A stretch of DNA of 64,000 nucleotides from Pseudobacteriovorax antillogorgiicola (GTDB lineage: Bacteria; Bdellovibrionota_B; Oligoflexia; Oligoflexales; Oligoflexaceae): NCBI RefSeq assembly GCF_900177345.1, contig NZ_FWZT01000003.1, forward strand, positions 186,001 to 250,000. Direction: 5' to 3'. Both the position numbers and the translations under genes were made by a program. The first letter of the stretch is position 1, and the number at the start of each line of letters is the position of its first letter. The notes under the pieces were generated by a model. It searched no databases, had not been told where the DNA came from, and worked only from the letters and a program-made list of their open reading frames with translations. Shown here piece by piece: positions 1 to 64,000 of this stretch.

Positions 1-83
1 AAATATCAAATCCAAAGCTAGGACCACTCCATACAGAGAGGAAAACAAGGGCAAGATGTGGAAGTGGAAGTTTCATGACAAAC

Positions 84-956
84 TCACTGCCCACCAAATA
101 GAGCGTATGTATCTAGCAGCGACCTTCGAGCCACACCTTGGAATGTGGTTTCGGCTGTGGCGTGCTGGCCTCGATTATCTGCATGCTGCTGTGAAATCGT
201 AATGAGCACTGTGCTACCATCTTCTTGAGGCACCCAAAATGAAATCTGATTTGCCAGTATATTATCTTCATTATCAGGTTCACCAGCCTTGAGGACACTT
301 CTGTAGCCCATCAACTGTGTCTCGGAATCAAGCACCAAAAACTCCTTGCTCAAGATTCGGACATCGTTAACATTGATAATGCCTACCGAAACGTTTAGGT
401 CAAACTGAATTTCCGTACTGAGCATGATCGGAGCGCCATCGCCTGCGACCGAGCTTATCTCGGTTTGGGTTACCGTGGCATTGCCTTCGCTAAAATCAGC
501 TTCGTTGAGCGCATTGGCTTGTGCCAGCACATCCGCTGGCGAAACAGCCACTTTTAATGAGGTGATCACCAAAAACTGACTTACCCCATTGACATCATCT
601 GATTGAAGAAGATTGATGACAGGATCGCCCGCGCCATCGTAAGGCTGCTCTAAAGCAGTCGCTAGGGCAACAGAGGCCTGACCATTTACACAGGCTGCAT
701 CGAACGCAGCTTGGACGCCACTGAATTCGTTGCTCTGACAGATAAGCTGTGTGACTGTGAGAGCTTCTTCAGATAAATTTTCGGCTTCCTGGGTTTGTTC
801 CTCAGGAGTAGCACCAGTTTGATTCCCAGAGGAAACTTGTCCCTCGGGAGTAGCTGCACTCTGCTCTGCTGTCGCCACCCGGTTGGCATATGGATTCTTT
901 TCTTCGCAGGCCCATAAAGCCCCTAGGGCAAAGGCCCAGACTAATACTTGTCGCAT
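84..956 (-). CDS. Secreted lipoprotein of unknown function
   Basis: A 290-residue protein with a short signal peptide ending in a lipobox-like Leu-Trp-Ala-Cys (Cys16 or so), followed by a low-complexity Ala/Glu/Gln/Thr-rich linker (about residues 20-65) and a globular part containing paired cysteines. The start ATG has a good ribosome site (GAGGGG, 8 bases upstream). The mature part is acidic and Asn/Val/Ser-rich with alternating hydrophobic residues, so a beta-rich fold is likely. I do not recognise the family. It is transcribed away from the XRE-TPR regulator, so the two share the roughly 400-base upstream region. Function unknown; export and lipidation are inferred from the N-terminus only. 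Confidence 0.75.
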   Translation of the reverse strand: MRQVLVWAFALGALWACEEKNPYANRVATAEQSAATPEGQVSSGNQTGATPEEQTQEAENLSEEALTVTQLICQSNEFSGVQAAFDAACVNGQASVALATALEQPYDGAGDPVINLLQSDDVNGVSQFLVITSLKVAVSPADVLAQANALNEADFSEGNATVTQTEISSVAGDGAPIMLSTEIQFDLNVSVGIINVNDVRILSKEFLVLDSETQLMGYRSVLKAGEPDNEDNILANQISFWVPQEDGSTVLITISQQHADNRGQHATAETTFQGVARRSLLDTYALFGGQ

Positions 957-1356
957 GGTAGTCCCCTCTAAACTAATGTATAGTCGTACGGCCTTTTATC
1001 GGATTTTGCGTATAGTAACTTTATATTTAAAAAATAGACGCGGTTTCTCACTCAATTCTAGCTAATTACAGACACGGTGATCGGTATTTTTCTCTCGACT
1101 CGAAAGCAGCTCAAGTAAAAATACTCATGGTTCAATGAACATAGGTGACGTTAACCCCTGAACACCATTAAATTGACTCACCAAAAGCATTAATTGTATT
1201 ATTTTCAGCATGTTAAATAGCAATCAAAGTTTAGATCGAAGCTCACTCATACGGAATCCTTCAAGGCAGAAGCACACTTTTGAAAAGCTTAAGGTATGAA
1301 TTCATCTTGTCATCAGCCAAGAACTTGCTAATATCCCCACCTTGATCATCAGCGCT
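957..1356. other. Divergent intergenic region
   Basis: About 400 bases between two divergently transcribed genes. It is AT-rich (several runs such as ATATTTAAAAAATAG near 1020-1035) and must hold both promoters, but I could not assign a convincing -35/-10 pair to either. No open frame with coding character and no strong hairpin seen. Confidence 0.5.
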
Positions 1357-2631
1357 ATGGAACCGAATACGATGGATCTAAAACCCTCGACCGCGATAAT
1401 TGACCCCGAAGCCGTCAAAGCTCGTATCGCAGAATTAGACTTAAAGAAGTGGTGGATTGCGGAGCAGATTCGGGTTGATCGCAAGACAGTAAGCCGCTGG
1501 CTTAACGGCCAAGTGAAGTGGGTTAAGGTTGAAAACCTGGAGGCTCTCGCTGAAATCTTAGAGCTGGATGTTAATGACATCAGCTTGAAGTCTGAGGCCA
1601 ACTTGAAGGCATCAGCTGCTGACTATAAAAAGGCTGCTGAACTAATTAGCAGCAAAGATATGAAGTCCATGGTCCGGAGCACTTATAACTGGCAACTGCT
1701 TGAGTATGTCATCAAAACGAGTATGACGGAAGAGCTGCCACAAGACTTGATCGGTGCCCTCTATTTGGATCTCGCTCAGGCATTCTTTTTCCAAAACAAG
1801 ATCAAGGAAAGCGCTGAGTATGTAGACAAATGCCTAAATATCGCCCGACAACTCGATCACGAGCTACTCTACTGGGATGCTATGGCTGTAAAAGCCATGA
1901 CAGAAACTTGCTTTGGCAACATTAAAAAAGCCATCGAATACTACAAACGTTGCTTGAATGAAGATCCCGAAAGTAGTCGCGAATGGAAAAACCTGAGCAA
2001 CCTGTCTGGAGCGCTCATGTATGCCGGTGAGTTCGAAGAGGCCCTTGCAGTTTCAGAAGCTAAGATTCAGGATTTTCAAAGTCGTAAGGATAGCCAAGTC
2101 GACGAGATTTCTTGGGCGATCTCCTACCTTGCCAATGGTTCGCACCTTGCCGATTGTAAACATTACGACCGAGCTAAAGAGTCTTATGATAAAGCAGCAG
2201 AGTTTAGCGAAAGGGCACGATTTAGCAAAGGCATCCACTACACGAAGATATTAAGAGCGAATCTAGAGTCACAGTTCTCCCCCAATGAGGCCCTCGCAGT
2301 GACTTACGAAGCTGCTCACAAAGTCCTTCGCACCATACAAGATGACCACCTTTACTACTATTACGGGGCGCGTATCTATCGAAGCCTCGACCAGTTCTCA
2401 AAGGCGAGAGATTTACTTAGTGAAGCCATTCAGATGGGCCGGCACTACCCCATAGAAAAAGGCATGTTCCTCACAGAGTTGATGCATACTGAGTTTTCGG
2501 CGGAAAACCATGCAGAAGCCGAATCTGCCTACCGACGGGCTAAACAAAGCTTCAAGAAGTCGGATGCTACCACCCGGCTAGCGCTCCTTCAGGACGAGTA
2601 TCGAAACTGTAAAGGCAAGAACCAATATTAG
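1357..2631 (+). CDS. XRE-family regulator with C-terminal TPR repeats
   Basis: A protein of about 424 residues. Residues 15-75 form an XRE-type helix-turn-helix (motif around WWIAEQIRVDRKTVSRWLNG), the usual DNA-binding module of Cro/CI-like regulators. The rest is a run of helical pairs with TPR character (for example the stretches around ALYLDLAQAFFFQNK and AYRRAKQSFKKS), which would bind a peptide or protein partner. This resembles the peptide-sensing XRE-TPR layout, but no cognate peptide gene is evident next door. The start is uncertain: TTG at 1342, ATG at 1357 and ATG at 1372 are in frame and none has a clear ribosome site; I took 1357. The stop codon lies directly before the inverted-repeat element at 2633. 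Target unknown. Confidence 0.85.
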   Translation: MEPNTMDLKPSTAIIDPEAVKARIAELDLKKWWIAEQIRVDRKTVSRWLNGQVKWVKVENLEALAEILELDVNDISLKSEANLKASAADYKKAAELISSKDMKSMVRSTYNWQLLEYVIKTSMTEELPQDLIGALYLDLAQAFFFQNKIKESAEYVDKCLNIARQLDHELLYWDAMAVKAMTETCFGNIKKAIEYYKRCLNEDPESSREWKNLSNLSGALMYAGEFEEALAVSEAKIQDFQSRKDSQVDEISWAISYLANGSHLADCKHYDRAKESYDKAAEFSERARFSKGIHYTKILRANLESQFSPNEALAVTYEAAHKVLRTIQDDHLYYYYGARIYRSLDQFSKARDLLSEAIQMGRHYPIEKGMFLTELMHTEFSAENHAEAESAYRRAKQSFKKSDATTRLALLQDEYRNCKGKNQY

Positions 2632-2632
2632 A

Positions 2633-2740
2633 GGAGCAAAACCTATGGTAATTCGTCACGCCTAATAAGTACTCGTCACTGTACGATGTGTACGATCTCC
2701 TCGCATTTTTTAGCCAAACCTTGTCTCATAGGTCTGCTCC
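2633..2740. repeat. Short inverted-repeat (MITE-like) element, copy 1
   Basis: A 108-base non-coding segment bounded by imperfect terminal inverted repeats: GGAGCAAAACCTATG on the left and CATAGGTCTGCTCC on the right. It is homologous, in opposite orientation, to the 112-base segment at 23067-23178. Shared internal blocks include GACAAGG(T/C)TTGGC next to one end and ATCGTACA in the middle. It begins one base after the stop codon of the XRE-TPR gene. No target-site duplication is obvious. It could be a non-autonomous transposable element, or a repeat acting as a 3'-end hairpin on the mRNA. Confidence 0.6.
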
Positions 2741-2778
2741 CATGGTAAGCTTTGTGTGCCATGGTGTTAATAAAGCCT

Positions 2779-3070
2779 CTAAGCTGATTTTTTTTGCGAA
2801 TGGGAGGCCACAAGGTTCTTTAGGAATGGTCCTATTTTATGCAAGGGCAGCACCAGCTCAGCAGCTCCCCCATCAATAGCTGCCTTAGGCATTCAAAATA
2901 CTGTAGATGATGACTCGTCTTGGGCAATCGTTAGCACTCCATGATCTCGAAGCTTCTTAAGGCCTTGGGCGCCATCTTCTCCCATCCCTGTAAGTAGAAT
3001 TGCAACAATATCATCTGGATGAACCATCGCGATCACTTCCGGAACGATCCCCATGCAGCCAAATAACAGA
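2779..3070 (-). pseudogene. cheB: Remnant of a CheB methylesterase C-terminal domain
   Basis: On the minus strand the DNA reads as the C-terminal part of the CheB methylesterase domain: [20 protein letters not shown], then [13 protein letters not shown], an in-frame TGA (2893-2895), then MPKAAIDGGAAELVLP. In CheB the catalytic Asp lies in the GMGxDG motif, which is present, and the segment VFGMPK is conserved; here the Gly codon has become TGA. Upstream of about 3070 the frame is closed by stops, and the regions carrying the catalytic Ser and His are gone, so this is a dead fragment. Identification rests on motif recognition across about 90 codons. No other adaptation gene (cheR) is nearby. 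Confidence 0.8.
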
Positions 3071-3250
3071 ATAATGTCGATAACAGATCACGCCATTTTA
3101 TCATGCTAAACCTCACTCTTTGAAATTTCCATATAGACGTCGATTGGTTAGCTGAAAGGTAGGTTTGCGACTGTCTCTATTCAAAATTCGCCTTGACCCA
3201 CCTTAGTAAAGCCAGCTATTTTCGACCGCTTCAAACTGTGAGGGGCCATT

Positions 3251-3424
3251 GTGAGTAAAAAAAAGAAGTCGAGCAAAAAGAAAGATAGCCAACTGATCAT
3301 CCGGATCAACTCAGATGAGCGGGATCAGTTTGTATCGCTCTGTGAAGACTTGGATACCACTGCCGCTCGGGAAATCCGACGATTTATCCGTCACTTCTTG
3401 GATGAGCATCTTGATTCCAAGTAG
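3251..3424 (+). CDS. Small ribbon-helix-helix-like protein
   Basis: A 57-residue protein starting at GTG with a good ribosome site (GAGGGG, 5 bases upstream). A lysine-rich N-terminus (residues 2-11) is followed by a short beta-like strand (QLIIRIN) and two helices (SDERDQFVSLCEDLD and AAREIRRFIRHFLDEH), the Arc/MetJ/CopG ribbon-helix-helix pattern of small dimeric DNA-binding proteins such as antitoxins or repressors. No toxin-like partner is adjacent. Its 3' end overlaps the convergent sixA gene by 41 bases. The function as a DNA binder is inferred from the pattern only. Confidence 0.65.
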   Translation: MSKKKKSSKKKDSQLIIRINSDERDQFVSLCEDLDTTAAREIRRFIRHFLDEHLDSK

Positions 3425-3908
3425 GAAGTCCTTTCGGGTAGAGATAGACGGATTCTTGAGCCACCCCTGGCTTTAAATCGCCCCATTTTTCCACTTTAAT
3501 ATCCAGTGATACAAAGGCGCAGGTAGGCATCTCTCGTTCGCCACCTGTGAGCCAGAGCAGCAATTCTTCTAACGCGGGATTGTGACCAACAACGAGAACC
3601 GACTTCATTGTGTCATCACATTTCATCAACCAACATAGTAAGTCTTCCCCATCAAAAGTATAGAGCTCGCGATCAACTTGCCAAGCGATCTTCTTTTCTA
3701 GAGCTTTTTCGATCCGCTTGATCGTACTTTTTGCGCGCTTCGCGCTGCTAACAAAAATATTTTGAAAATCACATTCAGCCTTTATTAAAGCTGGCGCCAT
3801 GAGCTGGCAAGATTTTTTACCCCGAGGATTTAAAGGCCTTTGCCAGTCTTCAAGATGAGGATCATCCCAGGAAGATTTTGCGTGTCTCAGTAGCTGTACC
3901 CTTTTCAT
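3384..3908 (-). CDS. sixA: SixA-type phosphohistidine phosphatase
   Basis: A 174-residue member of the histidine phosphatase (phosphoglycerate mutase-like) superfamily. The N-terminal LLRHAKS carries the catalytic His and the family's RH(A/G) signature; a second catalytic His is in VVGHNPALEELL (about residue 110). SixA enzymes remove phosphate from the HPt domains of hybrid kinases; the length (family about 160-170) and the RHAKS form favour SixA over a metabolic mutase. Two hybrid kinases elsewhere in the window (at 31.6 and 36.5 kb) and an HPt domain are possible targets, which is inference. It ends convergently inside the small ribbon-helix-helix gene. Confidence 0.85.
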   Translation of the reverse strand: MKRVQLLRHAKSSWDDPHLEDWQRPLNPRGKKSCQLMAPALIKAECDFQNIFVSSAKRAKSTIKRIEKALEKKIAWQVDRELYTFDGEDLLCWLMKCDDTMKSVLVVGHNPALEELLLWLTGGEREMPTCAFVSLDIKVEKWGDLKPGVAQESVYLYPKGLPTWNQDAHPRSDG

Positions 3909-3968
3909 ATGATGTCTACTTTCTCAAAAAATGTTTTTGGATTTTTTGTTTTTTCTAGTGAACAAACC

Positions 3969-3997
3969 TTGACGACTATGTATATCGAATGTATATA
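3969..3997 (+). promoter_or_regulatory. Sigma-70-like promoter of the lysine-rich gene
   Basis: TTGACG (3969-3974), a 17-base spacer, then TATATA (3992-3997). The -10 region lies in a repeated motif ATGTATAT (3979-3986 and 3990-3997), the second copy forming the palindrome ATGTATATACAT. The predicted transcript starts about 50 bases before the ATG at 4056. Box quality and spacing are close to consensus; transcription itself is not shown. Confidence 0.6.
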
Positions 3998-4055
3998 CAT
4001 TTTTGAAGTCAAACGAAACACAAGTTTCGATAACAGCATACCGAAGGGAATTATC

Positions 4056-4226
4056 ATGGCTAAAGCAAAAAAGAAGAATGACAAAGCGAAGAAAAAACAA
4101 GCTAAGAAATCTTCAAAGAAGAAACTGAAAGTTCTTAACAAGCAGTTGAAAGCTCGTAAGAGCAAAGTTGCTAAGCAAAAGAAGAAAATCAAAAATCTTC
4201 GTAAAGCGATCAAGAAAGCAGCTTAA
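4056..4226 (+). CDS. Very lysine-rich small basic protein
   Basis: A 56-residue protein, roughly half lysine, with the pattern AKKKNDKAKKKQAKKSSKKK followed by an amphipathic lysine-rich helix. The start ATG has a ribosome site (GAAGGG, 8 bases upstream) and sits behind a near-consensus promoter; a hairpin follows the stop. Such composition is typical of histone H1-like or nucleoid/RNA-associated small proteins, but could equally be a ribosome-associated factor. The isolated, well-promoted, single-gene layout suggests high expression. An in-frame upstream extension to 3909 has no basic composition and was excluded. Function is inferred from composition only. Confidence 0.75.
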   Translation: MAKAKKKNDKAKKKQAKKSSKKKLKVLNKQLKARKSKVAKQKKKIKNLRKAIKKAA

Positions 4227-4250
4227 CGGGAAACCGTAGCGGCACTTCAA

Positions 4251-4274
4251 TCTTCCTGCGTTTGAGCAGGAAGA
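4251..4274 (+). terminator. Hairpin downstream of the lysine-rich gene
   Basis: A 9-bp perfect stem, TCTTCCTGC (4251-4259) pairing with GCAGGAAGA (4266-4274), with a six-base loop, 24 bases after the stop codon. The 3' side lacks a strong T run (AACTTCCCC), so it is either a weak intrinsic terminator or an mRNA 3'-end stabiliser. Confidence 0.5.
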
Positions 4275-4546
4275 ACTTCCCCTCCTGACACCTTGACTTA
4301 AATAACCCAGGCCAATTAATCCAAAAATCTGAAGATATTTTTCGACGCACTTTTCAATAAAATAGATATATCCGGGCGAATGCACATGTTAACTTCGTTT
4401 AGTTTTTCATTACTTTTTTTACTTTTTTAAACCCGACCCCACACCTTCCACATTGTCGTAGGCTTAGGATTTTCCTAGATTAATTTTTATTAATGTATTA
4501 AGGGTTTCAGAAAGTTGTTTTGCTCTGTTCAAACGCGAGGACCAAG

Positions 4547-4855
4547 ATGAATACAGGACTTAGTGATGCTATCGAAGGCTTTTCTAATCTGTACAAGCTC
4601 AGTGGACGGGAGAGGGATATCCTGCGGGTGATGACGCTAGGAACCTGTACGGGCCGAGGGATCGCTGAGTCCCTTGAGATTTCACCGAATACCGTTCGCA
4701 TCCATTTGAAAAACATAAACGCCAAGGTCGGGGTCAGCTCGAAAGCCCACCTTCTATCCCGACTGCTCGCCTACACGATGGAACCAGCACCAGCTGCAAT
4801 CGAAGGCGGGCTAAACCACTCACACCAGCTGTCAAGCTCCCAAGGACACATGTAG
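4547..4855 (+). CDS. Stand-alone LuxR-type helix-turn-helix regulator
   Basis: A 102-residue protein made of little more than a LuxR/FixJ-type HTH: LSGRERDILRVMTLG, then GIAESLEISPNTVRIHLKNI and AKVGVSSKAHLLSRLL (about residues 17-80). The pattern matches the GerE fold, with the recognition helix around SPNTVRIHLKNI. There is no receiver or autoinducer domain, so it would act as a free DNA-binding module or with a partner protein. The start at 4547 is preferred over an upstream TTG (4520) because GAGG lies 6 bases before the ATG. The last 25 residues are Pro/Ala/Ser-rich and probably disordered. Target genes unknown. Confidence 0.85.
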   Translation: MNTGLSDAIEGFSNLYKLSGRERDILRVMTLGTCTGRGIAESLEISPNTVRIHLKNINAKVGVSSKAHLLSRLLAYTMEPAPAAIEGGLNHSHQLSSSQGHM

Positions 4856-4874
4856 TTTCTCATGCTTCTTACGA

Positions 4875-4894
4875 CTCCCCAAAAAACTGGGGAG
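4875..4894. terminator. Hairpin after the LuxR-type gene
   Basis: Stem CTCCCCA (4875-4881) and TGGGGAG (4888-4894) with an A-rich loop, 20 bases after the stop of the LuxR-type gene. No T tract follows, so termination is only plausible. Confidence 0.4.
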
Positions 4895-4959
4895 CCTCCT
4901 CATGGGACAACAAGCGGTCCTTGAAGCCATCTTCAATCTTAAAATCAGAATCACGTATT

Positions 4960-5012
4960 CCCTGACATTGTCAGGGTCACTGGAATGATATTCAGATCAA
5001 AAATGATATTCA
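4960..5012. promoter_or_regulatory. Palindrome and direct repeat upstream of the small gene at 5201
   Basis: A 17-base perfect palindrome with one central base, CCCTGACATTGTCAGGG (4960-4976), is followed by two direct copies of AATGATATTCA (4984-4994 and 5002-5012), 18 bases apart. This looks like a protein-binding region; the repeat spacing is close to two helical turns. It lies about 190 bases before the only downstream gene on this strand. Confidence 0.35.
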
Positions 5013-5200
5013 CTTGTCTTTATTGACGATAAATTTTCAGATTCGAGCTGATCGAGCTTTGGGACTTTAGCTCATTTTCAAGCTTGTAGTACTGATTAAA
5101 GGGAAATTATCGATTTTTTCCAAAACTCTAAACAAATATTGATGCCCCTCCGATCTCTAGTTTGTCTTTAGGAAGAGATAAGTGTTTGGGGGGACCAAAA

Positions 5201-5374
5201 ATGAGAGACTGGCTGTTCGATCAACCAAAGAAGAAGCCTGAAAAAGACATCATCATCGACATTGAAATCGACTTAGACAGTGTGATCTACGTGCCTACCT
5301 GGATCGAGAAGAGGCCCGAGATCACACCCACTCCACCACTTAAGAAGCCTGTGGAGCGCATTAAGAAGCGTTAA
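5201..5374 (+). CDS. Small acidic/basic protein of unknown function
   Basis: A 57-residue protein starting at ATG 5201 with a G-rich ribosome site (GGGGGGACC just upstream). The middle is strongly acidic and Ile-rich (KDIIIDIEIDLDSVIYVP) and the C-terminus is Pro/Lys-rich. There is no signal peptide or membrane segment. An upstream in-frame TTG at 5162 has a poorer context. It ends two bases before the stop codon of the convergent glycoside-hydrolase gene. I do not recognise the family; the reading is supported by the start context and non-random composition only. Confidence 0.5.
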   Translation: MRDWLFDQPKKKPEKDIIIDIEIDLDSVIYVPTWIEKRPEITPTPPLKKPVERIKKR

Positions 5375-5376
5375 AA

Positions 5377-6822
5377 TTATTCCCAGGATCGATAAATCTT
5401 TTTAAGCCTGTCGTAAGCTGGCCTAGTCTTACGATCTAAGGTTACTAGGCCCCACCATTCCTCGTTGAAGGTGAAATCGGGCCATGGGCCGCCACCTGGC
5501 GCCACCCCACCAAGATCCTGCTGATCTGGGTTGTCATTTTTCCACCATTCGTCGTTCCATTCGAAAATGGTACCACCAATTGTCGCCGGTTGGGCAGCCC
5601 CATAAGCACCGTGGCTTCGAATCTCAATCAGCAATGCCTCGGTGGCTTCTGCCTGTGCCATCGGATTCGCAGCTCCTTGAACACTATCGTAGGCGTCAGC
5701 ACCAAACTCAGAGAAGTACATAGGCTTCTGGCTTAATGCTTGCCAACGGGCAAATCGATCCGCAAAGCTTTTGCCCGCGTATACATTCAACCCCCAAATA
5801 TCGATATCTGGCAGCCCATCAAGCACATGAGGCTCAGGTAGCTCTCCAAAAGATGTTGCAACAGGTCGGCTAGGATCTGCGCCTTTGATCGCCCTCGCTA
5901 ACTCTCCGACTTTTTCCAGAGCCTCATCGAAATTAAGGCCCGAGTAAAGATGGTTGTAGTTCCACTCGTTTCCCACCTCATACATCAGAATCGCCGGGTG
6001 ATCTTTGACAAGGTGAACAGTTGCAATGGCTTCGTTGCTCGACTGATTGCCAAAAAACGGCACGATCACTCGAATTCCTGCCTGGTGAAGATTATCCAGA
6101 ACTCCTTTGTCCGTTATGGGTACGTAGGTACGAACGGTGTTTATCCCAGCTTCTGTCATCAACTTTATATCGTGGGCTAGTTCGCTCTGATACCGTGCAG
6201 GTTCATTGAACATTACACGGGGATGCCTCTCTCCAAGTGGCACAGGATTCCAGCAGACTCCCTTAATCCGATACGATTTGCCATTCACTAAAAGCTGCCG
6301 TCCATCGATCGCGATTCCAGCCATATTCTTGGCTGGTTGATCTTCTGGAACGATTTCAAGTTCAAGCTCTGCATCTTCCGTAGGTGGCTCAATGACGACA
6401 AGCTCATCGCTATCATCCACAGAGCAAACCACGAGCTTGATTTGATTGCGACCTGACACCAAGGCAGGTGGACTCTGGAGAGCCAGATAGTCTGGATTCT
6501 GACAAGCGCTTGAATCATAGCTCAAGCGATTGTCCTTAAATAGCCTTACCCGAAAGTTATAAAGACCTGGTTCAAGAGAGAATTGATGGCCCTTCAGCTG
6601 GCGCTCCTCATATAGCTGATCGACCACAGGCTTATCGGCCTCCCCTTCGCGGGCATGGATGACGATCTGCATTTGCTCGATACTCTCTGGAAAAGAGCCA
6701 ATATCTACAGTGGCAAGCCGAGAGTTGGGATCTTCAAGATTGCGATCAGGAGCACACGCCATCGCTAGGGTTAAGCAAAGACACAGGCTAGAAAGCCTAT
6801 GGTTGGTAAAAAAACGTTTCAT
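5377..6822 (-). CDS. Glycoside hydrolase-like lipoprotein (GH2/GH5-type TIM barrel)
   Basis: A protein of about 481 residues with a lipoprotein signal (LTLAMAC). About 160 residues of N-terminal linker and small beta domain precede a TIM-barrel catalytic domain. The domain shows the clan GH-A landmarks: GNEWNYNH with the probable acid/base Glu after the fourth strand, and YFSEFGADA with the probable nucleophile Glu after the seventh. It is likely a secreted beta-glycosidase or glucanosyltransferase acting on extracellular or cell-wall glycans; the substrate is not predictable here. A paralogue lies at 30057-31247 and shares the C-terminal block APGGGP.PD.TFNEEWWG. The start at 6822 is chosen for GGAG 6 bases upstream; a GTG at 6834 is possible. 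Confidence 0.8.
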   Translation of the reverse strand: MKRFFTNHRLSSLCLCLTLAMACAPDRNLEDPNSRLATVDIGSFPESIEQMQIVIHAREGEADKPVVDQLYEERQLKGHQFSLEPGLYNFRVRLFKDNRLSYDSSACQNPDYLALQSPPALVSGRNQIKLVVCSVDDSDELVVIEPPTEDAELELEIVPEDQPAKNMAGIAIDGRQLLVNGKSYRIKGVCWNPVPLGERHPRVMFNEPARYQSELAHDIKLMTEAGINTVRTYVPITDKGVLDNLHQAGIRVIVPFFGNQSSNEAIATVHLVKDHPAILMYEVGNEWNYNHLYSGLNFDEALEKVGELARAIKGADPSRPVATSFGELPEPHVLDGLPDIDIWGLNVYAGKSFADRFARWQALSQKPMYFSEFGADAYDSVQGAANPMAQAEATEALLIEIRSHGAYGAAQPATIGGTIFEWNDEWWKNDNPDQQDLGGVAPGGGPWPDFTFNEEWWGLVTLDRKTRPAYDRLKKIYRSWE

Positions 6823-7176
6823 AAACAACTCCACATCAACACATTCAGCAATAAGAATTCTGCTAGAGCAAGTATCAAGATTTGGCGATTCTAATTTGTG
6901 GGCAACCTATAATTGGCACCGTGATTGTTGCAGGCTAGCAACAGAACCTTATAGACAAGATCCATGGCCGCGTTTGATTCTAGGTGCTTACCACTAGTTT
7001 CAGAATCGGCAGACATGATGCCGAACGGCGACCCATGCCTTTATTGCGTATATTACAGAGGCAAGACGCAAGCTAGGGTAAAAAATTAATAGGATAGAAA
7101 TTCGCAGCTTAACGAAACTGTCTTAGCAAGGCGCTGCTCAGCCTGCCTAAGCTTTTCGTTTAAAATGGGAGGCGGT
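6823..7176. other. Intergenic region with an imperfect hairpin
   Basis: About 350 bases that should contain the promoter of the glycoside-hydrolase gene. Near the other end, an imperfect stem (7111-7163; AACGAAA and CTTAG pairing with CTAAG and TTTTCGTT) follows the stop of the minus-strand binding-protein gene and may end its transcript. No coding frame seen. Confidence 0.4.
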
Positions 7177-7941
7177 CTACAGGAACTGAGACGAAATCAA
7201 GCCGTGCTGTTCTCCAATCTCGCGAAGCTCCCCTGATGCTTTCAATTGAGCTATATCTTGCCAGATGGCTTTGACAAGCGCGGTGTTTCCCTTGAAGAAG
7301 CCTTTGCTAAAAACCAAATAATAGTAGCGATGAGTCAATGCTGGGCTATGCATTTTAAGCTGGTGAAAGATCGGACTACCGGCACTTAAGGCAAGAGCTT
7401 GCAAGCGCCCCAGGGTGAGCTTCCTGAGTAAGGTATCGGCATCGCGGCTTTCGTCAACCTCGATACCCTTTTTACGTAGGACCTGGACAATCGAGTAGCT
7501 TCGAATGGCTCCAATATTTAACTGACGGATGCTTTCATAGGAGCCGTCCCACGTCACAGAACTCCCTGGTAAGGTCATGAGGTAGTAAGAATCATCAACA
7601 AATGCAAATTTGGAGTCGGGATGGCCACCTGTTTTTGGAGGATACTCACAGATATCCCTATCCCGTTTACGACTGTAACTCAGGACCATGGCATCCATGT
7701 GCCCCGCCTTCATCAAGCCAAGACAACGAACGGTTGGCATTCGTTCGATGCGAACTGTGATCTTTTGGGAGGCTTCAAGCCTAGCAATGATGTCAGTATA
7801 GAAACTAGAAGATTCTTTCGAGGTATGTCCTTGACCAAAGAGCTTAAGGTCACTTTGATCGTCGAAACAGATGCGGAACTTGGGTTCTGCCAACGTCGAG
7901 GTTGCCAAGACCAGCATAATAAAGGCCACGAAGCGATCCAT
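7177..7941 (-). CDS. Orphan periplasmic solute-binding protein (family 3 type)
   Basis: A protein of about 254 residues with a cleavable signal peptide (RFVAFIMLVLATSTLAEP) and the two-lobed pattern of family 3 extracellular binding proteins: an early FRICFDDQSD strand, a middle GAIRSYSIVQVLRKKGIEVD lobe hinge, and a C-terminal WQDIAQLKASGELREIGEQHG typical of amino-acid-binding members. No ABC permease or ATPase is nearby, so uptake cannot be inferred; many predatory or chemotactic bacteria have such orphans. The start at 7941 (ATG, GGAG 9 bases upstream) is preferred over a TTG at 7956. A similar orphan lies at 39098-39844. Confidence 0.75.
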   Translation of the reverse strand: MDRFVAFIMLVLATSTLAEPKFRICFDDQSDLKLFGQGHTSKESSSFYTDIIARLEASQKITVRIERMPTVRCLGLMKAGHMDAMVLSYSRKRDRDICEYPPKTGGHPDSKFAFVDDSYYLMTLPGSSVTWDGSYESIRQLNIGAIRSYSIVQVLRKKGIEVDESRDADTLLRKLTLGRLQALALSAGSPIFHQLKMHSPALTHRYYYLVFSKGFFKGNTALVKAIWQDIAQLKASGELREIGEQHGLISSQFL

Positions 7942-8058
7942 GCCAAAAGTCTCCAAAAAGAATTGCAGTCATGAAACTATTTTGTCATGAATCGCTTTTC
8001 CGTGCTGATTTTCTTCAGACCTTGCAGAAGAACGCAAGACCCATCAGACAAGCCTTTC

Positions 8059-8895
8059 TTACGATTTCGGCTTTACAAACTTCAACGTCATACGGTCGCT
8101 CTCACCGATCGCGACGTATTTCTGCCGATCTTCGTCCCGTAAAGCCAGGGAAGGTGGCAGTGTCCAGACACCTTTGGGATAGTCCCGCACATCCTTTGGA
8201 TTGGCATTCACTTCCGAAGACGCTTCAAGCTTAAAGCCTGCCTTCTTAGCCACTTCAATCACAAAGTCTTCGCGAACATAGCCACTCTTAGCTTTCGGAT
8301 CTTGAGCCTTTTCAGAAGAGGCGCGATGCTCCACTACTCCTAAAACACCACCAGGTTTTAGGGCTGTATAGAAAGCTTCAAACGCTGCGTCCAACCCATC
8401 TCGCCCCATCCAATTGTGAACGTTACGGAAGGTCAACACGGCATCTACTGAATTCGGCTCGGCGATTTGGTTTTTAACAGGTGGCTCAAAGTCATTGATG
8501 GTGACCCGGGAACCGAAGTCGTCACTGCGGCTGGCAACCAAGTCTTTAAACTTCTGGCTACCGTTGCGGTAATAAGACACTTCTGACTCGCTATTAAATC
8601 CAGCCGCTATGTACCGACCTTCAACCTTCAAGTAGGGCGCAAGAATCTCTGCATAATAGCCGCTACCAGGCCAAATTTCGACCACAGTCATACCTGGCTT
8701 AATACCAAAGAACTCTAAAGTTTTTTGAGGGTTGCGATAAATATCACGAGCCATATGGCGGTTGGTGCGGCTGTCACTTTCTACGGCCTTTTTAAGTTCG
8801 ACGCGATCGTCGCTGCTTAATTTTCCGCTGTTGGTAGTGGCGCATGCTAGAAACTGGCTGCTGAGAAGGATGCTTAATAGACCGAAAATCTTCAT
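8059..8895 (-). CDS. Methyltransferase-like lipoprotein
   Basis: A 278-residue protein with a lipoprotein signal peptide (LLSSQFLAC) fused to a class I SAM-dependent methyltransferase fold. Motif I is VVEIWPGSGYYAEILAP (about residues 70-86), then an acidic SNSVDAVLTFRNVHNW-like segment and a post-motif LKPGGVLGVVEHR. This is the family often annotated as predicted methyltransferase (COG4798-like). The lipobox is odd because SAM is not expected in the periplasm; either the domain has been repurposed, or the N-terminus anchors it differently. The ribosome site (AGGAG, 6 bases upstream) supports the start. No operon partner. Confidence 0.75.
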   Translation of the reverse strand: MKIFGLLSILLSSQFLACATTNSGKLSSDDRVELKKAVESDSRTNRHMARDIYRNPQKTLEFFGIKPGMTVVEIWPGSGYYAEILAPYLKVEGRYIAAGFNSESEVSYYRNGSQKFKDLVASRSDDFGSRVTINDFEPPVKNQIAEPNSVDAVLTFRNVHNWMGRDGLDAAFEAFYTALKPGGVLGVVEHRASSEKAQDPKAKSGYVREDFVIEVAKKAGFKLEASSEVNANPKDVRDYPKGVWTLPPSLALRDEDRQKYVAIGESDRMTLKFVKPKS

Positions 8896-9075
8896 ATTTT
8901 CTCCTTAGATTCGTTTCTAATGTCTTGCCCCAAGACAAACCCTCTGTCAACGCGCAAGGCCGGATAGAGTTGGCCCTGCCTCTCAATGGGCTGCTAACGC
9001 TACTTTGCAAGCCTTGCCTTTTCCCAGGTTACCGTGTTAGTCACTGAGACCGCACCAGCAATTCAGGAGACTAAG

Positions 9076-10113
9076 ATGCGCGAATTTCTTGCAAAAATGG
9101 CCCTACCACTGGCCGTTTCAACCATAAGTACCTTTGCCGTAGGGGAAGATGACGAGCAGAACTTTGTTCCCATTGGCATCGAAGATGCGAAAACAGCATA
9201 CCAAGGTTGGGACGATTACCTGACCCTCGGGCTCTCAGGAACGATCAATGAAAGCAAGAACGTCGTCGGCAAAGATGATGGCCAATCAACAACTCTAGGC
9301 CTTAAGGTCAAAGGCGGGATCGACTACGGTTCGGGTCTCAGTCAGTGGCTAAATAGCATTGATATCCTTATTTCGTACTCACGTAGCCCTGTGATTCCAG
9401 AATACATCAAGGCTGAAGATTCCTTCGAACTGGATTCTATCTATAAACGCTACCTTGAATCGGTCTCCTGGCTTGGTCTATTCGTTCAAGGCAACATCAG
9501 CACAGCGTTGTTCGACGGCTATGATACCCGCGCTGAAATGGTTACGTACCGCAAGATTGGTCTCGACGACGAAGTGGAAGTTATCGAAGCCAAACGCCTC
9601 AAGCTGACAGACTCTTATAATCCCCTGAAGATTCGCGAGTCTCTCGGTGTTATCGCCAGCCCTTACAGTTACAAAATATTCAATTGGGATATCAAGGCCG
9701 GTGTAGGTTTTCGACAAGTCATGGCAGATGGACAATTTGTTATCTCTGACGATGACAGTACCACTGAAATCGAAGTTCAGGAAATTCAAAGCTTTGATAA
9801 GTACGGTTATGAGTTTGGTACCGAGGTGAAAGGGCACACCTCGGATGAAAAGTTTAGCTACCAGCTCAAGGCCAATGTCCTGTTTCCGGTCTATGAGTCC
9901 ATCGACACAGAGGATCGCTCTACTTTTGACAAGCGGGTCATTGATATTTCTTTAAAAAGCTCCTTCCACCTTGTGGAATGGGCGAGCCTTGATTACCTAC
10001 TGACAGTTAGCCGTGATCCCGATATCAACGATAAGGCCCAGGAGTCGCAAACACTCTTATTCAGCCTAAACAAAGTGATTGCAAAGCGAGAGAATGGGGA
10101 ACCAGAGTCATAG
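9076..10113 (+). CDS. Outer-membrane beta-barrel protein (DUF481/DUF3078-like)
   Basis: A protein of about 345 residues: signal peptide (FLAKMALPLAVSTISTFA), then an acidic stretch, then repeated amphipathic beta strands of about 10 residues such as DYLTLGLSGTINES, TTLGLKVKGGIDYG and FSYQLKANVLFPVYE. The strand pattern and length match DUF481/DUF3078-type outer-membrane proteins, whose role is unknown. The start at 9076 has AGGAG 7 bases upstream; the in-frame GTG at 9034 lacks one. It does not end in an aromatic residue, so it is an atypical barrel. Family assignment is by pattern only. Confidence 0.65.
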   Translation: MREFLAKMALPLAVSTISTFAVGEDDEQNFVPIGIEDAKTAYQGWDDYLTLGLSGTINESKNVVGKDDGQSTTLGLKVKGGIDYGSGLSQWLNSIDILISYSRSPVIPEYIKAEDSFELDSIYKRYLESVSWLGLFVQGNISTALFDGYDTRAEMVTYRKIGLDDEVEVIEAKRLKLTDSYNPLKIRESLGVIASPYSYKIFNWDIKAGVGFRQVMADGQFVISDDDSTTEIEVQEIQSFDKYGYEFGTEVKGHTSDEKFSYQLKANVLFPVYESIDTEDRSTFDKRVIDISLKSSFHLVEWASLDYLLTVSRDPDINDKAQESQTLLFSLNKVIAKRENGEPES

Positions 10114-10145
10114 CTCTATCGCCCACTTTCACAGGGACAGCATGC

Positions 10146-10167
10146 CTAGGGTCTACCAAGACCCTAG
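10146..10167. terminator. Hairpin overlapping the end of cysK
   Basis: A 9-bp perfect stem CTAGGGTCT (10146-10154) and AGACCCTAG (10159-10167), loop ACCA, between the convergent beta-barrel and cysK genes. It includes the cysK stop codon. No T tail is present, so any bidirectional termination would be weak. Confidence 0.5.
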
Positions 10168-11163
10168 CATCTGATCCATATTCCGGTTTTCATCGAGGCC
10201 TTTCGACTTTAGAAAATCACCATCATAAAGCTTCGAGTAGCTACGCTCCCCTAAGTCACATGCGAACGTTAGGATGCAGCGTGACTTTTGCCCCTTATAA
10301 GCGTTGTGGAAAGCGGCACAGACGTTAAGAGCACTGCTGCTGCCTAAGACAATGCCATCTTCATCGCGAACAAAACGAGAAATTGTGAGAATATCTTGAT
10401 CCGAGAAATTCACAGCCTGGTCCACCTTCGCCGCAGCAAAGTTTTGGGTCAGCCGCATAATGCCAATCCCCTCGGTAAAGGAGCTTCCCGAAGATGCAAA
10501 GGCTCCTGTATCAACGTATGATTTGAGACCTGACCCATCTGGATCAACCAACACCACCTGGATTCGCGGTTTTTTTTCCTTGAGGAACTGACTTGTTCCT
10601 GAAATCGTGCCCCCAGTCCCTGCAACGGAAACTAGGCAGTCAAGCTTTGGCAGCTGCTGCCAGATCTCGGGGCCCGTGTTTTGATAGTGAGCCTTGTAGT
10701 TACTGGTATTCTCAAATTGATTGGCCCACCAATAGCGATTACTTTCCTCGTCCGCGATCCTTTTTGCCGTATGATAAAAGTGATTAGGGTCTTTGAAGGG
10801 GCAGGGATCGACCAAGCGAAGTTCGGCACCAAACAAGCCTATCATACGCTCTTTCTCATGAGCTTGGCCCCGCGGCATGACCACCAATACAGGAAAACCT
10901 AGAGATTTACCCACGACGGCCAGGCCAATTCCTGTATTGCCAGCAGTACCTTCTACGATGGTCATCCCCTCTTTAAGGGCACCGCAAGCCAAAGCATCCT
11001 CTGTCATCTGCAGAGCAGCGCGATCCTTAATCGATCCCCCAGGGTTTTCATACTCGCACTTCACAAAGATATCGGAGCCTGCAAGCTTGCTCAGACTTTC
11101 GATCTTGAGGATCGATGTCCCCCCGATCAGCTCCGACGCCCGGTTTGCTATTTTAAATGTCAT
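10153..11163 (-). CDS. cysK: Cysteine synthase / PLP-dependent beta-replacing enzyme
   Basis: A 336-residue fold-type II PLP enzyme. It carries the PLP-lysine motif PGGSIKDRAA (about residue 45), the substrate loop EGTAGNTGIGLA and the phosphate-binding GTGGTISGTSQFL, all typical of O-acetylserine sulfhydrylase and cystathionine beta-synthase. It would form cysteine from O-acetylserine and sulfide; the cysE gene for the previous step is 8 kb away. It is slightly longer than CysK (about 310) and has an extended C-terminus (GERSYSKLYDGDFL), like a subgroup close to cystathionine beta-synthase without CBS domains. GGAG 5 bases before ATG supports the start. Cytoplasmic. Confidence 0.85.
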   Translation of the reverse strand: MTFKIANRASELIGGTSILKIESLSKLAGSDIFVKCEYENPGGSIKDRAALQMTEDALACGALKEGMTIVEGTAGNTGIGLAVVGKSLGFPVLVVMPRGQAHEKERMIGLFGAELRLVDPCPFKDPNHFYHTAKRIADEESNRYWWANQFENTSNYKAHYQNTGPEIWQQLPKLDCLVSVAGTGGTISGTSQFLKEKKPRIQVVLVDPDGSGLKSYVDTGAFASSGSSFTEGIGIMRLTQNFAAAKVDQAVNFSDQDILTISRFVRDEDGIVLGSSSALNVCAAFHNAYKGQKSRCILTFACDLGERSYSKLYDGDFLKSKGLDENRNMDQMLGSW

Positions 11164-11401
11164 TTCAGCTCCACCGTTAATGGATCACAAGAAAAGCATA
11201 TCATGCCATACACATGGGACCTCTGACAAAGATCGCGATGAGGCTCGGCATCGGCAAGAAGTCCGTTAAGACGAATCGGCCCCGATCTCTAGCCTGGCAA
11301 AGCCTTGGCCATATAGCCAGTACATATCAACAATACTTTCAGACTGTTAACTATGGTCCGGCTTTTGCAATTACACTGTAAAACGATCATTCGAGAACAA
11401 C

Positions 11402-12481
11402 ATGATATCCGTTAATTTAAGATTTGCTATCGCTGTCAGCTGCGCTGCGCTAAGTGTTGGTTGCCCCAGCTTGTACGCTAAAAAGAGGCCAAAGGTTAAA
11501 ATAGGTCTTGAGAGCCGATTTGATCTTAGCTTCTCCCAAAATGAAGGGGATGACGATCAGCACAGTTTTACGAGCATTCGAAACCGGGTGACGCTTTCTG
11601 GAAAAATAACCAAGAAGAGTTCGTTTCTCATCCGCTTCCGTTTTGATCGCGGCCCAGCAAATAACGACCCAGTTGCTAATGTCTCCGATAGTGCCGACTA
11701 TTTTTTCATGCGATACAATTTCTCGAAAAAATATTCTTTGATCCTTGGCAAAATCTATTTGTTCGAAGGGTCATATGAGAATGATTACAACACAGCAGAT
11801 ATCTACCATGTGTCCTATGCGGGGGAGAATGAGTACTCTGGATTTGGTACTGGGGCGATCTTTGAAGCTCATCTTTGGAACCAAACTTTTGGCTTTCAGC
11901 TCGCAAATACTCCATTTCAAGCCGCCCCATTAGAAGGGGCCGCAACTCCATCTCCAACAGCCGGTGACTTTCTCGTGGCTTTGGCTTGGTATGGAAAATC
12001 AAAGGTCGATTGGCTCAAGCCTTTGGTGACCATGGGAGTCTTTCCTAGAGTTCCACAGGAAAATTTGGAAGGGGTACGCTCAGATAAGGTTTCCTCAAGC
12101 AAGATAGCCATTGGAAATAAAGCAAGCTTGAAGTCGTTTGAAATCGATACCGAATTTCTATATATCTCAAATCCGGAATACCGAACCTTTGCAGCCGCAT
12201 CTGACCCCGAACCGACGCAAGTCAATCCCTCTCGGCAAGTCCAAACTTTGATCCTTCAGGGACGATACAAAACAAAAAAGCCAAAAATTGATTACATTGC
12301 CAAAATCAGTCAAGATGACATTCAGCAGGAAGGGGAAAGCAAGTCACTAAACCGTATATCACTCGCAACTGAATACTACCCGCAAAAGTCGCGGTTTCGG
12401 TTTCACTCTGCTTTGACCAAGGAAGACAATCTGGATGGACGTCGAAACACAATTTTGTTTGGTATGGCTGCCAGTTTCTAA
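11402..12481 (+). CDS. Porin-like outer-membrane protein
   Basis: A 359-residue protein with a signal peptide ending near SLYAKK, then consecutive amphipathic beta strands (VKIGLESRFDLSFSQN, SFLIRFRFDRGPANN, YFFMRYNFSKKYSLILGKIYL) and a C-terminal FGMAASF ending in Phe, the usual signature of outer-membrane barrels. The GK-containing strand and arrangement recall phosphate-selective-porin-like proteins. Solute specificity cannot be predicted. The start has only a weak ribosome site (GAGAA). It lies 185 bases before a second, unrelated-looking porin on the same strand. Confidence 0.75.
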   Translation: MISVNLRFAIAVSCAALSVGCPSLYAKKRPKVKIGLESRFDLSFSQNEGDDDQHSFTSIRNRVTLSGKITKKSSFLIRFRFDRGPANNDPVANVSDSADYFFMRYNFSKKYSLILGKIYLFEGSYENDYNTADIYHVSYAGENEYSGFGTGAIFEAHLWNQTFGFQLANTPFQAAPLEGAATPSPTAGDFLVALAWYGKSKVDWLKPLVTMGVFPRVPQENLEGVRSDKVSSSKIAIGNKASLKSFEIDTEFLYISNPEYRTFAAASDPEPTQVNPSRQVQTLILQGRYKTKKPKIDYIAKISQDDIQQEGESKSLNRISLATEYYPQKSRFRFHSALTKEDNLDGRRNTILFGMAASF

Positions 12482-12665
12482 CTTTTTTGGCTGAAAGAAC
12501 TCTCATATTCCTACCAAATTTCCCATCAGAACGTACCCCATGGTCTTTTCTAAAAAAGCTAAACTAATGGCTAGGCTTTCCAATAGTACTCAAAACCAGC
12601 TAAAATGAGACATAGAATGGTCCCATAATTCATTTTTTCGCTGCAATGGAACGAAAGGAGTTCGT

Positions 12666-13793
12666 ATGCTCAACAGTAGATTCAGAGCGTCTATAGCTGG
12701 CCTCGCCTTTGTCACAGCTGGTATTGCACCTGAGTCCTATTCACAAACGGAAGATACACTTACGATCTATGGTCTTATCAATAAAGAGTTACGCTACGTC
12801 GCCCAAAGCGAGGATGCTGGTAAAGAGTCTAGCGTCGCAGTCACTGATGTGGACGGCTTTGAGAGTCGCATTGGGGTTAAAGGTTCGCAGGATGGTGACT
12901 TTAAGATTAGCTATGTCGCTGAAGTGGGTGTTAACTCAGGACGGGATGCCTCATCGGATTACCGAATTAGGCCAAGGATTTTCAAGGTCGATCTAGATAC
13001 TAAAGGCTACGGCGTGATCACCATTGGCCAAGATTGGATGCCATCTGCGCTTTTCTATATCAAGATGGATGGCCTTGCCGCAACGGTAGCTCAAAACTAC
13101 AACCTGGATACGTCCTATGTCGTTGGAGGCCTCGGCTACGGATCATTGCAGGGCTTGGGCTACAACTTCAGAGCGTTTCGCGATCAGATTCGCTACGCAA
13201 GCCCAACCTGGAACGGCCTGACTTATAAGCTAAGCTACGATACCAATGGCCCCCACGACTACGATGGGGTTCAGAGGAATGTGGAGCACTTCCTTCAATA
13301 CACCCGCGACACTCTCAACGTTGGCTTGCTCTATGCAGACTGCGAAAGCTGTGACGCTGATATGAAGCTACCTAGCATCGGACTAGCTGCCAATATAAAA
13401 ACAGCAGGTGGTCTTGCTGCTGGCTTTAATTATGGCTTGCAGACGATCGGCCACGGCACAGACGAGAATGGGGACATGGAGGAAATTATAGTCACTCGTA
13501 TCTTTGCTTCGTTTAGCTACCAGAAAGACGAAAATACCTATAGCCTAACCTATGGCAACGCGACCCTAGGAGATCAAGACTACATCGTAGCTCTCGATGA
13601 AACCATTAGCGCCAACTACAAAGAGGCTAGCCAGCAACAAATAGGACTGGGATATAAGAATATGATCACCGCTAAAACTGCACTTAAACTAACCATAGCC
13701 CAAATGTCAATCAGTGCGGATGAGCCAATCGTGAGCGACAAAAAAGAAAACGTCGCTCAGGTGGTTGCACTTGGAGTTCAAACTGGATTCTAG
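12666..13793 (+). CDS. Gram-negative trimeric-type porin
   Basis: A 375-residue protein: signal peptide to about residue 26 (YSQTED), then the classic porin opening TIYGLINKELRYVAQ, a middle IGQDWMPSALFY loop, repeated strands and a terminal ALGVQTGF with C-terminal Phe. This matches the Gram-negative general porin family (Porin_4/OmpC-like in proteobacteria), forming diffusion channels for small hydrophilic solutes. A strong ribosome site (AAAGGAG, 5 bases before ATG) supports the start and high expression. It ends convergently with the chemoreceptor gene, 17 bases apart. Confidence 0.85.
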   Translation: MLNSRFRASIAGLAFVTAGIAPESYSQTEDTLTIYGLINKELRYVAQSEDAGKESSVAVTDVDGFESRIGVKGSQDGDFKISYVAEVGVNSGRDASSDYRIRPRIFKVDLDTKGYGVITIGQDWMPSALFYIKMDGLAATVAQNYNLDTSYVVGGLGYGSLQGLGYNFRAFRDQIRYASPTWNGLTYKLSYDTNGPHDYDGVQRNVEHFLQYTRDTLNVGLLYADCESCDADMKLPSIGLAANIKTAGGLAAGFNYGLQTIGHGTDENGDMEEIIVTRIFASFSYQKDENTYSLTYGNATLGDQDYIVALDETISANYKEASQQQIGLGYKNMITAKTALKLTIAQMSISADEPIVSDKKENVAQVVALGVQTGF

Positions 13794-13810
13794 CGATAAC
13801 AGAACTAAAT

Positions 13811-15907
13811 TCAACCAGCACTCTTGAATGAGTCGTCATCGGCGGAAACATCTCCTGCAGATCCGAGTGAGCGAAGACGGGGTGCAGAATCTTCACGACC
13901 CGAGTTCACCGGAGTCGAGTTTTCTCGCTCCTTGGGACCTTGATCTGAGGACACTTTCTGACCCAAGGTAATCGACTCCAGTTTGCCAGAAATCTGGGTC
14001 AAGCCTCTTGAATGGGATGCAAGGCTCGCTGTAAGTCGTTCGAGATTTGTTACACCTTCTAGGCTCAACTGCGTTGCGTGCTCAATATTGCCAACTGCTG
14101 TAGTAATTTCGTTAATGCCCACACTCTGCTCCTTGGCGGCCATGCTCACGTCTTCCACCCGTGTCTTGATATGCTCAACTTCTTTACGTATCGTGCTAAA
14201 GAGTGTCATAACTGATTCGGTTTTTTGCTGACCTACTGCTATCTTTGCTTTATTTGCTTCGAGCAGCTCCGTAACCTGGTTCTTGATACTATCGATCAGG
14301 TCTGAAATTGCCCCAGCAGCGACACCACTGGTATCTGCTAGTTTGCTGACTTCATTGGCAACAACTGAAAAGCCCTTGCCATGCTCGCCAGCCTTCGCTG
14401 ATTCGATGGATGCATTCACCGATAGCAGCTGGGTCTTGAAGACGATATCGTTGATCAGACCCGTCTGTTTCTCAATATCCGACATGAATCGCTTGATATT
14501 CTCCAATTGGTTATTGGACTGATCAATCTCTCTCATTGCATCGACTAACTCACTCATCTGCCGGGCCCCCGTATCAACTTGAGTTTCAATTTCGGCGGCG
14601 GACTGGGTGGAAAGGGAGGTTTTTTCCAGGGTTGAACTTACCATGCTATTTATTTCAGACATGGAACTTACAGTTTCTTGGACGGAAGCGGCAACGTCCT
14701 GAGCGCCTTCAGACATCTTCAAGGCCTCTTGGGAAACCGTTTCCGAATCGTGCCCGAGATTATTCGCCAGAGCACCAACGGAACGGTTTGCGCCCATCAA
14801 TGGATCCGTGATTTGCTTGGCAAAGATCTTTGCTAAATATAGAATGCCGAGTAAAGCCAACCCAAAGGCCAAGATCAAGGAAATTAAGAGCTGGTTGATC
14901 GGTTGGTATACCTCACGGGCAGCTTTTTCGAAAGCAAAGTACCACGGCCCGTTAAATCCAGCGATAGGCCTACCAATCACAAAAACATCGTTTCCAAAGT
15001 GATCTTCGAACTGGCCGTAAAGGCTGCGATCATCCTTGATATTCTTGATATAACTGTGCTTCAGAGACACATCACCTTGAAACGATTTTAGACTTTCAAG
15101 CTTTTGGTTCTCCTCAATTACATCCGTCAGAAGTTTTTGCTCGTCATTAATTACGAAGGCTTGGGTCGTTTCACCGAACTTTTGAGAAAAATCAGTAACC
15201 TTCTGTAAGAACTCAGTGTTTAGCTCGATAGCCACCACGCCCATGACATCACCTCTTGATATCCCCTCAGAAAGGTGCTCAAATTCCGCGTCTGAACGGG
15301 TAAGCTGAAAGGCTTTGATCTGATTGCTAGCACGATCGAGGAAGAAGCCCGTGTTGCACAAGGTGCCCGGAGAGTTTGTCAAAGCCTTTTCAAAACACGA
15401 TGCAAGCGGACTTCCCTTAAGACTTCCCTCTCTCAAATTTTTACCTAAGTTCGGGTTGCTTTCAGGTTTGAGCGTTGCCATGATCACCTGACCTTCCCTA
15501 GAGATGAGGAAGATGTCTTGAACTCGATTATCAACTCGGAAAGCTTCAACTCGCTCAAGGTAACGCTGATCGAGCTTCTTGTAGGCTTCGGTATATATGT
15601 TATGGTCTTCTCCCACAAAAAAAGCACTACCGTAAAAAGCACTCTCATAGGCGAGAAACAGGCCTTCGATCAGTCGATCTTGGCTCAATTTACGGGAAAA
15701 CTGAGCATATCGTTCGATGGAGCTTTCGATTTCACTGGTTAGTAGATCGGCCCCTGACTCAAGACTTTTTTCGGCGATGGATTCTACAGTGGACTCCACG
15801 ACCAACTTGCCAACGACGATAGAAATCGAGACAAAAATCCAGGATAAACCAATGGCAAATAGGAGCAAGCGGGAGTTTAAGCTTAGGGCGCGTAGTTTCT
15901 TGTTCAT
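13811..15907 (-). CDS. Methyl-accepting chemotaxis protein with periplasmic Cache-type sensor
   Basis: A 698-residue chemoreceptor. A transmembrane helix at about 14-37 is followed by a 300-residue periplasmic region with Cache-like character, a second membrane helix at about 340-362, then the cytoplasmic coiled coil. The highly conserved hairpin tip (FKTQLLSVNASIESAKAGEH, about residue 490) identifies the MCP signalling domain that binds CheW and CheA. The HAMP region after TM2 is weak or absent. There is no CheR-binding pentapeptide at the C-terminus; the tail is Ser/Asp-rich. It follows, 39 bases apart on the same strand, a secreted single-Cache protein, so the two are likely co-transcribed. 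Ligand unknown. Confidence 0.9.
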   Translation of the reverse strand: MNKKLRALSLNSRLLLFAIGLSWIFVSISIVVGKLVVESTVESIAEKSLESGADLLTSEIESSIERYAQFSRKLSQDRLIEGLFLAYESAFYGSAFFVGEDHNIYTEAYKKLDQRYLERVEAFRVDNRVQDIFLISREGQVIMATLKPESNPNLGKNLREGSLKGSPLASCFEKALTNSPGTLCNTGFFLDRASNQIKAFQLTRSDAEFEHLSEGISRGDVMGVVAIELNTEFLQKVTDFSQKFGETTQAFVINDEQKLLTDVIEENQKLESLKSFQGDVSLKHSYIKNIKDDRSLYGQFEDHFGNDVFVIGRPIAGFNGPWYFAFEKAAREVYQPINQLLISLILAFGLALLGILYLAKIFAKQITDPLMGANRSVGALANNLGHDSETVSQEALKMSEGAQDVAASVQETVSSMSEINSMVSSTLEKTSLSTQSAAEIETQVDTGARQMSELVDAMREIDQSNNQLENIKRFMSDIEKQTGLINDIVFKTQLLSVNASIESAKAGEHGKGFSVVANEVSKLADTSGVAAGAISDLIDSIKNQVTELLEANKAKIAVGQQKTESVMTLFSTIRKEVEHIKTRVEDVSMAAKEQSVGINEITTAVGNIEHATQLSLEGVTNLERLTASLASHSRGLTQISGKLESITLGQKVSSDQGPKERENSTPVNSGREDSAPRLRSLGSAGDVSADDDSFKSAG

Positions 15908-15946
15908 TTTGAGTTCGAGGCCTTTTCAGAAGAAGTCATAACAGCT

Positions 15947-16402
15947 TTATTTCCAGATTCCTGAGCCAGCGACCCACCCCAGATCACCACCGCAGCGTTT
16001 GACAAATGACACTTTCGGAGTGGCTTTTTCTGCACCTGGCTTGGCCCATACATAGTTGACCCAGTCGCCTCCAGCATTGGACTTGGCTGCTTTATCGAAT
16101 TCAACAAAGAGTAGTTTGCCTTTTTCATCTTTGTTTTTTGTTAAATCACGGCCATTGAGTCTCGGTTTAATAGGGTGTAGCACCATCTTAACGTTACTAT
16201 CCTGGACCCAAACGTAATTGGAACCGCAGTAGCGAAACTTAGCAACATCCTTGAGAGCGCTCTTACCGTTTGATTCTATCTTGCTGCAAATATCGAGAAC
16301 AGCCTGTTTAGCCTGCTCTTTCTCACAGTCGATAGCGAATCCAGCACTCGAAAGACTGATTCCCAAAAATCCTAAGCAAATGATTAGATATTGTCGCAAC
16401 AT
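15947..16402 (-). CDS. Secreted single-Cache-domain protein
   Basis: A 151-residue protein with a cleavable signal peptide (LIICLGFLGISLSSAGFA) followed by one small domain whose pattern, FRYCGSNYVWVQDSNVKMVLHP, KLLFVEFDKAAKSNAGGDWVNY and PKVSFVKRCGGDLGWVAGSG, is that of a single Cache (sCache) sensor: the motif of a helix, Tyr-Val-Trp strand and Gly-Asp-Trp-Val-Tyr strand. Here it is free in the periplasm rather than tethered to a receptor. Paired cysteines could form a disulfide. It is immediately upstream of the chemoreceptor in the same direction, suggesting that it presents a ligand to it or tunes it. Confidence 0.8.
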   Translation of the reverse strand: MLRQYLIICLGFLGISLSSAGFAIDCEKEQAKQAVLDICSKIESNGKSALKDVAKFRYCGSNYVWVQDSNVKMVLHPIKPRLNGRDLTKNKDEKGKLLFVEFDKAAKSNAGGDWVNYVWAKPGAEKATPKVSFVKRCGGDLGWVAGSGIWK

Positions 16403-16602
16403 AGATAACCTCCGTTGGCTCTGATGGGAATTTTATCGGCAGGCATGTTTAAAAGACAAGAAGTATTTTGATAACATTTTTTGGCCGTGACTTTGGTCAA
16501 GGTTAAGAAAGAACTAGCTATTTTTTGATACGGTGTCGCCTCTACGACCTGAGGTCAGGTAGCAGAGCCGAGCGATACTGCAAACACAATAGCTAAGAGT
16601 GC

Positions 16603-16818
16603 TTATTTCGCTGAGGTAAAAATTTCAATTATCCGCTCAAAAATATAGCCATACCGTATGAGTTCTTTCTCTAGGAAGCTGGCGATAAAATCATTTTGAA
16701 CACGGGCTCGCAAACGCTGCTTAGCCTTGATCTTGGGCTTCTCAATTTTTTCGTTTACGGGCACTTCAATGATGAAGTGCGCACCCTGTTTGCACTGCTC
16801 AGTCAGAAGCCTGCCCCC
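16603..16818 (-). pseudogene. Out-of-frame C-terminus of the receiver-histidine kinase
   Basis: In the frame shifted by one base, the DNA directly after the annotated stop of the upstream kinase reads as the missing end of its ATPase domain: GRLLTEQCKQGAHFIIEVPV, then about 45 more codons to a TAA at 16603-16605. The join is in a run of five C on the plus strand (16814-16818); one extra base would restore MGGRL. See the finding on this frameshift. Confidence 0.7.
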
Positions 16819-17813
16819 ATCAAACTCAGGCTTTCATGAACTAGATACAGGCCTAAACCTGCACCTTGGCTTACAGTAGAAAAATCACCACGAGAGAAAG
16901 GGCTTTGACCATCTCCCCAATCTTTTGGAAGACCTTTACCGTTATCTCTGATATGAATTTTGAGAGCTTGGTTGTCTAAATAGCAACTCAACGTAGCATG
17001 GCAAGATCCCGAGTGCTTGACACTATTTAACACTACACGGCAGATAGCCTTGCTTACTTTCTGAATATCAATGTTCAGGGTCGTGTGATCCGGAGCCGAA
17101 CCGAACACACGAAACCCTCCCACCAGCAATGGTCGCAAGAAATTTAGGGATAGATGAACAAGTTCACGAGGCGTGGACTTCGTCTTATCGAGGCAGAAGC
17201 CTTGTCCAAAACTAGCCTCGAAATCCAAAAGGTCTTCAACTGTTTGTCTTAGTCTCGCATAGGAGTAGTAGAGGTTATCTAGTATCTCAGAAGACTTGAA
17301 GGCCCCTGGATTGTAATTCATCAGATCCAACATCGATCCAAGGCCGTGCAGTGGTGTGCGAATGGAATGGCTGAAATGCGCTAAAAAATTTGATCGAAAC
17401 GCAAGCTCTTGCTCTATCCTTTCCCGAGCTTTTGTTAGCTCCTCCCTACTGCGCTGACGCTCTATTGCAAACTCGATGGTTACTTTTAGTCTCTTCTTGT
17501 CAATTCGATTTTTGTTTAGATAGTCCTGCGCCCCTTTTTGGATCGCTTCGATTGCGAGATCATCTTCCTCATGGCCGGAGAGGACGATGATTGGCGTGCC
17601 GGTTGAAATCTCTTTAACAGCCAAAAAAGTTGCTATCCCGTAGCTTTCATCGATATTGAGGTCACAAAGAATCACGTCGCAAGGTGTGGCAGCCCATTGT
17701 TCGCGAAAACCCCGCAGAGATGTACAATGATGAAAGTCAAATTCACCACCACGCAGACATCGCTTGATCGCGAACAGATCATCTTCGCTGTCTTCGATAA
17801 CAAAAACATCCAT
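16803..17813 (-). CDS. Receiver-histidine kinase, C-terminally frameshifted
   Basis: A protein of about 336 residues: an N-terminal receiver domain (VFVIEDSEDDLFAIKRC; phospho-acceptor Asp in CDVILCDLNID, about residue 51; conserved YLNKNR Lys), a coiled linker, a HisKA domain with FLAHFSHSIRTPLHG (His about 153) and a HATPase domain with N-box (VVLNSVKHSG), G1 (DNGKGLP) and G2 (GAGLGLYL). It then stops at LMGAGF, in the middle of the last ATPase element. The rest lies in another frame. The ATG at 17813 (GGAGG upstream) is preferred to a GTG at 17825. Receiver-first kinases are often phosphorelay or chemotaxis-like sensors in the cytoplasm. It may be inactive if the frameshift is real. Confidence 0.75.
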   Translation of the reverse strand: MDVFVIEDSEDDLFAIKRCLRGGEFDFHHCTSLRGFREQWAATPCDVILCDLNIDESYGIATFLAVKEISTGTPIIVLSGHEEDDLAIEAIQKGAQDYLNKNRIDKKRLKVTIEFAIERQRSREELTKARERIEQELAFRSNFLAHFSHSIRTPLHGLGSMLDLMNYNPGAFKSSEILDNLYYSYARLRQTVEDLLDFEASFGQGFCLDKTKSTPRELVHLSLNFLRPLLVGGFRVFGSAPDHTTLNIDIQKVSKAICRVVLNSVKHSGSCHATLSCYLDNQALKIHIRDNGKGLPKDWGDGQSPFSRGDFSTVSQGAGLGLYLVHESLSLMGAGF

Positions 17814-18109
17814 GCTAGCCTCCACCAGCCAAGTTTCGGCTACTCGAAGCGCCTAGTTTAGTGACAGCCAGAGATCTAACTTTTTCCCAGACAAGTCATT
17901 GTTGAAAGGCCGCCTTGTTTCGTTGCCCGATATTCCTGAGCTTGTTGTTCAAGGTCCTGGAACGACTTCATCATGACACCAATGCCTCCCAGGGTTTTCC
18001 ACCATGATTGATTTATTGTTCCCCAGGAAAAGTAATTTTTGGTTGTCAAGTAGTCCTAAAGAAGGATTTTTTTTTAGGCGATAAAAGGAAGGCTTGATGG
18101 AGTAAGACT

Positions 18110-19012
18110 TTGAATCTGACTACTGACAATGAAATTCTAACCGTTTGCATCGCAACTGCTTGCTCCAATCAGGAGGCAACCCTATTATCCCATGGGAGTA
18201 AGTTTTTCGATCGACAGATTCTTTGTAGTAGCAGTTCGGCTGTTGAACGCGCCCTTGAGCTTTACGATACCGATCTCTTGGTGATATCAGAGGACTTATC
18301 GGATCGAGATCGACAGTCACTCCTTCAAAGAGAACGCCTGGGATCACCATTCACCCCAACCACCATACTAATCGCAAGAGATGCGAAAAATTTTCGTTGG
18401 GATCAGAATTCCGATTGCTCCCTATTTGACGTCCTGAGTGATGACCTTTCCTCGGCCGAAAGAGTCTCATCGGCGTTCCGTGCCGTCTCCCAGTATATTC
18501 GGCTCCAAAGACAGTTCTCAAGGCTGACAATTCGCGATGCGGAAACTGGGCTTTATAATCGGAATTTTATTGAATTTCATCTGGACTCTGCCCTAGAAAA
18601 ATTCAAGCAAACCAGCCAGCCACTCACGGTGACACTTCTAAGCTTCTCCTCCCCCGAAGATCAGATCGAGCTAGCCGCAGATTCCATGGAAACTATTATT
18701 AATCAAGTAGCTCACCACTTTACCCGCAACATGAGAACCACCGATATTATCTGCAGGGTTGATAAGCAGAAATTTATGATCGTTATGCCTGACACAGATG
18801 AAGACAGTGCCTTTGCAGCCATGGGTCGGGTCTTTTTTCGCGGCAAATATCGAAACTGGGGGGATCGAAGCTTCACCACTCGACTGCCCTTCACTGGCAC
18901 CATATCGTTTGCAAGCTCCCGGACAATACCCGTCACGACTCTCATAGAAATGGCCACAGACAACCTTTGTCATAGCCCCTCAAAGCTTTCCTGGACTCCT
19001 GGAGAAGATTGA
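18110..19012 (+). CDS. Degenerate GGDEF-domain protein with N-terminal receiver-like region
   Basis: A 300-residue protein. Residues 1-130 resemble a receiver fold without the acceptor Asp pattern. Residues 140-290 carry GGDEF landmarks (DAETGLYNRNFIEFHL; RTTDIICRVDKQKFMIVMPDTD), but the active-site GGDEF is replaced by VDKQKF, so diguanylate cyclase activity is unlikely. It would be a sensor or binding partner, as known for enzyme-dead members of the family. The gene starts with TTG, with GGAG 6 bases upstream; there is no better in-frame ATG. It stands alone between the receiver-kinase and cysE. Confidence 0.7.
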   Translation: MNLTTDNEILTVCIATACSNQEATLLSHGSKFFDRQILCSSSSAVERALELYDTDLLVISEDLSDRDRQSLLQRERLGSPFTPTTILIARDAKNFRWDQNSDCSLFDVLSDDLSSAERVSSAFRAVSQYIRLQRQFSRLTIRDAETGLYNRNFIEFHLDSALEKFKQTSQPLTVTLLSFSSPEDQIELAADSMETIINQVAHHFTRNMRTTDIICRVDKQKFMIVMPDTDEDSAFAAMGRVFFRGKYRNWGDRSFTTRLPFTGTISFASSRTIPVTTLIEMATDNLCHSPSKLSWTPGED

Positions 19013-19116
19013 CCACACTCGGAAGAGCCGAGACGTTGACTCCATGATAAGATTTACCTATGATCAGAGAGCTAACAACTGATAGGGCTCGCAGACAATA
19101 CTAGGTAGGGCTTCCC

Positions 19117-19911
19117 ATGAAACCGTGGATTGCAAATGTTTCTCAAGCAATGTTTGATCTGAATCAACGTACACCACCAACCCTGTGCAGAGCATCCATA
19201 TTTTCTTGGACCATGACGCTTATCGATAGCCTTTTTCCCAGTCGGTGTGAAAAGCCAATATGTTCACTAGATGCGTGGCAGACTCGTTTTCAAGATCTCG
19301 ACGAAAGATTGCATAGTATCCTTCAGGATCTTGACTGGCAGACCCAGGACACTTGGGACTCCACATGTGAAGCGTTTTTTTCTTATCTTCCAAGCTGTAA
19401 GCATCAGCTCGATCAAGACGCTCAGTTTTTCTTAGAGCAAGACCCTGCAGCGAATTCAGTGCAGGAGGTGGTGCTCTGTTACCCAGGTTTCTATGCCTTG
19501 GCTATCCATCGAGTTGCACATAAACTTTATGAGATGAACGTACCTCTCCTACCAAGGGTCCTATCCGAGTTTGCCCACGAAAAAACGGGGATTGATATTC
19601 ACCCAGGCGCGCAAGTCGACTGCCCCCTGTTTATCGACCATGGGACAGGTATTGTGATCGGCGAGACTGCGATTGTCGGCCATCACGTGAAGATTTTCCA
19701 AGGCGTGACACTTGGAGCTCCCTCTGTCAAAAGGAATCTGAGAGGCAAGAAGCGGCATCCGACCATTGGAAATCAGGTTGTTTTGTATGCCAATGCAACC
19801 ATTCTAGGAGGAGATACCCATATCGGCGATGGCACCATCGTCGGCGGCAGCGCCTGGATCACCGACTCGGTGCCTGCGGGATCTCGGGTTTTAGCAAACT
19901 TGCCTAATTGA
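19117..19911 (+). CDS. cysE: Serine O-acetyltransferase
   Basis: A 264-residue protein with the left-handed parallel beta-helix of hexapeptide acyltransferases in its C-terminal half: FIDHGTGIVIGETAIVG, GVTLGAPSV and NATILGGDTHIGDGTIVGG. The HGTG and GAPS elements are hallmarks of CysE/EpsC, which makes O-acetylserine from serine and acetyl-CoA for cysteine synthesis. The N-terminal helical half (about 130 residues) is shorter than E. coli CysE's but longer than in plant-type EpsC; the last hexapeptide coil ends at VLANLPN without the usual C-terminal tail. CysK lies at 10.2-11.2 kb. The start has a modest ribosome site. Confidence 0.85.
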   Translation: MKPWIANVSQAMFDLNQRTPPTLCRASIFSWTMTLIDSLFPSRCEKPICSLDAWQTRFQDLDERLHSILQDLDWQTQDTWDSTCEAFFSYLPSCKHQLDQDAQFFLEQDPAANSVQEVVLCYPGFYALAIHRVAHKLYEMNVPLLPRVLSEFAHEKTGIDIHPGAQVDCPLFIDHGTGIVIGETAIVGHHVKIFQGVTLGAPSVKRNLRGKKRHPTIGNQVVLYANATILGGDTHIGDGTIVGGSAWITDSVPAGSRVLANLPN

Positions 19912-20087
19912 TTTAGGGCCAGCTTTGGCATCTTTCAAGCCCAAAGCTACCTTCCAAACTCGACACATCTTACTTCGTGGACATAGTTTCTGTAACTCAA
20001 TCAAGAATGGTGATAGACGGCTCACAATCCTAGCTAAATAGCCGAAAGTAAAGGATCAGCATACCGAACAAAAGGAACCCGCGACCC

Positions 20088-22094
20088 TTGGGTGTATTTA
20101 GGTACATATTAATTCTCGCAATCGCATCTATTGCCGACTACAGCATAGGCCAGGAAACGATCTTGCGTGCATCCATCAACCCGCTCAAGTCTGAGCCACT
20201 TGGCATCTCTAGTAGGCCTTTAACAGCCAGTGAGATTCAACAAGGAGAAGGCTTAGGTGAATTTCGAGTCAGAAGCTTCAGCAGCGATTACCTTTGGTTC
20301 AAGCTTCGCATCAAAAGCGAGAGCCAGGGGTCTGAATGGTTTATTTTGACAAAGCGCTACCTAGATCATGTGATCTTATACTATCAAGATCACCAAGGTC
20401 AGTGGGTCAAAGAGGAATCAGGGAATGCTATCCCCCCCGCAAATAGGAGTATCCGATCTCGGCGCCATGGTGTTGCCCTTTCTGTGCCTTCCGATGGAAT
20501 TGTAGCCTACATGGGACTCAGCTTTGGTAATGCAGCCTCCCTCAATAACTTTATTATCGTCGATCATGCTGGATTGTCTGACAAACTTGAGGAAGAGCGC
20601 CTAATCATAGGCCTATTCTGTGGCATCGCCTTCGTTCTATTCGCCTACAACCTATTCTTCTACCTAAGTTTTAAAGACAAGACGTTTATGATGTATGAGC
20701 TTTTCGTTGTCACCAGCAGCGTTTCCATCGCCCTTGCAGCTTCTCCCCTAGAGTTTTACATAAGCGAAGCCATCGGCCCTATACCAGGTATCATTAGACT
20801 GCTACAGTCCTTCGTTACTATCGTAGCAATGGTTTTTGTCTACTACTATTTGGATCTCAAAAGCCTAGGCCCAAAACGCAATCTTCTATTTAAAATACTA
20901 TTCGCTGCTGAATGCTTTGTGATTCTAAGCTATCCGTTTCTTGAACTAAAAACTTTTTCTGTGCTGGTGCATATAAGCCCTATAGCGATTATCTATATGA
21001 TTTACTGTACGGGAGTCAAAGCGTTTCGAGGCGACAGATCAGCACTGATATATCTCTTTGGATTTGGTTCTGTGTCGATCGGAGTTCTTATCAAAGATCT
21101 TTATGCTGCTGGCTATATTAACAATGACTTTATCGGTGCCAGTGCCGCTATTTTTGGTGTCGCTATCGAGATGCTTTTTATGTCATTCGCCATGGGATAT
21201 CGGGTCCGAACAAAAATAACAAGCCTGTTTCATGATCTTGAAGAGAGTCGTAAAGATCTTCAAGTTAAAGTAAAACAGAGAACGGCAGAACTTGAGGAGC
21301 GTAACAGCGAGCTTGAGAAAGAGATTAGACTTCACCAAGAAGCGAAAGAAAAAATTAAAGATCAACAGGAACTCTTGATTCAATCAGAAAAGATGTCCAG
21401 CCTAGGACTTATGGCTGCTGGTATTGCTCACGAAATCAATAACCCCTTGGCAATAATTTCTGGTTACGCAGAGAACATCGAAAAGCGTATCAGTCGCCCA
21501 GAGGCCGATCAAACCGTTATTGGTCCGATGGCTTCGAGGATCCAGCTAACAACGAAAAGGATTACGAAAATCATTCGCGGTTTGCGTGTCTACGCGAGGA
21601 ATGGTGAGGAAGATCCTTTTGCTCCACATAACTTAGGAGAAATCATCGACGATGTGGTGGCAATTGCGAAAGAGAGAATCACTGATACTCGAATCGATCT
21701 AAGATACCAAGAGAGCGATCAGCAGCTCGATATTTCCTGCCGGGCCGAGCAGATTTCGCAAGTAATTTTAAATCTAGTCAATAACTCTATCGATGCCATA
21801 GCCCCGAAAGAAGTCCGCTGGATAGATATCCAAATCGGAAGCTCAAACAATATGGCCCAACTGGTTATCACAGATTCAGGCCTAGGTATACCAGAAGATA
21901 TCCGAAAGCGAGTCTTCGATCCATTTTTTACCACTAAAGAAATCGGTAAAGGTACTGGACTTGGTCTCAGTATCAGTAAAGGAATCGTCGAGGATCATAA
22001 CGGTGTTCTTGAAATCGATGACCATCACCCGAACACCCGTTTTATCCTGTGCTTTCCCCTACTCGCTGCCTATCAAAAAAATCGTCCAGCCTAG
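20088..22094 (+). CDS. 7TMR-DISM sensor histidine kinase
   Basis: A 668-residue protein. After the signal ([10 protein letters not shown]), residues 45-165 form a jelly-roll 7TMR-DISMED2 extracellular domain, which binds carbohydrates in related proteins. Residues 180-385 contain seven membrane helices (7TMR-DISM_7TM). A long charged coiled coil (about 386-435) joins a HisKA domain with [16 protein letters not shown] (His about 447) and a HATPase domain (N-box [14 protein letters not shown]1 DSGLGIP, G2 GTGLGLSI). It would be an inner-membrane kinase for an extracytoplasmic ligand; no response regulator is adjacent. Start TTG at 20088 with a weak ribosome site (AAAGGAAC about 9 bases upstream); the true start is uncertain. 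Confidence 0.85.
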
Positions 22095-22199
22095 CCAAGA
22101 TTGACCGCACAAGCTAATTACGAACATGCGACTACGCGCTTCTTCCGATGGCGAACACGGTTGCCAATGCTAGACTCCAGCAAAAATTTGGGAGCTAAA

Positions 22200-23045
22200 A
22201 TGAAAGTAAATATTTTCCTAGCGGGGCTAGCAATCGCCTCTGGGTCACAAGGACTAGCAAGTGGAATGGCTGTTCACATGTTTATTGCAGACGAAGCCTT
22301 GGAACAGCTAAGTTCGCAAGAACTACAATCTATGCTGGAGAGGCATCGCGACGCCTACCGTATGGGCGCTGTCTACCCCGATACAGGCTATGCCATCAAT
22401 CATAGTTATGGTGAGCTGTCTCATTGGAGCGACTTCCTCAATCAGTACCAAAAAGTTCTTATGGAAGCCTGCCCAGATCCCTTGAAAAGCGAGGACTGCC
22501 AGGCTGCTTGGAGTCATTTTTTCGGTAGCCTATCCCATACGGTTGGCGATATCAATTTCGACAAGTATTTTGTAACAGAAACTGCTCGGCAGGACTTTGA
22601 TGGTGATATTGGGAAGGCTCAAGAACATACCGACCCTGGCTGCGATTTTCTGGCCATCTTGGATTACAAGCGAGCTTTCGACTATCCCAGGATCGATCAG
22701 CCCAACGATATTCTGATCGAGACCTATCGTCGCCTGGGCCTCGAAGTCAGCGAAAGTGAGATTAACCGTGGAGCAAAGACACTCAAGCTAGGCATGGTTG
22801 CCGAGCCGATAGGAGCACCCTTTACCTATCTTTACTACAAATTTAAGATGCCATGGGGAAGCCAAAACTATTTTGATGCTAGAGGGGGAGTTCAAGACAC
22901 TGCTGACCGGCTTGCCATTGTATGGGACTATGTTTGGCAAGGTCTTCAACAAGCAGAGATGAGCAATTTTTCAAATCAAGGCGGATGGCCAGGAGTTAGC
23001 TTCTATATCGATGACTTTTCACTCGATGATGCTTTAAGTTTATAA
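22200..23045 (+). CDS. Secreted zinc-dependent phospholipase C-like protein
   Basis: A protein of about 281 residues with a signal peptide (IFLAGLAIASGSQGLASG). It begins with HMFIADEALEQL, followed by YRMGAVYPDTGY and HWSDFLNQYQKVL, then WSHFFGSLSHTVGD. The His/Asp pattern H...GAxxPD...H...HxxxD is that of the bacterial phospholipase C/S1 nuclease-like Zn-dependent fold (Zn_dep_PLPC), whose residues bind three zinc ions. It probably hydrolyses phospholipids outside the cytoplasm, but activity is not shown. The start at 22200 has GGGAGC 7 bases upstream; the longer frame to 22101 has no signal and a poor start. The 112-base inverted-repeat element starts 21 bases after its stop codon. Confidence 0.75.
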   Translation: MKVNIFLAGLAIASGSQGLASGMAVHMFIADEALEQLSSQELQSMLERHRDAYRMGAVYPDTGYAINHSYGELSHWSDFLNQYQKVLMEACPDPLKSEDCQAAWSHFFGSLSHTVGDINFDKYFVTETARQDFDGDIGKAQEHTDPGCDFLAILDYKRAFDYPRIDQPNDILIETYRRLGLEVSESEINRGAKTLKLGMVAEPIGAPFTYLYYKFKMPWGSQNYFDARGGVQDTADRLAIVWDYVWQGLQQAEMSNFSNQGGWPGVSFYIDDFSLDDALSL

Positions 23046-23066
23046 ACTAATTGATTGGTGTTAACA

Positions 23067-23178
23067 GGAGCAAAACCTATGAGACAAGGCTTGGCCTAAA
23101 AATTGTGAGAAGAAAGCACAAATCGTACAAAGGCCATTATTTTTTTTGCAGGCAACGAAGTATCATAGGTTTTACTCC
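23067..23178. repeat. Short inverted-repeat (MITE-like) element, copy 2
   Basis: A 112-base non-coding segment with terminal inverted repeats GGAGCAAAACCTATGAGAC (23067-23085) and GTATCATAGGTTTTACTCC (23160-23178), 17 of 19 bases complementary. It is homologous to the element at 2633-2740, in reverse orientation, and again lies just after a plus-strand gene. The middle is A/T-rich and contains no gene. Confidence 0.6.
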
Positions 23179-23194
23179 CCATCATAGACTGAAG

Positions 23195-23227
23195 ACTCTG
23201 CCTCAAGTACTTAACCTAAGGCAGAGT
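23195..23227. terminator. Terminator hairpin between convergent genes
   Basis: Stem ACTCTGCCT (23195-23203) pairs with AGGCAGAGT (23219-23227); 15-base loop. It sits between the plus-strand phospholipase gene and the minus-strand protease gene and could serve both. No long T tract. Confidence 0.5.
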
Positions 23228-23238
23228 AGAACCGTTGA

Positions 23239-23970
23239 TTAAAGATTCAAGCCAGTCCAGCCTTCAATCCAAGATAAAAAGTAAGGGATGTAGGTATAAA
23301 CTGAAGACCCACGACATCCCGTTTGTCCGCGCGAGGTTGCACCGACGACCTGAAGCTCACCATTAGTATAGACATAAGCCGGGCCTCCAGAATCGCCATA
23401 GCAAGCACCAGTGCCGTTTTCGTATACTGTAAGCTCGTTGCTCGTGGTACTGGAAACACCCACAGAGGTGTAGTATAGCTGACCGCTACCGCCAGATTCG
23501 GTTTGACCAAATCCCGCAAGATAAACGGTCTGCCCTGAAATCGACCCCTTGTAGATGCTTACAGGATTATACTTGCTTGGAGCTGACTCAGACAGCTCTA
23601 CAATGGAAATATCTCCTGGAACACTTTTCGCAAACGAGCCAGTATAATTGGGGTTGGTGGTGTAGTCGCTAGCTCTTACATATGTAAACTCACTGGAATT
23701 GCGGCCGAAACCAATATAGAGAGTTCCACCGAATCCTTGCAGACAATGAGCAGCAGAGATCACATGGCGGGAACTAACTAAGGTTCCTGTGCAAAATACA
23801 CTGCCGTTGCTGCTAACCAGAGCGACGGTAGATTGCTCGATAAGACCATCATCACTAGGAATGCTCCCGTTAATAATATCCAATCCGCTATTCTGCTGCT
23901 CACTTCCACATGCACCGAGAACTAACGCCGAGGCTATGACGGCTGCCTTCCATGCTGAATTCATGATCAT
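23239..23970 (-). CDS. Trypsin-like serine protease, lipoprotein
   Basis: A protein of about 243 residues with a lipoprotein signal (ASALVLGAC) and the chymotrypsin-fold triad: His in SAAHCLQGF, Asp in PGDISIVEL, Ser in GDSGGPAYV. The mature enzyme begins near IINGSIPSDD, similar to the IVGG-type activation site, and has the cysteine pairs typical of the S1A family. It is an extracytoplasmic endopeptidase; the residue before the catalytic Ser pocket (GACYGDSGG) does not by itself decide specificity. The start at 23970 has AAGGAA 7 bases upstream; the longer frame to 24045 runs into a sequence resembling the repeat element and lacks a good start. Confidence 0.85.
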   Translation of the reverse strand: MIMNSAWKAAVIASALVLGACGSEQQNSGLDIINGSIPSDDGLIEQSTVALVSSNGSVFCTGTLVSSRHVISAAHCLQGFGGTLYIGFGRNSSEFTYVRASDYTTNPNYTGSFAKSVPGDISIVELSESAPSKYNPVSIYKGSISGQTVYLAGFGQTESGGSGQLYYTSVGVSSTTSNELTVYENGTGACYGDSGGPAYVYTNGELQVVGATSRGQTGCRGSSVYTYIPYFLSWIEGWTGLNL

Positions 23971-24017
23971 GTCTAATTTCCTTATTTCTGAACGTTGATA
24001 GGGTAGTTCCTGGCCGT

Positions 24018-24044
24018 TTGGCCAAGTTTCATAGGTTTTTCTCA
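24018..24044. repeat. Possible diverged third copy of the inverted-repeat element end
   Basis: GGCCAAGTTTCATAGGTTTT resembles the end of the two other elements (GGCCAAGCCTTGTCTCATAG and so on), sharing CATAGGTTTT and GGCCAAG with a few bases missing between. No second end was found within 150 bases, so it may be a decayed or solo end, or chance. Confidence 0.3.
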
Positions 24045-24045
24045 T

Positions 24046-24428
24046 CTGCGAACTCAGATTTCAAGACCAGATCGTTTAGGAAAATTAACGGTTGGTGTCG
24101 ACTTCGATACGCTTAGGTATGTTTTCGCCAATTGCAGATAGCAATCTGAAAGGATTAAGGTTGGTAATCATTAGATTTTTCTAATAATGCCCCTATTAAT
24201 ACTGAGAATATAAGTCATGGACAAATACCCTTCTGTTATTCCCTGACACAGTGCAACTACGGCTACTTAATTTACGGAATTGAAACCTCACTTAGGTATT
24301 TTCATTAAATTTCCTTCTTCTATCCTTTTGATCATGGAATTAAGTCGTTTTTAACTAAACTCTTGAGCTGAAAGTCCGAACCCCTCAGTGTTGACTAGTC
24401 AATTTTTAGAGCAAGGAGCTGGTAAGTC
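24046..24428. other. Intergenic region upstream of the flavoprotein gene
   Basis: About 380 AT-rich bases between divergent genes. It should contain promoters for the protease and the flavoprotein. I see no coding frame, tRNA or strong hairpin. A Shine-Dalgarno (AAGGAG) lies just before the flavoprotein ATG. Confidence 0.4.
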
Positions 24429-25889
24429 ATGGCACAAACTGCGCAAGAAGCTAAACCAGAAACTCCAGAGCCCGAGTATTCAAAAGGTAAACAAGAAGTC
24501 ACTTCCTCAAATCTGAGCCTGGTTTCAGAATCGAATAACACCCCAGTCCAATCGAAGAAAAAGATCTTTGAAAATTGGTCTCATAATATTCGAGTTCAAC
24601 CCCGCGAATACTACGAACCAAAAACACTGGATGAACTCCAGTCCTTGGTAGCGAGAAGCTCGAAGATTAAAGCCGTCGGCTCGGGCCACAGCTTTAATTG
24701 TCAGGCGTATACGGACCAAACGATGATCTCTCTCAAGCACCTGAATCGAATTCTTGATGTAGACCGTGACAATCGCCGCATCCGCGTCGAGGCAGGCAAG
24801 AGCCTTCACGACTTTAATAAAGAAATCGAGTCTTATGGAATGGTACTACCATCGCTTGGAGGTATCGACAAACAAAGCCTAGCTGGAGCGTGTTCCACCG
24901 CAACCCACGGCTCTGGGTTGAAGTGGGGAACCCTTAGTGATGAATCTTCGATTTTTGGGATGGAATTGATTCAAGACGACGGCTCTGTGCTTGAACTCCG
25001 TGCCGATCGCCCATCTGATCGTGAAGGGCTGATGGCCGCTAGAGTCAACCTAGGAGTACTAGGTATCATTTATGCGATCACATTTAAGCTTGAAGAATCT
25101 CGTTGCCTAGAACTTAGATCCAAACCACTATCCCTGGAAGAAGCTCAGGATCAGGGCCACTACCTAAAGAATGATCACTTTGAATATCTCGTCTTTCCTT
25201 TTACAGACACTACCGAAGTGACCATGCGAAACCGCACCAGCAAAACCCCAAAGCCTCATCCTATTATAGATTTCTACCATGATATTTTTCTAAAGAACTG
25301 GACAGTGGATGGCTTGAATCGTTGCAATGCCAATCTGAATCTGAAGCGCACTCCAGCTTTTGTTAAGTTCCTAGCAGGGATGATTCCTAACGAAAGAAAA
25401 GTTTCTATGTCTTGGAAAAACCAACCAGGACCACGGACCGTTCGGTTTTTTCAAGCAGAATACGCTGTAAAGCTTGGCCTCGAAGCTGAGATCCAGCAAG
25501 CTCTCGATCAGTTAACGGCTAGCCTTGCCAAGAGTGAAACGTTTTTCGCAAACCTCCCCGTTCAATACCGATTCGTTAAGGGAGATCAAGGCTCTTTCTT
25601 AAGTCCCAGTCTTTCTACTGAGCCTATTTGCTACATCAATCTATCATCCCACCTTTCCTACCCCAACTGGCAGACTTTTTTTGAAGAGGCTGAAAAAATT
25701 TTGATGCAGTACCAAGCTCGCCCTCAATGGGGCAAGCAATTTTACAACAACCCTGTGATCCAAGGTCTGTATCCAGAATTTGAAGCTTTCATGGAGTTTA
25801 AAAAAGCATGGGACCCAAATGGCAAGTTTACGGGGCTATTCTTTGAAAAGCTAGTAGCTGGAGAGAAAAGCCCTTATATAGTGAAGTAA
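24429..25889 (+). CDS. FAD-linked oxidoreductase of the aldonolactone oxidase family
   Basis: A 486-residue protein. After a low-complexity N-terminus of about 45 residues, the FAD-binding PCMH domain begins with NWSHNIRVQPREYYEP and has AVGSGHSF (the His is the usual covalent FAD site in this family), GACSTATHGSG and GVLGIIYAITFKLE. The C-terminal half resembles D-arabinono-1,4-lactone/L-gulono-1,4-lactone oxidases, which oxidise aldonolactones or alditols with O2. The usual terminal HWxK motif reads QWGK (PQWGKQFY) here, so substrate or activity may differ. No signal peptide is seen, so probably cytoplasmic. The ribosome site AAGGAG precedes the ATG by about 10 bases. Confidence 0.8.
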   Translation: MAQTAQEAKPETPEPEYSKGKQEVTSSNLSLVSESNNTPVQSKKKIFENWSHNIRVQPREYYEPKTLDELQSLVARSSKIKAVGSGHSFNCQAYTDQTMISLKHLNRILDVDRDNRRIRVEAGKSLHDFNKEIESYGMVLPSLGGIDKQSLAGACSTATHGSGLKWGTLSDESSIFGMELIQDDGSVLELRADRPSDREGLMAARVNLGVLGIIYAITFKLEESRCLELRSKPLSLEEAQDQGHYLKNDHFEYLVFPFTDTTEVTMRNRTSKTPKPHPIIDFYHDIFLKNWTVDGLNRCNANLNLKRTPAFVKFLAGMIPNERKVSMSWKNQPGPRTVRFFQAEYAVKLGLEAEIQQALDQLTASLAKSETFFANLPVQYRFVKGDQGSFLSPSLSTEPICYINLSSHLSYPNWQTFFEEAEKILMQYQARPQWGKQFYNNPVIQGLYPEFEAFMEFKKAWDPNGKFTGLFFEKLVAGEKSPYIVK

Positions 25890-25897
25890 GCAACTCA

Positions 25898-27670
25898 TCA
25901 GTTGATATCTTGCAGTAAGTTCGTATTAGGATGATAGCGCTTGGCGCGGACCTCCAACTTTGGTGCCTCTTCAAAGCTATCCGCTCCTGGGTCGATATGA
26001 AAGATGGACCAACGTAGGGAATCCCTCTCGACCTTAAGCAAGGCATAGCCATTCAGGTTACCGCCAAAGTCCTGAAAATGATCATTCCAAGTTCGAATCT
26101 TATGCTCTACAACCTTATCAATAACTTTTGTTTTTGAGTATGCTAAGCCTAAAGCTCTGGACGCGCGATCCCAAAAGTTCCATTCAGATTGAGGTTTATC
26201 GCCTGATGTCTTTGCAAGGGTCGTCGCAAAGTTAGCCGAAGTTACCGACGGTGTCATTAGCTCAAGCCCGATAACTTCGGTGTCTTCAATCTTACTCTGG
26301 CTAAAATCCAACTTTATAAACGATGCTAAGTAAGTATGAAAATCTCCAGTCAATACCACAAATCGCTCAAGGCCAGCGTTTTTAACCGCATCTATAATAG
26401 TATCTCGTTCACTTTGATATCCATCCCAACCATCGTAGCCGGCTAGATAAGCATAGGTATGCCCTGACCATGGCCCTGTCAGGCCGAACTGGGAAAACAA
26501 GGTTTGGTTACCAACGAGCTGCCAACGACATTCTGATTCTGTAACACCATCGATCAGCCACTGCCTTTGCATACTCCCCAGCATCGAGTGTTCGAGCTGA
26601 TCATCGTCAATTGGCTTCGCATAATCTTTACATGTAATATTTTTACCTATACATGGTTGCTCAGTCCGATATGTGCGGGTATCCATCATAAATAGATCCA
26701 TGAGATCACCGTAGCGGAAGTTGCGGTATATTCGCAGAAATTGATGAGGGTGTTCTGCCCCATGATCAATATGAACCCTTGCCGGTATATATTCCAGCCA
26801 CGCTTGTTGCGAGGCCCGTTTGAACCTTCGCTTAGTTTCAGAACTTGCCAGACTTAAGGGGTGGTCTTTTTCAAGCCCTAGGGTGTCTTTTCCGTAGTCC
26901 CAATAAGCGTTATTCGCGGTCTCATGATCGTCCCACGTGACGATCCACGTATGATTTTCCATCGCCAGTTGTAAGTTGGGGTCCCGTCGGTAGGTTCGAT
27001 AGATAGCGCGAAAGTCTTCCAGTGATTCAGCTACCGAACGACCATCAAGGTCAACAGTGCGGACGTGATTGTCTTGCCCTGGATAAGCAGCATATTCATA
27101 AATAAAGTCACCCAAGTGAATCACAAAGTCGATCTCCTCAGCTGCCAGATGGCGCAGCGCATAGAAATAGCCTGAGGAGAAGTCTTGACAGGTTAGCAGA
27201 GCAAACTGGCAAGCGTTAACCGCTTTACCTGGCTCAGGAAGAGTGCGAAAACGCCCCGTCCGACTCACGACGCCATCATAAATAAAACGATAGAAGTACC
27301 TTTGATCGGATTCTAAGAAACTGGCAGCTTCGGCATTTAAATCGATCGATACAGTATAGTCACGATCTGGTATTAGATGCTCGGATTCTACTTCACCAAC
27401 ATATACGAGCTTGTCAAACATAGGGCTCAGCGAGACTTCAAAATAGAGAGATAGGCCGTCTTTCACTCCACTTGCATCGAGTTTTGTCCAAATAACGACC
27501 CCATGAGGAGCAGGATCACCAGACGCCACTGAAAGTGGAAATATGGTAGCCGTCGCGGTTGAATTCAATCCTGAAGTTTTGGGTCCAAACGGGCTACCTT
27601 GAATGCGAGTATAAGGTGTAAGCAAAGAAAATCCGAATAGCCTGCATAAATCACGTCGGTTAATGCCCAT
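25898..27670 (-). CDS. phoD: Alkaline phosphatase D-type phosphoesterase, Tat-exported
   Basis: A protein of about 590 residues starting INRRDLCRLFGFSLL, a twin-arginine export signal. An N-terminal fibronectin-like domain precedes the metallophosphatase core with FAIHLGDFIYEYAAYP-like metal ligands (HLGDFIYEY), TWDDHETANNAYWDYG, and VVLTGDFHTYLA with the closing His. This is the PhoD family, Ca/Fe-dependent phosphodiesterase/phosphomonoesterase of the periplasm, often involved in phosphorus scavenging from phosphodiesters. The start at 27670 has AAAGGAG 6 bases upstream; the upstream extension to 27739 has no such site. It ends 8 bases from the convergent flavoprotein gene. Confidence 0.88.
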   Translation of the reverse strand: MGINRRDLCRLFGFSLLTPYTRIQGSPFGPKTSGLNSTATATIFPLSVASGDPAPHGVVIWTKLDASGVKDGLSLYFEVSLSPMFDKLVYVGEVESEHLIPDRDYTVSIDLNAEAASFLESDQRYFYRFIYDGVVSRTGRFRTLPEPGKAVNACQFALLTCQDFSSGYFYALRHLAAEEIDFVIHLGDFIYEYAAYPGQDNHVRTVDLDGRSVAESLEDFRAIYRTYRRDPNLQLAMENHTWIVTWDDHETANNAYWDYGKDTLGLEKDHPLSLASSETKRRFKRASQQAWLEYIPARVHIDHGAEHPHQFLRIYRNFRYGDLMDLFMMDTRTYRTEQPCIGKNITCKDYAKPIDDDQLEHSMLGSMQRQWLIDGVTESECRWQLVGNQTLFSQFGLTGPWSGHTYAYLAGYDGWDGYQSERDTIIDAVKNAGLERFVVLTGDFHTYLASFIKLDFSQSKIEDTEVIGLELMTPSVTSANFATTLAKTSGDKPQSEWNFWDRASRALGLAYSKTKVIDKVVEHKIRTWNDHFQDFGGNLNGYALLKVERDSLRWSIFHIDPGADSFEEAPKLEVRAKRYHPNTNLLQDIN

Positions 27671-27795
27671 GATGGCTCCTTTGATCACTTCATTTGGAAA
27701 TGGTGGGCTTTTATTACCGCTTATCCCTGGCTTTTTCAAAGGATTCTTCGCCTAAAAACTAGAATGCTGTTCGCAGACAGTGGGTGGCAATGCAA

Positions 27796-27833
27796 AGACC
27801 CCTTGACCACCAATGACTGCGGTAAGGGGCTCT
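27796..27833 (-). terminator. Hairpin downstream of the di-heme protein gene
   Basis: Imperfect stem around AGACCCCTTGACC (27796-27808) and GGTAAGGGGCTCT (27821-27833). Read on the minus strand it ends in GGGGTCTTTGC, a weak T-tail. It lies about 65 bases after the stop codon of the DUF1111 gene. Confidence 0.4.
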
Positions 27834-27897
27834 ATAATTTAAAACTTTGCAAAGACAAGGTTAATGAAGACTAACTTAGTTTGCTTTAGTCAAAACC

Positions 27898-30003
27898 TTA
27901 CAGAGACTTTAGAAAGGCCACAAGCTGATCTCTCTCTGCTTTACTGAGGCCAAGGACCGCTGCCTTAGCTTTGCCAGCTTCACCTCCGTGCCATAAAATT
28001 GCTTCCATAAGAGTTCTTGCTCGGCCATCATGAAGATAGGAGGCCATACCACCAGTCGTCGCCTCTGTAAGTCCTATTCCCCACAAAGGAGGAGTTCTCC
28101 ACTCTGAAGCTGCGGCTGATTCACCCGGTAGGCTACTACTCAGATTCTCACCCATGTCATGCAATAGGAGATCGCTATAGAGTTGGATGTTCTGTTGTCG
28201 AAGCTCAGCAAACGGGTGGTTTTCACCAGTTTTGATCTGTGGTCTATGACAATCGGCGCAACCGATCATTTGAAACAATGCTTCGCCACCTTGCACAGAT
28301 GGACTTGCCGTGTCTCGACGCGGCGGCACTCCAAGGGTGGAAAGGTAAGTTTCCAGTCGGTCCAACACACCATCATCGATCTCATAGCGTCCATCACTTT
28401 CAGGCAGGATTGTTGAACTAACATTCATATCTTCCTTTAAAGCAAGTGCCGCCTGCTGCCGCAGACTCGCTCTTCCTGCCTTCCATCCAAAACGTCCTAG
28501 CCGAGGCTCACCATTGACAAGATCTTTAACGACACTGGCCCGGCCTGAGATGCCATTATTATCCCGATCATCCACATCCTCATAGGCCAAGATATCACTT
28601 TCATCGATAGCCTCAAGCAGTCCCAAGCCAATCAATGGCGGAGCGGTTCGGATTGAAAAATGCTCAACTGGCTCTTTCGAGTCTATATTTACAGTTGGCT
28701 TGCGAAGTTCAAATGGAGTTCCATCGAGAAACTCACCCGCAATTGTTTCATAGCTGATGGTTACAGTACCTTCACCATTACCTGTCAGCCCTTGGGTTTG
28801 CAGCTGTCCACCAAAGCTCGGGTGGTCCGTAACTTGCCCATCATCAATAGCACCAACTTTAACTATCAGGTCATGAATCGCTTCACCTTCGTTCGGAGCT
28901 AAACTCCTGCCGTTATTTATGTGACACGAGATGCAAGACTCGCGGTTGAGATAAGGTCCAGCAAGACCAACCATATCGGTGAATTCCCTGTTTCTGGGGT
29001 CAGAGTGTAGCCCATCGGTAAAGCTTGTGTGAAAGATCCGACGTCCTTCTACAAAAGTCTGTGCGTGGGAAGGGGCTATCTGGTAAGCCATTTGACTTAG
29101 CATTCGTTGAGGTTCTGCCGAGAGGTCCGGAGATATGGTTAGAATCCCCCCCGCAAGAGCTTTCTCGGCCAACGGTGCAGACGTTTCTGCCAGTGATGTA
29201 GGCTCAGGTAGGCCTCCCGTTGCGTCCCAGGTTACCAATCCAGGTTTTCCCAGAGTCAGCAACCAAGTCCGTGAATAGTAATTTGCATCTCCTCGCATCG
29301 TGGTTGGATCTTCAACGCCTCCAACACCATCGACACGACGAAGATTAAAGGTAAATTCGAATTCCATGTCTTGACCTGGCTCTAGTTTGATCGGAGTACC
29401 AGCGGTGGAAACTGCCGTCATAGTATGGCGATAGTGAAACTTATCATCGTTGTACTCGGCCGTAACGTCATCAAATAGAATCCCATAATAATAATCAGCA
29501 ACACTGCTAAGCCCTGAGAAGAAGAATCGCCCCGTTGGCCTCGCGGGTGTATCACCATCCATAGGGTGAATCGTGGTAATGTTGACTGTCACTTCTGGAA
29601 TACCAGCGGCTGTCTTATCAATAATTTCAACTTCAAACGTTCGTTTTTCGAAGTAGAAGGCCGGGAAACTTCGATACAGCCGAAAGGCTTCACCATCTTC
29701 TCGAGCATGCCTTGCTCGGACCCGAGAACCAAAGTAAGTATAGGCCACATCATTTTGGATAAAGGCGATCTCACCCTGCTTTTCGGTATTCGGCCCGTAC
29801 AGCGGTCGAATCATTGCACCTTCGCTGCTAATCATATCGGGCTTAGGTTGAGATCTTGGAGGAGGAGTTTCAGACTTCTGGTCATCGTTAGAAGCACGAC
29901 CTAAAATATCAAAATCTTTTTGTGAGCACTGATTCAGAGCTATGGCGAGGCATATCATGCTCATGAGTCTCAAGGTATTCACCAATAGGTTGCTTGGTCT
30001 CAT
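27898..30003 (-). CDS. Di-heme cytochrome lipoprotein (DUF1111 thiol oxidoreductase-like)
   Basis: A 701-residue protein with a lipobox (IALNQC). The C-terminal 350 residues form the di-heme c-type cytochrome domain of DUF1111 (COG3488, thiol oxidoreductase-like), with heme-binding CISCH (about residue 356) and CADCH (about 583) and the conserved endings TPPLWGIGLT and LHDGRARTLMEAI. The N-terminal 250 residues are a beta-rich domain not usual in DUF1111 proteins. It would act at the cell surface or in the periplasm in electron transfer; the substrate is unknown. The following gene upstream (glycoside hydrolase at 30057-31247) is 53 bases away in the same direction, suggesting an operon. Confidence 0.85.
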   Translation of the reverse strand: MRPSNLLVNTLRLMSMICLAIALNQCSQKDFDILGRASNDDQKSETPPPRSQPKPDMISSEGAMIRPLYGPNTEKQGEIAFIQNDVAYTYFGSRVRARHAREDGEAFRLYRSFPAFYFEKRTFEVEIIDKTAAGIPEVTVNITTIHPMDGDTPARPTGRFFFSGLSSVADYYYGILFDDVTAEYNDDKFHYRHTMTAVSTAGTPIKLEPGQDMEFEFTFNLRRVDGVGGVEDPTTMRGDANYYSRTWLLTLGKPGLVTWDATGGLPEPTSLAETSAPLAEKALAGGILTISPDLSAEPQRMLSQMAYQIAPSHAQTFVEGRRIFHTSFTDGLHSDPRNREFTDMVGLAGPYLNRESCISCHINNGRSLAPNEGEAIHDLIVKVGAIDDGQVTDHPSFGGQLQTQGLTGNGEGTVTISYETIAGEFLDGTPFELRKPTVNIDSKEPVEHFSIRTAPPLIGLGLLEAIDESDILAYEDVDDRDNNGISGRASVVKDLVNGEPRLGRFGWKAGRASLRQQAALALKEDMNVSSTILPESDGRYEIDDGVLDRLETYLSTLGVPPRRDTASPSVQGGEALFQMIGCADCHRPQIKTGENHPFAELRQQNIQLYSDLLLHDMGENLSSSLPGESAAASEWRTPPLWGIGLTEATTGGMASYLHDGRARTLMEAILWHGGEAGKAKAAVLGLSKAERDQLVAFLKSL

Positions 30004-30056
30004 CCGTTTTTCCTTTCAGCAGCAGCGAAATTCGGTCGTTGGAACACCAACTTTGA

Positions 30057-31247
30057 TTATGGTTTGTACAAGGCTTTCATCGCTTCGTAAGCCGGTCGCG
30101 GCTTGCGATCTATATCCACAATGCCCCACCATTCTTCATTAAAGGTTCGATCAGGATAGGGTCCCCCACCTGGAGCAATCCCGCCGATATCGTGAGTGTC
30201 TGCGGACCCATTGCCATCCTTCCACCATTCGTCGCTAAATTCGAACATCGCTCCTCCTAAGACAGGCCCCTTACCCTGGGACGAGTATTGCGCCATGATC
30301 TGCTTGGTTAGCTCGACAGCTGCAAAACTTTGATCCATGGGAGCATAACGACCAGCATTATCGCGATCATCAATGGCATCAGCACCGTATTCACCAATGT
30401 AAACTGGTTTATTAGTGAGCGTTTTCCAAATATCAAAGACATCGTCGAAAGATGCTGAACGATAGATATTCAACCCCCACAAATCGACATCTAAATCCGC
30501 GATCAAACTTGCTTCCGGAATCTCACCATAGTCTGTAGAAATGGGATGTGTTTTATCTTCGGCACGGATCACCTCAATAACTTCTTTAACCCGAGCGATC
30601 GAACTATCAAGATTGCCATTGTTGTTGTAGAAGTTGTTGTAGTTCCACTCATTGCCAATCTCCCAAAAAAGAGTGGTCGGATGATCCTTTGTCGCTGCAA
30701 TCCTAGCGCGGATATCATCATCACTGGTTCCAAAATAATTGAAAGCCGGCACAATGATTTTAATCCCGTACTGATCGATAAGATCGAGCACCTCTGGGTC
30801 GACAATCGCATCATAGGGTCGAACCGTATTGAAGCCAGCTTCTGAAATCAATTTAATGTCACGTTCTATATAGGCTAAGTCAAATGCGGGACCTCCTCGA
30901 CGAAACGCTACCCCCTCAGGATGACGATAGCCTTTTTTTACAGGATTCCAGCAGATCGCTTTGATATCAAAGGGCTTGCCGTCGACCATGAGAACTTGCT
31001 TGTCGAGACTCACTCCTATACTGGGCTCTTGAGTTTGGTCATTGCTACTTGGGTCATTAGCCGGTTCCTCAGTAGTATCTTTCTCACCACTAAGCTCATC
31101 ACTCTTGTTTCGCGGGCCCTCATCGGCGACCTCGGAAGGGTTTGAAGCTTCGTTCGACTCAAAGATTCGCGGACGAATCATATCGGGAGATGCCATACAT
31201 GAACTTATCAGCAAGGCTAGCAGCATCAGGTCAATCAATCGTTTCAT
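30057..31247 (-). CDS. Glycoside hydrolase-like lipoprotein, paralogue
   Basis: A 396-residue protein: lipoprotein signal (LALLISSC), a 60-residue Ser/Glu/Asn-rich linker, then the same TIM-barrel domain as the gene at 5377-6822. The acid/base Glu lies in WEIGNEWNYN and the nucleophile Glu in YIGEYGADA. Conserved with the paralogue are the opening LMVDGKPFDIKAICWNPVKKG and the end GGIAPGGGPYPDRTFNEEWW. It probably acts on extracellular or wall glycans. It is followed by the DUF1111 di-heme gene 53 bases downstream, so the two are likely co-transcribed and co-exported. GGAG 6 bases before ATG supports the start. Confidence 0.8.
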   Translation of the reverse strand: MKRLIDLMLLALLISSCMASPDMIRPRIFESNEASNPSEVADEGPRNKSDELSGEKDTTEEPANDPSSNDQTQEPSIGVSLDKQVLMVDGKPFDIKAICWNPVKKGYRHPEGVAFRRGGPAFDLAYIERDIKLISEAGFNTVRPYDAIVDPEVLDLIDQYGIKIIVPAFNYFGTSDDDIRARIAATKDHPTTLFWEIGNEWNYNNFYNNNGNLDSSIARVKEVIEVIRAEDKTHPISTDYGEIPEASLIADLDVDLWGLNIYRSASFDDVFDIWKTLTNKPVYIGEYGADAIDDRDNAGRYAPMDQSFAAVELTKQIMAQYSSQGKGPVLGGAMFEFSDEWWKDGNGSADTHDIGGIAPGGGPYPDRTFNEEWWGIVDIDRKPRPAYEAMKALYKP

Positions 31248-31558
31248 TCAGTGCTCCACTAGTGTGTTGTTTGCCAGCATAAGTATTGCAATTCAAATGC
31301 CGCCCCTCACCCCCGCATTCAATAGTTTTCATATACGATGTAGCTCCCTATTATCACAAGGCATTTTACCTTATCAAGCATTTGTAATTGGAGCCTGTAG
31401 CCAGGCCTTAGTGAAGTTTTTAACGGGAACTGGATGTCAGTGCGGACCAGTTTTATTTGGGATTTTAAGCTTTTGGCAAGAAGTCGAAAGATTCGATGGT
31501 AAGTTTTTGGAAGCTATTAATTCCTACAAATACTAAACCTTAGACATAAACAACACGT
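31248..31558. other. Intergenic region
   Basis: About 310 bases between the start of the glycoside-hydrolase gene and the end of the upstream hybrid kinase gene (both minus strand). It should hold the promoter of the hydrolase/di-heme operon. One long plus-strand frame crosses it, but its codon use and composition do not look coding. No strong hairpin seen. Confidence 0.4.
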
Positions 31559-33691
31559 TTAGCTTGCAGATGCGTGTTCCCCTTCTTCAACGAAGCAATA
31601 TTCAAGCAAGACCTCTTTGAGCTTCTTACGACTGAGAGGCTTTGCAAGAAAGCCAGACATACCTGCATCCAGGCACTGCTGCTTGTCAGACTCAAATGCA
31701 TTCGCTGTCATAGCTACGATTGGTGGTGCCTGATCCCCTAGCATGCCAATGATCCTACGAGTTGCCTCGATACCGTTCATCTTTGGCATTTGCATATCCA
31801 TCAAGACAAGATCGTATCGAGCCTTTTCGATGTATGACAGTGCCTCTAAGCCATTTTTCGCCAGGTCAAAGGCCAGTTTTTCTTTATCCAATATAAGGCT
31901 AATCAGCTGATAATTGGCTTCATTATCTTCAACCACCAAAACTCTAGCCTCCTGCTTCGCATTCAGTGGCCTCCGGCTTTCCAAGGATTGGGCCTTGTCT
32001 GAAAGAACCTTCAGGTTGAGGCTGAACTGAAAGCTACTGCCCTGCCCTTGCACGCTTTGACAGCTAATCTCCGCGCCCATTAATTCAGCAAGACGTTGGG
32101 AAATCACCAGGCCCAGGCCGGTGCCCCCATAGTCACGGCTAATATGACGATTTCCTTGTGAAAATGGCTTGAAAAGCATTTTTTGTTCTTCATCGCTCAT
32201 GCCGATCCCTGAATCGGCTACGGAAAAATGCAAGCCCACCGTTTCACCATCTACATACATCTTTGTTACGGATAGCTTCACAAAGCCTGCTCGGGTAAAT
32301 TTTAAGGCATTACCCATAAAGTTCATGAGGATCTGTTTGATACGGCTGTCGTCCCCCTCTAAAACATCAGGTATGCTTGAATCCAAATCAACCACGAACT
32401 GCAAACCTTTTTCTTCAAGAGGTCCGCGAAACATTTCCGTGATCGAGACAAGCATCGATTTGAATCGAAAGGGCCGAACCACAATCTCAAGTTTTCCAGC
32501 CTCAATTTTAGAGAGATCCAGGATATCATTGATCAGCACCATCAAAGAATCGCTACAGTTCACCACAGTTGATGCCAATCGGCGCTGCTCATCGCTCAGC
32601 TCGGTTTCAAGTAGTAAGTGAGACATTCCTATGATGCCATTTAATGGAGTGCGGATCTCATGGCTCATATTGGCTAGAAACAGGGTTTTCGCATCGTTTG
32701 CCCGCAATGCACGGTTGTGTGACGCGTGAATCTGTTCCAAATAAAGCTCTAGCTTTTTGTCTCGTGCTTCAAAAGCATCCACAAGATGGCCAATCTCATC
32801 ATGTTGAGGGCTCTCTTGCAAGTCATGTTCACCCGCCACAACTTTTTTGTATAGATCCCTGATTGGCTTTGAAATACTTTCTGCTAGTCTGCGTGCCACC
32901 AGTAGGGTAACCACGAGAATCAGCACACCAGAACAAAGAACAACTAAGATGAGTTTGGCAACTGGCTCGATGTAAACCTCTAGGGGCACCAAACCGACGA
33001 CCGTGAGATTGAGTTGACTTAAGAGGCCATCTCCTTCCAATTCAAGTTCGTGGCGAAGCATCCATTTGTCATCGGCACTTGGTCCCACTGCCAAACGTCG
33101 CCCGTTGTGGAGGTACTCATAGTGAAAGCCATCACCGATAGGTGTGGCAGAGTTAAAATAGGGTGCTAGTTTGATTTCGACAACAAGCCCCCCACGAAGT
33201 ATTCCATCCGATCGCACAGGTTGAAATACGATGACGGATTCTAGCCCATTTTTTTCGATACTGAGCAACTGCCTATCTAGGCTGATACCTTGATTGATGT
33301 AGCTTCGCCCTAAAGGCACTCCTTCGTGCTGATCGAAACGATAGATGGATCGCCCACGGTAATCGACAACTTCAACGGCCTGAATTCCTTCGATATCCAT
33401 CACACTAAGGGGGAGACTGACCTGATAGGCCTCTAACCTACTAGGGTTTGTAAGCATCCTTTCTACTTGCGGTGATCGTGCATCACTGTCAACAATATCA
33501 AGAGCCTGATGAATGCGATTTTCAAGAATGACCGTTTGGATCAGGTTTTTTTCCCGAATCGATCTATTGATTTCAGTATCTTTGATGTGAAAAATTAGAA
33601 CAGAAGCCATAAACAGCGTGATCAGCAAGGAAGCTGAAACCAGGAGACTTAAGTGTGAGCTTATTCGCTTTTGGATTCGTCTACTCTGCAC
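31559..33691 (-). CDS. Hybrid sensor histidine kinase with receiver domain
   Basis: A 710-residue membrane kinase. A membrane helix at about 15-33 and one at about 243-266 bracket a periplasmic sensor (about 210 residues, Cache/CHASE-like by pattern), followed by HAMP (266-320), HisKA with [15 protein letters not shown] (His about 343), HATPase (N-box [14 protein letters not shown]1 DSGIGMS, G2 GGTGLGLVI) and a C-terminal receiver ([13 protein letters not shown]; acceptor in [15 protein letters not shown] in LAKPLS). The receiver could pass phosphate to an external HPt. The start is a GTG with a poor ribosome site and is uncertain. Divergent from the CheY-like gene at 34064. Confidence 0.9.
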
Positions 33692-34063
33692 CTAGAATTC
33701 CATGTACCAGATTGTTGTTATGCCGTTCAAAAATATCATCGCCTCAATGGTATCGTCTCTTTTGGCTAGCCTTTGTCGTCGGTAGCCGCAGATCTAACCC
33801 GTTAACATAACGGTTATAATGGCTACAAAGATTTTTTCCGTGGGAGCCCTTTAGCAGCACGCCGATAGCTTTCCTGTCGGTTAGCTATGGTAGTTCATCA
33901 CCAATTTCGATCTAGGTTGTCATGGTTTCGCTAGCTTAGCCTAAAAACTGTATTATTTCAGAATGGTAGAAGACTAACGATTTCGTAAAGTTTGCCTGTA
34001 AAACACCGACAACGGCTAGGTAAGGCAAAAAACAAGGCTGACCTTCGATCAATAGGAGCAATT
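33692..34063. other. Divergent intergenic region with a dyad and -10-like box
   Basis: About 370 bases between the hybrid kinase and the CheY gene. At 33799-33813 the dyad CCGTTA-ACA-TAACGG is followed directly by TATAAT (33815-33820), a perfect -10 sequence. No matching -35 is visible at 16-18 bases, as in activator-dependent promoters. The dyad overlapping the promoter may be an operator. It is 244 bases before the CheY start. Confidence 0.4.
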
Positions 34064-34450
34064 ATGCCAAGCTCGGATGGGAAACTAAGAATCCTGATTG
34101 TCGATGATTCCCCCACGATTCGAAAAAACCTCGTCCAAACCTTAGAAAGCTTCGACTTTGATGTCGTCGCCGCAGCGGATGGCGAAGAAGGTGTCAGTCA
34201 TGTCGCGAAAGATCACGGCATCGATATGGTTATCACGGATGTTCATATGCCCAAGCTTGATGGTATCGAGATGACTCAAAAAATAGTGTCTCAGGGATTT
34301 AATAAACCTATCGTCGTCCTCACTCAGGAGCGACGGGATGAGTTCGTCCAGAAAGCACGTGCTGCAGGAGCTACTGGCTGGATGGTAAAGCCATTTCATC
34401 GGGATGAAGTGATCTCGGTGGTACGTCATGCCCTGAAATTATCTGCCTAA
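34064..34450 (+). CDS. CheY-like single-domain response regulator
   Basis: A 128-residue receiver protein: RILIVDDSPTIRKNLVQTL with the acidic pair, MVITDVHMPKLDGIEM with the acceptor Asp (about 57), VVLTQE with the conserved Thr, and GATGWMVKPFHRDEV with the conserved Lys. There is no output domain, so it could act as CheY on the motor or as a phosphorelay shuttle for the hybrid kinases nearby. The ATG at 34064 has AGGAG 5 bases upstream; the longer frame from 33992 is not supported. It is divergent from the hybrid kinase at 31559-33691 and may belong to the same pathway. Confidence 0.88.
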   Translation: MPSSDGKLRILIVDDSPTIRKNLVQTLESFDFDVVAAADGEEGVSHVAKDHGIDMVITDVHMPKLDGIEMTQKIVSQGFNKPIVVLTQERRDEFVQKARAAGATGWMVKPFHRDEVISVVRHALKLSA

Positions 34451-34539
34451 GCCCGTGTTTCCTCAAAATCTAGCTTACAGAACAACTTGATCTGTTAGCT
34501 CTAGCCAAAGATTTAGATTTATCCTAGCTTTATAAGTGA

Positions 34540-34740
34540 AGGTACCTCGCAGCTCTCAAACTGCGGTGCCCCCAATAGGCTCTTTTGCGCCGTTCAGGTT
34601 TGACAGAATGAAATTCGAATAGGAACCTCATTCATTTCAAGATCTGGGTTTGACTCCTCAATTGGTAGATCGAAAAATGATGGGTTTCCTTAGCAAGACG
34701 TCATAGGGTCCATAGCTTGGCTAAGCTATGGATTTTTTTT
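34540..34740 (+). ncRNA. Candidate non-coding RNA ending at a strong terminator
   Basis: The CheY gene is followed by 533 bases without a gene. TATAAG at 34531-34536 could be a -10, and a GC-rich hairpin (GGTACCTCGCAG and CTGCGGTGCC, 34541-34570) follows it. The segment ends at the intrinsic terminator 34709-34740, 260 bases after the CheY stop. This could be an independent RNA of about 200 bases or a long CheY 3' UTR. No known RNA family is recognised. Entirely predicted. Confidence 0.3.
34709..34740 (+). terminator. Strong intrinsic terminator
   Basis: Perfect 10-bp stem TCCATAGCTT (34709-34718) and AAGCTATGGA (34723-34732), four-base loop, followed by eight T (34733-34740). The best terminator in the window. 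Confidence 0.9.
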
Positions 34741-34983
34741 AAGTCATTTTCTAGTACAAATAGGTGGGAGCATTGTTTGCACCTCGGTAGAAGTGCCAAT
34801 ACAACTCTCCATTTCAAGTGATCAGGAACCCACAGTGGACGGAAAGTTGTCGATCTGTCAGATCTTTTCTACTTTCCGTAAGGTAATCGTTCGCGGCTTT
34901 AGGGCGCGGTGACTGATTGTCGATCTTGGACTCATAGAGCAAAGGAGCGGTAGAGGGCGCAATCTTTCATGAGGAGGTGCCCC

Positions 34984-35682
34984 ATGTCTAAAATTTTAGT
35001 CGTTGATGATGTTGTTCAAATGCAGGAATTGGTGATTCAAATTGCAGAAACCCAGGGCATTAAAGGCCATGGGGTTAGCAATAGCCGGAAGGCACTCCAA
35101 TTCCTTCAAGATGTCGATGACATCTCCTTGATCTTTCTTGATATCAACCTTGAAGGTGAATCTGGCTTCAGTTTATGCAAGCGTATCCGTGCCGAGCCCG
35201 AGTTGGCTGATACGAAAATTTGCTTCATCAGCGGTCATCGTGAGAAGCAGTACGTGCTAAAAGCACTATCAGAAGGGGGTAATGACTACCTCATCAAGCC
35301 AATTGACCCTCTTTCTGTAATCGAAAAACTCAATCGCTTTGTCAAAAACAACTCATCCAGTCAATTTGTTTGGTGCGACGCCTCCCTTGTCGCCATTCCC
35401 CAAGGATTTCCCTTCAAGTTGGAGTTGCACGTTCACAAGATCTCGGAAGGAGGATTGAAGTTGACCTCACCAATCGAATTTGAAAAGTCTGCGGTTTTCG
35501 ATCTTGAACTACCATACTTCTCCCGCAAAAAGGGCGAAGGCTGCTTATTCACCTGCGAGATCACACATTGCAAAAAACAAAAACAGAGTTACAACGTCGA
35601 TGTAAATTTTGTCGGGATTTCGGAAAACTTCGCACAGATGATCCGTGAGGAAACCGTCAAACAAGTGCCATTGGAGGATTAA
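34984..35682 (+). CDS. Receiver domain fused to a PilZ-like domain
   Basis: A protein of about 232 residues, first gene of a three-gene operon. The N-terminal receiver (ILVVDDVVQMQE; acceptor in LIFLDINLEGESG, about residue 51; Lys in DYLIKPIDPL) is followed by a C-terminal domain (from about 130) with strands such as FKLELHVHKISEGGLKLTSP, which resembles PilZ. PilZ proteins bind cyclic-di-GMP through an RxxxR and a (D/N)xSxxG motif; only a weak xISEGG-type second motif is visible and the RxxxR is not, so binding is doubtful. ATG at 34984 has GAGGAGG 7 bases upstream. The stop is one base before the next gene's start. Confidence 0.8.
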   Translation: MSKILVVDDVVQMQELVIQIAETQGIKGHGVSNSRKALQFLQDVDDISLIFLDINLEGESGFSLCKRIRAEPELADTKICFISGHREKQYVLKALSEGGNDYLIKPIDPLSVIEKLNRFVKNNSSSQFVWCDASLVAIPQGFPFKLELHVHKISEGGLKLTSPIEFEKSAVFDLELPYFSRKKGEGCLFTCEITHCKKQKQSYNVDVNFVGISENFAQMIREETVKQVPLED

Positions 35683-35683
35683 C

Positions 35684-36484
35684 ATGAGGCTGATTTTCGT
35701 TCTCGCCATATTGGGTTTCAACTTTTCCGCAGAGTCTCGAACGATTAGTTTTGGAATTGTTCCTCAACAGTCGGCCTCCACATTAGCTGAAAAGTGGCTC
35801 CCTATCTGTAAAATTTTAAGTGAGCAAACTGGCCTTGCCATAACATTCAAGACTGCGCCCGACATTCCAACATTCGAGCGTCGATTAGCAGAAGGTGCCT
35901 ATGACTTGGCCTACATGAATCCATATCACTTCGTGACCTTCCACAAGACCCCCGGATATCAGGCCTTAGCCAAGGCCAAGGCCAAGCGAATCAAGGGAAT
36001 TTTGGTAACCCGGAAAAGCAGTCATGTTCATTCTCTCACGGATCTTCAAGGGGCGCGGCTAGCATTCCCATCACCTGCCGCATTTGCCGCTAGTATTCTG
36101 CCTCGATCGGAACTAGCGCAGCAGAAAATTTCATTTTCTCCCCACTACGTTAGCTCCCACGACTCTGTCTATCGAGCAGTTGCCAAAGGCTTGTTTCCGG
36201 CTGGGGGCGGCGTCATACGAACGTTCAATACTATAGACCCTACAATCCGCGAGCATTTAAGAATCGTCTGGACCACCAAGCCATACACCCCTCATGCTAT
36301 CGCAGTAAGGCCAGATATGAGTGATTCCGTTAGAACGAAGCTCCAAAACGCACTTCAAGCCTTAGATACGTCCCCAAAAGGCCGCGATGCTCTCAGTAGC
36401 ATAAGCATCAAGGGCTTCGAAGTAGCACACAATGAAGACTGGGATGATGTGCGAGCACTTGCCATCACCGAAATCAAGCAGTAG
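35684..36484 (+). CDS. PhnD-like periplasmic binding protein
   Basis: A protein of about 266 residues with a short signal peptide (IFVLAILGFNFSAES) and the PhnD/phosphate-phosphonate binding-protein fold: FGIVPQQSASTLAEKWLP, then AYDLAYMNPYHFVTFHK, LTDLQGARLAFPSPAAFAAS and HDSVYRAVAKGLFPAGGG. In this family the ligand is often a phosphonate, phosphite or sulfur oxyanion, and some members work as sensors for a kinase. No ABC permease is nearby. It lies between the receiver-PilZ and hybrid-kinase genes (1 base and 9 bases away), so a ligand-sensing role for the kinase is the likely reading. GGAGG precedes the ATG. Confidence 0.85.
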   Translation: MRLIFVLAILGFNFSAESRTISFGIVPQQSASTLAEKWLPICKILSEQTGLAITFKTAPDIPTFERRLAEGAYDLAYMNPYHFVTFHKTPGYQALAKAKAKRIKGILVTRKSSHVHSLTDLQGARLAFPSPAAFAASILPRSELAQQKISFSPHYVSSHDSVYRAVAKGLFPAGGGVIRTFNTIDPTIREHLRIVWTTKPYTPHAIAVRPDMSDSVRTKLQNALQALDTSPKGRDALSSISIKGFEVAHNEDWDDVRALAITEIKQ

Positions 36485-36493
36485 GTAAACTTT

Positions 36494-38731
36494 ATGTCGT
36501 TTCGATTTAAAACAATCCTCGGAATCGCCACCATCGAGTTCGTCTTGGTTGTCATCTTAGTGGGTAAGAATCTCTTTAACCTTCGAGAACAAGGTGAACA
36601 GGAACTTACCGATCGCGCCCATACTATCGCCAAGCTATTTACCACCATTGCCAAAGATGCTGTCATATCGTACGATCTAGCTACTCTTCAGGATTACGTT
36701 GAGCAGATTACGATCAATGACGATGTTCTATACGCCCGCATCCACAGTTCGCAGGGAGTTTTAGCTCAGTGGGGCCAACGCCAACAGCTCGACAAAACCT
36801 TCCAGGAAGATAGCTCCTTTGAAAGTGTTCAGGATGGTGTTTTTGATGTTAAAGCTGTCATTCATCAAGGAAAAAAGACTTTTGGTGTGGTTGAGTTGGG
36901 GATATCCATGGCTGCCTTTGAGCAGCGCTACACTGAAGCCAAGAATCAAGCTATCAGTATTGCGGTTATGGGCCTTAGTCTATCGGCTCTGTTTTCGTTC
37001 CTGCTAGGCACTATACTGACAGGCCGACTGAAAGATATCCGCGAAGCATCTCGTTCTATAGCTCAAGGAAATTGGGATATCCATATTTCCGAGCGAGGGC
37101 ATGACGAACTGTCTGAAACAGCGCAAGCCTTTAACTACATGTCTCGCAGCTTGCGACATACGGTAACAGATTTAAAGGTACAAATGGCCAAAGCTGACAA
37201 AGCCAATCAGGCGAAAAGCCTTTTTCTTGCCAACTTAAGCCACGAAATCAGAACCCCGCTCAACTCAATTATCGGTTTGACTAGCTTGATCAAGAACGAA
37301 GCCTCCTATGAGGGCGATAAGATCCATAAGATAGAGATGTCGAGCCAGGCACTTCTTGCTCAAGTCAACGACATCCTGGACTTCAGCAAGATTGAGGCCG
37401 GCGAATTCACCCTGGACAAGACCAATTTCAATATCAAGTCTCTGCTTGAAGATACTGCCTCCATCTATAAAGAAAGCATCCAATCAAAAGGACTCGATTA
37501 TAAGGTCAAGGTTCATGAAAGCCTCGATTGTTTTGTGGTGTCAGATATGTATCGTCTCAGGCAAGTGGTGAACAATCTGCTGAGCAATGCCCTGAAATTC
37601 ACCTCCCGTGGTTTCATTGAAGTTCACAGCAAAACTTTGAAGCAGGATGCCACGTCGATCACCTTCGAAGTCTCAGTTCGAGACACAGGAATAGGTATAC
37701 CAACCGCCAAACTTGAGCAGCTTTTTAAACCGTTCTCCCAAGCTGACATCTCCACCACTCGACGCTTTGGAGGCACGGGCTTAGGCCTTTCCATCTGCAA
37801 AGAGATCGTTTCGTTTCTAGGGGGGGAGCTAACGGTCTCAAGCGCCCATAAAGTGGGTTCTAACTTTTCTTTTGCCATCACAGTGCTGAAAGGGGAGGCT
37901 CCGCCAGTAGAAGACGTTCGTCGTGAAGAGGCGACCGCTCCCTTGCGTATCCTCGTCGTTGAAGATAACGAGATGAACCAAGATCTCATGGCAAGTCTGC
38001 TGGACAGTCTTGGCCATGAAGCAGATTTTGCAGAAAATGGTTTGGTAGCGACAGAGAAGTTTAAGGAATCTTCCTACGATCTGGTCTTTATGGATTGCCA
38101 GATGCCGGTCATGGATGGCTTTACCAGTGCGGACAAAATAAGAAGCTACGAGATCGATGCAAACCGCGATCCTGTGCCAATCATCGCTCTAACCGCCAAT
38201 GCCTTAGCGAAGGACAGGCAGCGATGCATTGACATTGGTATGAACGACTATGTCTCTAAACCAGTCACGATCGACACTATCCGAGGAGTTATAGCAAACT
38301 ACGGACCTGAAACATCAGCTGCTGGTAGCTTGACAGCTGAGGTTCAAGAAAAGAAAGACCTACCTCCCCTCGCCAGTGATCATCTCGATCTTAAAGCGAT
38401 CGCGATGCTTCGCTCCCTTTGCACGGATAAGAACCCACACTTTCTTGAAAAGCAGGTGGAGCAGTTCAACAATGCTCTGACGCAAGTCCAGCCAGAATTT
38501 GACCGCTACCTCAAAAGCCAAGACTTTACAGCGCTCAAGGAATCAGCCCATAAGTTCAAGACGTCCTGCGGGATCGTTGGAGCTCGGCAGCTGGTCTCAC
38601 TATGCCAAAAACTCGAAGCATCTTGTATGGAGAAGGATTCTCAGCTGAGCCAGGTCACGATCGATCAAATATCAAGCGAAGGCCCTCAGGTGCAGTCTTA
38701 CCTAGCCGAGGAAGTGAAGCGGGTACTCTAA
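36494..38731 (+). CDS. Hybrid sensor histidine kinase with receiver and HPt domains
   Basis: A 745-residue membrane kinase, last gene of the operon. Membrane helices at about 8-26 and 158-178 bracket a small periplasmic domain (about 130 residues); HAMP, then HisKA with [15 protein letters not shown] (His about 250), HATPase (N-box VVNNLLSNALKFT, G1 DTGIGIP, G2 GGTGLGLSI), receiver (ILVVEDNEMNQDL, acceptor in MDCQMPVMDG about 533) and HPt with ESAHKFKTSCGIVGA (His about 685). It thus contains a full phosphorelay. The upstream PhnD-like protein probably provides the ligand, as in LuxPQ/BctC-type systems, and the receiver-PilZ protein may be the output; both are inferences from gene order. Confidence 0.9.
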   Translation: MSFRFKTILGIATIEFVLVVILVGKNLFNLREQGEQELTDRAHTIAKLFTTIAKDAVISYDLATLQDYVEQITINDDVLYARIHSSQGVLAQWGQRQQLDKTFQEDSSFESVQDGVFDVKAVIHQGKKTFGVVELGISMAAFEQRYTEAKNQAISIAVMGLSLSALFSFLLGTILTGRLKDIREASRSIAQGNWDIHISERGHDELSETAQAFNYMSRSLRHTVTDLKVQMAKADKANQAKSLFLANLSHEIRTPLNSIIGLTSLIKNEASYEGDKIHKIEMSSQALLAQVNDILDFSKIEAGEFTLDKTNFNIKSLLEDTASIYKESIQSKGLDYKVKVHESLDCFVVSDMYRLRQVVNNLLSNALKFTSRGFIEVHSKTLKQDATSITFEVSVRDTGIGIPTAKLEQLFKPFSQADISTTRRFGGTGLGLSICKEIVSFLGGELTVSSAHKVGSNFSFAITVLKGEAPPVEDVRREEATAPLRILVVEDNEMNQDLMASLLDSLGHEADFAENGLVATEKFKESSYDLVFMDCQMPVMDGFTSADKIRSYEIDANRDPVPIIALTANALAKDRQRCIDIGMNDYVSKPVTIDTIRGVIANYGPETSAAGSLTAEVQEKKDLPPLASDHLDLKAIAMLRSLCTDKNPHFLEKQVEQFNNALTQVQPEFDRYLKSQDFTALKESAHKFKTSCGIVGARQLVSLCQKLEASCMEKDSQLSQVTIDQISSEGPQVQSYLAEEVKRVL

Positions 38732-38847
38732 GGCCATAGAATCGACATTTTTTGACCTACTTTTTGTGCCAAGCAAAGAGCCGTCGCACAAAGGCCTTGA
38801 TCGTGCTAAGTCTTAAATAGACCGCGAACTTTCTAGGAGAATGAGAC

Positions 38848-39093
38848 ATGGCTGCACGGATTGGAGTGACACCGGATATCGAGACTACAAAGTGGCAGAT
38901 CGAGCGAGAGTTCCACAATGCTCGCAATTGGAAGGTGACTCAGCCGTTTAAAGGAAAAAAGGAAGCAGTCGCCTGGGAGAAGTCCAAGGCAGACGAAATG
39001 GCATTAAAAACCGTCAAGCAAAAAATCGATGTCAGCCGTATCCGTGTTGAGTGGCGGGGGTTCTACTTCGAGCACGATGGCGAGAAAAAGTGA
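38848..39093 (+). CDS. Small basic protein of unknown function
   Basis: An 81-residue protein, charged and without signal or membrane segment: two Lys/Glu-rich helices (KWQIEREFHNARNWKV and EAVAWEKSKADEMALKTVKQ) and a C-terminal strand RVEWRGFYFEHDGEKK. The ribosome site AGGAG, about 8 bases before the ATG, supports the start. It ends 4 bases from the convergent binding-protein gene. Not recognised; coding status is supported by start context and non-random composition. Confidence 0.6.
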   Translation: MAARIGVTPDIETTKWQIEREFHNARNWKVTQPFKGKKEAVAWEKSKADEMALKTVKQKIDVSRIRVEWRGFYFEHDGEKK

Positions 39094-39097
39094 GATC

Positions 39098-39844
39098 TCA
39101 CAATTTTTGATATCGCCGCTGGAGCTTTCGATATCTTCCGTCTTTTCTGATGACTTCAAGGCCACGATTGAAGCGTTCGATGATGAATTGGTGATTCTTA
39201 TGCTGTTTTGAGGCCGCGAAATAAAGCTTCTGCACTTGAAACGGCGGATCAAGAACTTCAATGCGCCTCCTTTCCGCTACCGAAAATTTGTGCTGTAATT
39301 CGTGCTGAATCCAAGCTGTACTTCCCACGAACAGATCTATGCGATTTGCCAATAGCTTCTTCAGGTTCATCCCATTGTTTTGAGACTCCTCCACGGGAAT
39401 CCCAAGCTTTCGCAAGTCGGTGGCCAATGAAGTACCGTTCTGAACTCCAACGTAGTATGCCTTTAGCATCTCCATATCCCAACGAAGATGTTTCTCCCTA
39501 AGAGCAAAAAAGTTCACAGGCACGTTTTCCATTGGTATCGAATAGTCGAGATAGTGGCTCCGCTCTTCACTAAAAAAGCAGCCTATCAGCCCATCGACCT
39601 GCCCTTCCTCGGCTTCCCTTAAGGCCCGTTTTAAGGGGAAAAACTTATAGTGGACTTCGATTCCAGTGACTTCAAACGCGAGCTTGGTGATCGCTGCCAA
39701 GGAGCCAAAGTCGGAAGCTGTTTCATCCACATAGGGAAGGTAGCTGAAAGCGCCTATAGTAAGGTGTTTCACGGCACTTTCAGCAACAAGGCGGTGGGGC
39801 ATCAATAGCAGAAAGAATAGAGGAGCCACTGCGATTATTGGCAT
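39098..39844 (-). CDS. Orphan family 3 periplasmic binding protein
   Basis: A 248-residue protein with a signal peptide (FFLLLMPHRLVAES) and the family 3 solute-binding pattern: LTIGAFSYLPYVDETASDFG, ALREAEEGQVDGLIGCFFSEER, YYVGVQNGTSL and the closing FNRGLEVIRKDGRYRKLQRRY. Related proteins bind amino acids. There is no permease in the window. It shares only the general fold with the other orphan at 7177-7941. The start has GGAAAG at a long distance, so it is slightly uncertain. Confidence 0.75.
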   Translation of the reverse strand: MPIIAVAPLFFLLLMPHRLVAESAVKHLTIGAFSYLPYVDETASDFGSLAAITKLAFEVTGIEVHYKFFPLKRALREAEEGQVDGLIGCFFSEERSHYLDYSIPMENVPVNFFALREKHLRWDMEMLKAYYVGVQNGTSLATDLRKLGIPVEESQNNGMNLKKLLANRIDLFVGSTAWIQHELQHKFSVAERRRIEVLDPPFQVQKLYFAASKQHKNHQFIIERFNRGLEVIRKDGRYRKLQRRYQKL

Positions 39845-39896
39845 CGATGCTGCTTTCCTAGACTATGCCGAAAATTTGCTCCTGCTGTCATAAACA

Positions 39897-42656
39897 TCAT
39901 CCAGTGTTTCTCAAGCCACTTGCAATTGCATTGATTGTGACAAGAAGATTTTCTAGCAAGGCGCTAGCCTCATCCTTGCTAAGGTCGTCACGTCGCCAGC
40001 GAGCCAACTGATCCAACTGCCGATCGTGGAGAAAGCGCAAACCATGGTCCCGTAAAGCGATCGTTCGAACCACGTACGGGCGACGACTTTCAATATCGCT
40101 TCCAAATAGCTCCTTGAGCATAAAATTTGTCCGCCGGAACTCTTGGGTCACCAAGCCCATGAAGTAGTCTCTTATCCCTTGATCTGTGACAAGAGCCCCA
40201 TAGCGAGCCATGATCTCTTCGTTCGCAGATGCCACGGTTGTTTCCACATTATGCATGACATAGTTAAGCAGATCAAATTCGCCGAGTTTATTCTTAACAA
40301 GGTCAAACTGCTCTGGCATTCTCTTTTTCAATGTTTCCAATGCCGTTCCTACACCATACCAACTAGGAAGGTAGAAGCGAGCTTGATTCCATGAAAACAC
40401 CCAGGGGATCGCCCGCAGATCTTCGATCGTCGCTTGCCCAGTTCGTTTCGGTGGCCGGCTGCCAATCCTCGATTGCTCTAGCACATCAATAGGTGTCGCT
40501 TGCCTGAAAAATACTGGAAAGTCCTTATGGGTGACCAGTTCGCGATATGTTTTGTTACTAATCTCTGATAAGGAGCTCATAAACTCTCGAAACTCTGCCG
40601 GTAGCGGCTGACGAGACCCTGCGGTAAGGCTTTCATAGGCGAAGCTCGCCTGCAAAAGCTCCACATTGTATACCGCTGTTGCAAAGTTTGCGTACTTGCG
40701 AGAGATGGTTTCTCCCTGCTCCGTCATCCTAAACTGGCCATTGATGGTGCTCGGTGGCAAGGCTCTAAAAAAGCGATTAATGGGGCCAGCACCGCGGCTC
40801 ACTGTGCCTCCTCGGCCATGGAAAAAGCAAAGGGCAATGCCTTGCTTTTTAGCTACTTTAGCAAGGCTTTCCTGAGCCTGGTAAAGGTGCCACTGGCTCG
40901 CTAGAATCCCTCCATCCTTGCTGCTATCACTGTAGCCGACCATGACCTGCTGTTGGGGTTGTACCAGTCCCCTTTGTTTTTGTTGGTAGCGCAGGCTAGC
41001 CTGGGTCATGGGATGGGCTAAAAAGTCCTCCATGATCTCTGGGCTGGCTTTAAGATCGTCAATGGTTTCAAACAGCGGCACCACCTGAAGTGGGCACACC
41101 AACTGGCCGCCTTCCAGCTTTGCAAGCCCTGATTCACGGGCTAAGAGATAAACGGTAAACAGATCACCGGCATTTCTCGTCATACTGACAATCAGTGAGC
41201 CCAGGCCGTCGATCCCATACCGTTCCTGGTGATCTTGCAAAACCCTAAAGGTGTTCAAAACCTCGTTCAAAGGGGCGCTGTGCTCCTGGGTAGATATGGC
41301 AAAGGGCCGTTTGATATCAAGTTCCCCTTGAATGGTCTGAGCTAAGAGTTCTGGTGATGGCTCTGATTGAAAACCATTCCTACCAGATAGTTCTAGCAGC
41401 TGAAGCAAGGCCTTCTGGTAAACACTTGAGTTTTGCCTCACATCAAGTTTAGCGGAATGAAAGCCATAGATCTGAGCTGCACGAATTGCATTCCGCAATT
41501 CGTGATTGATAATCTGATGAGCATTGATCTCATCGAGGCTTTCTGCAAGGACTCCGAGATCTTCCAGCAACTCACTCACATTGCGATATGAATGGGGTCG
41601 ATCGTCTAACTGTGTCGCATGATTTCGGATCACCTGTATTGGCAAACGCTCGATCATAAGGCTTACCAAGATACGCCAGCTTTCGCCAGGATTTCGCTGC
41701 TCGGCCAGCTGGCTTTCTTCAGGTAGCGTTTCGCGATAGCTAGCCAAACGATCCTGCAAAACTGAAGGTACTTTCTGGATCGAATCTGCTAAACTCGCCT
41801 TCTTAGCTAAATCTACCAACCGATGACGAATCACAATCAAGGCATTGAGTCGAAGATCAACCAGGGACTGCTGACTGACTTGCGAAGTGACAAATGGATG
41901 ACCATCACGATCTCCACCGACCCATGTTCCAAGTGATAAGGATGGAAAGTCCTTGGCAAGAACGCTGGGGCTTGATTGGAACCCTGCTAGCTGCCAGGCA
42001 GTTTCATAGCGACGATCCAGTCGCGGCAATATCTCAGGGAAGACGTTCTTTAAGTAATGCATCATGTTTCGACGCTCAGATGCTACATCGGGCCGTTCCA
42101 TCACAATCTCTCCGGTTCGCCAGAGACGCTCTAAAACCGCTTTAATTTCGTCGCGGAGCCAGGCCTGTTCCATCGACGACCACATTTGATTTTCCCGCTT
42201 AACCAAGAGCAGATATAAATCGCGATGGTGCTCCAAAACTGTAGCTCGCTTCGCCTCCGTCGGATGAGCCGTGAGCACAATCTCAGTGTGAAGGCGGCGC
42301 ATCATATCCGTTACTGCCCCATGAGATACGCCCTGCTTCTTCAGTCGTTGCAGCCGATCCGGCCAAAGCCCCTTTTCAGCTTGTAATCCGTCATCGTCTT
42401 GAGCACTTCGCCGCATTTGAACCATGACATTCTCTTCCACCATGTTAAGGAGCTGAAAGGATATGGAAAGAAGTTGAGTCAACTTGTCGATGGATGGATA
42501 TGATTCCGGTTCATGCTGCTCCCCCAACTTAGAATCAGGGTGCCAGGGTAAATAGTAGGCAAGCTGCTCTTGCCCTAAACTGGACAGGACTTCATGAAAG
42601 CACGAGATCAGATAAGATAGATCCTGCTCGAATTTTTCAGAGCTAATGGGAGCCAA
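39897..42656 (-). CDS. ppc: Phosphoenolpyruvate carboxylase
   Basis: A 919-residue enzyme that carboxylates phosphoenolpyruvate with bicarbonate to oxaloacetate, an anaplerotic step feeding the TCA cycle. Seen: the catalytic His motif LTAHPTEAKR (about residue 130), the GYSDSSKDGGILASQW loop, the FFHGRGGTVSRGAGP motif and the C-terminal LRNTG, a hallmark of the family. The start is the TTG at 42656 with a near-perfect Shine-Dalgarno (AAGGAGGTG, 5 bases upstream); the longer frame to 42752 adds 32 residues without a good site. Length and motifs are as in bacterial PEPC (E. coli 883). Cytoplasmic homotetramer, usually allosterically controlled. Confidence 0.95.
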   Translation of the reverse strand: MAPISSEKFEQDLSYLISCFHEVLSSLGQEQLAYYLPWHPDSKLGEQHEPESYPSIDKLTQLLSISFQLLNMVEENVMVQMRRSAQDDDGLQAEKGLWPDRLQRLKKQGVSHGAVTDMMRRLHTEIVLTAHPTEAKRATVLEHHRDLYLLLVKRENQMWSSMEQAWLRDEIKAVLERLWRTGEIVMERPDVASERRNMMHYLKNVFPEILPRLDRRYETAWQLAGFQSSPSVLAKDFPSLSLGTWVGGDRDGHPFVTSQVSQQSLVDLRLNALIVIRHRLVDLAKKASLADSIQKVPSVLQDRLASYRETLPEESQLAEQRNPGESWRILVSLMIERLPIQVIRNHATQLDDRPHSYRNVSELLEDLGVLAESLDEINAHQIINHELRNAIRAAQIYGFHSAKLDVRQNSSVYQKALLQLLELSGRNGFQSEPSPELLAQTIQGELDIKRPFAISTQEHSAPLNEVLNTFRVLQDHQERYGIDGLGSLIVSMTRNAGDLFTVYLLARESGLAKLEGGQLVCPLQVVPLFETIDDLKASPEIMEDFLAHPMTQASLRYQQKQRGLVQPQQQVMVGYSDSSKDGGILASQWHLYQAQESLAKVAKKQGIALCFFHGRGGTVSRGAGPINRFFRALPPSTINGQFRMTEQGETISRKYANFATAVYNVELLQASFAYESLTAGSRQPLPAEFREFMSSLSEISNKTYRELVTHKDFPVFFRQATPIDVLEQSRIGSRPPKRTGQATIEDLRAIPWVFSWNQARFYLPSWYGVGTALETLKKRMPEQFDLVKNKLGEFDLLNYVMHNVETTVASANEEIMARYGALVTDQGIRDYFMGLVTQEFRRTNFMLKELFGSDIESRRPYVVRTIALRDHGLRFLHDRQLDQLARWRRDDLSKDEASALLENLLVTINAIASGLRNTG

Positions 42657-42979
42657 TAGACACCTCCTTAATGACAGCATGAGACCAAATGGCAAACTCA
42701 ATCTAGAGAACTTCCCCACTATTGTCCACGAACCAATCGAGATGCATGCCACCTTTCTAGCGTGCTTTTACCATCGTGTTGGACCGAGACATCAAAAATT
42801 ACCCATGTTGGATTCCTTTGCGCCTCGTTTAAATCTTAGTCGGGCAAGCCTGACTTGTCGGTAAAACTATTCGCCACTTAGGGAGGGCCTGAGCCTTGCA
42901 TGCAATAACAGCCGGAGGGACGGTATTTTCTTCCGTATTATTCAATACTTACAAAATTGTAAGAAGCGAAGGAGGGGAC
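42657..42979. other. Divergent intergenic region
   Basis: About 320 bases between ppc and the L-domain lipoprotein, transcribed in opposite directions, so two promoters are expected. AGGAGGGGAC directly upstream of ATG 42980 is the ribosome site. No coding frame or strong hairpin seen. Confidence 0.4.
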
Positions 42980-44641
42980 ATGAACAGAAACGGACGTGTA
43001 GGAGTCATAGCGATGATACTTCTACTTGCAAGCTGCCAGGGGGACGATAGTGGTGGTGGCCCCGTTGGATTATCCCAAGATTTAGTCCTTGGAGAACCCT
43101 TGATGAGCGCAGCTATTGTGCCACCTGGAGATATCTGCCCTCAGGGGGGAACTGTCATCAAAATGGGGGTCGATAAAAACCAGAATCGTAGGCTAGACGA
43201 AACTGACGAGATCAACGAGGTTACCGAAACATTTCCTGTTTGCAATGGCGTTGATGGTGGCAACCAGGGTGACTTGCAAATTATACCAGAAGCCGCAGGA
43301 GCCAATTGCCCCGAGGGTGGTGTGGGAGTTTTTAAAGGCAACGAACTTTTGCAGTACATATGCAATGGTGAAGATGCTGAGCGAACTCTTATGGAAGTGA
43401 GACCACTAGCATCTGGGCCCGATAGCGAGTGCACCTACGGGGGTGAAAAGCTAGTATGGGGACAAGATTTAGAACCCTTCGACGGTGTTCTCCAGGACGA
43501 GGAACTTGTCGACTCTTTGCTAGACTGCCAGGCACCACCGCAGCTTTGCCAAGCGAATCTTATCGTGCGATCGGCGGCTGATGTAGAAGAGTTAGGCCAA
43601 TGCTTAGGGCGATTCGAAGGTGATATCGTCGTTGATGGTGCCATCACCTCTTTAGATGGTTTGAGCAAGATTCACACCATCACCGGTAGTCTCGAATTGC
43701 AGGAATCGGAACTTGAAGACTTTTCATCTCTTATGAGTTTAAAAGAGATTAAAGGGGATCTCGTGATTTCCAAAGACAACCTTCAGCTTACAAGCTTTGC
43801 TGGCTTGCAGTCTTTGGAACGTATTGGTGGTCGCTTTCGGATTGAGGTTTTGAATGGGCCCAGTAGCTTTCTCCAGTTAGCCTCACTGCAAGACATCGGC
43901 CAGCTGGAATTAGCAGATGATGCATCGATCACTGGATTTCTAGGGCTTGAGAACCTGACTCGCCTTAAGATCACAAGAATCAGTCCGAAAATCGAATCTC
44001 TTGGAGGCCTTGAAGAACTACTGCGCTTAGAGGTGGATGAGTTCAAACTAGGCGGTGATGGCAATACCAAAATCAACGACCTAACCCCTTTAAGTAAGCT
44101 TAGCTACCTGGGTGACTTGCAAATCGAAGCTGGCACTGCCATCGATAACAACGATATGATCGCCCTATCCAATGTGGAAGAGGTCGGCGACATTGCTATT
44201 TTTTCCGCAAGCGGTATTTCAGATTTGAGTACCATAAGTCCTAAGAAACTCCTTGGGGGTTTTAAACTTCAGGGACAAGGAGCTATGGAAGGCCTTCGTG
44301 GTTTTTTTCGAAACATCACCAATATCCCCGGACACGTCACGATCACGGATCAACAGAACCTTCAGGATTTAAGCTTCCTAGGACAGGTGACAAGTATCGG
44401 AGGGTCCCTCACCATCCAAAATAATCCCAGCGTCACATCATTTAAAGGCCTAGAGAACCTCAAAAGTGTGGGATTAACCCAAGTGGGTAACGACGAACTG
44501 GGCATGAATATCATCGGCGGCCCCACTGTTCTCTGTGGATTAACAGGCCTTGAAAACTTCCGGGGTTTGCTATTCGGCGCGGACGGTTCTACTAACGACT
44601 GGGCCAGTGCTCTAACTCTACCTCAGAGCCCCTGTGAGTGA
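42980..44641 (+). CDS. Surface lipoprotein with leucine-rich receptor L-like repeats
   Basis: A protein of about 553 residues with a lipobox (LLLASC). Residues 35-185 contain two or three DUF7151-like segments (CPQGGTVIKMGVDKNQNRRLDE pattern ending with a conserved CNG, with Cys pairs and D-x-N-x-N-x-x-L-D calcium-like loops). Residues 210-540 are a solenoid of about 25-residue repeats of the receptor L-domain type (ITSLDGLSKIHTITGSLEL; LQSLERIGGRF; LQNLTRLKIT). Such repeats mediate protein or glycan binding on the surface. It is probably adhesin-like or a recognition protein. The start at 42980 has GGAGGGG upstream. Confidence 0.8.
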   Translation: MNRNGRVGVIAMILLLASCQGDDSGGGPVGLSQDLVLGEPLMSAAIVPPGDICPQGGTVIKMGVDKNQNRRLDETDEINEVTETFPVCNGVDGGNQGDLQIIPEAAGANCPEGGVGVFKGNELLQYICNGEDAERTLMEVRPLASGPDSECTYGGEKLVWGQDLEPFDGVLQDEELVDSLLDCQAPPQLCQANLIVRSAADVEELGQCLGRFEGDIVVDGAITSLDGLSKIHTITGSLELQESELEDFSSLMSLKEIKGDLVISKDNLQLTSFAGLQSLERIGGRFRIEVLNGPSSFLQLASLQDIGQLELADDASITGFLGLENLTRLKITRISPKIESLGGLEELLRLEVDEFKLGGDGNTKINDLTPLSKLSYLGDLQIEAGTAIDNNDMIALSNVEEVGDIAIFSASGISDLSTISPKKLLGGFKLQGQGAMEGLRGFFRNITNIPGHVTITDQQNLQDLSFLGQVTSIGGSLTIQNNPSVTSFKGLENLKSVGLTQVGNDELGMNIIGGPTVLCGLTGLENFRGLLFGADGSTNDWASALTLPQSPCE

Positions 44642-44647
44642 TGAATG

Positions 44648-44674
44648 GAGTAAAAGGGCTAAGCCCTTTTACTC
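44648..44674 (+). terminator. Terminator hairpin after the lipoprotein gene
   Basis: Perfect stem GAGTAAAAGGGC (44648-44659) and GCCCTTTTACTC (44663-44674), with a 3-base loop, 6 bases after the stop. There is no T run directly 3' of the stem, but the stem's second half contains TTTT. Confidence 0.6.
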
Positions 44675-44989
44675 AGAAGCTCTGGTAAACGAAGGTCGTA
44701 AAGTCATCAGCCTTCATCATACCATCTCCATGAAGCGAAGCGAATGCAGAGTTCGTGGCAGAGTATCAAGTGCCCGTATCCATCGAGCCCCTTCGCTGGA
44801 TATCAGTTCTAAATAGGACTCTACGATTTGATATTTTAGCAAGGAATCATCACAAATAGACTAGTATTCAATAGATTCTCCAAGTCCTCATATTGAATCT
44901 ATATCGACCTTCATTTCTCACCCTTGAAATAGCTCAGGAATTCGGGCCTGCCACCGAGAACTGAAAGAGTCGATTCACTGGAGACTAAG
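44675..44989. other. Intergenic region with a weak dyad
   Basis: About 315 bases before the 7TM kinase gene. A dyad, ATAGATTC (44871-44878) and GAATCTAT (44895-44902), 16 bases apart, within a palindrome-like ATTCAATAG/TATTGAATC region, may be an operator for the kinase. A 60-residue frame starting at 44634 overlaps the terminator and was rejected. Confidence 0.35.
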
Positions 44990-47788
44990 ATGACAGCGCG
45001 CATGAGTACGTACTTTTTAGGAGTTGCTTGGCTAGCGATCGCCTCTTTGGCGCTCAGCAAAGAGGGCCAGAAACCAAGTGCGTATCAGCTTAAACCTGTC
45101 ATGGATGGCGCAGCCATCGGCTTACACATGGAAATTCTGAGTGATAAAAACCACAGCTTTACCTTCGAACAGATTCGCAGCCTCTATGAGGAGGGTCGAT
45201 TTGTAAAGTCTACAGAAAAGATTCCAAACTTCGGCATGAATCCCGCAACTCAATGGGTGCGCTTTGAACTTCATAATTCAGGAGAATCGAAACAAGAAGT
45301 CTTGATTGAGCACGCAATCAGTCTTACAGACTCATTTACACTTTACCATCAAATGCCGGATGGCACCTGGTATGAGAAAAGCGATGGCGATCAATATGAC
45401 ATTAGCAAACGAGATATAAAAAATCGCCTTCCCGTGTTTCAATATTTTTTGCAACCTGGAACACACGTTTTCTTCGGAAAGTCATCTTCCATAGGTACCA
45501 AGCAAATTCCACTGCATATTTGGACTCCAGATGAGTTCTATAATCGCAACGCTCTTGAATATGCGTACATAGGTATCCTAGTTGGTTTTCATGTAGTTGT
45601 TTGCCTTTACAATCTATTTCTCTACACGTCTCTAAGGGATCGCACCTATCTCTTTTATGTTCTCTACGTGGCGAGTAACTTGCTATATCAAGTGAACTAT
45701 GTAGGCCTTTTCCAACAAGTGGGAGCTTTACTGGGAGGCCCTAGCACTGCTTCGAATGTCCTTTTGATCTTAAGCGTCGATCTTGTGGCAATTACTAGCC
45801 TTTTGTTTAGCGAAAGGTTCTTGAACTTACCAAAACGCCTTCCGTCGTTTGTAAAAGTTTTTAAGGCCGCACAAGTTCTTTCCCTGATTAATATGTCAAT
45901 TACAAGCTTCGTTAGCCTCTATTGGGGCAATATCATGGTCTTTGTAACAGCCTCGATCGCGACGATACTTCTTATTAGCTCGGGTTTTTTAGTAGCTCGC
46001 CAAGGATACCTACCCGCAAAATTTTACCTTGCTGCTTGGGCATGTTATCTCATAGGTGTCACTGGCACATTGAGTAATTTGCTGGCTATCTATCCTACGG
46101 ATAACTTCGCACGTTGGGGCCAATTTACAGGTGGTGCCTTTGAGGTAGCGATCTTGTCATTAGCTCTAGGCGCACGGATCAATTTCCGTCGCAAGCAAAA
46201 TATGCTCAAGATCAAGGAGCTAAATACCGGCCTTGAAGAGAAGGTGAAAGAAAGAACGTCTGAAATCCAATCGCTCTTGCAACACATTCCTCAAGGTATC
46301 TTATCGATGGGTCGGGAAGGGATCGTCGACTCTAATTATTCAGCCAAGCTTCCAGAAATTCTAGGCCATAAAGAAATCGCCGGAAGACCATTCAAAGATC
46401 TCATTCTCGATCATACGGGACTGAGTCTGGATGAGCGAGACCAAGCTTGGCAATCCATCCTTGCATCTATGGATGAGGACGAGCTGAATTTTCATGTCAA
46501 TCGAGATAAATTACCCGAACAGATTCTATATCATCGTGAGGGTTTTCGGAAGTTTCTGCGTCTCACCTGGAATGTCGAAACCACCGCCAATGGTGACGTG
46601 CGACATATCCTTGTTACCATGCTGGATGTCAGTAATGAAGTTGCAGCCCAACAGGAATTGGAACGTAAAAACCAAGAATTTGAAATTATCAGGCAGCTTG
46701 TGGAACTGGGGGCTAAAAAATCGATCCAGTTCTTCGCCTCGGGGCGTTTGCTGCTGGAGGAGATCAGTCGTCTGATTGAATCTGGCGATCATAGTGAGGA
46801 TACACTCAAAATACTCTTCGTCAATGCTCATACCCTAAAAGGCGCCGCGCGATCACTGCGTCTCAAGGAACTTGCCAATGAGTTCCACAACATCGAAGCA
46901 TATTACGCAAAGATCCTGAAGGAAAAGGAAACGCCCGACCAAGACAGATTACGAATCGAGTTTAAACAGGCCTTATCATGCTATACCCGCTATGAAAATG
47001 CCAATATCGAAGTCCTCGATCGAAAACCCGATCACACCAAGGTGCCTGTGGACCGAGAATTTCTCCAAGAGAATGTCAAGTTGCTAAGTCAACTCGTAGA
47101 CTTAGATTCTCTATCATATGACCTCAAGGATATCATTCACCGCAACCGAGACGAACTAACCCAAGCCATATTTATGTCTCTTCCGTCGATCATCACCGAT
47201 ATCATGAGTCAGGCCGAGAAGATTGCCCGAGACCTGGGTAAGGATGCACCAAAAATTCATACTGAGATTGAAGACGCCTTGCTTACCTATGATCAAGAGA
47301 TGGCTTTGAAGAATAGCTTCGTTCACTTACTCAGAAACGCTTTAGATCACGGTATCGAAGCCCCTAGCATTCGAACTGCTAAACGCAAGCCTAGTTACGG
47401 CAACATCCACATCCATGCTCGGGTCGATCACGATACGATTCGCATTCAGTTCTGGGATGACGGTCGTGGCCTAGCCATTGACAAGCTAAGACAAAAGGCA
47501 TCTCATAAAGGTCTCATTAGCGAAGGGGCCAAGATTGATGACATCGCCAATACTGTTTTCGAAACTGGCTTCTCTACTGCGGAAACCCTATCCATAGTTT
47601 CAGGCCGGGGTGTAGGAATGGGAGCTGTGCTTCAATTTATGGAGGGGATCAAAGGCTCGGTGGAAATCCATGTCGAAGATCCCATTGACGAAGAACAGAC
47701 CTACTATAGATTCAAGACCTATCTGACTCTGCCTGCCATGGCCAGTGTCAGCTCAAATGAGATGACAAGGCCTAAGGCAGTCAGTTGA
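44990..47788 (+). CDS. 7TMR-DISM sensor with PAS, HPt and CheA-like ATPase
   Basis: A 932-residue protein. Signal to about residue 24, then a 7TMR-DISMED2-like extracellular jelly roll (45-180), seven membrane helices (about 186-400), a coiled coil, a PAS-like region (about 430-545), an HPt-type helical bundle with NAHTLKGAARSLRL (His about 613), a linker, and a GHKL ATPase of the CheA type (LLRNALDHGIE about 780, DDGRGL, SGRGVGMGAVL). There is no DHp/HisKA pair, so phosphate would go from the ATPase to the HPt His directly, as in CheA but without CheW-like P5. Cognate regulator unknown. ATG at 44990 has GGAG upstream. Confidence 0.85.
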   Translation: MTARMSTYFLGVAWLAIASLALSKEGQKPSAYQLKPVMDGAAIGLHMEILSDKNHSFTFEQIRSLYEEGRFVKSTEKIPNFGMNPATQWVRFELHNSGESKQEVLIEHAISLTDSFTLYHQMPDGTWYEKSDGDQYDISKRDIKNRLPVFQYFLQPGTHVFFGKSSSIGTKQIPLHIWTPDEFYNRNALEYAYIGILVGFHVVVCLYNLFLYTSLRDRTYLFYVLYVASNLLYQVNYVGLFQQVGALLGGPSTASNVLLILSVDLVAITSLLFSERFLNLPKRLPSFVKVFKAAQVLSLINMSITSFVSLYWGNIMVFVTASIATILLISSGFLVARQGYLPAKFYLAAWACYLIGVTGTLSNLLAIYPTDNFARWGQFTGGAFEVAILSLALGARINFRRKQNMLKIKELNTGLEEKVKERTSEIQSLLQHIPQGILSMGREGIVDSNYSAKLPEILGHKEIAGRPFKDLILDHTGLSLDERDQAWQSILASMDEDELNFHVNRDKLPEQILYHREGFRKFLRLTWNVETTANGDVRHILVTMLDVSNEVAAQQELERKNQEFEIIRQLVELGAKKSIQFFASGRLLLEEISRLIESGDHSEDTLKILFVNAHTLKGAARSLRLKELANEFHNIEAYYAKILKEKETPDQDRLRIEFKQALSCYTRYENANIEVLDRKPDHTKVPVDREFLQENVKLLSQLVDLDSLSYDLKDIIHRNRDELTQAIFMSLPSIITDIMSQAEKIARDLGKDAPKIHTEIEDALLTYDQEMALKNSFVHLLRNALDHGIEAPSIRTAKRKPSYGNIHIHARVDHDTIRIQFWDDGRGLAIDKLRQKASHKGLISEGAKIDDIANTVFETGFSTAETLSIVSGRGVGMGAVLQFMEGIKGSVEIHVEDPIDEEQTYYRFKTYLTLPAMASVSSNEMTRPKAVS

Positions 47789-47813
47789 GCAGTTTTAAGA
47801 TCTCTACCGCCCT

Positions 47814-48014
47814 CTAATCACGACAGCGAATGTAAGCAAATCCATCACAATAGCTTCCTTCGCAAACCGCACCAGTTAGCAGTCGCGTTCGGCCAATATC
47901 AGGATCAATGGCATAGGCATAGGACTCATTCCAACCTCGATTCTCGCAAAAGCGATCGGCGGCAGGTTTTCTTAAATAGAGATTAAATATAAGAGACAAA
48001 AGCAGGATTTTCAT
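47814..48014 (-). CDS. Small secreted cysteine-containing protein
   Basis: About 66 residues starting at ATG 48014: a short hydrophobic leader (ILLLSLIFNLYL), then a small domain with four cysteines (FCENRGWN, AVCEGSYCDG, IRC). It would be exported and probably disulfide-bonded. No family recognised. The start has only a weak ribosome site (GAGAA), and a 98-residue frame from 48110 adds an Arg/Cys-rich part without a leader. Coding status is moderate. Confidence 0.5.
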   Translation of the reverse strand: MKILLLSLIFNLYLRKPAADRFCENRGWNESYAYAIDPDIGRTRLLTGAVCEGSYCDGFAYIRCRD

Positions 48015-48138
48015 AATTCTCAGCAGAGGAAAATAGCAGGGGCTGGAACGCGAACGAAAAAGTTTCTTGCAAGAGCAATAAATATGCACCACAGCTCTCT
48101 TACTAATCAAATTTTATGATTTGAATTAGGGAGATCAC

Positions 48139-48747
48139 ATGAAAAGGATTTTACTCGGGATGATCGTGGGAGCTTCGGCCTTACTTGGGGGTTGTGGTCA
48201 CGAAGACGATTCTGACTTGGATAGCATTCCCCGCGACTTGGTCACTTGTCTCAAGGGCGGCAGCTGTGCAGGTTATGTTGTTAAGGCTAGCTCTGGCTCG
48301 AAAAACTTCAATCATGTTTTTAGCAGTCTTTGGACAAACTATCCCAGTGGCAGCAGTTCCCAGGTGAAGGAAGACATTGGCGGCAATGTCGATGCTGATT
48401 GGATTACAAACACCTGCGTCGTGCGAACCAGCCGGGCTCTTAACTATTCTGGTTCTGCCTTTGAAATTCCTCTTAATTTCGAGCCATATAATGGCATGAA
48501 TACGATCCGAGGTGGGGATGGCAAACGCTATGGTTTCAGAGTTGTCGAAATGGCTCAATACATGCTGGCCAAGTATGGTCGACCTCAGGTAAGATCTGCG
48601 GCGGCTGCGATCGGTCGCAAGGGAATCATTCTATTCGATCGTGAAGGCTGGAACGATGCTAACGGTCACTTTGATATCTGGAACGGCAGCTCTGCGAAGT
48701 ACTCAGACTATACATCTGAGTCTACCAACGTATTTGTCTGGGAATAA
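48139..48747 (+). CDS. Tae4-type peptidoglycan amidase, lipoprotein
   Basis: A 202-residue protein with a lipobox (LLGGC, Cys19) and a domain like the type VI secretion amidase effector Tae4. The catalytic Cys is in NTCVVRTSRALNYSG (Cys93) and the His-x-Asp in NGHFDIWNG (His177, Asp179). The layout FRVVEMAQYML, GRKGIILFDREGWNDANGHF matches Tae4 (PF14113). Tae4 enzymes cut peptidoglycan peptides between D-Glu/mDAP residues. Here the protein has its own Sec lipoprotein signal and is not next to T6SS genes, so it would act in its own periplasm or at the surface. A terminator hairpin follows. Confidence 0.85.
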   Translation: MKRILLGMIVGASALLGGCGHEDDSDLDSIPRDLVTCLKGGSCAGYVVKASSGSKNFNHVFSSLWTNYPSGSSSQVKEDIGGNVDADWITNTCVVRTSRALNYSGSAFEIPLNFEPYNGMNTIRGGDGKRYGFRVVEMAQYMLAKYGRPQVRSAAAAIGRKGIILFDREGWNDANGHFDIWNGSSAKYSDYTSESTNVFVWE

Positions 48748-48762
48748 AAGAAAAGATTTGAG

Positions 48763-48780
48763 AAGGGGGGCACCCCCCTT
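48763..48780. terminator. Terminator hairpin between convergent genes
   Basis: Stem AAGGGGGG and CCCCCCTT (48763-48780) with a minimal CA loop (really a GCAC-type loop with a 7-bp stem), between the amidase gene and the WG-repeat gene. It has T residues after it on the plus strand. Confidence 0.55.
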
Positions 48781-48782
48781 TG

Positions 48783-49310
48783 TCATTTAGCAGCAGAACT
48801 GAGGCGACCGTTTTTATCAATCATGACACAATTGGCGCTCGTCATGCTCTTGTGCTCGCCTTTAGTTTCCCACACCACATCGTTACAAACTTTGGCGGCT
48901 CCTGATGAGAATGGAGCTCCCCAGTCGTAGGCTGTTTCAAGCTTGATATCAAGATCGCGGTTCATATAGGCTAGTTTGCCATTGACATGGGTTCGCGCCA
49001 GACCTTCTTGAAAGTAATCACAGCCATTATCATAGCTGTAGACTTCCTTCATTTGTCCAGCCTCATTAAGGTAGTAGTTGCTCCACTTTTGACGCTTTTT
49101 AACCCACAAGCAAGTGAGCCCGTCTTGAAAGCGGACCTTCTCAAGGTTTGCTTTATTTAGACTTATTTTACCGTTGCGATCGATAGTTCCACACTGGCTT
49201 TCATGGGATTGTTCGCGGGCCTCGTTTTGATAGAGACAGGAAAATGTTTGGGCCTTTTCTTGATGGACGCAGGAACAGATTAGAAGGGGAAGAAGGTAAG
49301 AAACTCTCAT
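48783..49310 (-). CDS. Lipoprotein with WG-like repeats
   Basis: About 175 residues with a short lipoprotein signal (LLPLLICSC). The mature part has WG-type beta repeat elements: GTIDRNGKISLNKANLEK, KLAYMNRDLDIKLETAYDWGAP, CVMIDKNGRLSSA, each with a DxNG/NRDL turn. Such repeats are common in surface proteins of unknown role. It converges on the Tae4-like gene; being unpaired in orientation it is not an obvious immunity gene, though this cannot be excluded. ATG at 49310 has GGGAG 8 bases upstream. Confidence 0.65.
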   Translation of the reverse strand: MRVSYLLPLLICSCVHQEKAQTFSCLYQNEAREQSHESQCGTIDRNGKISLNKANLEKVRFQDGLTCLWVKKRQKWSNYYLNEAGQMKEVYSYDNGCDYFQEGLARTHVNGKLAYMNRDLDIKLETAYDWGAPFSSGAAKVCNDVVWETKGEHKSMTSANCVMIDKNGRLSSAAK

Positions 49311-49436
49311 ATTGACTCCCAGCAATATTATTTTATTTAAGAAATTCATGAGGCCAGCTCACATCGTCTATGCTAGGGATAACAAAAAAACTGAGTATCA
49401 AGCTATTGTTTTTAATCAATCCATAGAAACGACAAC

Positions 49437-49468
49437 GAAAAAGGCAGCAACCTAAAAGATTGCTGCCT
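49437..49468 (-). terminator. Intrinsic terminator of the lipoprotein gene at 49523
   Basis: Perfect 9-bp stem (AGGCAGCAA 49442-49450 and TTGCTGCCT 49460-49468). Read on the minus strand it is followed by TTTTTCGTT. It lies about 55 bases after the stop codon. Confidence 0.8.
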
Positions 49469-49522
49469 CACGGGTATCACTAATGCTAGAACGAATTCTC
49501 GACAAACGAGGATTCCACAGGG

Positions 49523-50521
49523 TTATGATTGAGAGTAAGGAGGCTTACATTTGTTTTCAATTCCATACACCAATGCTGAGATGCCACCTTCATTACGAAC
49601 AGCCACAACGAAATCCGCCAGCAAGGCAATTACTACACTGGGCGTTCCCAATGAGCTACCTGACTTCGAAAGACCAGTCATGATATCACTTAAAGACAGT
49701 CTGATACGATAGTCGTTACCATTCTGTTCAGGATATACACTAAGGTTACTAACGATTTCCTGTGCATCTTCGATAGTAAAATCATTCTTCCAGTATCTGA
49801 AATCAGGAATCGAACGGATGGCTAGGCCAAATTCAAGATTGTTCGCGCTAGCGATGGTAGTAACACAACCTTTGAGCAAGATCTCAACACTTGTGGGATC
49901 GAGGTAAGGATCGTCGCCTTCTACAAATGAAACCTGAATATCATCGCAAGTGGGCGCTGGCTCTTGCTCCATCTTCACATGAAGCTTGTTGTAGTAAACA
50001 TCATTTTCCAGGGTGACATGCTCGAAGTCTAGGACACTGTACTTAAATCCAACTCTTGACCGATAAAAATCACAGTAGTCGGCCTCGCAGCCAGTGAACA
50101 AGGCTAGATCGATTGGTTGCCAAGCTCGAACAATCCTCTGATCTTCAACCCCTCCCCCACTATTATGGCTAAAGTAGTAGGCTCCATCCACCTCTTGGTA
50201 GGCGCTATCGATTTGAAACCTTCGGTCTTTAATCAGAAAAGAAGTTAGTTTCAGTTTGCAATCTTCGATCCTAGAAAAGATTTCAATTTTCTGGCCACGA
50301 TCAAAGCTCAATTCCGATTTTAACTCGTCATTACACCAAAGTTCTGCTGTTTTTACCAAGACCTTTTCATCTCTTCCAGATCCCGATAACGCCAGTGAAG
50401 CATCGGTTTCCTCTAAGCTTACTTCCACTAGCGTCGTTCGAAACTGGTTGGGATCTTCACTAATGTCCTGACATCCAACCAGTGTGAACGCAGCGACACA
50501 TCCAATTAATTTGACTTTCAT
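49523..50521 (-). CDS. Lipoprotein of unknown function
   Basis: A 332-residue protein with a lipobox (FTLVGC) and a ribosome site AGGGGA 7 bases before ATG. The mature part is mixed alpha/beta with several cysteines (TAELWCNDELKS, FTGCEADYCD, TCDD, GCVTT, NKCKPP). No family is recognised. A strong terminator follows the gene, so it is a single-gene unit. Confidence 0.65.
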   Translation of the reverse strand: MKVKLIGCVAAFTLVGCQDISEDPNQFRTTLVEVSLEETDASLALSGSGRDEKVLVKTAELWCNDELKSELSFDRGQKIEIFSRIEDCKLKLTSFLIKDRRFQIDSAYQEVDGAYYFSHNSGGGVEDQRIVRAWQPIDLALFTGCEADYCDFYRSRVGFKYSVLDFEHVTLENDVYYNKLHVKMEQEPAPTCDDIQVSFVEGDDPYLDPTSVEILLKGCVTTIASANNLEFGLAIRSIPDFRYWKNDFTIEDAQEIVSNLSVYPEQNGNDYRIRLSLSDIMTGLSKSGSSLGTPSVVIALLADFVVAVRNEGGISALVYGIENKCKPPYSQS

Positions 50522-51019
50522 AAATCGTCCCCTTGCAAAAGTACGGAGTCAATACTAAGCACGACACGGCCTAGCTTGAGCCCGCGGTTAAATCGATAAA
50601 TTGTGTTTTGATCTTTAGGCTAGCACCTAGTGAGTTGGTGAAAGCCGGATGGGTTTAGTTCAATCACGCAGATATTGACGAGTCTCATGTCTTGTCCCCT
50701 TGCTACGCCGACGCTAAGTTGCTCATAGAGAACCTAGCCGATGACCCTTTTTTTTCGATGACAACCTCCTATCGAAACAAGAGCCCTGAGGTTAAGTCGT
50801 TTCTAATTTCGATTTTAATTTTAGTGCTTTTGAGATAGGGATTAATTTCAGCAAAAAAGTGAGGCGGCGATGAGAATTCGAATTTAGTCCTCGTGTAATA
50901 GATCTAAACTAATAAAAATACTTAATTTTCTAGGCTTTGGAGCAAAACGAGGACGGGTTTTCACTTTCATCTGGCCATTTGTTTATATTTTCCAGGTAAA
51001 ACCACAGGAAATAGTTTCA
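50522..51019. other. Intergenic region
   Basis: About 500 AT-rich bases upstream of the lipoprotein gene at 49523-50521, presumably with its promoter. No coding frame, tRNA or clear operator seen. It ends at the inverted-repeat element. Confidence 0.4.
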
Positions 51020-51146
51020 CTAGTGCTTAGTCACATTGGATTCTCGGCTAGGCGTCGAGGAATGATTGAGGAGATAGTACTCCCGTACAGCGACGATTGA
51101 GAGACGAAGACAACAACGCCGAGGATTCAATGTGACTAAGCACTAG
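51020..51146. repeat. 127-base inverted-repeat (MITE-like) element
   Basis: A non-coding segment with 29-base terminal inverted repeats that differ at 2 positions: both ends begin CTAGTGCTTAGTCACATTG inwards. Each end is CTAG, a palindromic tetramer that fits a 4-bp target duplication as made by IS5-group elements. The interior (51049-51117) has GTACTCCCGTAC and two copies of GATTGAG. It overlaps the last codons of the gene at 51143-51547. Unrelated in sequence to the element at 2633 and 23067. Confidence 0.7.
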
Positions 51147-51547
51147 CCTGCCTCTAATTCAAAGCTTTCGTTTTCGAAAGCTTTTACCGATAAGCGAACC
51201 TCGCGTAACTCACCTTCAGGGGTGATGCGAATCATATCGAAGGGGCTAAGAGAATCGCCGTCTGGGATGAGGCATTCCGATTTTATGTGTTTTGCAAACT
51301 TCTTCACGAGATCGGTAAATAGCTCTTGGTCTTTCAGGTTTAAGCCAAAAATTTGAAGCTTCATCTTGTAGCTACCTTGAATCTCTTCAAACTGACAGAC
51401 AAGTTTCAAGACGTTGAAGTCCTCATCTCCACTAAATTCTTCCACGACCGCAACCTCTTCCGGAAGCATATGGAACGTGAATGCCAGAGCGCGCCGCAAT
51501 TCGTCTTCTTCTAGAGTTCGGCTAGGATAGAGTTCTTCGACGTTCAC
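51143..51547 (-). CDS. Hypothetical protein whose stop lies in the repeat element
   Basis: About 134 residues starting at GTG 51547 with GGGAGG 8 bases upstream; a longer frame to 51583 has no such site. Acidic protein with a helix-strand pattern (PSRTLEEDELRRALAFTFHM; YKMKLQIFGLNLKDQELFTD; GELREVRLSVKAFENESFEL), no signal peptide. The TAG stop is inside the terminal repeat of the element at 51020-51146; if the CTAG end is a target duplication, the original stop may also have been there and the protein intact. Not recognised. Confidence 0.65.
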   Translation of the reverse strand: MNVEELYPSRTLEEDELRRALAFTFHMLPEEVAVVEEFSGDEDFNVLKLVCQFEEIQGSYKMKLQIFGLNLKDQELFTDLVKKFAKHIKSECLIPDGDSLSPFDMIRITPEGELREVRLSVKAFENESFELEAG

Positions 51548-51893
51548 TATGGAGCCTCCCAAGATTTGCAATAGAGCCATCATAGCATATTGAGATCAGG
51601 AGGAAAAAGGGTGGTGAGCCGTTGAGACTAAGCCAACAGCTCACCATGGTAGGGAATGACAATTTTGGGGTGCGATAGAATCAGAACCCAATTCTTGCCT
51701 TGTCTGGTCACGGGAGTTGGTCACCAAACAGAATCAGTCTGGATCACATTCAGCCCTTATTTCAGGACCTTAGTAATCCAATCGCGGATTATTAATCTCT
51801 AGTTTTCATATATTTTCTGCTGTGTAAATGCCATCCTTTAAGGTACCTTATTTCGGTACTACATACACCACAATAGACACCTAGGAGTAACCG
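51548..51893. other. Divergent intergenic region with a hairpin
   Basis: About 345 bases. At 51613-51645 GGTGAGCCGTTG pairs with CAACAGCTCACC (one mismatch) around a 9-base loop. No T tail; possible operator or attenuator. Promoters for both flanking genes are expected here. Confidence 0.4.
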
Positions 51894-52616
51894 ATGGAAT
51901 TTAGATCAGTCGCTTTAGCGGTCAAGCGCTTACTCAAAGGCAAAGACTACACTTACAAGCAGCTGGCAGCTCATCTAGGCCTTTCCGAGTCAGGAGTGAA
52001 GAAACTTCTAAACGGTGAGGACTGCTCTTATAATCGCCTCAGCCAAGTAGCAGAGTTTCTGAACATTAGCGTCAGCGACTTGCTATCGGTAACGGAGAGC
52101 CAGCAAGCCCAGAATATCCAACTAAACCCGTTGGTGCAGGACTACTTTCTTCAAGAGCCATCAGCCTTTCTGGTGTATTTTTGCATACTCTATGACAAGG
52201 CCAGAGTTGATGACCTGCAGAAGCGCTTAAAACTGAGCAAGGCTGAAATCTACCGCTACCTGAAGCAGCTCGATGACTTCCGCTTAATCGAGTGGCAGTC
52301 CAACGATCGCATTGTCGTGAAGGGTGAGTTGGGCGGTTTGCTAGCTGGTAGCGATGAGTTCATCCTTACATTCAAGAAGCGTTTTGCCCAACGAATTCAT
52401 GACGAGGCTTCTCATATCGACTCAAGTGTCGATAAGCTATTTATACTGCGATACCTCTACTGTACCGATGAAACATTTTTCCACCTTCGCAAAGATATCA
52501 CAGCCGTGCTGCAAGACTACGAGCGCAACGCCCAGCGAGATCAACGATTATTTGATAGAGATCAGTTAAAGCCGAGGAAGTTTTACATCTTCGGCTCCAC
52601 TGGAAGGCTTTACTAA
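51894..52616 (+). CDS. XRE-family regulator with winged-helix-like second domain
   Basis: A 240-residue protein. Residues 1-65 are an XRE-type helix-turn-helix (KGKDYTYKQLAAHLGLSESG as recognition region). Residues 85-150 look like a winged helix (VDDLQKRLKLSKAEIYRYLK, then LIEWQSNDRIVVKG), followed by a helical part with RYLYCTDETFFHLRKD. The two-DNA-binding-domain layout resembles proteins common in Bdellovibrionota (TIGR02147-like regulators). Ribosome site AGGAG 5 bases before ATG. Targets unknown; probably autoregulated via the hairpin region upstream. Confidence 0.8.
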   Translation: MEFRSVALAVKRLLKGKDYTYKQLAAHLGLSESGVKKLLNGEDCSYNRLSQVAEFLNISVSDLLSVTESQQAQNIQLNPLVQDYFLQEPSAFLVYFCILYDKARVDDLQKRLKLSKAEIYRYLKQLDDFRLIEWQSNDRIVVKGELGGLLAGSDEFILTFKKRFAQRIHDEASHIDSSVDKLFILRYLYCTDETFFHLRKDITAVLQDYERNAQRDQRLFDRDQLKPRKFYIFGSTGRLY

Positions 52617-52648
52617 AAAAACAAGAGGCTTAGGCTAAGGTCCTTGCT

Positions 52649-53854
52649 TTAGGGATGATGGTACATTGATGGCACATGATAAGAGGCCAGAGGTAGCTTG
52701 AGCTGTTTGACTTTCTTCTTTATTGCTGGCTGCGAACTCCTCTGCAAGATTTCAGCATACTGACTCAAAAGGCTCATCGTTTCTTGGGCCCACGAAAACC
52801 CTTGGGCTTGAGACAAACCATATTTTTTAATCTTCGTCCGCAAATCGGGGTCATCGATCAGTTGCCGAAAGTAGGATGCAGCCTCATCAACTCTGTTCGG
52901 TTGATAGAGGAACCCATTGCGACCGTGATCAATAATTCCTTGGGTTCCACCAGCATCGGCAGCAACAACTGGAAGGCCTGAACAGATCGCTTCCATCGTT
53001 ACGAAACCTAATGTTTCCGTCTGCGATGGCATAAAAAAGAAGTCTGCTGACGCATAGGCTTTCGCTAGTTCTTCGCCACGCAGGAACCCCATAAACGTAA
53101 CGCGATCAGAAGGCAAACGTGATTCCAAACGCCTGCGAGCCGGACCGTCACCAATAATTGCAAAGCGAAGGTCTGGAACGGCTTGTAGCAGTGGCTCAAT
53201 CGCATCAAGGCCCTTCTCGTGACCCAAACGCCCAACGTAAACGGCTAAAGGTCCTTCGGTTTTGCCCCCAGTAAGTTTGAAACGCATATTGTTGCAGCAT
53301 CTACTCGGATGAAACAGTCTTGCATCCACACCACCTCGCCAAATACGAACGTCTTTGATTCGGTTTTCCGTTAGTTCCTTACTCGTTGCCGAAGAGGGAC
53401 ACAAGTTAATCTGAGCGAGGTTATGAATTCGACGAACCAGCATCCAGACCAAAGGCTTGATAAATCCAAGGCCGTATTTCTGGGCATAATTAGGAAAATC
53501 GGTGTGATATGACGAAACGATCGGAACACCCAAGAAGCGCGCGCAGAGCGTTCCCCACAAACCTGTTACTGCCGGCCCAACCACATGCACCAAATCAGGC
53601 TTATGCTGTCTTAATTGCTTCAGAATCCTAGGGCTTGGATAGGTAAGTTTTACCCCTGGGTAGGGCCTAAAGTGAAAGCTCTTGGTCTTCACAACAGGAG
53701 AGCCTTCAAACTCATCAACAGCATTATCTGGAGCAAAAACAACAACATCGTGCCCCATCCGCTTTAATTCTCTAATGGTGTTCATCAGACGGTTCGTAAT
53801 CCCATCAATTTTAGGGAGAAAAACTTCTGTAAAAATCGCAATTTTAAGGCTCAT
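52649..53854 (-). CDS. Family 4 glycosyltransferase
   Basis: About 401 residues with the GT-B fold of GT4 (mannosyltransferase-like): KIAIFTEVFLPKIDGITNRL and KPDLVHVVGPAVTGLWGT at the N-terminus, VYVGRLGHEKGLDAIEPLLQ and PSQTETLGFVTMEAICSGLP in the C-terminal nucleotide-binding half. Close in pattern to lipid glycosyltransferases such as MgtA/SQD2, transferring hexoses to membrane lipids or glycans. The ATG at 53854 has GAGAGG upstream; the longer frame to 53965 adds a hydrophobic-basic stretch without a good site. The last 25 residues are Lys/Pro-rich. Divergent from the VTT membrane protein, and possibly involved in membrane-lipid work. Confidence 0.85.
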   Translation of the reverse strand: MSLKIAIFTEVFLPKIDGITNRLMNTIRELKRMGHDVVVFAPDNAVDEFEGSPVVKTKSFHFRPYPGVKLTYPSPRILKQLRQHKPDLVHVVGPAVTGLWGTLCARFLGVPIVSSYHTDFPNYAQKYGLGFIKPLVWMLVRRIHNLAQINLCPSSATSKELTENRIKDVRIWRGGVDARLFHPSRCCNNMRFKLTGGKTEGPLAVYVGRLGHEKGLDAIEPLLQAVPDLRFAIIGDGPARRRLESRLPSDRVTFMGFLRGEELAKAYASADFFFMPSQTETLGFVTMEAICSGLPVVAADAGGTQGIIDHGRNGFLYQPNRVDEAASYFRQLIDDPDLRTKIKKYGLSQAQGFSWAQETMSLLSQYAEILQRSSQPAIKKKVKQLKLPLASYHVPSMYHHP

Positions 53855-54170
53855 AGTCCCTCTCAACAGAAATTTACGTGCGCATTTTTCATAGGAAATA
53901 ATGACTTTTGTAAGTCTGATGCAATTAAAGAAAGAAAAAATATTTAATAAAAGTCCGTGGGACAAATCTAACGAAAACTACAATGCCTCGTAAAATAAGA
54001 TCCTCATGTATTGGTATACACTCCGGTTTTGTATTCTACTGTGTCTTACTTCTAAGCATCCCGCTAATAAAAAGTCCAAAGCCCGAATTATCTCTGGTTT
54101 CGACGATCATAGCAGATTTTGTGAAAGAATGTCTTTACAGCGATATGCGGGAAACCCTATAAATTTAGAT
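53855..54170. other. Divergent intergenic region
   Basis: About 315 AT-rich bases between the glycosyltransferase and the VTT-domain gene. It includes the region between the possible start codons of the latter. Two promoters expected; none could be assigned. No RNA gene or repeat seen. Confidence 0.35.
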
Positions 54171-54869
54171 ATGAGAAATAGAATTATCATCTTTATTGCG
54201 GTACTCGGACTTTCAACAGTTCTAGCACTTGGCTTTGCAATCTTTGCCGATAAGCAAGTTCTTTTAGATCTGGTAATTTTAAAAGCCAATCAAGTTCAGC
54301 TACTGACTCAGCAATGGCCAATTCTATCAGTGCTCGCCTATGGGCTTCTCTATATCATTCTAGTAACCTGTTCGGTTCCAGGAATGTTTTTGCTCACAGT
54401 CTTGTGCGGAGCTACTTTCGGCTGGCCAGGGCTGAGCTATACGGCACTTTCAGCGACTCTGGGGTCCCTCGTCGCCTTCTATATGTCGCGATACTGGTTT
54501 CGAGCCGCAGTTTTAAGGAACTGGGGCCACTGGCTCATGCAAATCAATCACATGCTCGAAAGCCATGGTACGCCCGTACTGATAACCGTTCGGCTGTTCA
54601 CGATCATACCCTACTACATCGTAAACTTGGTCTCTGGTTTGACTACCGTGAGCTCAAGCCGCTTCTTTCTTACAACCCTAGTGGGAATGTTGCCTGTTCA
54701 TGCTGTTTTTATCAATGCGGGAACTAAAATTGCAGAAATCAAAGTGGTAGCAGACATCTGGACTCCAAAGATGATCCTCTCGATCGCACTCCTTGGAGTC
54801 CTTCCCTTAATAGCCACCATCCTCAAGAGGTCGCGGAATTTTCAACTTGACCATAATTCTGCGGAGTAA
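54171..54869 (+). CDS. VTT-domain (TVP38/DedA-like) membrane protein
   Basis: About 232 residues with five or six membrane segments: IIIFIAVLGLSTVLALGFA, a second at SVLAYGLLYIILVTCSVPG, then GATFGWPGLSYTALSATLGS (the conserved FG...G reentrant motif of VTT/SNARE-associated proteins), TVRLFTIIPYYIVNLVSGLT and a C-terminal segment. Bacterial members are linked to lipid scrambling and membrane homeostasis. The start is uncertain: ATG at 54171 begins the first hydrophobic helix; upstream ATG at 54129 is also open. It overlaps the convergent SDR gene by 47 bases at the 3' end. Confidence 0.8.
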   Translation: MRNRIIIFIAVLGLSTVLALGFAIFADKQVLLDLVILKANQVQLLTQQWPILSVLAYGLLYIILVTCSVPGMFLLTVLCGATFGWPGLSYTALSATLGSLVAFYMSRYWFRAAVLRNWGHWLMQINHMLESHGTPVLITVRLFTIIPYYIVNLVSGLTTVSSSRFFLTTLVGMLPVHAVFINAGTKIAEIKVVADIWTPKMILSIALLGVLPLIATILKRSRNFQLDHNSAE

Positions 54870-55623
54870 AACGGCTTGCCTTACGCCATGCCAGACACTG
54901 AAGCTTATAATAAAGTGAAGGAAAGCCGGCAAAGAAGAATTTTAAGAATCTAAATGAGATCGGTTCTGGATCGGAGCCTATCGGTGAGGACGATTCGATC
55001 CACCGCACCATTCGTTCCGCGACCACATCAGCGTCTGGAGCTGACTCACAGCGCTTGGCTCGTACCTTGTAGCCCTTATCATTGAGACGATTTACCGGTG
55101 CCCATGACAGGGGCCCTTTGATCACACCTGGTCTGTAGAGACGAATACTTACATGAGGATTCGTGCTTTTTGCAATGGGGGCGACCGAGCTAACAAAGTA
55201 GTGAAGACTCGCTTTCGAGGCATGATAAAGAGGCCCAAAGCAAGATGGGCTACCATCAGCGATGGAGCCGACCCCGATCACCTGCATGGCTTGCGTGGCC
55301 CTTTTACTGGCAGCCATCATCACTTGGGCTGGGAATACGTAGTTCACTTGGTTGAGAGATTCTAAAGACTCCGGAAGCGGCATCCCCAGCTCGTCGATCT
55401 CGGTTTCAATCGCCCCTGCATTTAGAATAATAATGTCTGGTTGGGCGTCCACGAGTGAAACTGCATCCTCATAACTTGCTTGCGCAGAAACAAGCAAGTG
55501 ATCCCAAGGCCCTTCCACTACTTCACGGCGCGACACCGCAATGACCGTCGCACCTCTCTCTTTGTAGCGGCGGCACAGCCCCTGACCCAGCGTTCCACTT
55601 GCTCCTGTAATCATCACTTTCAT
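54823..55623 (-). CDS. Short-chain dehydrogenase/reductase
   Basis: About 266 residues. N-terminal Rossmann motif VMITGASGTLGQGL, NAG in IIILNAGAIE, and the catalytic triad Ser in VGSIADGSPS, Tyr and Lys in YHASKASLHY: a classical SDR that oxidises or reduces an alcohol/ketone with NAD(P)H. The start (ATG 55623) overlaps the stop of the upstream GMC gene (TGA of GATGCATGACATG), indicating translational coupling. The C-terminus overlaps the VTT gene. Substrate probably shared with the GMC oxidoreductase; unknown. Confidence 0.88.
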   Translation of the reverse strand: MKVMITGASGTLGQGLCRRYKERGATVIAVSRREVVEGPWDHLLVSAQASYEDAVSLVDAQPDIIILNAGAIETEIDELGMPLPESLESLNQVNYVFPAQVMMAASKRATQAMQVIGVGSIADGSPSCFGPLYHASKASLHYFVSSVAPIAKSTNPHVSIRLYRPGVIKGPLSWAPVNRLNDKGYKVRAKRCESAPDADVVAERMVRWIESSSPIGSDPEPISFRFLKFFFAGFPSLYYKLQCLAWRKASRFTPQNYGQVENSATS

Positions 55624-55624
55624 G

Positions 55625-57118
55625 TCATGCATCCTTTCTTAGTTGGTCTGCCGTACGAAGCGCATTCGCAATAATGGTTAGAGCCGGCCCTACGCCCAAA
55701 GAGGTGGGCAACACAGAGCCATCGGCGATAAACAAGTTGTCCAACTGGTGGTGACGTCCCATAGGATCTACCACTGAATAGCGGGGATCTCGCCCCATGC
55801 GACAAGTTCCCACTTGATGAGCCAAGTGAGCATTTTCTAAAGCTCCCATACGAACCACATGCCAGGATTTCGGTAAGACTCGTTTCATCAGCTTCTTAAG
55901 CCTTTGCCCAGCTTCGTGGCCCCGATACAAATCGTAGGGATGGAATCGGTGGCTAATATCAAGGCCGCGCTTGGTCCATCGAACCCGATTGCTAGCAACC
56001 GGAAGATCTTCAACCACCATGGCCGTAGCCATAGTATGGCGATAGAGCCAACGGCTTAAAAAAGGTGGTAAAGGAACGGGACTTTTAGAAGCAATCGTCC
56101 GTGGCCCCGTAATAGGAATGTTCTGTACTAGCCCAAGCTTATGTTTAAAGTCGGTAAAGCCTTGGTAAAAATCACTTAAGGCTATCTGCTTATGAAACGT
56201 AGAACTTCCTGGGTAGACCTCACGAGATATGGAAAGGCAGACAACTCCCAGATGAAACATATAGTAGCGACCTACCAAATCGTGGGGATCAGGAATCTGT
56301 GACGACTGCAAAATATAGGGCGTGTATATCGCCCCCGCAGCTAGGACAAAGGCGTCGGCTGCAATTGATCGTATGCGTCCCTTGTAAATTAGTTCGACTT
56401 TAGTAATTTGGCGGCCCCGATAATCGAGTTTTAAAACACGGTGGCCTGGTAGCAAGGTGAGACCGCCTTGCTTTAACTGAGGCTGGATCGCACGATTATA
56501 GCTAGAGGCCCGAGCATCAGCAGGGCAAACAAAGCCTGGACACTGAGCACATCGCACGCAAACATTCGAATCTACTGCAATGGGCATATGAAAGGGTTTC
56601 AGGCCTTGGTAGTTAAACTTGTCCATAAGATCACGATTGAATGGAGCTAAGGGCATTGCTTGATGGGTATAGGGACTCTGCCGTGACGAGAGGAACGGCA
56701 TCGTCATGTGATGATGTCCTGCGACGCGGAATAGATCTTCGGCTTTTTCTAAATAGGCAGATAGGTCTTCCAAAGGCCATGGCCACTGGATCAATTCCTT
56801 GGCTTGATATTTGCCATAGAAGGGCTCCAAGTCCCAGTCTGAGGGACTCGGTCTCAGCAAAGCTGCACCATAAAGGCCTGTAGACCCGCCCACCAGAGCA
56901 CCAAGTAGTGGTCGCACCTGTTCGCCATTAAAATGGATCGGATCGGGTGCAGCAGCCTTATGTAGAATCATGTCTTGTTCGCTACGACCCGCAAGAGAGT
57001 CGGGCATGTGGTCGCTAGCTTCGAGGATCGCGACTTTCATACCCCGCTGGGCAAGGGCTGCGCCCATGGTTCCACCTCCTGCTCCGGAGCCGATGACAAC
57101 AACATCATAGTGTTCCAA
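55625..57118 (-). CDS. GMC-family FAD oxidoreductase
   Basis: A 497-residue protein. FAD-binding motif VVIGSGAGGGTMGAALAQRG at the start and the C-terminal motif HQVGTCRMGRDPRYSVVD with catalytic His, closing with LFIADGSVLPTSLGVGPALT. This is the glucose-methanol-choline oxidoreductase family. An insert with CVRCAQCPGFVCPADARAS is cysteine-rich (four Cys), as in some GMC dehydrogenases (fructose or long-chain alcohol oxidoreductase-like) carrying an iron-sulfur or structural site. It is first gene of a two-gene operon with the SDR downstream, suggesting sequential alcohol/ketone oxidation, inferred. Confidence 0.85.
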   Translation of the reverse strand: MEHYDVVVIGSGAGGGTMGAALAQRGMKVAILEASDHMPDSLAGRSEQDMILHKAAAPDPIHFNGEQVRPLLGALVGGSTGLYGAALLRPSPSDWDLEPFYGKYQAKELIQWPWPLEDLSAYLEKAEDLFRVAGHHHMTMPFLSSRQSPYTHQAMPLAPFNRDLMDKFNYQGLKPFHMPIAVDSNVCVRCAQCPGFVCPADARASSYNRAIQPQLKQGGLTLLPGHRVLKLDYRGRQITKVELIYKGRIRSIAADAFVLAAGAIYTPYILQSSQIPDPHDLVGRYYMFHLGVVCLSISREVYPGSSTFHKQIALSDFYQGFTDFKHKLGLVQNIPITGPRTIASKSPVPLPPFLSRWLYRHTMATAMVVEDLPVASNRVRWTKRGLDISHRFHPYDLYRGHEAGQRLKKLMKRVLPKSWHVVRMGALENAHLAHQVGTCRMGRDPRYSVVDPMGRHHQLDNLFIADGSVLPTSLGVGPALTIIANALRTADQLRKDA

Positions 57119-57390
57119 CCGAAGGCCTCCCCTGCAATCTATCTGGCTGTACCTGACAAACGATCAATTGACAATCCTACAATTAATTGGGGAAGGGCTT
57201 TTACTGCCAGATACTTTAACCACTCTTACTGATATATGTAATGAAAAATTCGAGTTAAGATATTGGCAATCCGGTGAAGTCAGCTTGAAAACTTTGACAT
57301 GCCAAAGTATGCTTTCTTCCATAAGTAAAACTTTCCCGTATGCCATGTCATCAAGGCAATTTAGGGAACTAACCCTACCAGGAGGAGTCT

Positions 57391-58473
57391 ATGAGACGCT
57401 TCGATCCGAGATTGCTAGGACGCACGCTTCTAGCAGTCGGTGCCATTTCCTTGTCAGCCTGTGGCCAAAAGCCAAGTGCTGAAGTATCGCTACCCCTTGT
57501 CACAGATGTGGACCACACAGAGGTGAAGAGGCAAGCCATCGGCAATTGCTGGCTATATGCCCAAGCTTCATGGCTAGAGTCCCTTCATCAAACGGCGACC
57601 GGTCAGTCTTTTGACGCTTCCGAAAGCTATTGGACCTACTGGCACTGGTATGAGCAGATCTTAAATGCTGCCAATCGTGGTCGCAACATCCAAGAGATTC
57701 AAACCGGTGGCAACTGGTACACAGCTCAATCTCTGCTTCGTCGGTATGGAATCCTCGCTGAAGGAGATTTCATTCGCTACGATCAGGGTCGAGAAATGTC
57801 TGTTGTGCAAGGCTACGCTCAGAATTATGTAGATACTGCTTTGGCAAGTGGTGCCCTAGCAAATATTGCAGATCGCACTCCACAAAATATCAAAGCCGTG
57901 CTCAATGCTGCCTTCAGCGTAAATATGGATGAAAAGCAAGCCCTTGCTACGAGTATCTATAACTTTCAAGTTGCCACTGGCCGAGACCTCGATCAAGTAA
58001 CGGTGGTTTCTGAAATCATGAACAACTGGCGGCAGTATTCTTTATCCCGCTACCAAGATGAGTCTGTGCTACGGTATGTTAAGCGTGCCCTCAATGATGG
58101 TCAGCCTGTGGTCATGTCCATGTGGGTGGATTTCCGCTACCTCAACACCGAGACTGCAACCTTTCAAGGTAGCATCTACGATCCATCGAGCGACGGTGAT
58201 GGTGGACATATGGTGGTGTTAGAAGACTATGTGGTCGATCACCCTGAACTCGGAATCATAGGTGAAGGAGACATGGACGACTCGATCAAACAGAAGGCTC
58301 TAGAGGGCGAACTAGTCTACTTAAAAGCGAAAAACAGCTGGGGCACCAACCGCCCAGGCCGTGGTCTCACTGATGGCTACACCCGCTTCGACATGGAATG
58401 GCTTTTGGAAACCAGTCGCGATGAGATTGGGTACCAGTATACCAGCTTCGTTCTGCCCATCGGGATCTACTAA
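57391..58473 (+). CDS. Papain-like (C1) cysteine peptidase lipoprotein
   Basis: A 360-residue protein with a lipobox (SLSAC) and the papain triad: Gln-x6-Cys in RQAIGNCWLYAQASWLES (Cys53), His in GDGGHMVVLEDY (His273) and Asn in AKNSWGTNRPGRG (Asn315). The order and the NSWG motif define the C1 family. The insertion between Cys and His is long (about 220 residues), like bleomycin-hydrolase-type C1B members. It is a membrane-anchored periplasmic or surface peptidase. The ribosome site (AGGAGG, 5 bases before ATG) fixes the start. A hairpin follows. Confidence 0.88.
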   Translation: MRRFDPRLLGRTLLAVGAISLSACGQKPSAEVSLPLVTDVDHTEVKRQAIGNCWLYAQASWLESLHQTATGQSFDASESYWTYWHWYEQILNAANRGRNIQEIQTGGNWYTAQSLLRRYGILAEGDFIRYDQGREMSVVQGYAQNYVDTALASGALANIADRTPQNIKAVLNAAFSVNMDEKQALATSIYNFQVATGRDLDQVTVVSEIMNNWRQYSLSRYQDESVLRYVKRALNDGQPVVMSMWVDFRYLNTETATFQGSIYDPSSDGDGGHMVVLEDYVVDHPELGIIGEGDMDDSIKQKALEGELVYLKAKNSWGTNRPGRGLTDGYTRFDMEWLLETSRDEIGYQYTSFVLPIGIY

Positions 58474-58502
58474 GATCTGGCTTTTTGCCAACTAACTCCC
58501 TT

Positions 58503-58522
58503 GCCTCAGTTGCGACTGAGGC
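58503..58522 (+). terminator. Hairpin downstream of the peptidase gene
   Basis: Perfect 8-bp stem GCCTCAGT (58503-58510) and ACTGAGGC (58515-58522), loop TGCG, 30 bases after the stop. No T tract follows (TTGCACC). Confidence 0.5.
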
Positions 58523-58605
58523 TTGCACCTCGCCGCGATTCCTGTAACACTTATTCCATAAACTCGCTACCAACGTCATCATTCCCGGCTAGGAGATACT
58601 TAGCA

Positions 58606-59016
58606 GTGAAAGTACGATCTTTATTGCAAAGACGATCCGTAAGGGTCTTGGTGCCAGCAACGTTTGGCCTGATCGTCTATGGTAACTGGGCTGCTTACGT
58701 GAACCGCGACACCGATCACCAGTTGCTATCCGGCATCATTGAAGGCTCGCGAGCATTTACCTTTACCCTTATCGGCAACATGCTAACAGAGGCAATCTGG
58801 AGCTTGACCAGTCGTATCAAAAACCTCAAGCTTCGTATTCCAACAGCTTGTGTAATCACGTGGTGCATCATGCAGAGCATCGCTTTCACAATCCATAGCT
58901 TCATCAATCCCGACACAGCCCTACAAACCATCATGCCGTCGCTCATCATGTCAGCGATCTACGTTTCTGCTTACATGACTGGCTTGTCTCGCATTGAGGC
59001 CAAGCCAGTCTTATAA
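58606..59016 (+). CDS. Small inner-membrane protein (DUF2798-like)
   Basis: About 136 residues starting at GTG 58606 with AGGAGA 9 bases upstream; three to four membrane helices (ATFGLIVYGNWAAYVNRD, SRAFTFTLIGNMLTEAIW, VITWCIMQSIAFTIHSFI, ALQTIMPSLIMSAIYVSAYM). It has an N-terminal Arg/Lys-rich tail. The four-helix layout resembles small DUF2798-like membrane proteins, function unknown. It ends 11 bases from the convergent lipoprotein gene. Confidence 0.7.
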   Translation: MKVRSLLQRRSVRVLVPATFGLIVYGNWAAYVNRDTDHQLLSGIIEGSRAFTFTLIGNMLTEAIWSLTSRIKNLKLRIPTACVITWCIMQSIAFTIHSFINPDTALQTIMPSLIMSAIYVSAYMTGLSRIEAKPVL

Positions 59017-59027
59017 AACCTGGTTTA

Positions 59028-59714
59028 CTAAAAGTCTTCGGCAACAAACTCCTCCTCGAAGGCGAGACCATCATAGGCAAGTGCCTGACGATTTGCAGAT
59101 CGAGGATGATTCATGTCGTATCGATGTGTAAATTCCGCAAGGTAGTTAAAATTCTTTTTCGTCGTCTCATGCCACCGATCAAGTTGCACAATAACACTAC
59201 CGAGCTTCTGCAAGGTATCCCTTTGCTTCACCAACTTCTCCCGCAAAAGGCGATCGTTCCGATAGCTCGGCAGAGCGCGATTCACTTTGCGAAGCATCAG
59301 CTGCCGCTGCTTTTTTGCCCAGCGAACGGCTTTTTCAACCCGATCGTAGTCTTCAGAGTTGAGATCTCTCATAGTCCGGCGGCGCTCCATAACGAAATGA
59401 AACTCGTCGAGGAGTTTTTGCTGTTGAGGCGTTCCCTTGCTGACTTTCATCAAAGCCTGGTCCAGTGAAACCAGAATTTTCTGTGAGTTTTGCAGAGTCA
59501 CATTATTTGCTTGGAGCTTTTTAGTGCGTTCGATACTATCGTTGAGATGGGTTTTCATCGACAGAATCGCTCGCGTCAGCTCGTTTGGATCAAACGGTGA
59601 CGATTCTGTAATACCCAGGTCAACAAGTACCTGATCGAAAGATTTAAGTGTGGTGCACGATGTTCCCAGTAAGGAAATGGCTAGACTAATGGATAGCGGT
59701 TTTAAAATATTCAT
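59028..59714 (-). CDS. Coiled-coil lipoprotein
   Basis: About 228 residues: lipobox (ISLLGTSC), then an almost wholly helical, highly charged protein (KTHLNDSIERTKKLQANNV, ERRRTMRDLNSEDYDRVEKAV, RRQLMLRKVNRAL-like) with heptad-type patterns. The C-terminus is acidic. ATG at 59714 has GAGGGG 7 bases upstream. Probably anchored in a membrane and interacting with other proteins or the peptidoglycan. No family is recognised. Confidence 0.7.
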   Translation of the reverse strand: MNILKPLSISLAISLLGTSCTTLKSFDQVLVDLGITESSPFDPNELTRAILSMKTHLNDSIERTKKLQANNVTLQNSQKILVSLDQALMKVSKGTPQQQKLLDEFHFVMERRRTMRDLNSEDYDRVEKAVRWAKKQRQLMLRKVNRALPSYRNDRLLREKLVKQRDTLQKLGSVIVQLDRWHETTKKNFNYLAEFTHRYDMNHPRSANRQALAYDGLAFEEEFVAEDF

Positions 59715-60022
59715 TGAGCGTCCCCTCTCTTTATGTCTTTCTGTGCTTCGGTAACAATTAGGTTGTCTCAACCCAAAAAAATAAAACCAGAGCGGTTCTC
59801 CTTAATTGGCATAAGAGAATTTTTTTTGGAAAGCTTCAGGGACCTCCAGGGACTCGCGATTTCCGCTCCCTTTTGTTAAGATTTTCAACAAGTTGGTAGA
59901 CATGCACAATAATAGCCGGGAAGACGGTGATTCTTAGGATGGTTTCGCATGCAATAACAGAGACTTGTTTCGAGTCCTGAAGGGAGCGTAAGATTTTAAC
60001 GCCACCTCTGAAAGGATAGACC
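59715..60022. other. Divergent intergenic region
   Basis: About 308 bases between the coiled-coil lipoprotein and the GNAT gene. No coding frame with convincing composition, repeat or terminator was seen; promoters expected. Confidence 0.35.
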
Positions 60023-60859
60023 ATGAAGCTGTGCATCGCCGAAGACCCAAAAGACCTACCAAACTCAACCCAAAGTTTTTTGGAAGCAAACGAGCTTTCC
60101 AACAACATTCCCCTTGGAATCCTAAATCGATTGCGAAACAACCCCAAAGCGTACCAGGGTTTCAAGCTCTACTCTCTTATCGATGACGATGATCGAACCC
60201 TAGCCTATGGCCATTGGACACCTCCTCACCCACTGGCACTTGCCGCGGCAACGCAGCCAGCAATTACAGCTTTCGCAAAAGCGATTCGCCAAGAAAACCC
60301 TCAACTTTCGGGAATCAGCGGACCAAAGGACTGTATCGAAAGGTTCTTAGAGGAATGGCCTGAATTGAAACCTAAGATTACACGAACAGAACGAATGGGC
60401 GCTTATCGTCTAGACAAAGTCGTGCCACCAAGGCCAAGTCAAGCCGTGATAGGCCCGGCTGTGGAGTCTGACCTTGACCTTGTTCTACGGTGGCGCCATG
60501 CGTTTGACCAAGACTGCCAATTGATCTCGCTCCCAGACGAAGAAGCAAAAAGTTGGGCTATCGATCGAATCGCCCACCAAGAAATCTATCTTGCTCGCGT
60601 TGGCAATGTGCCAGTGAGTAGCGCGATCGCAGGCCGTATTTTGAAAACAGGCCGGAGCGTTGGTTTTGTCTATACCCCTCCTGAACACCGAGGCTGTGGT
60701 TATGCAAGCCACCTGGTGGCAGACTTAAGCCAAAGAATCCTAAACGAGGGCTATCAGTTCTGTTGCCTCTTCACACAATTAGAAAATCTTACTAGCAATA
60801 AAATCTACCAGAATATTGGTTATCAATGGTGTGAAGAGTTTGTTCATTATCATTTTTAA
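60023..60859 (+). CDS. GNAT-family acetyltransferase
   Basis: A 278-residue protein. The C-terminal half (about 140-275) is a GNAT domain with the acetyl-CoA loop GFVYTPPEHRGCGYASHLVA (about residue 220) and NKIYQNIGYQWCEEF near the end. The N-terminal half (1-135) resembles a second, degenerate GNAT-like fold as in predicted double-domain acetyltransferases. It would acetylate an amine (protein, antibiotic or metabolite), substrate unknown. AAAGGA 7 bases before ATG supports the start. A hairpin follows. Confidence 0.82.
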   Translation: MKLCIAEDPKDLPNSTQSFLEANELSNNIPLGILNRLRNNPKAYQGFKLYSLIDDDDRTLAYGHWTPPHPLALAAATQPAITAFAKAIRQENPQLSGISGPKDCIERFLEEWPELKPKITRTERMGAYRLDKVVPPRPSQAVIGPAVESDLDLVLRWRHAFDQDCQLISLPDEEAKSWAIDRIAHQEIYLARVGNVPVSSAIAGRILKTGRSVGFVYTPPEHRGCGYASHLVADLSQRILNEGYQFCCLFTQLENLTSNKIYQNIGYQWCEEFVHYHF

Positions 60860-60873
60860 AGAATTCATTATAA

Positions 60874-60896
60874 AAACATGTCTTTTTAGCATGTTT
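60874..60896. terminator. Hairpin after the GNAT gene
   Basis: Stem AAACATG (60874-60880) and CATGTTT (60890-60896), loop of 9, 15 bases after the stop, in an AT-rich intergenic segment. Followed by ATTAATAT; plausible terminator. Confidence 0.5.
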
Positions 60897-60996
60897 ATTA
60901 ATATAAAATTTATATTGTTCTCATATAAAGAATTAACATTTTAAAACCAACTATGCTAAAAATTGCGCGTTAATTATTTCGTCACAGGGGTTTTCA

Positions 60997-63900
60997 GTGA
61001 AAAATATTAAGCGCATATGGCTGATGCTACTTATGTTCGGCACGATTGGCATTGGTACTGGTTGTAAGAAAGATTCTGGCAAAGATCAACCACCTCCGGT
61101 CGTCGGACCACCCGTTGTCGAACCGCCAGTTGTCGAACCTCCCTCCCTATCATTGCTTCCTAAAACGATTACTTGTGCTCAAGAACTTGAATCCAAGACG
61201 AGTGATACCTGCGAGCTTGTCTACCAGGGAAAAGGGAAGGGCATCTATATTGAGGGAATGGTACTCAGCTACGAAAACCCCATCGAGAATGGCGGGGTAT
61301 TAAGCACCGAAGACGGTAAAGTTTCCTGCGTTGGGTGTGACTGTCGCCAGGCAGCAATCGACTTGGATATCAGCCGTATCTCATGCCCTAGCGGGGTTAT
61401 TTCCCCTGCCCTGATCAATGCCCACGACCACCTTTCTTGGGCTCAAGCAGAACCTGGAGACTGGGGGACCGAACGCTTTGAACACCGTAACGACTGGCGA
61501 GGTGGTAAACGCGGCCATAACAAAGTGCGCGTTCCTGGTAGCGGCGGTATCGTAGATAAAAGTCTTGGCGAGATCCGGCAGCTGATGACTGGAACAGTAA
61601 CCATGGCTGGCTCCGGTTCCGCTCCTGGTTTCGTTAGAAATGCTGATGATTTTCGCTATATGGAAGGTTTAACTTCAGCTCCTATCGCCTACCAAACATT
61701 TCCACTAGAAAGCGGTGGCGACTACGCCTTCGTAACTGACGACTGTTCCTATTCAAAGGCAGACTCGCTGAATCGTTACGAACTTGGTACCCACCTGATG
61801 CACGTTGGCGAGGGGATCGACGACGCAGCGCGGAACGAATACCTTTGCTTAAGCTCTGCTGACAAAGGTGGACGAGATGTCACTGCACCTAACAACTCAT
61901 ACGTTCACGCGATCGCTTTGAATGCCCCCGATGCCGAAGCGTTGGCTCGGGACGGAACGTCTGCGGTATGGTCGCCGAGATCCAACATCGCCCTTTATGG
62001 TAATACCGCGCCCGTCACCATGTATAAGAACCTGGGAGTCAATATCGCCTTGGGTACTGATTGGACTCCCAGTGGCTCGGCTCATATGCTGCGGGAACTC
62101 CAATGTGCTGATCACCTCAATGAAAACTTTTTTAATAAGTCTTTCAACGACTACGAGCTGTGGCTGATGGCCACTGCTAATGGGGCTTCAGCTCTCAAGA
62201 TGGAAAAGGAAATCGGCCGACTGCACAAGGGTCAATGGGCTGATATCGCTATATTCAAAGCTCTACCCGATAGCAACCCCTATCGCTCTGTGATCGATAG
62301 CGATGCTAGCAAGACGATTGCAGTGCTGCGTGCAGGTAATATGCTTTATGGCGATGCTGCTTTACTCGCTGCCTTGCAGGGCGATAGCTGCGAAACGATT
62401 CCGGGAGACGTGTGTGGAGTCGCCAAACGGCTTTGCTACAGCCAAGAAGCGTCAGTTCTCCAAAGTGAGAAGGAACTCACCAACCTTTCGAAGTTCATGG
62501 AAGACGTTGCTGAAAAGTATCCCATGTTTTTCTGTGGTGTTCCAGACAAGGAACCGAGCTGTGACCCCCTTCGCGAAGGTGAGTATGGTGAAGCTAAATC
62601 CGACCTTGATCTGGACCAAGACGGCGTCAACGATGATGTAGATAATTGCCCGAACGTCTTTAATCCGATTCGCCCCTTCGAAGGTGACAAGCAGGGTGAT
62701 CACGACGGTGATGGCTTTGGCGATGCTTGTGACGTTTGCCCCATGGCAGCAGGCAACAATCAGGCCTGTCCATCAGGAAACCCACTTGACCGAGACCTAG
62801 ATAAAGTTGTCGATCTTGTTGACAACTGCTCTCTCAAATCAAACCCAGATCAAGGTGATGGAGACAAAGATGGGTTTGGTGATAGCTGCGATCTGTGCCT
62901 TAGCTTTCCTAATAGCGACGGCACCGCCTGCCCTGTAGGAAGCATTCGAACTTTGAAAAACTACAATGCTCAGCTCCCGCAAAACGAAATCAGTATTGGC
63001 GCTAAGGTATCTCTTCAGGGTGTCGTTACAGGAGTTTCTGACATCGGCTATTACATTCAGGACCTCCCTGACGAAAATCGTGAGCCCTTAGAGTCAGCAG
63101 GTATCTTTGTTTATGTGAATAAGGACGCTAAACCTGAAGCGGGCCAGGTTTTAAAGCTAGAGGGTGAGTTTGGACAATTCTTTGAGCAGCTCCAACTAAG
63201 CCAAATTTCTAAGACTGAACTTGTTGGCGAAGGCGTCATCGTCGAGCCAACCTCAGTTTCAGCTGCTGAATTCGTTGATCCTGTTATTAGTAATAAAATC
63301 GAAGGTATGCTGATTAAAATCGCCGACGAGGGTGAAGTAACTATTAAGGACCCAGAGGATAGCGAAAGACCGTTCGAGGGCTTTTTCCTCAATGGTGTGA
63401 TCCCTGTAAGCCGTGATTTAGGTGATTACGATATTCCTTTCGAAGGAGATATTGTGCGAGTTGCAGGGATCGCTCGCATGTCATTTGGCAGATTGCAGCT
63501 AGATCCTCGGGACTCTGATGATCTGAGTGTGGTAAGCCAAGCACCATCGTCACTAGACAGCTTCAATGCGAGTCTAATTTATCTCGAAACTGACTACCCT
63601 GAAGCTGAATCCATACTTAAGATTCGGTTGGATCGCCCTAGTCTCGACCCCGTGACAGTTCAACTTCGAGCTTCCGACGCAAATGTAATTGAATTTGATG
63701 AGTTCCTGACGATCCCTGCCAATGCAGACGAGGTCTTCGTTCCTCTTAAGGGTCTGAAAGCTGTTACAGAGCCGATTCAACTTATTGCAACCTTGGGCAA
63801 CCAAGAGATCACGACAGACATTTTGGTGGTCAAAGAGTTAATGCCTGTTTTGTTGACCCCTGATACCAATCTATGGAGCGCCTTGAGAGGTAGCACGCTG

Positions 63901-64000
63901 GAAATTCCCCTTAAAACCGACCTTCCTAGCTCTTTGGGCCGCGGTGGTGAGGCTGTCAGCTTAGGGATTAACCCCGATAATGCTGGGCTCGTCGCCGATC
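60997..64000 (+). CDS. Amidohydrolase-like lipoprotein with thrombospondin type 3 repeats (partial)
   Basis: Open to the right edge (1001 codons seen). Starts at GTG with AGGGG 6 bases upstream, lipobox GTGC, and a Pro/Val-rich linker (PPVVGPPVVEPPVVEPP). Residues about 60-480 are an amidohydrolase of the chlorohydrolase/deaminase type: HDH metal ligands at about 143-145, a GTHLMHVGEGIDDAARNEY segment and the metal-binding Asp in GTDWTPSGS (about 355). Residues about 535-645 carry type 3 thrombospondin repeats (DLDLDQDGVNDDVDNCPN, GDHDGDGFGDACDVCP), calcium-binding linkers. A beta-rich region with OB-like and Ig-like pieces follows. Outer-surface enzyme with a long stalk; substrate unknown. 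The end is outside the window. Confidence 0.85.
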   Translation, partial: MKNIKRIWLMLLMFGTIGIGTGCKKDSGKDQPPPVVGPPVVEPPVVEPPSLSLLPKTITCAQELESKTSDTCELVYQGKGKGIYIEGMVLSYENPIENGGVLSTEDGKVSCVGCDCRQAAIDLDISRISCPSGVISPALINAHDHLSWAQAEPGDWGTERFEHRNDWRGGKRGHNKVRVPGSGGIVDKSLGEIRQLMTGTVTMAGSGSAPGFVRNADDFRYMEGLTSAPIAYQTFPLESGGDYAFVTDDCSYSKADSLNRYELGTHLMHVGEGIDDAARNEYLCLSSADKGGRDVTAPNNSYVHAIALNAPDAEALARDGTSAVWSPRSNIALYGNTAPVTMYKNLGVNIALGTDWTPSGSAHMLRELQCADHLNENFFNKSFNDYELWLMATANGASALKMEKEIGRLHKGQWADIAIFKALPDSNPYRSVIDSDASKTIAVLRAGNMLYGDAALLAALQGDSCETIPGDVCGVAKRLCYSQEASVLQSEKELTNLSKFMEDVAEKYPMFFCGVPDKEPSCDPLREGEYGEAKSDLDLDQDGVNDDVDNCPNVFNPIRPFEGDKQGDHDGDGFGDACDVCPMAAGNNQACPSGNPLDRDLDKVVDLVDNCSLKSNPDQGDGDKDGFGDSCDLCLSFPNSDGTACPVGSIRTLKNYNAQLPQNEISIGAKVSLQGVVTGVSDIGYYIQDLPDENREPLESAGIFVYVNKDAKPEAGQVLKLEGEFGQFFEQLQLSQISKTELVGEGVIVEPTSVSAAEFVDPVISNKIEGMLIKIADEGEVTIKDPEDSERPFEGFFLNGVIPVSRDLGDYDIPFEGDIVRVAGIARMSFGRLQLDPRDSDDLSVVSQAPSSLDSFNASLIYLETDYPEAESILKIRLDRPSLDPVTVQLRASDANVIEFDEFLTIPANADEVFVPLKGLKAVTEPIQLIATLGNQEITTDILVVKELMPVLLTPDTNLWSALRGSTLEIPLKTDLPSSLGRGGEAVSLGINPDNAGLVAD

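Follow-up and report, generated by a model that had tools for sequence, protein, structure and literature searches.

A PhnD-fold binder, a hybrid phosphorelay kinase and a receiver-PilZ protein in one transporter-free operon, probably an arm of a signalling network

An ORF scan of the window (the whole 64,000-nucleotide stretch of Pseudobacteriovorax antillogorgiicola DNA analysed here) delineated three adjacent + strand genes separated by 1 and 9 bases, and the coordinates and tight spacing proposed in an earlier note on this DNA were confirmed (Table 1). The first product combines a receiver with a PilZ domain (RR-PilZ; Pfam Response_reg 5.2e-21, PilZ 1.5e-6), the second is a periplasmic binder (Phosphonate-bd PF12974, 2.8e-64), and the third is a hybrid histidine kinase in which HAMP, HisKA, HATPase_c, Response_reg and Hpt each score over their cut-offs. 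The residues of a four-step phosphorelay are complete (H250, D534 and H686 in the kinase, D8/D9/D53/S83/K105 in RR-PilZ), and the earlier domain calls, including that of a full phosphorelay kinase, stand. No ABC transporter gene adjoins the trio in the window. The terminator-like hairpin between the operon and the upstream CheY-type gene is suggestive of a boundary on that side, the terminator scan finding no more such sites in the window than in its shuffles. Just upstream of the operon, a hybrid histidine kinase gene (31559-33691, -) and the CheY-type receiver gene (33992-34450, +) are mutually divergent. On the other side lies a gene for a second binder-type protein, SBP_bac_3 (39098-39844, -), which has no adjacent transporter and adjoins a phosphoenolpyruvate carboxylase-like gene (39897-42752). 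The stretch around the operon holds several signalling genes apparently without mutual linkage.

Table 1. Coordinates of the operon and its features in the window
Feature	Position	Strand	Remarks
Terminator-like hairpin with T tail	34705..34736	+	14 pairs; between upstream CheY-type gene and operon
RR-PilZ gene	34984..35682	+	232 aa from ATG behind GAGGAGGTG; ORF scan, Pfam
RR-PilZ receiver domain	34993-35331	+	D53 codon at 35140
RR-PilZ degenerate PilZ domain	35419-35646	+	without RxxxR or [DN]xSxxG
PhnD-fold periplasmic binder	35684..36484	+	266 aa; apparent signal peptide; pocket unlike PhnD/AioX
Hybrid histidine kinase	36494..38731	+	745 aa; TM-cache-TM-HAMP-HisKA-HATPase-REC-HPt
Kinase periplasmic single cache-like domain	36575..36949	+	conserved partner of binder
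Kinase REC-HPt tail	37934..38728	+	D534 at 38093, H686 at 38549

A search with the binder fetched 80 loci encoding relatives of 46-61% identity, nearly all from Gammaproteobacteria and some from Betaproteobacteria. At 79 of them (the exception being locus L050) the binder is followed by a protein with a matching periplasmic cache domain, the first about 175 residues of the next gene product aligning with the window kinase over its periplasmic part. The window's own genome has a second binder-kinase pair on contig C16, and the kin genomes G001 and G035 have one pair each. A profile built from the cache domain alone gave 23 strong matches in 21 genomes, 22 of them directly beside a binder, a proportion conditional on these genomes having been picked for having one. 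The remaining match, the orphan cache kinase L168 of Vibrio tapetis, has no binder nearby and adjoins exopolysaccharide genes.

The output behind the conserved cache domain is not constant: a plain kinase occurs at 43 of the 80 loci, a hybrid kinase at 30 and a PAS-GGDEF diguanylate cyclase at 4, while 2 loci have some other output and 1 has none. Across 41 non-redundant plain-kinase loci, binder distances correlated with cache distances when the kinase core was controlled for (partial r 0.62, 0/2000 permutations), and the correlation of the binder with the kinase core given the cache was -0.02. The cache and the core are encoded by a single gene and have the same species history, so this result indicates the cache domain as the binder's contact. 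The binder and the cache domain are very likely a dedicated pair, and sensor and kinase together make up a widespread signalling unit with the binder as its dedicated co-receptor. The suggestion in the earlier note that the binder signals through the kinase is very probably right given the pairing, the co-variation and the lack of nearby transporters (below). Its question of whether the trio is conserved has a divided answer, since the binder is kept with a cache-domain partner at nearly all of the fetched loci and the full trio occurs in three genomes of one order only.

The cache domain was predicted with a pLDDT of 90, and its fold is closest to LapD-type and WalK cache domains, with the LapD-type CdgS9 among the best experimental fold relatives. 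Assignment of the kinase sensor to CHASE8 or another named Pfam domain was rejected, as the matches are weak (CHASE8 in 8/61 and sCache_3_2 in 23/61 members). Two surroundings were also recorded: at L181 (4061-6481, +), a cache-domain hybrid kinase without a binder immediately follows genes for exopolysaccharide export and precedes a sigma-54 regulator, and near the second binder-kinase pair of P. antillogorgiicola (L127, 4896-8118, +) there are transposase-like fragments and a reverse transcriptase of the group II intron type.

The absence of an ABC transporter, which the earlier note had read from the window, extends to the relatives. In the 6 kb around each of the 80 binders there is no ORF that has both a Walker A and an ABC signature motif. 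PhnC/PhnE-type genes, which the earlier note had named as a refutation of its reading, are absent beside the binder in the window and, within 6 kb, beside these relatives, and a transport role was rejected. On plasmids of Vibrio and Salinivibrio, the gene after a binder relative of 53% identity encodes an ‘ATP-binding protein’ as long as a kinase. As a control, a distant PhnD (25% identity) from an Agrobacterium plasmid has phnC on one side and phnE on the other. Against the curated PhnD model TIGR03431, the window binder scored 89.8 bits, below the cut-off of 261.1, and no PhnE in its own genome exceeded its cut-off (best permease 43.4 vs 216.7 bits). We conclude that the binder almost certainly has no transport role. 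The third PF12974 match of the genome (C3:291091) was set aside as a TAXI-type TRAP receptor unrelated to the binder-kinase system; at L130 (5405-9838), also in the window's own genome, a TAXI-type TRAP receptor and a fused TRAP permease adjoin a divergent histidine kinase.

The binder model (pLDDT 93) matches the folds of ArrX, PtxB and PhnD. The pocket residues common to AioX and PhnD are Ser161, Ser163, His192, Tyr88 and Tyr131 in AioX numbering (PMC5908839), and profile alignments to PtxB and ArrX, that is, a sequence alignment and not superposed coordinates, map them to A133, A135, H159, I61 and I103 of the window binder. The Ser-x-Ser is replaced by A133-F134-A135 and both tyrosines by I61 and I103, while the histidine is kept as H159. 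Among 84 binders, these states are close to fixed (Ala133 in 81, Ala135 in 77, and I/V61, I/L103 and His159 in all 84), and the position of AioX Cys106 is Asn79 in 84/84. The residues Y77, M78, N79, Y81, H82, H159, T202 and H204 are invariant and, as aligned, mark a putative different conserved site. On this alignment the phosphate-holding side of the pocket is changed, and a change of ligand class relative to PhnD and AioX is likely. With the oxyanion pocket mostly lost, the ligand is probably not phosphonate. The label ‘PhnD-like’ therefore holds for the fold and is probably misleading on the ligand, the pocket residues being replaced. An ordinary phosphonate or phosphite binder that serves an ABC importer encoded elsewhere and signals in addition would account for the strong PF12974 match, the PhnD/PtxB/ArrX-type folds and the presence of permeases with weak PhnE similarity in the genome; however, none of these permeases reaches the PhnE cut-off, transporter genes are absent near all 80 relatives, and the Ser-x-Ser and both tyrosines are replaced, which leaves this reading very improbable. 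Annotation pipelines label these binders as phosphonate transporter subunits, whereas the evidence points to sensors, probably with a different ligand.

A motif search found neither RxxxR nor [DN]xSxxG anywhere in the RR-PilZ protein, and the four close orthologues have neither c-di-GMP motif in their aligned PilZ regions, which bears out the earlier remark that the PilZ domain has no clear RxxxR. These motif absences make it quite likely that the PilZ output is independent of c-di-GMP; if true, it would be unusual for a phosphorelay to have as its output a PilZ domain devoid of these motifs. A PilZ domain that still reads c-di-GMP through other residues, so that the output depends on it, would fit the recognition of the domain by Pfam and the location of related binder loci among GGDEF, EAL and HD-GYP regulators, but in view of the missing motifs we consider it improbable. 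The genome (G000, 7.3 Mb) has 24 PilZ-domain matches.

Close full-length RR-PilZ orthologues were found in four of the 58 phylum genomes searched, namely G000 itself and G001, G035 and G014. The latter three have 32-35% identity to the window protein, and weaker relatives, of at most 28% identity, have a scattered distribution. The RR-PilZ genes of G001 and G035 each adjoin the binder gene in divergent orientation. G014 gave no binder match; its RR-PilZ gene lies 3.9 kb from a hybrid kinase gene directly behind an H-NOX gene. All four are near a kinase with the REC-HPt tail seen in the window kinase, a binder kinase in three genomes and an H-NOX kinase in one, which indirectly supports the receiver-PilZ protein as the output, as had been proposed. 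Gene linkage alone cannot show HPt-receiver specificity, and that RR-PilZ is the phospho-acceptor of the relay is fairly probable. Alternatively, only the binder and kinase would form a sensor pair, with RR-PilZ a mere neighbour answering another kinase and the HPt feeding other regulators, such as a small receiver common to G035 and G014 (51% identity) that lies beside the kinase or RR-PilZ. Most binder loci, including the C16 pair of the same genome, have no RR-PilZ beside them, the promoters in G001 and G035 are divergent, and the small receiver accompanies the module in two genomes, all of which would suit a neighbour. However, the four close orthologues all lie near this HPt subfamily despite the changed input, and RR-PilZ is the first gene of the tight operon in the window, so we regard the neighbour reading as unlikely and RR-PilZ as the better candidate acceptor.

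A search of these four genomes with the REC-HPt tail of the window kinase gave six best non-self matches of 171-205 bits, the next being at 107 bits. These six are three binder kinases and three H-NOX-adjacent kinases, and by this sequence comparison the closest relatives of the tail in the four genomes are binder kinases and H-NOX kinases only. In P. antillogorgiicola, contig C21 encodes an H-NOX kinase with the same type of tail, preceded by a receiver that is one of the nearest relatives of the receiver in RR-PilZ. Together with the RR-PilZ linkage, the tail matches indicate that the regulator stays with the tail, whether the input is a binder or H-NOX. Because the H-NOX-linked kinases carry the same kind of tail, the binder arm and the nitric-oxide (NO) kinase may converge on the same or sister regulators, which we put at close to an even chance. 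The earlier description of the trio as a ‘complete, self-contained’ pathway is not supported: the trio is confined to three genomes of one order with RR-PilZ divergent in two, the G014 RR-PilZ is paired with an H-NOX kinase and no binder, and the window's own genome has another binder-kinase pair as well as an H-NOX kinase that bears this tail. The trio is a signalling pathway and looks like one arm of an Hno-type two-input network. A literature search returned no paper combining H-NOX, phosphonate, histidine kinase and periplasmic.

A parallel exists in Gammaproteobacteria. Of the 43 plain binder kinases, 16 have REC-HTH_17 genes nearby, 26 REC-HD-GYP, 23 GGDEF-EAL and 12 H-NOX genes, the first three types resembling HnoC, HnoD and HnoB. 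In Shewanella oneidensis, HnoK, which is served by H-NOX, and HnoS share the regulators HnoC, HnoD and HnoB, and the signal of HnoS is unknown but is not NO (PMC6335343). The hno cluster of G140, taken to be S. oneidensis MR-1, has no binder and no matching cache domain. It has a FIST-type protein and other kinases, and HnoS was rejected as an orthologue of the binder kinase. Because that cluster lacks a binder, we view the binder pair as an alternative occupant of the same network place and not as HnoS; what resembles Hno is the layout. On the mobilizable Vibrio coralliilyticus plasmid pOCN014 (L263, 3253-11748), H-NOX, binder, kinase, Hpt, HD-GYP and EAL genes lie within 10 kb, an apparently whole network on a mobilizable element, and such networks can therefore move between strains. 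In many marine bacteria the binder is encoded among regulators of the H-NOX, HD-GYP and EAL types, and this position makes its ligand a candidate second signal weighed against nitric oxide in biofilm decisions, and this gene context makes ligand hunting direct.

Taking the computed anatomy, pair conservation, co-variation, transporter absence, pocket-motif loss, shared tail and gene linkage as a whole, the operon is probably best explained as a binder-fed arm of a signalling network with RR-PilZ as its output. The binder would capture a small periplasmic molecule, probably neither phosphonate nor phosphate, and would dock on the hybrid kinase, at its cache domain, rather than on a transporter. 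Docking may alter the flow of phosphate from H250 to D534 to H686, and the HPt would then phosphorylate D53 of RR-PilZ, whose PilZ domain would act through protein contact and not by reading c-di-GMP. The nitric-oxide arm would feed the same response regulators as the binder arm, or sisters of them, in the manner of HnoK and HnoS in Shewanella. Counting against this explanation, RR-PilZ is kept with the binder in only three genomes, divergently in two, and the binder L050 and the cache kinase L168 each have no partner nearby. More broadly, we tentatively suggest that a PhnD-derived binder clade might have given up oxyanion binding and become the receptor for the second, non-NO input of Hno-type networks, with a c-di-GMP-independent PilZ output in the window lineage and two interchangeable inputs on one REC-HPt/RR-PilZ module.

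Binder-fed membrane receptors are already known as a kind, and output shuffling has been described for such receptors, including AioX-AioS and XAC2383-XAC2382. New as far as we have checked are the altered-pocket clade, RR-PilZ as a fixed partner and a REC-HPt tail held in common with H-NOX kinases. The Xanthomonas citri pair XAC2383-XAC2382, for which PMC10380989 cites Teixeira et al. (2018, J Biol Chem 293:10767), is reportedly a PhnD-fold periplasmic protein and a cache-domain membrane protein without a transporter, the output of XAC2382 being reportedly a diguanylate cyclase and XAC2383 being said to prefer phosphate compounds. The likeness to our pair lies in a binder beside a cache-domain membrane protein, swappable outputs and the missing transporter, whereas the output here is a hybrid HPt kinase with RR-PilZ. 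The window binder resembles XAC2383 (5ub3) in fold (TM 0.79), and the sequence profile match is not significant (E 0.08). In NspS-MbaA, LuxP-LuxQ and TorT-TorS, a periplasmic binder is likewise the co-receptor of a membrane signalling protein, but these systems differ from the trio in binder family and sensor domain. The Hno system of S. oneidensis (PMC6335343) has two kinases, one of them H-NOX-served, on common regulators, an arrangement that the window lineage may share, and many gammaproteobacterial binder kinases lie among HnoC-, HnoD- and HnoB-like genes and H-NOX; it differs in the binder-less cluster of G140 and in that RR-PilZ is the regulator in the window lineage. AioXSR, ArxXSR and ArrXSR (PMC5908839) are three-gene clusters of a PhnD-like sensor, a histidine kinase and a response regulator, and ArrX ranks with the top matches of the window binder in both sequence and fold. 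Unlike those sensors, the window binder has lost the pocket Ser and Tyr residues and has Asn at the AioX Cys106 position; the regulator there is AtoC/CitB-like and here a PilZ protein, and arsenic enzyme genes do not adjoin the operon in the window.
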